A stretch of 22,916 bases of DNA, from the IMG/VR virus record IMGVR_UViG_3300030331_001578, positions 1-22,916 of that record. One strand, given 5' to 3'. The DNA is from a virus. Shown here piece after piece: positions 1 to 22,916 of the stretch. Below the pieces are notes generated by a model that did not search any database, was not told the DNA's origin, and was given only the letters and a program-made list of their open reading frames with translations. Each line of letters opens with the position of its first letter. Positions within the stretch are counted from its first letter, which is position 1. The translations under genes were made by a program, and so were the position numbers.

Positions 1-696
1 TCTGACTTTGTTGACCAAATGGTTGTGGGCTATAATAAACTTTACGGTTGGAAAACTGCGTATGCAAGTCCAGAAAACCAACCAGTGTATTTACACGCGC
101 ACAAACTAATGCGTAAACATTGGGAAGATATGCCTAGTGTTGGTGATATTGGTAGTGATAAATGGAGTCAAGTTACTGAACATGTTAATGACAACTACTT
201 CTTTATTGATATGGATAAATATAATTTAGAAGCGGTATTACGTAAAGGCGCTGAGCTTGTTAAACGTAAAGGTATTAAATGTTTAGTTCTAGATCCATTT
301 AATAAGATTAGAGACGTTAATGCAGTGTCAGATGACGTTAACCGTTATACAATGGATTATCTAGCTAAAATCGAAAGCTTTTGTAAAAAGTACGATGTAC
401 TTACTTTTATCGTAGCGCATCCTACTAAAATGTACAAAGGTCAAGATGGTAAAATGGAAGAGCCAACAATGTATAATATCAAAGGCGGTGGTGAATGGTA
501 TGATGCTAGTTATCACGGTTTATTAGTACATAGAGATTATGAAGCTAAAACAACTAAAGTTAAAGTACTTAAAGTTAAGTTTCAAAATCTTGGTGAAAAC
601 GGTGCTGAGTCTTTCTTTACATGGGAGCCTAGATCAGGTTGTTTTGTTCCACATGTTAGTGTTGAAGCTGAAGTTGAGCCTATGCCCTGGGAATAA
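1..696 (+). CDS. Replicative DNA helicase, C-terminal part (T7 gp4/Twinkle/DnaB type), 5'-truncated by the window edge
   Basis: The frame is open from base 1 (SDFVDQ precedes the first Met at 19), so the gene starts upstream and the ATG at 19 is internal. SDFVDQ looks like the residues just after a Walker A loop, which would lie just outside the window. Visible RecA-core features are KCLVLDPFNKI, a Walker B-like strand ending in Asp; FIVAHPTKM, which matches the post-Walker-B strand of DnaB-family helicases; and the KGGGEWYDAS stretch followed by GLLVHRD near the end, typical of phage and Twinkle helicases. Its role would be 5'-3' unwinding at the phage fork; whether a primase domain is fused upstream cannot be seen. 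It is followed by a TAATG junction with the next gene. The family call is confident; the exact subfamily is inferred. Confidence 0.88.
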   Translation, partial: SDFVDQMVVGYNKLYGWKTAYASPENQPVYLHAHKLMRKHWEDMPSVGDIGSDKWSQVTEHVNDNYFFIDMDKYNLEAVLRKGAELVKRKGIKCLVLDPFNKIRDVNAVSDDVNRYTMDYLAKIESFCKKYDVLTFIVAHPTKMYKGQDGKMEEPTMYNIKGGGEWYDASYHGLLVHRDYEAKTTKVKVLKVKFQNLGENGAESFFTWEPRSGCFVPHVSVEAEVEPMPWE

Positions 697-968
697 TGGC
701 TTATCCTAAACGTAAACCTTTTAAACCTGGCTACAGATCTCTATCAAGAGAAGAAGCTAAGATGGTTAGCTGGTGTATAAAAAATAACATAGCTTGTTGT
801 GTTATACCTGCTAAAAAAGTTGAAACAGGAGGATATGATTTTTGCATTGAAATAGTTATTAACGGTAAATCTAACTATAGCCCTAATTTTAAAAAGCAAG
901 AAGTACTAGAAAAACAAATTGAATATTATAAATACTATTATGACAAATACAATAAAAATACTAAATAA
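696..968 (+). CDS. Small hypothetical protein, 90 aa, basic
   Basis: I do not recognise this protein. Its ATG shares one base with the helicase stop codon (TAATG), a junction used repeatedly in this genome, which supports both the start and the reality of the gene. The N-terminus is basic and Pro-rich (MAYPKRKPFKPGYRSLSREE). The middle (NIACCVIPAKKVETGGYDFCIEIVI) looks like an alternating strand region that could form a small alpha/beta fold. The C-terminus is a charged, Tyr/Lys-rich helix. No signal peptide, membrane helix or catalytic motif is visible. Its place between the helicase and nucleotide-metabolism genes suggests an accessory early role, but that is only context. Confidence 0.7.
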   Translation: MAYPKRKPFKPGYRSLSREEAKMVSWCIKNNIACCVIPAKKVETGGYDFCIEIVINGKSNYSPNFKKQEVLEKQIEYYKYYYDKYNKNTK

Positions 969-1077
969 TAAAAGTGTTATGCTTACTAGAAATAGTAAAA
1001 CATATATACTCGGTGAGATTAAAAATCCTAATACAGTAAAAGTATGGTACACAATAAACGGAAAATATTATGCATAG
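940..1077 (+). CDS. Very small hypothetical protein, 45 aa, overlapping both neighbours
   Basis: An open frame runs from ATG 940 to TAG 1075-1077 and encodes about 45 residues (begins MTNTIKILNN, ends TINGKYYA). It overlaps the end of the 90-aa gene by 29 bases and the start of the thymidylate synthase gene by 8 bases, and so fills what would otherwise be the only gap of about 100 bases in this part of the operon. An internal ATG at 979 would give 32 residues without the long upstream overlap. The product is basic, with a strand-like VKVWYTINGKYY stretch at the end. I do not recognise it. Reality is inferred from the exact fit and the gap-free packing. Confidence 0.5.
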   Translation: MTNTIKILNNKSVMLTRNSKTYILGEIKNPNTVKVWYTINGKYYA

Positions 1078-1744
1078 TTTTAAAACGGCTAGTGATGCCT
1101 TTCATGATTTATATTGGCGTATTGTTCGCGACGGTGTTGACTTTGCTGGAACTAAAGCATTATTTAATGTAGGTTTTGAAATACAACACCCAGCAGCTAA
1201 TGCAATAGTAGACAGTAAAATTAAACGTAACTGGTCTTTAGAGTATGCTAATGCTGAGTGGCGTTGGTATTTATCTGGCGATCGTAACATTAAAAAGCTT
1301 GGCGAGCTATACGGTAAAGTTCCAGCTATATGGAAACGTATGGCTGATGTTGATGGTAACGTAAACTCTAACTACGGTTGGCAGTGGCAACGTAATCAAC
1401 AGCTTGACAATGTAATTAAATTACTTAAAACACTACCTGAAACTAGACAAGCGGCTATATCTATATATGATGCTAAAGAGTATGATAAATATGCTTATGA
1501 TACTCCGTGTACATACGCTGTACAGTTTACTGTATTAGATGATAAGCTTAATATGTCTGTTGTAATGCGTTCTAATGATCTCTGGTATGGCTTCTGTAAC
1601 GATCAGTATCAGTTTTCAAACTTACAGATGTTAGTTGCAAACGAGACAGGTTATGATGTTGGTACGTATTATCACTTTGCTCATAACTTACACTTGTACA
1701 ATGACAAATTACCAGAACAAGAAGAAATGATGTATCACTTATGA
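1070..1744 (+). CDS. thyA: Thymidylate synthase-like protein (ThyA family), divergent, short C-terminus
   Basis: It is expected to convert dUMP to dTMP with methylene-tetrahydrofolate. ThyA landmarks occur in order: EWRWYLSGDRNI (64-74) matches the conserved W..GD.N block; NSNYG (99-103); TRQA (125-128); the catalytic Cys in DTPC (Cys147); MRSND (166-170); Asn177, in the position that selects dUMP over dCMP; and HLY (208-210). By motif alignment these match E. coli C146, R166, N177, H207 and Y209. Two oddities are visible. The protein ends soon after HLY and lacks the roughly 50-residue tail that closes the active site in E. coli ThyA. The N-terminal phosphate-binding Arg loop (DRTGTGT in E. 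coli) reads DFAGTKA here, without Arg. A dCMP/dUMP hydroxymethylase of the same fold is the alternative. The stop overlaps the next gene's ATG by 4 bases (ATGA). Confidence 0.83.
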   Translation: MHSFKTASDAFHDLYWRIVRDGVDFAGTKALFNVGFEIQHPAANAIVDSKIKRNWSLEYANAEWRWYLSGDRNIKKLGELYGKVPAIWKRMADVDGNVNSNYGWQWQRNQQLDNVIKLLKTLPETRQAAISIYDAKEYDKYAYDTPCTYAVQFTVLDDKLNMSVVMRSNDLWYGFCNDQYQFSNLQMLVANETGYDVGTYYHFAHNLHLYNDKLPEQEEMMYHL

Positions 1745-2550
1745 CGTATGCTATTTATCACATACCCGGTGTTAAAATCGGTGTAACAAACAATATTAAA
1801 AGTAGAGTTGAAGAACAACAAGGCTATAGCGAAGGCGAATATGAAATACTAGAAATGTCTGATGATATAGATTATATATCTAAGCGTGAGCTGTATTTAC
1901 AAGAGCGTCACGGCTACAAAGTTGATCGTCAATTATACAAAGATATATTTAATAATAATTTTATAGAATTAAACAATATGAATATAAACGTAACAGAAAT
2001 GACTACGACTTTCCCATGTCCAGTCAATAAACTAAAAGGTCAACTTATGGACAACATAGGTAGAGCTTGGGAAACAGATTTTGGCTCTGTAATGATTACA
2101 GAAGAGTCTGCTAAATGGATTATAAACAACGCTAAACCATCTCAATATACTAGTGAGCGATGCTATGTTTACAATAAAGCTTTTGCTAGATGGTTTGATA
2201 ATCACGAACTAATAAAACACAGTAAAGCTAATTGTACTAATATAGACTGCTATGATTATGAGATGTTTGATCGTATTAGAATATGGGCTAATGAGCGTGG
2301 CTTGTATGACAAAGGCGATGTTAAAACGCAGTATATTAAGTTAATGGAAGAGACTGGTGAGATTGGTAGAGCTATACTTAAAAAAGATACTGAACAAATT
2401 GTTGATGGTATTGGCGATGCTGTAGTTGTATTAACTAATTTATCAGAGCTAATTGGTGTATCTATTGAAGAGTGTATAGAGCAAGCTTACAGCGTTATTG
2501 CTAAGCGTAAAGGTAAAATGATTAACGGAACATTTGTAAAAGATGAGTAG
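1741..2550 (+). CDS. GIY-YIG-like domain fused to a MazG-type nucleotide pyrophosphohydrolase
   Basis: Two recognisable parts sit in one uninterrupted 269-residue frame. Residues 3-67 resemble a GIY-YIG nuclease module: YAIYHIPGVKIGVT (3-16) corresponds to GIY...YIG.T with Lys12 in place of the second Tyr, Arg22 follows in NNIKSR, and a Glu (Glu50 in KRELYLQE) sits where the metal-binding Glu is expected. Residues about 190-269 match the MazG all-alpha NTP pyrophosphohydrolase fold: the metal-binding EETGE (203-207) and DGIGD (222-226), followed by the second helical pair. The linker (about 80-185) has no recognised domain. MazG enzymes hydrolyse NTPs or dNTPs to NMP and PPi; phage versions have been linked to nucleotide-pool or stress-nucleotide control. 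The second-Tyr replacement makes nuclease activity uncertain. It overlaps the next gene by 8 bases. Confidence 0.8.
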   Translation: MTYAIYHIPGVKIGVTNNIKSRVEEQQGYSEGEYEILEMSDDIDYISKRELYLQERHGYKVDRQLYKDIFNNNFIELNNMNINVTEMTTTFPCPVNKLKGQLMDNIGRAWETDFGSVMITEESAKWIINNAKPSQYTSERCYVYNKAFARWFDNHELIKHSKANCTNIDCYDYEMFDRIRIWANERGLYDKGDVKTQYIKLMEETGEIGRAILKKDTEQIVDGIGDAVVVLTNLSELIGVSIEECIEQAYSVIAKRKGKMINGTFVKDE

Positions 2551-2854
2551 TAGGGAAATATATAACGGTATGGACGGTATTGATTCAAGGAAAGAATACA
2601 AGTTTAGAGATCCAGTTGTAAGACATGTATGTGATATGTTTGTGCAACGATCTGATGAAGGTTTTAAAAAGTATGGTCAAACATTAGATCATGAAAGAGT
2701 GTCACGTATGAAAAGCTTGCAAGATTATTTACGCGATGTTCAAGAAGAGCTTATGGATGCTGTGCTATACATACAAACTGCTCGCGAAGAGCTACGTGAT
2801 TTATCTGAAGAAGCTTTAATACAAAAGTTTAACGACGATGAAGAAACGTTTTAA
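2543..2854 (+). CDS. Second MazG-like all-alpha NTP pyrophosphohydrolase-like protein
   Basis: This 103-residue, largely helical, acidic protein contains the pattern RSDEGFKKYGQTL (about 36-48) followed by LQDYLRDVQEELMDAVLYI (about 59-77). The spaced acidic residues of EELMD resemble the metal-binding helix of small phage MazG/dUTPase-superfamily NTP pyrophosphohydrolases, and RS(D/E)EG..KYG.TL is a recurring pattern in that group. It lies directly downstream of the MazG fusion gene, so the phage carries two different members side by side. The family call comes from this pattern; the substrate cannot be told. The start (ATG 2543) overlaps the upstream stop region, and the end overlaps the endonuclease gene by 17 bases. 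Confidence 0.65.
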   Translation: MSSREIYNGMDGIDSRKEYKFRDPVVRHVCDMFVQRSDEGFKKYGQTLDHERVSRMKSLQDYLRDVQEELMDAVLYIQTAREELRDLSEEALIQKFNDDEETF

Positions 2855-3296
2855 ACGTAAACGAGGTCCAGTCAGAGCTAAAAAAGTTATGTATGATGGC
2901 ATAACTTTTGCTTCTGGCCTTGAGAAATATATGTATATAGCTTTAAATAAAGCTAAAATAAAAGTAGGTTACGAAGCTTTTACATACGAAGTATTTCCAG
3001 GCTTTATGTTTGATAACGAAAGTTATGAACGACAAGCAAACGGCAAAGGCGATCTTGTTAATAGAGGATGTAAAAAAATCCTTGGTATAAAATATACTCC
3101 TGATTTTATTGGTCTTACAGATGAGTTTATAATTGAGTGTAAAGGACGTGCTAACGATACATTTCCGATGCGTTGGAAATTATTTAAAAAATACGTAAAA
3201 GACAATTTACCTTATGTAACTTTATATAAACCTCAAAATCAAAAGGAGTGTGACAAAGTAATAGAATTAATCTTAAAAAAACGAAATGAGAGATAA
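2838..3296 (+). CDS. T7 endonuclease I-like Holliday-junction nuclease (PD-(D/E)XK fold)
   Basis: It is expected to cut branched DNA such as recombination and replication junctions before packaging. The catalytic signature of phage endonuclease I is visible: SGLEK with Glu29, YTPDF with Asp89, and IIECKG with Glu100 and Lys102. Spacing (Asp to Glu 11, Glu to Lys 2) closely follows T7 endonuclease I (E20, D55, E65, K67). The length of 152 aa is close to T7's 149. The N-terminus (MKKRFKRKRGPVRAKK) is strongly basic and could contact DNA. A Gly/Asn-rich insertion (about 55-80) lies between the first Glu and the Asp. The ATG lies within the end of the MazG-like gene; no Shine-Dalgarno sequence precedes it. 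Confidence 0.83.
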   Translation: MKKRFKRKRGPVRAKKVMYDGITFASGLEKYMYIALNKAKIKVGYEAFTYEVFPGFMFDNESYERQANGKGDLVNRGCKKILGIKYTPDFIGLTDEFIIECKGRANDTFPMRWKLFKKYVKDNLPYVTLYKPQNQKECDKVIELILKKRNER

Positions 3297-3426
3297 TTGG
3301 GAATTAAGCTTTGGAACATTTCCAGGGTTATTGTTTGGCATGAGAACATACAAAGAAGAATCTAAGAACAATCATGTAATCTATTTTGGTTTCTTAGATA
3401 TTTGTTTAACTATTTATAAATACTAA
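3286..3426 (+). CDS. Very small hypothetical protein, 46 aa
   Basis: An open frame runs from ATG 3286 to TAA 3424-3426, giving about 46 residues (begins MRDNWELSFG, ends LDICLTIYKY). It overlaps the endonuclease stop by 11 bases and ends three bases before the reductase ATG, exactly filling the only non-coding stretch between the two genes. The content is protein-like: TFPGLLFGMRTY followed by a hydrophobic strand-like HVIYFGFLDICLTIYKY. I have the impression that similar short proteins occur near replication genes of other marine phages, but I cannot check this. No function is suggested. The hydrophobic tail could be a buried strand or a weak membrane contact. Confidence 0.6.
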   Translation: MRDNWELSFGTFPGLLFGMRTYKEESKNNHVIYFGFLDICLTIYKY

Positions 3427-3429
3427 TAA

Positions 3430-5289
3430 ATGAAAGATATATTGTCGGATATTACCGTACACATGAAGTACGCTAAATATATTCCTGAATTAAATAGGAG
3501 AGAGACTTGGGAAGAACTTGTAACTCGTAATAAAGAGATGCATCAAAAGAAATATCCTAAGTTAGCTGACGATATTGAAAACATATACAAACTAGTATAT
3601 AATAAAAAGGTTTTGCCTTCTATGCGTAGCTTACAGTTTTCTGGTAAGCCAATAGAGTTATCACCTAATAGATTATATAACTGTAGTTACCTACCTATTG
3701 ATTCAATAGAATCATTTAATGAGTGTATGTTTTTATTATTGTCTGGTTGCGGTGTTGGTTACTCAGTACAACAACATCATATAAAACAATTACCATCAAT
3801 TATTAAACCGTTTGAAAAACGTAAAAGACGTTTTGTTGTTGGCGATAGTATTGAAGGTTGGTCTGATGCAATCAAAGTCTTAATTAAGTCTTATTTAGGT
3901 TCTAAGAGATCATCTAAGATAAAATTTGATTATTCTGATATTAGACCAAAAGGAGCTAGGCTTGTGACCTCTGGCGGTAAAGCGCCTGGCCCACAACCAT
4001 TAAAAGAGTGTTTAGTAAAAATTCAAGGTATATTAGATGAAAAACAAGACGGAACATATCTCAGTTCGCTTGAAGCTCATGATATTGTTTGTCATATCGC
4101 TGATGCTGTACTTGCAGGCGGTATTAGACGGGCTGCTTTAATATCTTTGTTTTCAGCGTATGATGAAGAAATGATAGCCTGTAAATCAGGTAGCTGGTGG
4201 GAAACAAACCCACAGCGTGGTAGAGCTAACAACTCAGCTGTACTTATTAGACACAAAATTACAAAAGAGTTCTTTATGGACTTATGGAAACGTATTGAGC
4301 TGTCTGGTTCAGGTGAGCCTGGTATCTACCTTAATAATGATAAAGACTGGGGTACAAACCCATGCTGTGAAATAGCATTACGTCCTTATCAATTTTGTAA
4401 CCTATGTGAAGTTAATGTATCAGATATAGCAGATCAAGAAGAGCTAAATACAAGAGTTAAAGCTGCTGCATTTATAGGTACGCTACAAGCTGGTTACACA
4501 GACTTTCATTATTTACGTGAAGTCTGGAGAGAGACAACTGAAAAAGATGCTCTCATTGGTGTATCAATGACAGGGATAGCTTCTAAAAAGGTGCTAGAAC
4601 TTGATATGAAGAAAGCCGCAGAGATGGTAAAACGTGAGAACACAAGAGTAGCTAAGTTAATTGGCATTAACAAAGCCGCACGTACAACCTGCGTGAAGCC
4701 TGCAGGTACGACTTCTCTGGTACTCGGAACTTCATCCGGTATTCATGCATGGCATAATGATTATTATGTCCGTAGATTACGCGTAGGAAAAAACGAAGCG
4801 ATATATTCGTATCTATCGATTCATCTTCCTGAGCTAGTCAAAGATGAATATTTCAGACCACACGATACCGCTGTTATTGAAATACCACAACACGCGCCAA
4901 AAGGTTCTATTGTCCGAACTGAGTCTGCGTTTGATTTACTCGAAAGAGTTAAACAAGTTTCTGATGAGTGGGTTAAACCTGGTCACAGAGCTGGAAGCAA
5001 CACTCATAACGTATCTGCTACTATATCTTTGAAAGAAGATGAGTGGGATAAAGCTGGTGAGTGGATGTGGAACAACCGTGACTGCTACAACGGTTTATCA
5101 GTATTACCTTATGATGGTGGTACATACACTCAAGCTCCGTTTGAAGATATATCTAAAAGCGAATATAATGAGCGTATGAAACATTTATCTGTAGTTAATC
5201 TTGAAAATGTAGTAGAAATGAACGATAACACAGATCTATCAGGCGAGCTTGCTTGTGCTGGTGGTAGCTGTGAAGTAACTAATCTTTAA
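3430..5289 (+). CDS. nrdJ: Class II adenosylcobalamin-dependent ribonucleoside-triphosphate reductase
   Basis: It reduces ribonucleotides to deoxyribonucleotides using a thiyl radical made from adenosylcobalamin. Key residues match the monomeric Lactobacillus RTPR: Cys85 in RLYNCSYLP (RTPR C119), NPCCEIAL with radical Cys312 and Glu314 (C408 and the NxCxE motif), FCNL with Cys323 (C419, same 11-residue spacing), and a C-terminal CAGGSC pair, Cys609 and Cys614 (C731/C736, same CX4C spacing) that relays electrons. KPAGTTSLVLGTSSGIH (423-439) and the following YYVRR are core-barrel hallmarks. At 619 aa it is about 120 residues shorter than the Lactobacillus enzyme. No small-subunit gene is nearby, as expected for class II. 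It would supply dNTPs alongside the thymidylate synthase. The start at 3430, three bases after the preceding stop, gives a plausible N-terminus. Confidence 0.93.
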   Translation: MKDILSDITVHMKYAKYIPELNRRETWEELVTRNKEMHQKKYPKLADDIENIYKLVYNKKVLPSMRSLQFSGKPIELSPNRLYNCSYLPIDSIESFNECMFLLLSGCGVGYSVQQHHIKQLPSIIKPFEKRKRRFVVGDSIEGWSDAIKVLIKSYLGSKRSSKIKFDYSDIRPKGARLVTSGGKAPGPQPLKECLVKIQGILDEKQDGTYLSSLEAHDIVCHIADAVLAGGIRRAALISLFSAYDEEMIACKSGSWWETNPQRGRANNSAVLIRHKITKEFFMDLWKRIELSGSGEPGIYLNNDKDWGTNPCCEIALRPYQFCNLCEVNVSDIADQEELNTRVKAAAFIGTLQAGYTDFHYLREVWRETTEKDALIGVSMTGIASKKVLELDMKKAAEMVKRENTRVAKLIGINKAARTTCVKPAGTTSLVLGTSSGIHAWHNDYYVRRLRVGKNEAIYSYLSIHLPELVKDEYFRPHDTAVIEIPQHAPKGSIVRTESAFDLLERVKQVSDEWVKPGHRAGSNTHNVSATISLKEDEWDKAGEWMWNNRDCYNGLSVLPYDGGTYTQAPFEDISKSEYNERMKHLSVVNLENVVEMNDNTDLSGELACAGGSCEVTNL

Positions 5290-5298
5290 TTTAATATT

Positions 5299-5490
5299 AT
5301 GAATAATTTAGATGACAAAATGAACGCTATGATGCAAACGTTAATTGCAACAGCTGTTGATGTAGAAAAGTTTGGGCAAGGTAATAAATCTGCTGGAACA
5401 CGTATACGAGGAGCTATGCAAGAAATTAAATCAATAGCTCAAGATGTTCGCGTTGAAGTTCAATCCATTAAAAATGGTGAATTAGTATAA
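5299..5490 (+). CDS. Histone H1-like (Hc1 family) small protein
   Basis: This 63-residue helical protein carries the pattern GNKSAGTRIRGAMQEIKSIA (about 28-47) followed by a charged helix (QDVRVEVQSIKN). GNKxAGTRxRxxxxEIKxxA is the hallmark of the short Hc1/histone H1-like proteins common in Bacteroidetes and also found in some of their phages. Those proteins are thought to bind DNA, and this one could act in nucleoid or phage-DNA organisation. Unlike the Lys/Ala-tailed bacterial versions, this one stops after the helical core and lacks a long basic tail, so DNA binding may be weaker. It is the last gene of the rightward operon, with the terminator hairpin starting four bases after its stop codon. 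Confidence 0.7.
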   Translation: MNNLDDKMNAMMQTLIATAVDVEKFGQGNKSAGTRIRGAMQEIKSIAQDVRVEVQSIKNGELV

Positions 5491-5493
5491 AAT

Positions 5494-5520
5494 AAAAGGG
5501 GCTTCGGCCCCTTTATTTTT
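5494..5520. terminator. Bidirectional intrinsic terminator at the convergent strand switch
   Basis: GGGGC (5498-5502) pairs perfectly with GCCCC (5507-5511) around a TTCG tetraloop, and AAA/TTT extends the stem. Downstream on the + strand is a T-rich run (TTTATTTTT); the reverse strand reads TTTTATTTTAT after the stem, so both directions have U-rich tails. It lies between the last + strand gene and the last - strand gene. The stop codon of the - strand gene (TTA at 5513-5515 on the + strand) overlaps the edge of the stem. Confidence 0.92.
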
Positions 5521-6241
5521 CTCCACACTTTTTACTTGGATTACCAACTTGTCTCCAGTCTTCTTTTTGAAACCAGTCTCTAAGCGTAGCTCCTTTTTTA
5601 CGAGCGCCTTTTACATTTGTTTTTGACGATCGTTTATATTTACCTTTAGAGCCAGCTGATCTTTTAGCTCTAACAACTTTATCTCTTTCAGCTTTACTCA
5701 TGCTACGTATTTTTGCAGCAGGTAAACACACTTTTTTAGTACCGCCACCTTTTTGTTTTTTCATAGGTGACTGCTTTTTAGGTGATGCTTTTTCGTTAGC
5801 AGCTTTTAATTTTTTCTTCGCAGCTCTAGCTAATCTTGCTTGTTGCATTTTACCCATAACCTCAGCTCTTTGCTCTAACACAGTCAATATTTGTATTTTG
5901 CGAGCATAAGGTTTATTTATATTCATTACTTTAGCAATAGTTTTTCTAGCATCAGATACAGTAGCAAACTTAATACTAACAGTATCTTTAGGATTTTCGT
6001 CAGTGTATAGTCTTCTACCAGAACCTTTTGGCTTTTTACCTGTACCAACTTTAGGATCTGCTTTCTTTTTATTTACTGAAGGTCTGTTTGTTTGCATGTT
6101 AATAAACCAATTTGCTAATTGCTTATCTCTAGGTGTAGCATCTTTTCTATTTTTTAAAGCTTTAGCTTTAGCTATAGTTACATCACCACCATATAGTTTT
6201 GATATACGAGCTTTTAATACACCTCTATAAGCTTTACTCAT
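5513..6241 (-). CDS. Lys/Arg-rich phage protein with C-terminal WF..W motif, 242 aa
   Basis: This is a strongly basic protein with many Lys, Ala and Ser residues. The N-terminal part (MSKAYRGVLKARISKLYGGD, then a helix with LANWFINMQ) is followed by a low-complexity linker and a helical stretch (YARKIQILTVLEQRAEVMGK). The C-terminal 70 residues contain VCLPAAKIRSMSKAERDK, a run of basic residues, and GATLRDWFQKEDWRQVGNPS with a final Cys-Gly. The LR.WF..+.W..V...K.CG pattern recalls a small motif (DUF5872-like, from memory) found in phages and large eukaryotic viruses. A packaged or nucleic-acid-binding protein is plausible from charge and position at the end of the late operon, but no activity can be assigned. 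Its start overlaps the upstream gene's end by 8 bases. Confidence 0.75.
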   Translation of the reverse strand: MSKAYRGVLKARISKLYGGDVTIAKAKALKNRKDATPRDKQLANWFINMQTNRPSVNKKKADPKVGTGKKPKGSGRRLYTDENPKDTVSIKFATVSDARKTIAKVMNINKPYARKIQILTVLEQRAEVMGKMQQARLARAAKKKLKAANEKASPKKQSPMKKQKGGGTKKVCLPAAKIRSMSKAERDKVVRAKRSAGSKGKYKRSSKTNVKGARKKGATLRDWFQKEDWRQVGNPSKKCGEK

Positions 6242-6518
6242 CTTTCTTTTTACCTAGCCGTTTTCTAACGATGTTCATAACTGTTTTCATTTTACGAGCA
6301 TAACTAGGTTTTTTACCTCTATTGAAAACATACTGCTGATTTAAGCTGCTTATAATCTTTGATAAATTACCTTTACGAGTTTTTATAAGCCAAGAAGCTA
6401 ACGCACTAGGTGATAAATTTTTAAATTTACCTTTAGCATCAGGAGCATCTGAATCGTTCCACTCTATAGACTTTGAAGTCTTTTTCTTTTTATTAGGTGT
6501 AGCTTTATATATAGCCAT
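6234..6518 (-). CDS. Small basic phage protein, 94 aa
   Basis: I do not recognise a named family. The N-terminus is very basic (MAIYKATPNKKKKTSKSIEW) and the C-terminus ends with KRLGKKKDE. The middle is helical: LSPSALASWLIKTRKGNLSK, then SLNQQYVFNRGKKPSYARKM. LASWLI and KPSYARKM resemble LANWFI and KPYARKI, in the same order, in the 242-aa neighbour, which hints at a shared domain. The ATG shares one base with the stop of the upstream gene (TAATG). It belongs to a run of four basic proteins at the end of the late operon. DNA or RNA binding is inferred from charge only. Confidence 0.7.
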   Translation of the reverse strand: MAIYKATPNKKKKTSKSIEWNDSDAPDAKGKFKNLSPSALASWLIKTRKGNLSKIISSLNQQYVFNRGKKPSYARKMKTVMNIVRKRLGKKKDE

Positions 6519-6847
6519 TATTTCTTTTTACTTTTACCCATTTTACCTGGGCCACCAGCTCTAGTACATCTTACACCCCAACCAGAAGCATAAGCACTAG
6601 GCCAAACTTTAAATTTACGCTTAGCTGCAGTTTTACAAGCAGGACTAATTTTACCTTTCATCGGTGAGTTTGAAGAAACCATTTTATCTATTTTTTCTGC
6701 TTGACCAGCGTGTAAGTTACTAGCTTTTTTTAGCTCGCCTGATATTTTTTTAAGCTTAGCTTTATTTTTAAAAGGAGCCATATTAGAGACTCTTCTTCTA
6801 CCACACATTCCTTTAGGTATAGGATTATTTTTTTGTACGTATGCCAT
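6518..6847 (-). CDS. Basic phage protein with a W-x-SAYAS motif, 109 aa
   Basis: The N-terminal half (MCGRRRVSNMAPFKNKAKLK, then helices with SGELKKASNLHAGQAEKID) looks like a helical hairpin. The C-terminal half contains ACKTAAKRKFKVWPSAYASG, then GVRCTRAGGPGKMGKSKKK. The KFKVWPSAYASGW...C pattern is a short signature I associate with small virus proteins in marine phages and some large eukaryotic viruses; I cannot confirm the family name here. Two Cys flanking the motif may bind a metal or form a small knuckle. The protein is very basic and ends in a Lys tail. It is joined to the next gene by TAATG. The function is unknown; a virion-packaged nucleic-acid-binding role is only inferred. Confidence 0.75.
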   Translation of the reverse strand: MAYVQKNNPIPKGMCGRRRVSNMAPFKNKAKLKKISGELKKASNLHAGQAEKIDKMVSSNSPMKGKISPACKTAAKRKFKVWPSAYASGWGVRCTRAGGPGKMGKSKKK

Positions 6848-6857
6848 AGTTATTTTT

Positions 6858-7379
6858 TTAACAGTTCCATCTGCGTCTAGCAGCTAAACCTCTTTTACTT
6901 TTCCATTTTTTTGATCTAGCGCAAAACGATTTTCTACGTTTAGCAGCTTTGCTACCTGGTTTTAATTTTGAAGGTGGTGTAGTTACAGCTGTTTTAAGTT
7001 TGCTACCCGGGTTTTTACGTTTATATTCATCAACACCTTTTTGCGTCATACCACCACCAGCTTTAGCGCCAGTACCTGTAGATTTAGCTTTATTAAAGTT
7101 TTTACCTCTACCTATTGTTCGACGAACGTCTGGCTTTCTTTTACGCTTTTTTAATGGCGTTTCTATAACTTGATCACCAGGAAAGTTATAATTATTTTCA
7201 GGTAACATAACTTGAGAGTTACCAAGATTATCAACACCTAAAACTGGAAAGTCAACATCTTTCATAGTAATATTACCAGATGGTATAACGTTATAACTAT
7301 TGTTAACATCTGGACTATTTCTTTGATAACCTTCTTGGCTTTGTTTAAAGCCTGAAAAACCTTTCATCTTAAACGCCAT
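6858..7379 (-). CDS. Basic phage protein with C-terminal KAAKRRKSFCAR motif, 173 aa
   Basis: The N-terminus begins MAFKMKGFSGFK, a start shared in part with the 71-aa gene at 12140-12355. A polar, Asn-rich middle (SPDVNNSYNVIPSGNITM) probably lacks stable structure. The last 65 residues are highly basic: GGGMTQKGVDEYKRKNPGSK, then KAAKRRKSFCARSKKWKSKR, ending in WNC. This GxxxKGxxxYxxxNPGSKL...KAAKRRKSFCAR...RxWNC arrangement is one I recall as recurring at the C-termini of small marine-phage proteins. The two Cys (in SFCAR and the terminal WNC) may be functional. The ATG lies 11 bases inside the upstream PAP2 gene. No enzymatic motif is seen. Confidence 0.75.
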   Translation of the reverse strand: MAFKMKGFSGFKQSQEGYQRNSPDVNNSYNVIPSGNITMKDVDFPVLGVDNLGNSQVMLPENNYNFPGDQVIETPLKKRKRKPDVRRTIGRGKNFNKAKSTGTGAKAGGGMTQKGVDEYKRKNPGSKLKTAVTTPPSKLKPGSKAAKRRKSFCARSKKWKSKRGLAARRRWNC

Positions 7380-7914
7380 AGTTTTCTTTTAAATAATTAT
7401 ACATTTCTCTACCTAATAGTTTACCAAACTTACTATCAGATCTATAATGACATCTAGCTATATTTCTACTATAAGATATGTCGTTAGCAGCTTTAATAAA
7501 TATATCTTTGTATTTAGGATATATATCTCCTAGTACATGAGCTATTAAATAAGCTTGTGTTGAATGACCTGATGGGTAAGAAGGTGTTTTCATAGAGTCT
7601 AGCTCTACGTTAGGTAGTTTAATTCCTAACTTAATAGCTAAATCTTTAGGTCTTGGTCTATTAAAAAACTCTTTTATATCCATAATTACAGGTGCAGATT
7701 CTTTTATTAACTTATCTATTAAACCTTGAGGAACATCAACTCCTACTTTTTCACCTGCTTTTTTAAATGTTTCAAGAGTGTTATCTTTATCTTTTATAAA
7801 TCTTCTATTAATAGGTATTTTTTTTAATTCTTTTATTTCTTGCATAGTAGTAAAAGAACCATTTGCCGGTGGATTTTTCTTATAATATTTAGTTATGTCA
7901 AATTCTTTAAACAT
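7369..7914 (-). CDS. PAP2-superfamily phosphatase (class A acid phosphatase-like)
   Basis: All three PAP2/class A acid phosphatase motifs are present with exact spacing: K81 EFFNRP R88 P89 (KX6RP), PSGH at 114-117, and S149 R150 NIARC H156 YRS D160 (SRX5HX3D). His156 would be the nucleophile and His117 the general acid. The family dephosphorylates lipid phosphates, small phosphate esters or nucleotides. At 181 aa it has only the catalytic helical core. I see neither a signal peptide nor the multiple membrane helices of lipid phosphatases, so a soluble cytoplasmic or virion enzyme is more likely than a membrane one. It sits between small virion-like genes and the basic-protein run and is coupled to its upstream neighbour by TAATG. 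The substrate is unknown. Confidence 0.87.
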   Translation of the reverse strand: MFKEFDITKYYKKNPPANGSFTTMQEIKELKKIPINRRFIKDKDNTLETFKKAGEKVGVDVPQGLIDKLIKESAPVIMDIKEFFNRPRPKDLAIKLGIKLPNVELDSMKTPSYPSGHSTQAYLIAHVLGDIYPKYKDIFIKAANDISYSRNIARCHYRSDSKFGKLLGREMYNYLKENYGV

Positions 7915-8297
7915 TACGATCTTTTTAATATAACATCACCAGTGTGATTACTTCCTAATCTAATTAAAAAAACAAAATTTGGTTTTCTTACGAATCTATT
8001 TCTTTTAGATTCAAATTTAGTTACTATAGATCCAGCTTTAAACGAATCAGTTAAAACTTGATTATCGTCCCATACAAAACTAGAACCTATAGGTATTGGA
8101 ATATCTTTTAACACAAATACAGCAGAGTCTTCACCAACAGATGTAGTAGATTTATTATGCAATAACAATGGCCCTATAGCTAAGTCAAAAGTAATATCTT
8201 CTGTATCTGTATTAGACACAATTAATCCATCGATAGATTTTAAACCTACATTTACAAAGTTATTTCCACTTAATGATATTGTGTCTATTCTTGCCAT
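7914..8297 (-). CDS. Probable small virion protein, 127 aa
   Basis: I do not recognise a family. The sequence is rich in beta-forming residues (DTISLSGNNFVNVGLKSIDG; SAVFVLKDIPIPIGSSFVWD; FVFLIRLGSNHTGDVILKRS) with alternating polar and hydrophobic residues and no Cys, which suggests an all-beta jelly-roll-like decoration or fibre-associated protein. It has no signal peptide or membrane helix. It sits in a string of four similar-sized beta-rich proteins joined by TAATG junctions, which suggests they are made in matched amounts. A structural role is inferred from composition and neighbourhood only. Confidence 0.65.
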   Translation of the reverse strand: MARIDTISLSGNNFVNVGLKSIDGLIVSNTDTEDITFDLAIGPLLLHNKSTTSVGEDSAVFVLKDIPIPIGSSFVWDDNQVLTDSFKAGSIVTKFESKRNRFVRKPNFVFLIRLGSNHTGDVILKRS

Positions 8298-8776
8298 TAT
8301 GCTAATCTATATATATCTATTGTATTACTTAATCTTACAATTCTAAAAAGAGCGCTAGCAGTAGCTCTTACTATAACATTACCATGAAAAGTGCTATCTG
8401 CTCCAGCAGCTAGTTCTAATGTATCAGTACCGCCACTTCCTAAATTAATTACAGATACATCTACAAACTGAAAGTCTGTAGTAAAATTAAAAGCATCTAT
8501 AATATCACTAGCAGAAGGAAGGGCTTTTGTTCTAGCTGATGAAGGCGTAATTTTCATTATACCTTTTATTAAATCTAATCCCGTTATAGCATCGTTATTA
8601 TCCCCTAAAGTACTAGCAAAAGTAGATGCATTAGCAGGTAAAACTTTTCCATCAGTACCAACTAAAGCAAAATTAATTTTACCATTAGTGATAGTTTTAG
8701 TTTTTTCAAGAAAAAAATCTTTATCTATACGAGTGCTTGATGTTTCTACTTTTTTACCAAAATACTTAAAACTCAT
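8297..8776 (-). CDS. Probable small virion protein, 159 aa
   Basis: The family is not recognised. The N-terminus is charged (MSFKYFGKKVETSSTRIDKD). The centre holds Ala/Ser-rich segments (VLPANASTFASTLGDNND) followed by a helix (ITGLDLIKGIMKI). The C-terminal half is strand-rich (FQFVDVSVINLGSGGTDTLE; HGNVIVRATASALFRIVRL). The second half resembles beta-sandwich repeats of small phage decoration or head-fibre proteins, where residues such as TLELAAG and F+IVRLSN recur at the end of the fold. There is no Cys and no export signal. It is coupled by TAATG to both neighbours. The virion role is inferred. Confidence 0.65.
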   Translation of the reverse strand: MSFKYFGKKVETSSTRIDKDFFLEKTKTITNGKINFALVGTDGKVLPANASTFASTLGDNNDAITGLDLIKGIMKITPSSARTKALPSASDIIDAFNFTTDFQFVDVSVINLGSGGTDTLELAAGADSTFHGNVIVRATASALFRIVRLSNTIDIYRLA

Positions 8777-9291
8777 TATAAATCGTATGCTATTAATATT
8801 TCTACATTTGTACTTGCACCAGAAGATTTTATTTGTACTTCATCAGCAGAAGCAGCGAGTCCAGTAACGTTTTGAGTTCCTTGAACAACATCAGCAGCAG
8901 CAGAAGTTGTAGAGCTATTAACATCAAAAGTAAAACCTGACGTACCACTATGAACAAAATATATAGCTTGACCAGTACTACAAAAGTAATTAGCTTGTTT
9001 GTTATTAGTAGCATCACTAAGTTGTACAGTTAAAGTTCTACTAGCTGTAGTAGGTCTTATTCTCATATATTTAACTTTTTGCTTATCATATAAACCCATA
9101 CCAGGAGTAGCTCCATTTTCAAACTTAGCTAGTTGAACAAATGCCGTACCTATAATTAAAGTTTGAGCTATGTATGCATTAACATTTGCTATTTCAAGAT
9201 CATCAGAAGCGTCTGATGTAGTATAGTTATAATCATAACCTCCGTAAGTTAAATCAATATTCTCTGTTATGCTAAGTTTTAAAGTTCCCAT
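8776..9291 (-). CDS. Probable small virion protein, 171 aa
   Basis: This is an acidic, Thr/Ser/Ala-rich, strand-dominated protein (MGTLKLSITENIDLTYGGYD; VKYMRIRPTTASRTLTVQLS; VEILIAYDL at the end). The pattern is that of a compact beta-sandwich, such as small capsid-decoration or tail-associated proteins of marine phages, but no named family is recognised. It has one Cys (NYFCSTGQAIYFVHSG). It lies between the DUF5675-like gene and another beta-rich gene, joined to both by one-base TAATG overlaps. Function is inferred only from composition and position. Confidence 0.65.
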   Translation of the reverse strand: MGTLKLSITENIDLTYGGYDYNYTTSDASDDLEIANVNAYIAQTLIIGTAFVQLAKFENGATPGMGLYDKQKVKYMRIRPTTASRTLTVQLSDATNNKQANYFCSTGQAIYFVHSGTSGFTFDVNSSTTSAAADVVQGTQNVTGLAASADEVQIKSSGASTNVEILIAYDL

Positions 9292-9758
9292 TAGTCGTAA
9301 TCTTTATATGTTATTGTAACTTCTTCACCATCTGCTATGGCTTTTGCAATACTAGGATAAATCCTTTTATACGCGTTAACACTTTTTCCAACAAACCCAT
9401 CTGGTAATAATAAGTTGTTCTCTTGCGCATCACCAACAATAAGACACCCAGCAGTGTGCTCGTCAGTATTTCCGGTATGTATAAGAATATACTCAAAGTT
9501 AGGAACATCAGTGATATGAAGCATACCACGGTGTATACCAGGATATTTCTTAGTGTATCTACCATGAAAGCCACCTTCAGTTCTTAATTCAATTTTATAT
9601 GTACCAGCAGGTACACGTGTTTCACCTTTAACTTTTAAAGCTCTACGCTCGTCCTCAAGTGTGTAACACATAAACTTTCTACCTAAGTCTGTTAACTCAA
9701 ATAATAAACCAGATGTAGAGTCAGCTTGAGAACTAAATCTTAATACTTCTAATTGCAT
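9291..9758 (-). CDS. DUF5675-like protein, candidate peptidoglycan-active or lysis-associated enzyme
   Basis: The sequence follows the DUF5675 layout: an N-terminal Phe/Leu-rich strand, CYTLEDERRA (31-40), RVPAGTYKIELRT (48-60), HGRYTKKYPGIHRGMLHI (65-82) and FEYILIHTGNTDEHTAGCLI (88-107). The last block places a His (94) and a Cys (105) in an HTGN...GC arrangement resembling the His/Cys active-site pair of L,D-transpeptidase-like folds. The family is common in phages; its activity is, as far as I know, not established. Peptidoglycan cleavage or cross-link editing at lysis or entry is an inference. At 155 aa without a signal peptide it would need a holin or virion to reach the periplasm. It is coupled by TAATG on both sides to virion-like genes. 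Confidence 0.75.
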   Translation of the reverse strand: MQLEVLRFSSQADSTSGLLFELTDLGRKFMCYTLEDERRALKVKGETRVPAGTYKIELRTEGGFHGRYTKKYPGIHRGMLHITDVPNFEYILIHTGNTDEHTAGCLIVGDAQENNLLLPDGFVGKSVNAYKRIYPSIAKAIADGEEVTITYKDYD

Positions 9759-10123
9759 TATGACTTACTAAACTGAGCAAACTCAAGTACACAAGCAGCT
9801 GTATAAGCTTCTGCTTGAACGGTCAAACCGCTATACATAGGAACAAGTGCAAACTCACCTACGTCTAATCTTATAACAGCGTTACCACCAAGTTTAATTT
9901 GTATAAACGCCGCGGCATTACTAGATGAAATATTATGTATATAAAGATAAGAAAAAGCACTATTACTAGCTAATACATCTTGAGCAGATCCAGTAGCTAT
10001 AGATTGTCTAGATAAACCTGTAGTAGGTTCGCCTACACTTAAACCTTTTGTAACGGTAAAATTCAAAGTATCAGAACCGTAGTCTGTACTTGCTAGTGTT
10101 AATGTTGGTGTTAATGTTGCCAT
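9758..10123 (-). CDS. Probable small virion protein, 121 aa
   Basis: A Thr/Ser/Ala-rich beta protein (MATLTPTLTLASTDYGSDTL; FSYLYIHNISSSNAAAFIQI; GGNAVIRLDVGEFALVPMYS). The sequence SYLYIHN...IKL and LDVGEFALVPM resembles small marine-phage proteins of the head-decoration or fibre type that I recall, with the pattern 'YLYIKN...I.I....LxxGE...P'. No export signal is seen, and the single Cys lies near the end. It follows the T9SS-protein gene by only four bases and is coupled to the DUF5675-like gene by TAATG. The structural role is inferred. Confidence 0.65.
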   Translation of the reverse strand: MATLTPTLTLASTDYGSDTLNFTVTKGLSVGEPTTGLSRQSIATGSAQDVLASNSAFSYLYIHNISSSNAAAFIQIKLGGNAVIRLDVGEFALVPMYSGLTVQAEAYTAACVLEFAQFSKS

Positions 10124-10127
10124 ATTA

Positions 10128-12140
10128 TTATTGTTTTATTATTTTTTTATTAACTTTTATATTTTCGTGTTCTATAAGTATATTATATATACCAGGACTT
10201 AATTTAAAGACATCTAAGACATTTACTTTTTTCTTAGATATAACTATATCTCCGAGCATATTAATAACTGTAATGTCAACTTTTAATCTACTATTTATGT
10301 ATATATAATCACTTGTAGGGTTTGGATATGTAACAAGACCATATCTTATCTCTATTATATCTGTAGGGCCTGACCAACCATCTTGACAATATTCGTATAA
10401 ACTTACGCAGCTCGGATCCCAAGCAACGTCACAACAGTACTCATCTACATCTATTACCCACGCAAAGCAAGGATTAGGAAGAGTATATATATCACCAACA
10501 GCACAACCAGCTGAGTATTCACAGGACGAGTCAGGTACATTAACATCCGGATCGTAGTTAATAGCAGTCGGATCATTGCAACCATAAATAGGATAGATGC
10601 AGCTACCATTATCAGTATTTGCGTCATCATCATAATTAAGTGCGGTGCTGTCCATGCATCCATAATAAAAAGGTATACAATTGCCATTATCTGTGTTAGC
10701 ATCAGGATTAAAGTTAAACATTGTTGCGTCCATACAACCGTATATAATCTCTACACAACTTCCGTCATCAGTATTTGCTAGTGGATCAAAGTTAAATGCT
10801 GTTGGATCTGTACAACCGTAAACGTAATAAATACAAGAGTTATCACTAACATTTGCTAATGAGTCATAATTCATAGCTATAATATCCATACATCCTTCAA
10901 CAATTGCAATACAAGTATCAGGTGTATTTGCTAACGGATTGTAATTAAAAGCAAACTCGTTCATACAGCCCAATACTGTAGGTATACAAGATCCTGCTAA
11001 TTCTACATTTGCAGCTGGATCATAGTTAAAAGCAGTAGAGTCCATGCAACCAAGCACGATTAAAGTAGCGCAGCTACCATCATCATAATCAGCTGCAGGA
11101 TCATACTCCAAGTATATAGGGTTTGTACAACCCGTTAAGTAGTAACAAGTACTATCATCAGTGTTAGCTAAATAATTATAATTTAAAGCTGTAGTATCGG
11201 TACAACCATAAACTCTTTCAATACAATTATTACCACAATAAGGTTCTCCTGTTATAGGAAAAAATGGTGGTATAGGATTTACAAAACCACCTTCTATGTC
11301 TATAGCTACATAATCTTCAGAATATAAACTATAACCACATTGCACAGCAGTAAAATCTGACTGTTGTGTTATTTCAAAAACTACTCTTACAGGATAACCT
11401 GCTGCTAAATTAACAAAAAACGTAGTATCAAAACCATCTATCAAAGTATAAGTTCCAATGTCTTGATAATTAAACGGTGGTAATAAGCTTGTTGCTTGTG
11501 ATAACTTTAAACTAGATCCAGCCCAACCGTTACCAGCTAAATCTGTTAGTTCTAACTCATGCATACAGCTGTCAATGTTAATGTCTGTATTAGCTGAGTC
11601 TAAATAATTATATGCTAGCGAGTCTGTACAACCGTAAATTTTTGGTGTAAAACACATACCTGTGTCTAGTGTAGCCGCTATGTCAAACTCTACATAGCTA
11701 GGGTCCATACAACCAAATACTGGTGGTGGCGGAGGACAACCTGATGTATATATTGTATCAAATATTTGATAACCAAAATCAGCTACAGGTAAACTCCATA
11801 TAGTGTCACCACATTGCTCTATGTAAACAGAACCATCATTACCACCCCATAAACTACCAGCAACACCATCACCATACAAATCGTCTATAACAATATAAAA
11901 GCTGTCAATAGGTGCGCAGGCCGCAGCATATTGTGGTTCGTAATCTATAATATTTGCATAAGGACCACCTTGCATTAGTGTATCACCAAAGAAAGTCATT
12001 ATATACCAAGACGTTTCTTCTGGATATTGATCAGGGTTAATAGTAACATTCAAACTCCAAGTACCTGGAGGACACTGACCAAAAGCCGCTGCTACAGCAA
12101 GCCAAAAAATTAATACAAATATGTATGCTAGTTTTTTCAT
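10128..12140 (-). CDS. Exported surface protein with 11 GCxD...GSC repeats and a T9SS type A sorting domain
   Basis: Order: signal peptide (1-21, cut before Gln22: AAAFG|Q); an N-terminal beta module (about 23-135) with PEETSWYI and DDLYGDGVAG, a pattern frequent in Bacteroidetes secreted proteins; two repeats at about 143-192; a second beta module (about 193-305, with LTDLAGNGWAGSS); nine consecutive repeats (312-540); a Cys-rich segment (EYCCDVAWDPSCVSLYEYC, 567-585); and a C-terminal domain (604-670) with YPNPTSDYIYI, INMLGDIV and LSPGIYNILI, ending KKIIKQ. That last domain matches the T9SS type A sorting domain, which directs proteins through the outer membrane for display or release. The product should therefore reach the host cell surface. 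The repeat is one I know from marine flavobacterial surface proteins. A virion-borne adhesin, receptor masking or superinfection blocking are all possible; none is shown. Host acquisition is likely. Confidence 0.88.
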   Translation of the reverse strand: MKKLAYIFVLIFWLAVAAAFGQCPPGTWSLNVTINPDQYPEETSWYIMTFFGDTLMQGGPYANIIDYEPQYAAACAPIDSFYIVIDDLYGDGVAGSLWGGNDGSVYIEQCGDTIWSLPVADFGYQIFDTIYTSGCPPPPPVFGCMDPSYVEFDIAATLDTGMCFTPKIYGCTDSLAYNYLDSANTDINIDSCMHELELTDLAGNGWAGSSLKLSQATSLLPPFNYQDIGTYTLIDGFDTTFFVNLAAGYPVRVVFEITQQSDFTAVQCGYSLYSEDYVAIDIEGGFVNPIPPFFPITGEPYCGNNCIERVYGCTDTTALNYNYLANTDDSTCYYLTGCTNPIYLEYDPAADYDDGSCATLIVLGCMDSTAFNYDPAANVELAGSCIPTVLGCMNEFAFNYNPLANTPDTCIAIVEGCMDIIAMNYDSLANVSDNSCIYYVYGCTDPTAFNFDPLANTDDGSCVEIIYGCMDATMFNFNPDANTDNGNCIPFYYGCMDSTALNYDDDANTDNGSCIYPIYGCNDPTAINYDPDVNVPDSSCEYSAGCAVGDIYTLPNPCFAWVIDVDEYCCDVAWDPSCVSLYEYCQDGWSGPTDIIEIRYGLVTYPNPTSDYIYINSRLKVDITVINMLGDIVISKKKVNVLDVFKLSPGIYNILIEHENIKVNKKIIKQ
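10521..11207 (-). repeat. Nine tandem 25-27-codon repeats coding for GCxDxxAxNYDPxANxDDGSC units
   Basis: Within the T9SS protein, repeat starts fall at residues 312, 337, 364, 391, 416, 442, 468, 494 and 520, a period of 25 to 27 residues (75 to 81 bases). Each unit has two Cys about 19 to 21 residues apart and an Asp/Asn-rich acidic loop, suggestive of a disulfide-closed, possibly calcium-binding module. Two further units lie apart, at residues 143-163 and 170-192. DNA identity between units is only moderate, so these are old protein repeats rather than a fresh DNA duplication. Confidence 0.85.
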
Positions 12141-12355
12141 TATTCTTCTTTGCTAGGTTTTATGTATGTGTAAGTATATTTACCTGTTTCTTTGTCGTAA
12201 GTTAACTTAGTGTCGTTAGGTATTCTACCACCTACTTTTCTTTGAAACTTTTTTTTAGCAACATTTTGATCTATGCTACTAGCTGTTATAGTGTCAGAAA
12301 CGCTTTTTAAATCGTCTGTTAACTCTTTAAAAGAGCTTTTCATTTTAAACGCCAT
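12140..12355 (-). CDS. Small basic hypothetical protein, 71 aa
   Basis: I do not recognise this protein. It begins MAFKMKSSFKELTDDLKSVS and so shares MAFKMK with the 173-aa basic protein (6858-7379). The N-terminal half is helical. The C-terminal half has a basic segment (AKKKFQRKVGGRIP) and a strand pair (TKLTYDKETGKYTYTYIKPS) like a beta hairpin. It has no Cys, signal peptide or membrane segment, so it appears cytoplasmic although its neighbours are exported. It is joined by TAATG to the T9SS-protein gene downstream, so its translation may set the level of that protein. Confidence 0.65.
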   Translation of the reverse strand: MAFKMKSSFKELTDDLKSVSDTITASSIDQNVAKKKFQRKVGGRIPNDTKLTYDKETGKYTYTYIKPSKEE

Positions 12356-12359
12356 AATA

Positions 12360-12704
12360 TTAGAATTTACTTATTATTAATTCGTCTATATATTCTTGTA
12401 TCTCTTCTCTAGTAGCTACCATTTTAAAACTAAGATCTGCTTGAAATCTTTTTACTTCTTCGCCATCATCAAACACAATGATAGTAGGTACAATAGCAAT
12501 AGAATATTTAGTTTGTATATCACCATCATCAATACTTAAACTTTTTTTATTAGCATCAGATAATTTATTAAACCACTCAACATCATTAGCTGAGTTCCAA
12601 CCAGCATTAAAGTGTACTACTTTTACTTGACTAAAAGCTGTAGCTGCTGTAAACACTAATATCATAATTAGTGCGTACAAATATTTTGCTATACACACTT
12701 TCAT
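12360..12704 (-). CDS. Exported thioredoxin-fold protein lacking the catalytic cysteines
   Basis: A signal peptide (1-25) with a hydrophobic core (ALIMILVFTAATA) ends AFS|Q, predicting periplasmic export. The remaining 89 residues read as a minimal thioredoxin fold: strand VKVVHFNAGW (27-36), in which HFNAGW corresponds to the F.A.W before the active site; IAIVPTIIVFDDGEEV (69-84), with the cis-proline at Pro73; and a C-terminal helix (REEIQEYIDELI). The CxxC site is replaced by N37-S-A-N40, and the mature protein has no Cys, so it cannot do thiol-disulfide exchange. A chaperone-like or binding role is more likely. It lies between a one-helix membrane protein and the genes leading to the Cys-rich T9SS protein. 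The fold is confident from motif order; the function is unknown. Confidence 0.8.
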   Translation of the reverse strand: MKVCIAKYLYALIMILVFTAATAFSQVKVVHFNAGWNSANDVEWFNKLSDANKKSLSIDDGDIQTKYSIAIVPTIIVFDDGEEVKRFQADLSFKMVATREEIQEYIDELIISKF

Positions 12705-12979
12705 TATCGTAGCTGATCAATCTTATCTTCTATACGTCTGATGTCTTCTTTTATTTCTTTAACATCTTCTTGTGTAGTCATAATAGTTTGTCGTACGTTT
12801 TGATCTTTCATATCAAACTCCATACGAGTAATGTCAGGTTTAGGAAGCTCTTTAGCTTCAGATATATCTGCTTGCAAAGCAAACCACATACCTATAATTG
12901 TAGCCATACCAAAACCTATAGCTATTAGTGTCTGTATACTAACTTTAAAGCTAGTGTTTTCATTTAATTCTTTTGCCAT
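12704..12979 (-). CDS. Single-pass membrane protein with coiled-coil tail, holin/spanin candidate
   Basis: The 91-residue protein has a short polar N-terminus, one hydrophobic helix (about residues 13-35, IQTLIAIGFGMATIIGMWFA), the linker LQADISEAKELPKPDITRME, and a charged heptad-like C-terminal helix (EDVKEIKEDIRRIEDKIDQL) suggestive of a coiled coil. Small one-helix proteins of this type are common near lysis genes in marine phages, and a holin, spanin-like or membrane-anchor role is possible. The likely topology leaves a coiled coil of about 40 residues outside the membrane that could bind a partner such as the exported neighbours. It is coupled by TAATG to the thioredoxin-fold gene and starts four bases after the outer-membrane-like gene. 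Confidence 0.75.
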   Translation of the reverse strand: MAKELNENTSFKVSIQTLIAIGFGMATIIGMWFALQADISEAKELPKPDITRMEFDMKDQNVRQTIMTTQEDVKEIKEDIRRIEDKIDQLR

Positions 12980-12982
12980 ACC

Positions 12983-14011
12983 TTAGAATATTACATAGTT
13001 GATGCCGCACTTAAAATCGTACCACTCACGATTCCAGTACTTGTTATATTTACCTTCTACAAACAAACCTAAATGCTTGTTTAATTTATATCCAAATATT
13101 AGCCCTCCTGAGTAATCATACCACTGTCCACCTACAAAATTGTGATACGAATATTCGTTACCGTTATCATAATGATAAGGCATAAAATTACCCCACGAGT
13201 GTAACCAAAAATCTTTTTTATAATGATAATAATCAAAACCAACAACTACTGAGTATTGAAACTGATTATCTAGTTCGTTACGTTTTTTATTTACATAATC
13301 TTCTAACACTTGAGGTATAATAACTTCTTCCCAAACAGCGCTGTTAGTAGCAACTACATCACCAGCTGGATTTTTATATTCGTTTTCAAATACATCTATA
13401 CTATAACCTTCTTGTATTGCTAGTTGTGTATAATGTATATAATCATTTTCTAATTTCCAGTCAGCTAGTGGATCAAAGCCATAAGGCTCAGCAAGCCTTG
13501 TAACGCCACCAAAATTAAATGATAACTTCTTTTTACCACGTAATCTAAATCTCTGTGTAGCTTCGTAATATTCTATATCTGCAAAACCATCTTTAACATA
13601 CTCTACTTTAGTAAGCCATTTATTTCTAACATATCTAATAAAATGCTGTTGATCAAAATATTCTACACCCTCTTGACGCTTATAATCTACTTCAAATAAA
13701 TACTCAAACGGTGATAATCCAATTGTAGCTGCATCACCGTAAGCAGATTCAGTACCATCTTTAAAAGGTGTACTACCTTCATATTGAAAACGTTTTATTT
13801 TACGTATACCCATAGTTAGTGAGTAATCGTATGGCGTAAACACAGTATCGTAACTTAGTACACCTTGATTTGTAGAGTATATATCTCTATCAGCTAAAGA
13901 TGTACCACCATTAGCTGCTACATAAAACGTAGAAAACTTAAATGCTTTCTTTAATGTTTGTGCACTAGCTGTAGTGCAAAATAACAATAGTATTAAAATT
14001 ATTCTTATCAT
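12983..14011 (-). CDS. Exported, outer-membrane beta-barrel-like protein, 342 aa
   Basis: A clear signal peptide (MIRIILILLLFCTTASA, 1-17) is followed by Gln18. The mature part is rich in aromatic residues and alternating strands (EYLFEVDYKRQEGVEYFDQQ; FQYSVVVGFDYYHYKKDFWL; GGLIFGYKLNKHLGLFVEGK) and ends in FKCGINYVIF, with the C-terminal Phe typical of outer-membrane barrels. The last 100 residues look like successive barrel strands with short turns. I do not recognise a named family. Phage-encoded outer-membrane proteins can alter receptors or block superinfection, but nothing here proves that; a periplasmic or virion location is the alternative. It is the first gene of the envelope cassette, 7 bases downstream of the giant-protein gene. 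Confidence 0.75.
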   Translation of the reverse strand: MIRIILILLLFCTTASAQTLKKAFKFSTFYVAANGGTSLADRDIYSTNQGVLSYDTVFTPYDYSLTMGIRKIKRFQYEGSTPFKDGTESAYGDAATIGLSPFEYLFEVDYKRQEGVEYFDQQHFIRYVRNKWLTKVEYVKDGFADIEYYEATQRFRLRGKKKLSFNFGGVTRLAEPYGFDPLADWKLENDYIHYTQLAIQEGYSIDVFENEYKNPAGDVVATNSAVWEEVIIPQVLEDYVNKKRNELDNQFQYSVVVGFDYYHYKKDFWLHSWGNFMPYHYDNGNEYSYHNFVGGQWYDYSGGLIFGYKLNKHLGLFVEGKYNKYWNREWYDFKCGINYVIF

Positions 14012-14018
14012 TTATTTA

Positions 14019-17000
14019 TTATTGATGTGCCCAACAGTAATCACTGTCTTTTTGAGCGTTATTTTTACAAGCAACACCTCCTGATGCAATACCTTTACAT
14101 TTTTTACTACTTGTTTTTTTACCCTGTCCTCTACCTTCTTTAGTCGCTTCTTTTAACTCCATTAAAGGATCAATACCAAACTCATAAGGACTAAAACCAA
14201 TAAAAGTAGAAACTCTTTGTAAAACAGTATTAGAACTGTCAAAAGACTCTCTTAAATTATTTATTTTTCTAATAGCTCTATCAGTTGGAGCGTTAGTAAC
14301 ACCTTCTATTACAGCAGCCGCTGATGTTATGATTGGATTTCTAGTGTCAAAATTAGGATAAACACCAATAGCATCTTTATTATATTTTAAATCTAAAAAT
14401 GATCTATTTATTTTTCTAAGTTTTGATTGTACCATAGGAGAAGGTATAGCTTCTAATATTATTTTAGCTTCATTTGGTCTACCTTGCTCTTTTGTAAGTT
14501 CATCGTAAGCTTTAAACGCTGTATTTTTTAAAGTAGAAATTATAGCTCCGTATATACCAGAACCTCTTAAAACAGTATCAACAAAACCATTTATTGTTCT
14601 CTCTGTTTTAGTATCTATTAATTCTTTTTTCTTTTCTTGTTCATCATCATCATCAAAAGCAGTCGCGTCTAACAATGCAAACCAAGCTTGTTGTAGTCCT
14701 AAAAATATTAAGTTTTGCGCAAAACCATAAAAAGCAAGTCTAGATATATGCTGCTTCATATCGCCTCTACCATTTTTTATATCTTGCAAAGTTCTTTTTA
14801 TTATTCTATTTTGCTGCATAGGATAATTCTGAAATGACAACATAATTCTTCCAGCCATACTTCTTTGCTGCTGAGATAATCTATCAGGTCTAGCAGACTG
14901 CTGCGATTCTTCTGTAACTTCTCTAAAGTCTTCAAAAGCTTTTTTCTCTGCTTCTTTTTGACTTAAACCATCATTTAAATAAGTATTAATTCTATTTCTA
15001 TAAAACAATGCACCACCATTAGATATAGCTATAGCATCGGATATTTGAGTAGGCGCAAAACCTTTTTTAAGTAAATAAGCTATGACAGCTTCTACTTTAT
15101 TACTAGCAGTAGACGTAGCTGAAGCTAGCTCTGCTGCCTCTACACCTGTTTGCAAACCTCTTCTTCTTTGTTTTAAGAAGTCAGAATTAAATATAAAAGC
15201 CCAGTCTTGCCAATATTGTTTTTGATTAGCAAATGCTTTAGCAGCTTGAAAAGGATTATTATCTCTATAATTAATATAGTTAACCATAGATATTTGCTGA
15301 AGCAAAGCACTTTTAATATTTAAAAACATTATAGCTCCAATAGAACCATTTAACCATCTATAAAACCCATTATTTATTTTATCATTACCTTGATTTCTAG
15401 GTCTACCATTTTCCATGGCATATATCATATCTTCTAAAGCGGTTCTATAGTCAGATCCAAATGTAGCTTCTAATTTATTTAAATTCTCTTCACTAAATAT
15501 TTCATCAATATTTTCTTTCCAAGGTGCTAAAAATTCTTTTCTTTTTATTTCTTCAGAAACTTTATAAACATCACCAGCTATACTGCTACCAGCCCAAGTT
15601 TCTCTAGGTAATATGTAGCCACCTTCTACTTTAAGTATAGCTTGTAAGTTTTCTGCAAAGCCTAATAGCATGCGATCAGCTTTAACTCTATTAGCTAAAT
15701 CGCTTTGTTCTTGCACAGATAAACCAGGAACAGCTTCACCCATCTTGTTCCAAAGATATACTCTGATAGCAGTATCAAAAGTGTACACGCTGCCAGGCAT
15801 TACTTTAGGAAGCTTTTTAGTAACTTCTTTCCACCTTTTCTGCAAAGTAGCCCAGTCGTTTATTATAACTTGTCTAGCGGCGTCTAGCTCAGTATTAGCT
15901 CTAGAAAAAGGTCTTATTAAAGCATCTTTTATAAACTCTAAATCTTGATTACCTTGCTCACCTTTACCTATAAAAGGATATATTAATCCCATAAAATCTT
16001 CAGCAGAAGGTGGTAAAAACAATGTAGGTAAAAACTTTTTCTTTTGTTTAGCTACTCTTTGCGCTTCTTGTCTACTATATATTTTGTCAGCAGGTATACC
16101 TTTTTTACGATCTAACATTTCGTTTAACCGATCGCTTAAGCCTTTACTAAACTTAGCATTTTCTATTCTAGGCTCAACTGTTTGTTCAGCATCTTTTAAA
16201 GTTTGATCTGCTGCATTAATTTTTACACTTACAGTATTTTCACCTTCTATTTCGTATTTAACATTTTTTAATATAAATTCATTCGTAGCTCCATCTATTC
16301 TTTGATACTCGCCATTTTCTAATTTACCGTATAGTGGCTTACCAAAAACTTTAGCAGTTTCAAACTCAACAGTGCCTTCCTCGAAAATAGTGCTAATCAT
16401 TTCCCACGTTGGACTATCATAATTAACTTGATCAACATCATAGTTAAAAGTAAATTTAACTCTTTTACCTCCTTTAACAAACTTTTTGTTATAATCAAGG
16501 TTCTGTTTAATTGTATTAGCAGCTTCATCTACAGGTGTATAAAGTACAGTTTTACCAGGTATCATATCAGATATTGCGCCTGATAATATATTTCTAAGAG
16601 CAACAGGTTTTAAATTACCTTCTAAAACTCTTTGTACATTTGTCAATACACCGTTTTCATTGTAATTTCTTGCAACTGTTATTTTTAAACCTCTAACTTC
16701 AACTAAGCCGCCACCTAATTTTGATGGTAAAATTTCTGTATGAATAGATTCATTATCATATATTTCTAATTCGTTAATTTCAGTTGATTTAACTTTTTTA
16801 CCTTTTTTATATATAATGTTTTGTTTTGTAAAATATAGAGATCCTTCAAACTGCTCTTCTTTTAAAAATAATCCGTCAAACTCGCCTTCCTTGTTTTTAA
16901 AATGTTTTTGAATTACTTTTCTAGATAAGCCTTCTTGCTTTATATATTCTCCACTTTTTTTATCTTTACCACCTTTTTCGTAAAATGCTGTAGTATTATA

Positions 17001-20000
17001 TGAATCTTGTTTTAAAAGATTTTCTGACTCATCTTGATCTTTTTGTAATTCATTGTAATTAAAACTATATATTTTTCTAAAGCCATCTTTATCAACTTTA
17101 GTATCTTTGTATTCTATTTCATTATGTGCGTTGTCATTTACATCAAAAAACTCACCATCAGCTCCATCTCTAAAATACTTAAGTTTACCATCTATAAATA
17201 CAGCTTTAAAACCTAAATCACCTGTATAATTTTGCCAATGTGTAAAAGCTTTGTCTAAGCTTTTATCATCACCAAGCCTAGCACACAGACACCAGTTATT
17301 AAAGCTTTCACCAAAATGTGAATCTGCTAGTTTTCTAACATCCATCTGGGCTTCTTTAGTATCTGCAACGTCGTATATTACTACTCTACCATCAGCAAAT
17401 TCTTGTTTATTACTAAACGTAGGTAGTGTTTCTGGATCAAGAAGAGTTTTATCAGCAGTTAGTTTTTTAAACTGATTAATTAAATCTTCTGGATTTTTGT
17501 AAGAAAAAGGATCTATTTTATTTTTTTGAGCAAGCTCAGCAGCTTCAGTAACTTTATAACCATCTTCTGGTAATATAACACTACCATTTATAAGATAATG
17601 AAAAGCTAACTTTTGCATTTTATTTCTGTTGTATACGCTTTCGTCTAAGCTGTCAGCATACTTAAATACTTGATCTATTTGATCATCATAATATGCGTCA
17701 ACCTCATCAGGTCTTCTAACTCTAAGCCTTGAGTTAAACTCTCTTCTAAGCTTTTTAGAAAACTTAATATGTACAAATGGAGATAAATCACCACCATCTA
17801 TAGCGTTATCAATGTCACGACCTGCAGATTTAGAAAACTTATGATCGATGCTTTTATTAATAGCTCTAGTTACTTCAAGTGCCTGTGCTTCGTCAAAAAC
17901 CTTTTTAGTAACATCTGTTCTACCTTTTATAACTTTAGGATCTTTTAATGCTTCAGGTATAGCGTCTTCAGCCATGTTTTTAGCTAAATAACCAGCTAAG
18001 GCATCACGTCTTGTACCTCTAAGGCCTGATCTAACTGTTTTGTTAGGATCTTTTTTACTACGAACAAACGTTGGTGGATTATAAAATCTAGCTACTTCTT
18101 CTTGAAAGTTTTTAATATCAAAGTCTGAGCTTTCAACATCTATTTTAACTCTCAAATCTACACCAGCATCAGCAAAGTCTATAGCTTCTGGTGGTAGTAA
18201 ATCTAAGTCAACAGCTTTTTGAATATCAGCTTTTCTAGTTAACCTACCTATATACTTTGTAAATATTCTTTCATCACCAGGCGTTTTCTTTTCAATAGCT
18301 ACAAGCTCTTTGGTTTTAAGCTCTTGCAAAATAAGTATAGCGTTATCATAAACATTTTGCCTGTAGTTACCTACTTGTATAAAGTTTTGAACATCTCTTC
18401 TTAGTTTTTTATAAACTTTATTTTCTATACTTTTAATAAAAGCTCTATTTTGAGCTGTATTACCAGGCGTTAGCTCTTCATTAGCAACTATATCAACTAT
18501 AATATCTCTAAATTTTTGAACTAAAGGTTCAGGTAAGCCTTCGTTATCCTCATTTTTTAACGTAGTTCTTAATTTTGATCCTTTTGCTTTGCCTCTTAGC
18601 TCTTCTTCTTTTTTAAATACTTCGTTAATTTCTTCTTGTAGTAAATCTATTTCGTCAAAACTTGTTTGATCTTGCTGTTCAGATATAACTTCTTGAACTT
18701 GGCTAGCAACAGCTTCATCAGATAAACTGTCTTCAAACTTTTGTTTTGTAGCTAAACCATCTCTAAGAACTTTGTTTAGTTTCCACTTAATGTTTTGACC
18801 TATCCAACCAGCTAAACCAAACTTGCCTTCTGTAGTTTCTTTTCTATTAATATCAAAGTTTTCAAAAGCTTTTTTAAGCTCAATTGCTGTTTGACTTATA
18901 AAGTCTGCTTCGGAAAATCCAGGTAAACCTTTTAAATCTTCTGAAATCTGCTCTCTAACCATATCTTCTATATAGCCTTTACTCCACATATCCCAATATA
19001 CTTCCTCACCTTTACCGTCAATCCACTCTTGTCTAGTATATTTTTCACCGAGCTCGTTCATTTCAGCATCTCTTTGCTTAGGAGTATACTGTATAGATTT
19101 TTTAACCTTAGGTTTTGAAACAATATCTTTTTTGTCTTTAGCTTCTAGACCTCTAGCTTTAACTCTAGATATTAGTTTTGCTTTAAGTTTACCAAAAAGA
19201 GTATCATCTTTTATATTTTTATTATAAGTTTTTACAAAGTTCAATACACTTTCTGCATTTTGAAAATCTATATTTTTAAAACCAAAGCCATACATTAAAG
19301 CATTCCAGCTACTTACTAGCTTACTAACATCTTTATCACCTGCTCTTAACTTTTGCTTGTCAACTATATCACTAAGTATTGTAAAATATTCTTCGTATTT
19401 ATCTTGATTATTACTATCAAATTGAACTATTCCATTTTCATCAACAAGTATTTGTCCATTTTCACTAAAAGCCCCGTATTTAGCGGCTAGCCTTTTATTT
19501 ATATCATCTAAAACTTCTTTGTAGCCATTGTCCATTAAATACTTTCCTAAAGTTTTAACAGAAGATATTAAGTTTTCTCTACCTATACCTTTTTCTTTAA
19601 AATTAAAAGATATTATACCGTGTAAATTTTCGTGGCCTATTACATTAGTGCTTTCTGTTATAGCAGCATTTTGCTCGTCAATATATATATCAAATTTACC
19701 ATCTGTAGTTTCATTGATAAATATACCTTCTGCAACATAGTTGCCTTTAGTATCGTAAAAAACATTTTTTAAACGCGAATCTTTTGCGATAAGCTTATCA
19801 GCTTTAGATTGGTTTACAGACGTAATTCTAGTGTTTCTATTACTAGTACCGAGAGCACCTTTTTGTTTTCTAATTGCTTCTAAAGCTTTTAATCCAACAG
19901 ATATATCTGTTTGACGTTTACTATCGTACTTTATCGCTGTATTATTAAAAAACTGCTCTGCTTGTTTGTTTATTACTTTTAATTGTTTATAAGCTTTATC

Positions 20001-21542
20001 TTGCTCTTCTTTAGTATATTTGTCATTATTTATAATATCTAAAGCCTGCTCTGCTTTGTCGTAATTGTTAGCATAAGCTAATAATGTTTCATTATCTAAA
20101 TTATCAAAAAAGTCATATAAATCTTCTCTATGCTTTTTCTTTTTAGCTAATATTTCTTTTATTTTATTTTCAAAAAAAGATTTTTCACTGTCAGTAGTTG
20201 CTTTAGCATAAGATTTTTGAGTTTCAATTAACTCATTTTCTAATTTTAAATTTTCTTGCTTCCACTCTTTAGTTCCAAACCACTCTTGTCTTTTTCTTGT
20301 ATTTAAAATATCTTTAGCTGATATTGCTGCAGACTTTCCACCTAAAATACCACCTATTATACCGTCTTTTATAAAAGTTCTACCTAAGTTTGAAAAAGTT
20401 TTTATATCACCATAAGTTAAAGCATCAGCGGCTTCTTGCATAACACCCGTAGCGCCTTCTGTTGCAGCTTCAAAACCAAAACCTTTAGCTATAGTTTTAA
20501 AGAAAGTTCCAGTACTATTAACTAAAATATCTTTAGCTTGTTCCATTGGAATATCTTTGCCTATCTTATTTAAAATACGACCACCAAAATATTCCATTAC
20601 AAAATCAGAAGCACCATGTATTAGTGAATTAGTAACAACATCTCCTCTACTAATTTTATCACCAATATTTTTGTATGATAAATTTGCACTTTCTTTTACC
20701 TCTTCATCTAGCCTTTCATATAGCTCGCGCTCAAAGTTTTCCATATAAGCGCTAGAACCCAATATAGCAGGTCCTATACCATAAGGTATTCTACTTATTA
20801 TTACTGATGGCGCAGCACTAAAAACATCTTGAACTAAAGCATCAGATCCTCCGGCTATATCACCTTTACCATAAAGATCCATAAAGTCAATAGGATTACC
20901 ATTTTCGTCTAGCTCAACATCGTATTGATATTTATCAAACCACTCTAATACGCCTTCTAGTTTAATTCTATTTGTAGGATCTAGCTTTTGCGCTTCTTGA
21001 AGTGTTAAACCTTTTTTAGCAGATTCTACTAAGTGAGCTTCGTACATAGCTCTACGCTCTTTTGGAGTAGTAAGATCAATAATTCCAAATTTTTCTGGTA
21101 TATCGTAGCCTTCTCTTCTAAGATTAGCTGTAATTGCTCCTAGTGTACTTACAAAAACACCTTCAGTAATTACTTCTCCTATAAAACCGTACTCACCTGT
21201 TTCATAACCTTTAATTAAATTATTAGCTATAGATACCGTTCCTTCTGCAAATCTAGTTATTTTATCAGCAACACCTTGTCCAAAGTTTGAAATAGGTGAC
21301 TCTTTAACTTGCTCCATTTCAACAAGACCGCCCCAAGTTTTTATTCTTGGCTCTGCTTCATCTTCGCCTAGAACTATAAACTTTTGGTTTTTCTCAATAT
21401 CGTTCATAGTTAGTTCTCTTCTGAAAACTTGCGCGTTAAGTTTATCTAATAAAGTTTCAAAATTTACGTTTTGAGCTTTAGCAGCATACTCTAATTCTGC
21501 TCTAGTATGTTCAATACCGTTTACTATGTATTTTTCAAACAT
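14019..21542 (-). CDS. Giant 2507-aa polyvalent virion/ejection protein with metalloprotease-like motif
   Basis: The N-terminus (FEKYIVNGIEHTRAELEYAA) resembles the start of large phage internal proteins. Gly/Ala-rich hydrophobic segments (about 245-410, e.g. GIIGGILGGKSAAIS) could insert in membranes. HENLH at 637-641 is an HEXXH zinc-protease signature. A middle block around W1417 (FNNWCLCARLGDD, then HWQNYTGDLGF) and a core at about 1820-2280 (PPSAEDFMGLIYPF from 1844; GAIMFLNIKSALLQQIS; QSARPDRLSQQQRSM near 2219; ALLDA) look like regions conserved in large marine-phage proteins, possibly one of the large polyvalent-protein-associated domain families. The C-terminus holds a CX9CX10CX2H module (2482-2506). 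Long Lys/Glu-rich helices link these parts. The frame is open throughout with no frameshift. An ejected protein that acts in the host envelope or cytoplasm is likely; a virion RNA polymerase is an alternative not supported by visible motifs. Confidence 0.8.
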   Translation of the reverse strand: MFEKYIVNGIEHTRAELEYAAKAQNVNFETLLDKLNAQVFRRELTMNDIEKNQKFIVLGEDEAEPRIKTWGGLVEMEQVKESPISNFGQGVADKITRFAEGTVSIANNLIKGYETGEYGFIGEVITEGVFVSTLGAITANLRREGYDIPEKFGIIDLTTPKERRAMYEAHLVESAKKGLTLQEAQKLDPTNRIKLEGVLEWFDKYQYDVELDENGNPIDFMDLYGKGDIAGGSDALVQDVFSAAPSVIISRIPYGIGPAILGSSAYMENFERELYERLDEEVKESANLSYKNIGDKISRGDVVTNSLIHGASDFVMEYFGGRILNKIGKDIPMEQAKDILVNSTGTFFKTIAKGFGFEAATEGATGVMQEAADALTYGDIKTFSNLGRTFIKDGIIGGILGGKSAAISAKDILNTRKRQEWFGTKEWKQENLKLENELIETQKSYAKATTDSEKSFFENKIKEILAKKKKHREDLYDFFDNLDNETLLAYANNYDKAEQALDIINNDKYTKEEQDKAYKQLKVINKQAEQFFNNTAIKYDSKRQTDISVGLKALEAIRKQKGALGTSNRNTRITSVNQSKADKLIAKDSRLKNVFYDTKGNYVAEGIFINETTDGKFDIYIDEQNAAITESTNVIGHENLHGIISFNFKEKGIGRENLISSVKTLGKYLMDNGYKEVLDDINKRLAAKYGAFSENGQILVDENGIVQFDSNNQDKYEEYFTILSDIVDKQKLRAGDKDVSKLVSSWNALMYGFGFKNIDFQNAESVLNFVKTYNKNIKDDTLFGKLKAKLISRVKARGLEAKDKKDIVSKPKVKKSIQYTPKQRDAEMNELGEKYTRQEWIDGKGEEVYWDMWSKGYIEDMVREQISEDLKGLPGFSEADFISQTAIELKKAFENFDINRKETTEGKFGLAGWIGQNIKWKLNKVLRDGLATKQKFEDSLSDEAVASQVQEVISEQQDQTSFDEIDLLQEEINEVFKKEEELRGKAKGSKLRTTLKNEDNEGLPEPLVQKFRDIIVDIVANEELTPGNTAQNRAFIKSIENKVYKKLRRDVQNFIQVGNYRQNVYDNAILILQELKTKELVAIEKKTPGDERIFTKYIGRLTRKADIQKAVDLDLLPPEAIDFADAGVDLRVKIDVESSDFDIKNFQEEVARFYNPPTFVRSKKDPNKTVRSGLRGTRRDALAGYLAKNMAEDAIPEALKDPKVIKGRTDVTKKVFDEAQALEVTRAINKSIDHKFSKSAGRDIDNAIDGGDLSPFVHIKFSKKLRREFNSRLRVRRPDEVDAYYDDQIDQVFKYADSLDESVYNRNKMQKLAFHYLINGSVILPEDGYKVTEAAELAQKNKIDPFSYKNPEDLINQFKKLTADKTLLDPETLPTFSNKQEFADGRVVIYDVADTKEAQMDVRKLADSHFGESFNNWCLCARLGDDKSLDKAFTHWQNYTGDLGFKAVFIDGKLKYFRDGADGEFFDVNDNAHNEIEYKDTKVDKDGFRKIYSFNYNELQKDQDESENLLKQDSYNTTAFYEKGGKDKKSGEYIKQEGLSRKVIQKHFKNKEGEFDGLFLKEEQFEGSLYFTKQNIIYKKGKKVKSTEINELEIYDNESIHTEILPSKLGGGLVEVRGLKITVARNYNENGVLTNVQRVLEGNLKPVALRNILSGAISDMIPGKTVLYTPVDEAANTIKQNLDYNKKFVKGGKRVKFTFNYDVDQVNYDSPTWEMISTIFEEGTVEFETAKVFGKPLYGKLENGEYQRIDGATNEFILKNVKYEIEGENTVSVKINAADQTLKDAEQTVEPRIENAKFSKGLSDRLNEMLDRKKGIPADKIYSRQEAQRVAKQKKKFLPTLFLPPSAEDFMGLIYPFIGKGEQGNQDLEFIKDALIRPFSRANTELDAARQVIINDWATLQKRWKEVTKKLPKVMPGSVYTFDTAIRVYLWNKMGEAVPGLSVQEQSDLANRVKADRMLLGFAENLQAILKVEGGYILPRETWAGSSIAGDVYKVSEEIKRKEFLAPWKENIDEIFSEENLNKLEATFGSDYRTALEDMIYAMENGRPRNQGNDKINNGFYRWLNGSIGAIMFLNIKSALLQQISMVNYINYRDNNPFQAAKAFANQKQYWQDWAFIFNSDFLKQRRRGLQTGVEAAELASATSTASNKVEAVIAYLLKKGFAPTQISDAIAISNGGALFYRNRINTYLNDGLSQKEAEKKAFEDFREVTEESQQSARPDRLSQQQRSMAGRIMLSFQNYPMQQNRIIKRTLQDIKNGRGDMKQHISRLAFYGFAQNLIFLGLQQAWFALLDATAFDDDDEQEKKKELIDTKTERTINGFVDTVLRGSGIYGAIISTLKNTAFKAYDELTKEQGRPNEAKIILEAIPSPMVQSKLRKINRSFLDLKYNKDAIGVYPNFDTRNPIITSAAAVIEGVTNAPTDRAIRKINNLRESFDSSNTVLQRVSTFIGFSPYEFGIDPLMELKEATKEGRGQGKKTSSKKCKGIASGGVACKNNAQKDSDYCWAHQ

Positions 21543-21546
21543 ACGT

Positions 21547-22908
21547 TTATTCTTCTTTTATTTGTAAGTTAGAATCAAAAGCAGGCTCATTTGATCCTTC
21601 TGGATTTAGTATATTAACATCAAAGCCATATAAACTAGCTAAATCTCTTTCTGTTAAATTAATAAAGCCTGGATTTATAAAAGGCTCTCCATTTTGATTT
21701 CCTATGTAGAATGTTCCTTTTTTACCTGTTTTTTCATTATCTACTTCATTTCTAAAAATATAATGATACTGAGCATCAGGTCTATTAGTGATTAATCTAG
21801 CTGGCGTAACGTTACTATATGTAATAGATTCTGCAAAAGCTTTAACATCTATAAATTCATCAGTTTCTTGATTATTCTTTTTATTTAAATAAGCATTATA
21901 GCCATCTTTATTTGCTTGCTCAACCATTACTTTCATTAAAAATTGTCTAGCTTGATCAATAGGAGGATTTTGTTGTAATTCAACTAATTTTAAATTATAA
22001 CTATCACTTGATGGATTAATATTGTTGTTTTCATCTAATATATTTTCGTAGCCAGCAACACCAAGCATTGCTTGCTCTTTTATATAAATATCTATATACT
22101 TACTTTTACCAGTAGCATCTCCATAAACGCCACCAAATATAAAATCTTTAGCAAAGTCTTGATCTTGAAATAAAACATTTATTGAATTTTGTATACTAAA
22201 AGCTTCTACTTCAGATACTTCAGCAGAACCATCATCTAAATTTTTAAATCTTATACCGCTAGCGCCAAAAGCTTTAGCATCAGAAAATACTTTATTTAAT
22301 GCTGTATGAAACTCGTAGTTTTTTCCTTTTGCATCTACTAAATCTTTTACATTAAAAACTTCACCAGACAATGATTGATAATATACACCATCATTTCTGT
22401 ATTCTATTCTATCATATCCTTCGCCACCGATAAACTCTAGTAAAGCAGTTCTTTCATCAACATCTTGCCCTGCAGCTAAACCACCTTGAACAGCCGCAAC
22501 ACCTTTTTCTCTAAAATCTTTCAACTTATTTAAACCGTCATAAGCCAGCTCAAATGAATTTTTTAAAACATTAAACTCTTTTTCTGCAGCTATGTACTCT
22601 GCACTTGTTTTTTTATTACCTAAAACTCCGAGTCTTTTTGAAAGCATCCTCATTTTAAACTTTTGATCTAAAACCCATGAATTTAAATTATCTCTTGCTT
22701 CAATAGGTACTACTTCAGCTTTGAAATCATCAGGTATATTTTTTAAAAACATTGCAGCAGTAGTTTCTGCTAAATTTATACGCTTTGTAAAATAATCTAA
22801 CAAAGGCGACATAGCTAAAGTAGCATAATTTACACTAGCATCAGCTAGTTTAGCTGTTGTTAAAGCAGCCATTGCATTTGAAAAATCTATTTTTTTATAT
22901 TCAGCCAT
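21547..22908 (-). CDS. Probable virion protein of unknown function, 453 aa
   Basis: I do not recognise a family. The start (ATG at 22908, eight bases from the window edge) opens MAEYKKIDFSNAMAALTTAK, followed by a long helical N-terminal half (e.g. FLKNIPDDFKAEVVPIEARD; KFKMRMLSKRLGVLG; AAEKEFNVLKNSFELAYDGL) that may form coiled coils. The C-terminal half is mixed alpha/beta and Asn/Asp-rich (GEGYDRIEYRNDGVYYQSLS; KTGKKGTFYIGNQNGEPFIN). It has no signal peptide, membrane helix or Cys. Its position just upstream of the giant protein gene, with only four bases between them, suggests a co-produced internal virion or ejection protein, as in T7-like phages where several such proteins are adjacent. 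Function is inferred from context only. Confidence 0.7.
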   Translation of the reverse strand: MAEYKKIDFSNAMAALTTAKLADASVNYATLAMSPLLDYFTKRINLAETTAAMFLKNIPDDFKAEVVPIEARDNLNSWVLDQKFKMRMLSKRLGVLGNKKTSAEYIAAEKEFNVLKNSFELAYDGLNKLKDFREKGVAAVQGGLAAGQDVDERTALLEFIGGEGYDRIEYRNDGVYYQSLSGEVFNVKDLVDAKGKNYEFHTALNKVFSDAKAFGASGIRFKNLDDGSAEVSEVEAFSIQNSINVLFQDQDFAKDFIFGGVYGDATGKSKYIDIYIKEQAMLGVAGYENILDENNNINPSSDSYNLKLVELQQNPPIDQARQFLMKVMVEQANKDGYNAYLNKKNNQETDEFIDVKAFAESITYSNVTPARLITNRPDAQYHYIFRNEVDNEKTGKKGTFYIGNQNGEPFINPGFINLTERDLASLYGFDVNILNPEGSNEPAFDSNLQIKEE

Positions 22909-22916
22909 TTTTTATT

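Follow-up and report, generated by a model that had tools for sequence, protein, structure and literature searches.

What does a phage gain from a protein that carries a sorting signal for the type IX secretion system (T9SS) of its host? The question is raised by a gene in the window, by which we mean the whole stretch of DNA analysed, 22,916 bases of the IMG/VR virus record IMGVR_UViG_3300030331_001578. An earlier note, made from the letters alone, had read this gene as a phage late gene for a cell-surface protein exported by T9SS. Its phage origin, sorting domain, recurrence and late-operon setting all stood up to analysis, and neither outcome that the note had named as a refutation came about; the surface location and the roles that it suggested (receptor masking, a block to superinfection, cell aggregation or virion tethering) stand as hypotheses. 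The unit, on the other hand, turned out to be a linked block of four proteins, all exported or membrane-bound by prediction, and not a single gene.

Phage origin and layout of the locus

The cargo gene is a real open reading frame on the minus strand (12140 to 10128), with the position and the 670-aa product first described (Table 1). The window itself encodes a phage-type adenosylcobalamin-dependent ribonucleotide reductase (RNR) and a primase/helicase fragment; terminase and portal are found in sister contigs and not in these 23 kb. A sister contig (L002/G001) has a cargo gene 90% identical in the same run of neighbours and also carries a terminase (phrog_6681), a portal (phrog_6547), virion structural genes and GroEL, which bears out the phage origin. 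The phrog_6681 terminase was present in 40 of the 48 long sister contigs, and the phrog_6547 portal in 38 of 38 sister contigs. PF03237 detected none of 44 such terminases, which are detected by phrog_6681. The nearest relatives of the G072 terminase are crAss-like phages of gut and flavobacterial hosts, and those of the G001 portal are Manatee Spring podovirus, Maribacter phage Panino, Flavobacterium phage elemo and Cellulophaga phages. Judged by terminase and portal, the sister contigs are crAss-like phages.

The modules of the cargo protein resemble flavobacterial secreted proteins, as might be expected if the contig were a fragment of host chromosome or a chimera. There is practically no chance that this is so. 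Dozens of independent viral contigs in which crAss-like terminase and portal are present show the same synteny, which rules out host contamination or chimerism, and a search of 84,980 genomes of bacteria and archaea found the barrel gene of the block in only four contigs, all from metagenome-assembled genomes (MAGs).

The stop/start overlaps said to join the cargo gene to its operon are found upstream, where TAATG is common to the 71-aa gene and the cargo gene and where the TRX and TM91 genes overlap each other. They are not found downstream, where a gap of 4 nt separates the cargo gene from the next one. In the neighbourhood comparison the 71-aa gene falls outside the conserved block.

Table 1. 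Positions of the cargo gene, its parts and its neighbours in the window
Feature	Position	Strand	Description or evidence
T9SS type A cargo	10128..12140	-	670 aa; signal peptide, N domain, 11 repeats, C-terminal sorting domain
Cargo N domain	aa 22-135	-	within the cargo gene 10128..12140
Cargo repeats 3-11	10506..11225	-	aa 306-545, two Cys each
C-terminal sorting domain	10131..10334	-	cargo aa 603-670; PF18962, TIGR04183, Foldseek 8glk_D
71-aa gene between TRX and cargo	12140..12355	-	overlaps cargo start (TAATG)
121-aa small protein, downstream of cargo	9758..10123	-	recurrent family in neighbourhood clustering
OMP, signal peptide and predicted outer-membrane beta-barrel, 342 aa	12983..14011	-	AF2 model, PDB folds, 41 loci
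TM91, one N-terminal TM helix, then predicted coiled coil	12704..12979	-	hydropathy; conserved in 34 loci
TRX, signal peptide and thioredoxin-like domain	12360..12704	-	TIGR01068 E 6.5e-4; alignment of 19
DUF5675 protein, frequent block neighbour	9291..9758	-	PF18925 E 1.1e-26; 29 loci

The RNR (3430-5289, +) is 59-68% identical to its counterparts in Microcystis phage Mel-JY01, in an Oceanospirillum phage and in a Vibrio phage (in the latter two the protein bears the annotation recombinase), and to judge from sequence it is widely transferred between phages of unrelated hosts. The late operon includes a PAP2-superfamily phosphatase (7369-7914, -; 34.1 bits, cut-off 27.2) with no obvious TM helices. 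Small phage proteins, encoded in the window at 6858-7379 and 12140-12355 (-) and in contig L410 at 1299-1682, 1686-1955 and 3476-3844, have common ends; some begin with MAFKMK and others have the basic C-termini ARRRWNC and GARKKGATLRDWFQKEDW. These ends may be a targeting or packaging signal.

The cargo protein and its sorting domain

The cargo N-terminus, MKKLAYIFVLIFWLAVAAAFGQ, fits the proposed signal peptide by inspection, and a signal peptide is clear by eye in nearly all relatives too. Exactly 11 GC-x-[DN] repeats were counted between residues 143 and 520, in agreement with the number first given; among relatives the number varies from about 9 to 17. The protein has 35 cysteines, none of them in the C-terminal tail. 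This tail had been taken for a T9SS type A sorting domain, and profile searches agree: PF18962 matches residues 605-668 with 36.4 bits (E 6.7e-9) and TIGR04183 matches with 32.8 bits, above the curated cut-offs of 27 and 23 bits, respectively. No other protein of the 22,916-base record has a match of this type. In an AlphaFold2 model built on 29 family members, the tail has a pLDDT of 80-89 from residue 610 to residue 670. Its best PDB match by Foldseek is 8glk_D, the C-terminal domain (CTD) of NucA in the F. johnsoniae T9SS complex (TMt 0.75, E 5.4e-4). The fold matches also include 8glj_D and 8gl6_D, and CTDs of FspA, RemA and a mirolase are among them.

Across sister records PF18962 was found with E<=1e-3 in 38 of 49 and above the cut-off in 30 of 49, and several of the remaining misses are contigs that end inside the cargo gene. 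A short tail, ITDLLGRP...LLFFIYDDGTVEKKFIK, which Pfam does not score, ends at least three cassette cargoes in the first set and seven more in the second. In one Flavobacteriales MAG at least nine different proteins terminate in this tail as well, which makes it plausible as a sorting signal of the host. Relatives whose N-terminal regions are 74-82% identical can differ strongly in CTD type, so the sorting tail is, on sequence grounds, swapped for other CTD types and not lost. Codon comparison with three relatives gave dN/dS values of 0.17, 0.13 and 0.11 for the tail and 0.05-0.29 for whole genes, indicating strong purifying selection on the cargo, tail included.

The late position of the gene, and the occurrence of similar repeats in virion-like proteins, would also suit a cargo that is a component of the virion with the sorting domain as a relic. 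We find this very improbable. The family as a whole retains both signal peptide and CTD, and the CTD is under purifying selection and exchanged for other types, not lost. Export of the cargo via T9SS is, in our judgement, very probable. That the host has a T9SS we infer from the cargo and from MAG binning; three MAGs that hold cassette contigs have 15-42 PF18962 matches each.

Linkage, partners and exchange of the block

The gene does recur in related phage genomes: the scan of viral records with the cargo protein recovered relatives at 50 loci, many of them alignable over the full length. A second, independent scan of IMG/VR used the barrel alone and yielded at least 593 viral contigs that encode it, of which the best 80 relatives were analysed. 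Among these 80, 42 loci (MAG loci included) have at least 5 kb on both sides. The cargo lies within seven genes of the barrel in 41 of them, and the 42nd, L112, is on the same contig as L023, with the cargo further along; the resulting 42/42 describes the nearest barrel relatives of the query and not the whole family. TRX is present in 42 and TM91 in 39 of the same 42 loci. Contigs that differ in their other late genes have the four genes arranged as barrel, TM91, TRX, cargo, often with DUF5675 next in line, and in some contigs the arrangement is rotated (TM91-TRX-cargo-barrel or cargo-barrel-TM91-TRX). Of 17 long contigs selected by terminase, 10 have the barrel and the remaining seven may be incomplete. 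We are fairly confident that the four genes are a functional cassette.

The OMP model has modest confidence (pLDDT 68), and its best PDB folds are outer-membrane barrels (NanC, E 3.1e-5). Most of its named matches among viral structure models are also outer-membrane barrels, and a 342-aa protein in that set matches it at E 2.1e-21. One weak match to PorV (E 0.014) stands among many barrels, so the role of a PorV-like T9SS shuttle is not claimed. TM91 has a single hydrophobic segment, then a charged, heptad-like region. TRX shares with thioredoxins (PF00085 / TIGR01068) a fold match, weak under TIGR01068 itself, and the cis-Pro motif VPTI, but the active-site cysteines of thioredoxin are replaced in the phage protein by invariant asparagine: in the alignment of 19 members the CxxC site is absent, and N37-x-x-N40 is invariant at its position, with Asn at both redox positions. 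As a distant member passes the PF00085 cut-off with WNQMN (WNxxN) at the active site, a redox-inactive thioredoxin fold is well supported. The DUF5675 protein (9291-9758, -) has a HTGNTDEHTAGC motif that recalls L,D-transpeptidase-like enzymes and a weak match to Tlde1; it is possibly a peptidoglycan enzyme involved in lysis.

Several loci depart from the common layout. In L410 (240-3473) and L411 (8058-10149) barrel and TM91 are diverged, and where the cargo would stand there is a secreted protein of 230-252 aa that is unrelated to it; TRX is kept in L410, and the L411 contig ends before the TRX position. The 252-aa copy in L410 has a Cys-rich N-terminal region and the tail VIYNINGQAIKEKEGLYIEDGKIKYKLK, which gave no match to the Pfam sorting domain and looks T9SS-like by eye only. 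If that reading is true, the partner proteins serve interchangeable cargo. A cargo homologue with a sorting tail but no barrel, TM91 or TRX nearby lies in a 232-kb viral contig (L047, 9146-12517). In L038/L039 (G036/G037) the cassette stands beside NrdA/NrdB genes and there is no phrog_6681 match; these contigs possibly represent an additional type of phage that has the block. In one lineage, proteins of 1.2-1.6 kaa with GC-x-D...GSC repeats, and with neither signal peptide nor sorting tail, are encoded shortly before the barrel (L097 2290-6660, L011 291-4757, L037 353-4708 and others). A receptor-mimic pair, with cargo and virion protein as full paralogues, was rejected, since only the repeats are common to them.

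Identities were correlated across the 37 contigs with all genes. Terminase (TerL) and portal identities are tightly correlated (r = 0.99), and the block genes correlate with one another (r = 0.36-0.62) but hardly with TerL or portal (r = 0.11-0.19; 0.12-0.17 for TerL alone). Permutation in a 38-contig set gave 0/2000 for barrel-cargo, 0/2000 for barrel-TRX and 1/2000 for cargo-TRX. Between lineages TerL identity averages 23.5%, with a maximum of 31.2%, whereas barrel identity averages 66.4% between TerL lineages (up to 89.2%) and 67.1% within them, and the N region of the cargo reaches 94.8% between them. Since block identity is uncoupled from TerL and portal while its members vary together, the simplest reading is that the block has been exchanged between crAss-like lineages whose terminases are about 23% identical; strong constraint alone is insufficient to account for near-identical copies across lineages.

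At tblastn sensitivity, neither barrel nor TRX was found in 50,697 GenBank phages, and cargo, TRX and barrel have no match in PHROGs; membership in a known phage family was rejected on these results. The single cargo match in GenBank phages is a 514-aa protein with three GC repeats in a marine Kyanoviridae record, which has no cassette in the part examined and no PF18962 match anywhere. Of the cultured relatives examined none carries the cassette; neither it nor a PF18962 match was found in Panino, elemoA or MW202828. In Panino, elemoA and Manatee Spring podovirus, PF18962 had no match in the whole records and the cassette models had none in the 49-50 kb examined of each. Because these cultured relatives do without it, the cassette is not essential to this phage type; it is widespread among uncultured phages and seems dispensable.

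Possible roles and comparison with known systems

The block appears to use the infected bacterium's own T9SS to display a viral protein at the cell surface, and this display probably serves to control further infection or virus release. Our leading reading, held tentatively and at a little short of even confidence, is that marine crAss-like phages carry a late cassette of four proteins which together span the envelope and remodel the surface late in infection, and that the cargo is the one displayed at the surface. A role in exclusion or against readsorption is a possibility that we hold slightly more loosely. Late in infection, the host Sec machinery would export barrel, TRX and cargo and insert TM91. 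The Cys-rich cargo would fold in the periplasm with disulfides and then leave via the host T9SS, after which the CTD would be removed and the cargo would either stay attached at the surface or be released, with help or anchorage from the barrel, from the pseudo-thioredoxin of the periplasm and from the coiled-coil protein of the inner membrane. With the surface of the infected cell coated, or its T9SS occupied, fewer later phages would adsorb and progeny would stick less to debris. A more speculative extension is that the four genes form a phage machine spanning the whole envelope and coupled to the host T9SS, with the barrel, the redox-dead TRX and TM91 as assembly or anchoring factors for interchangeable cargo, and that phages of distant lineages swap the block so as to suit the surface of the host.

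One protein is predicted for each layer of the envelope, and the N-terminal TM helix and coiled coil of TM91 have the layout of an inner-membrane spanin. The same four proteins could thus be a complex that opens or disrupts the outer membrane at lysis, beside the DUF5675 enzyme, which occurs in 29 loci; a late operon next to a possible lysis gene fits release as well as exclusion. Nevertheless, it is not obvious why a lysis part would have to send a repeat protein with 35 cysteines out through T9SS, DUF5675 does not always lie next to the block and the cultured relatives do without the cassette; we regard a release device as unlikely. Somewhat less probable again is an adhesin, a displayed repeat protein that would hold infected cells together or bind them to particles or virions and in this way let progeny emerge close to new hosts. 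The variable number of Cys-rich repeats is in its favour, as is the same repeat type in proteins of 1.2-1.6 kaa without signal peptide, beside capsid genes in some contigs. However, the repeats alone, with no other domain, are common to these proteins and the cargo, such repeats occur in host secreted proteins too, and no ligand-binding domain is recognised in the cargo.

Surface remodelling by the displayed cargo would bear on phages and hosts of wide importance. Few bacterial viruses are as abundant as the crAss-like phages, and flavobacteria have a major part in the breakdown of polymers in the sea; loss of T9SS or gliding genes is frequent in flavobacteria that resist phages. Several flavobacterial phages need T9SS genes, and possibly adhesins that depend on T9SS, in order to infect: sprA and gld mutants of F. 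columnare are phage-resistant (PMC9233685), and the T9SS adhesins SprB and RemA are regarded as candidate receptors for phages (PMC13288928). The use of T9SS by a phage module that is itself widespread leads to a direct prediction on surface control by infected cells, and the cassette offers phage-encoded probes of T9SS cargo handling. Because it moves independently of virion genes, it could be a better marker of host range than terminase is.

Phage morons such as lambda Lom and T5 Llp are phage-encoded surface or outer-membrane proteins, some of them linked to exclusion, and by analogy the cassette may resemble them in function. We know of no moron that works through T9SS or forms a block of four genes passed between phages. 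Our searches of open-access papers turned up no account of the four-gene block. T9SS-tagged genes have been noted near BACON repeats and head genes in crAss-like cluster 2 (PMC6949934); they are named there only as neighbours, and we saw no cassette, barrel or thioredoxin described with them. As in the T9SS type A cargo of Bacteroidota (PF18962 / TIGR04183; NucA, RemA and FspA of F. johnsoniae), the phage cargo has a CTD above the cut-off, the same predicted CTD fold and, by inspection, a signal peptide, but it is encoded in a fixed, phage-specific cassette and its passenger has no known enzymatic domain. Phage-encoded T9SS cargo is known already, and there is a fair chance that the fixed, exchanged four-protein unit is new. 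Cryophage encodes three T9SS type A cargo proteins (an endoglucanase, a GH39 and a PA14 protein) for which Bellas et al. also proposed exclusion or competition (PMC7468147). Those are variable genes of one phage, whereas here a single cargo family belongs to a fixed block of four genes that many phages have.
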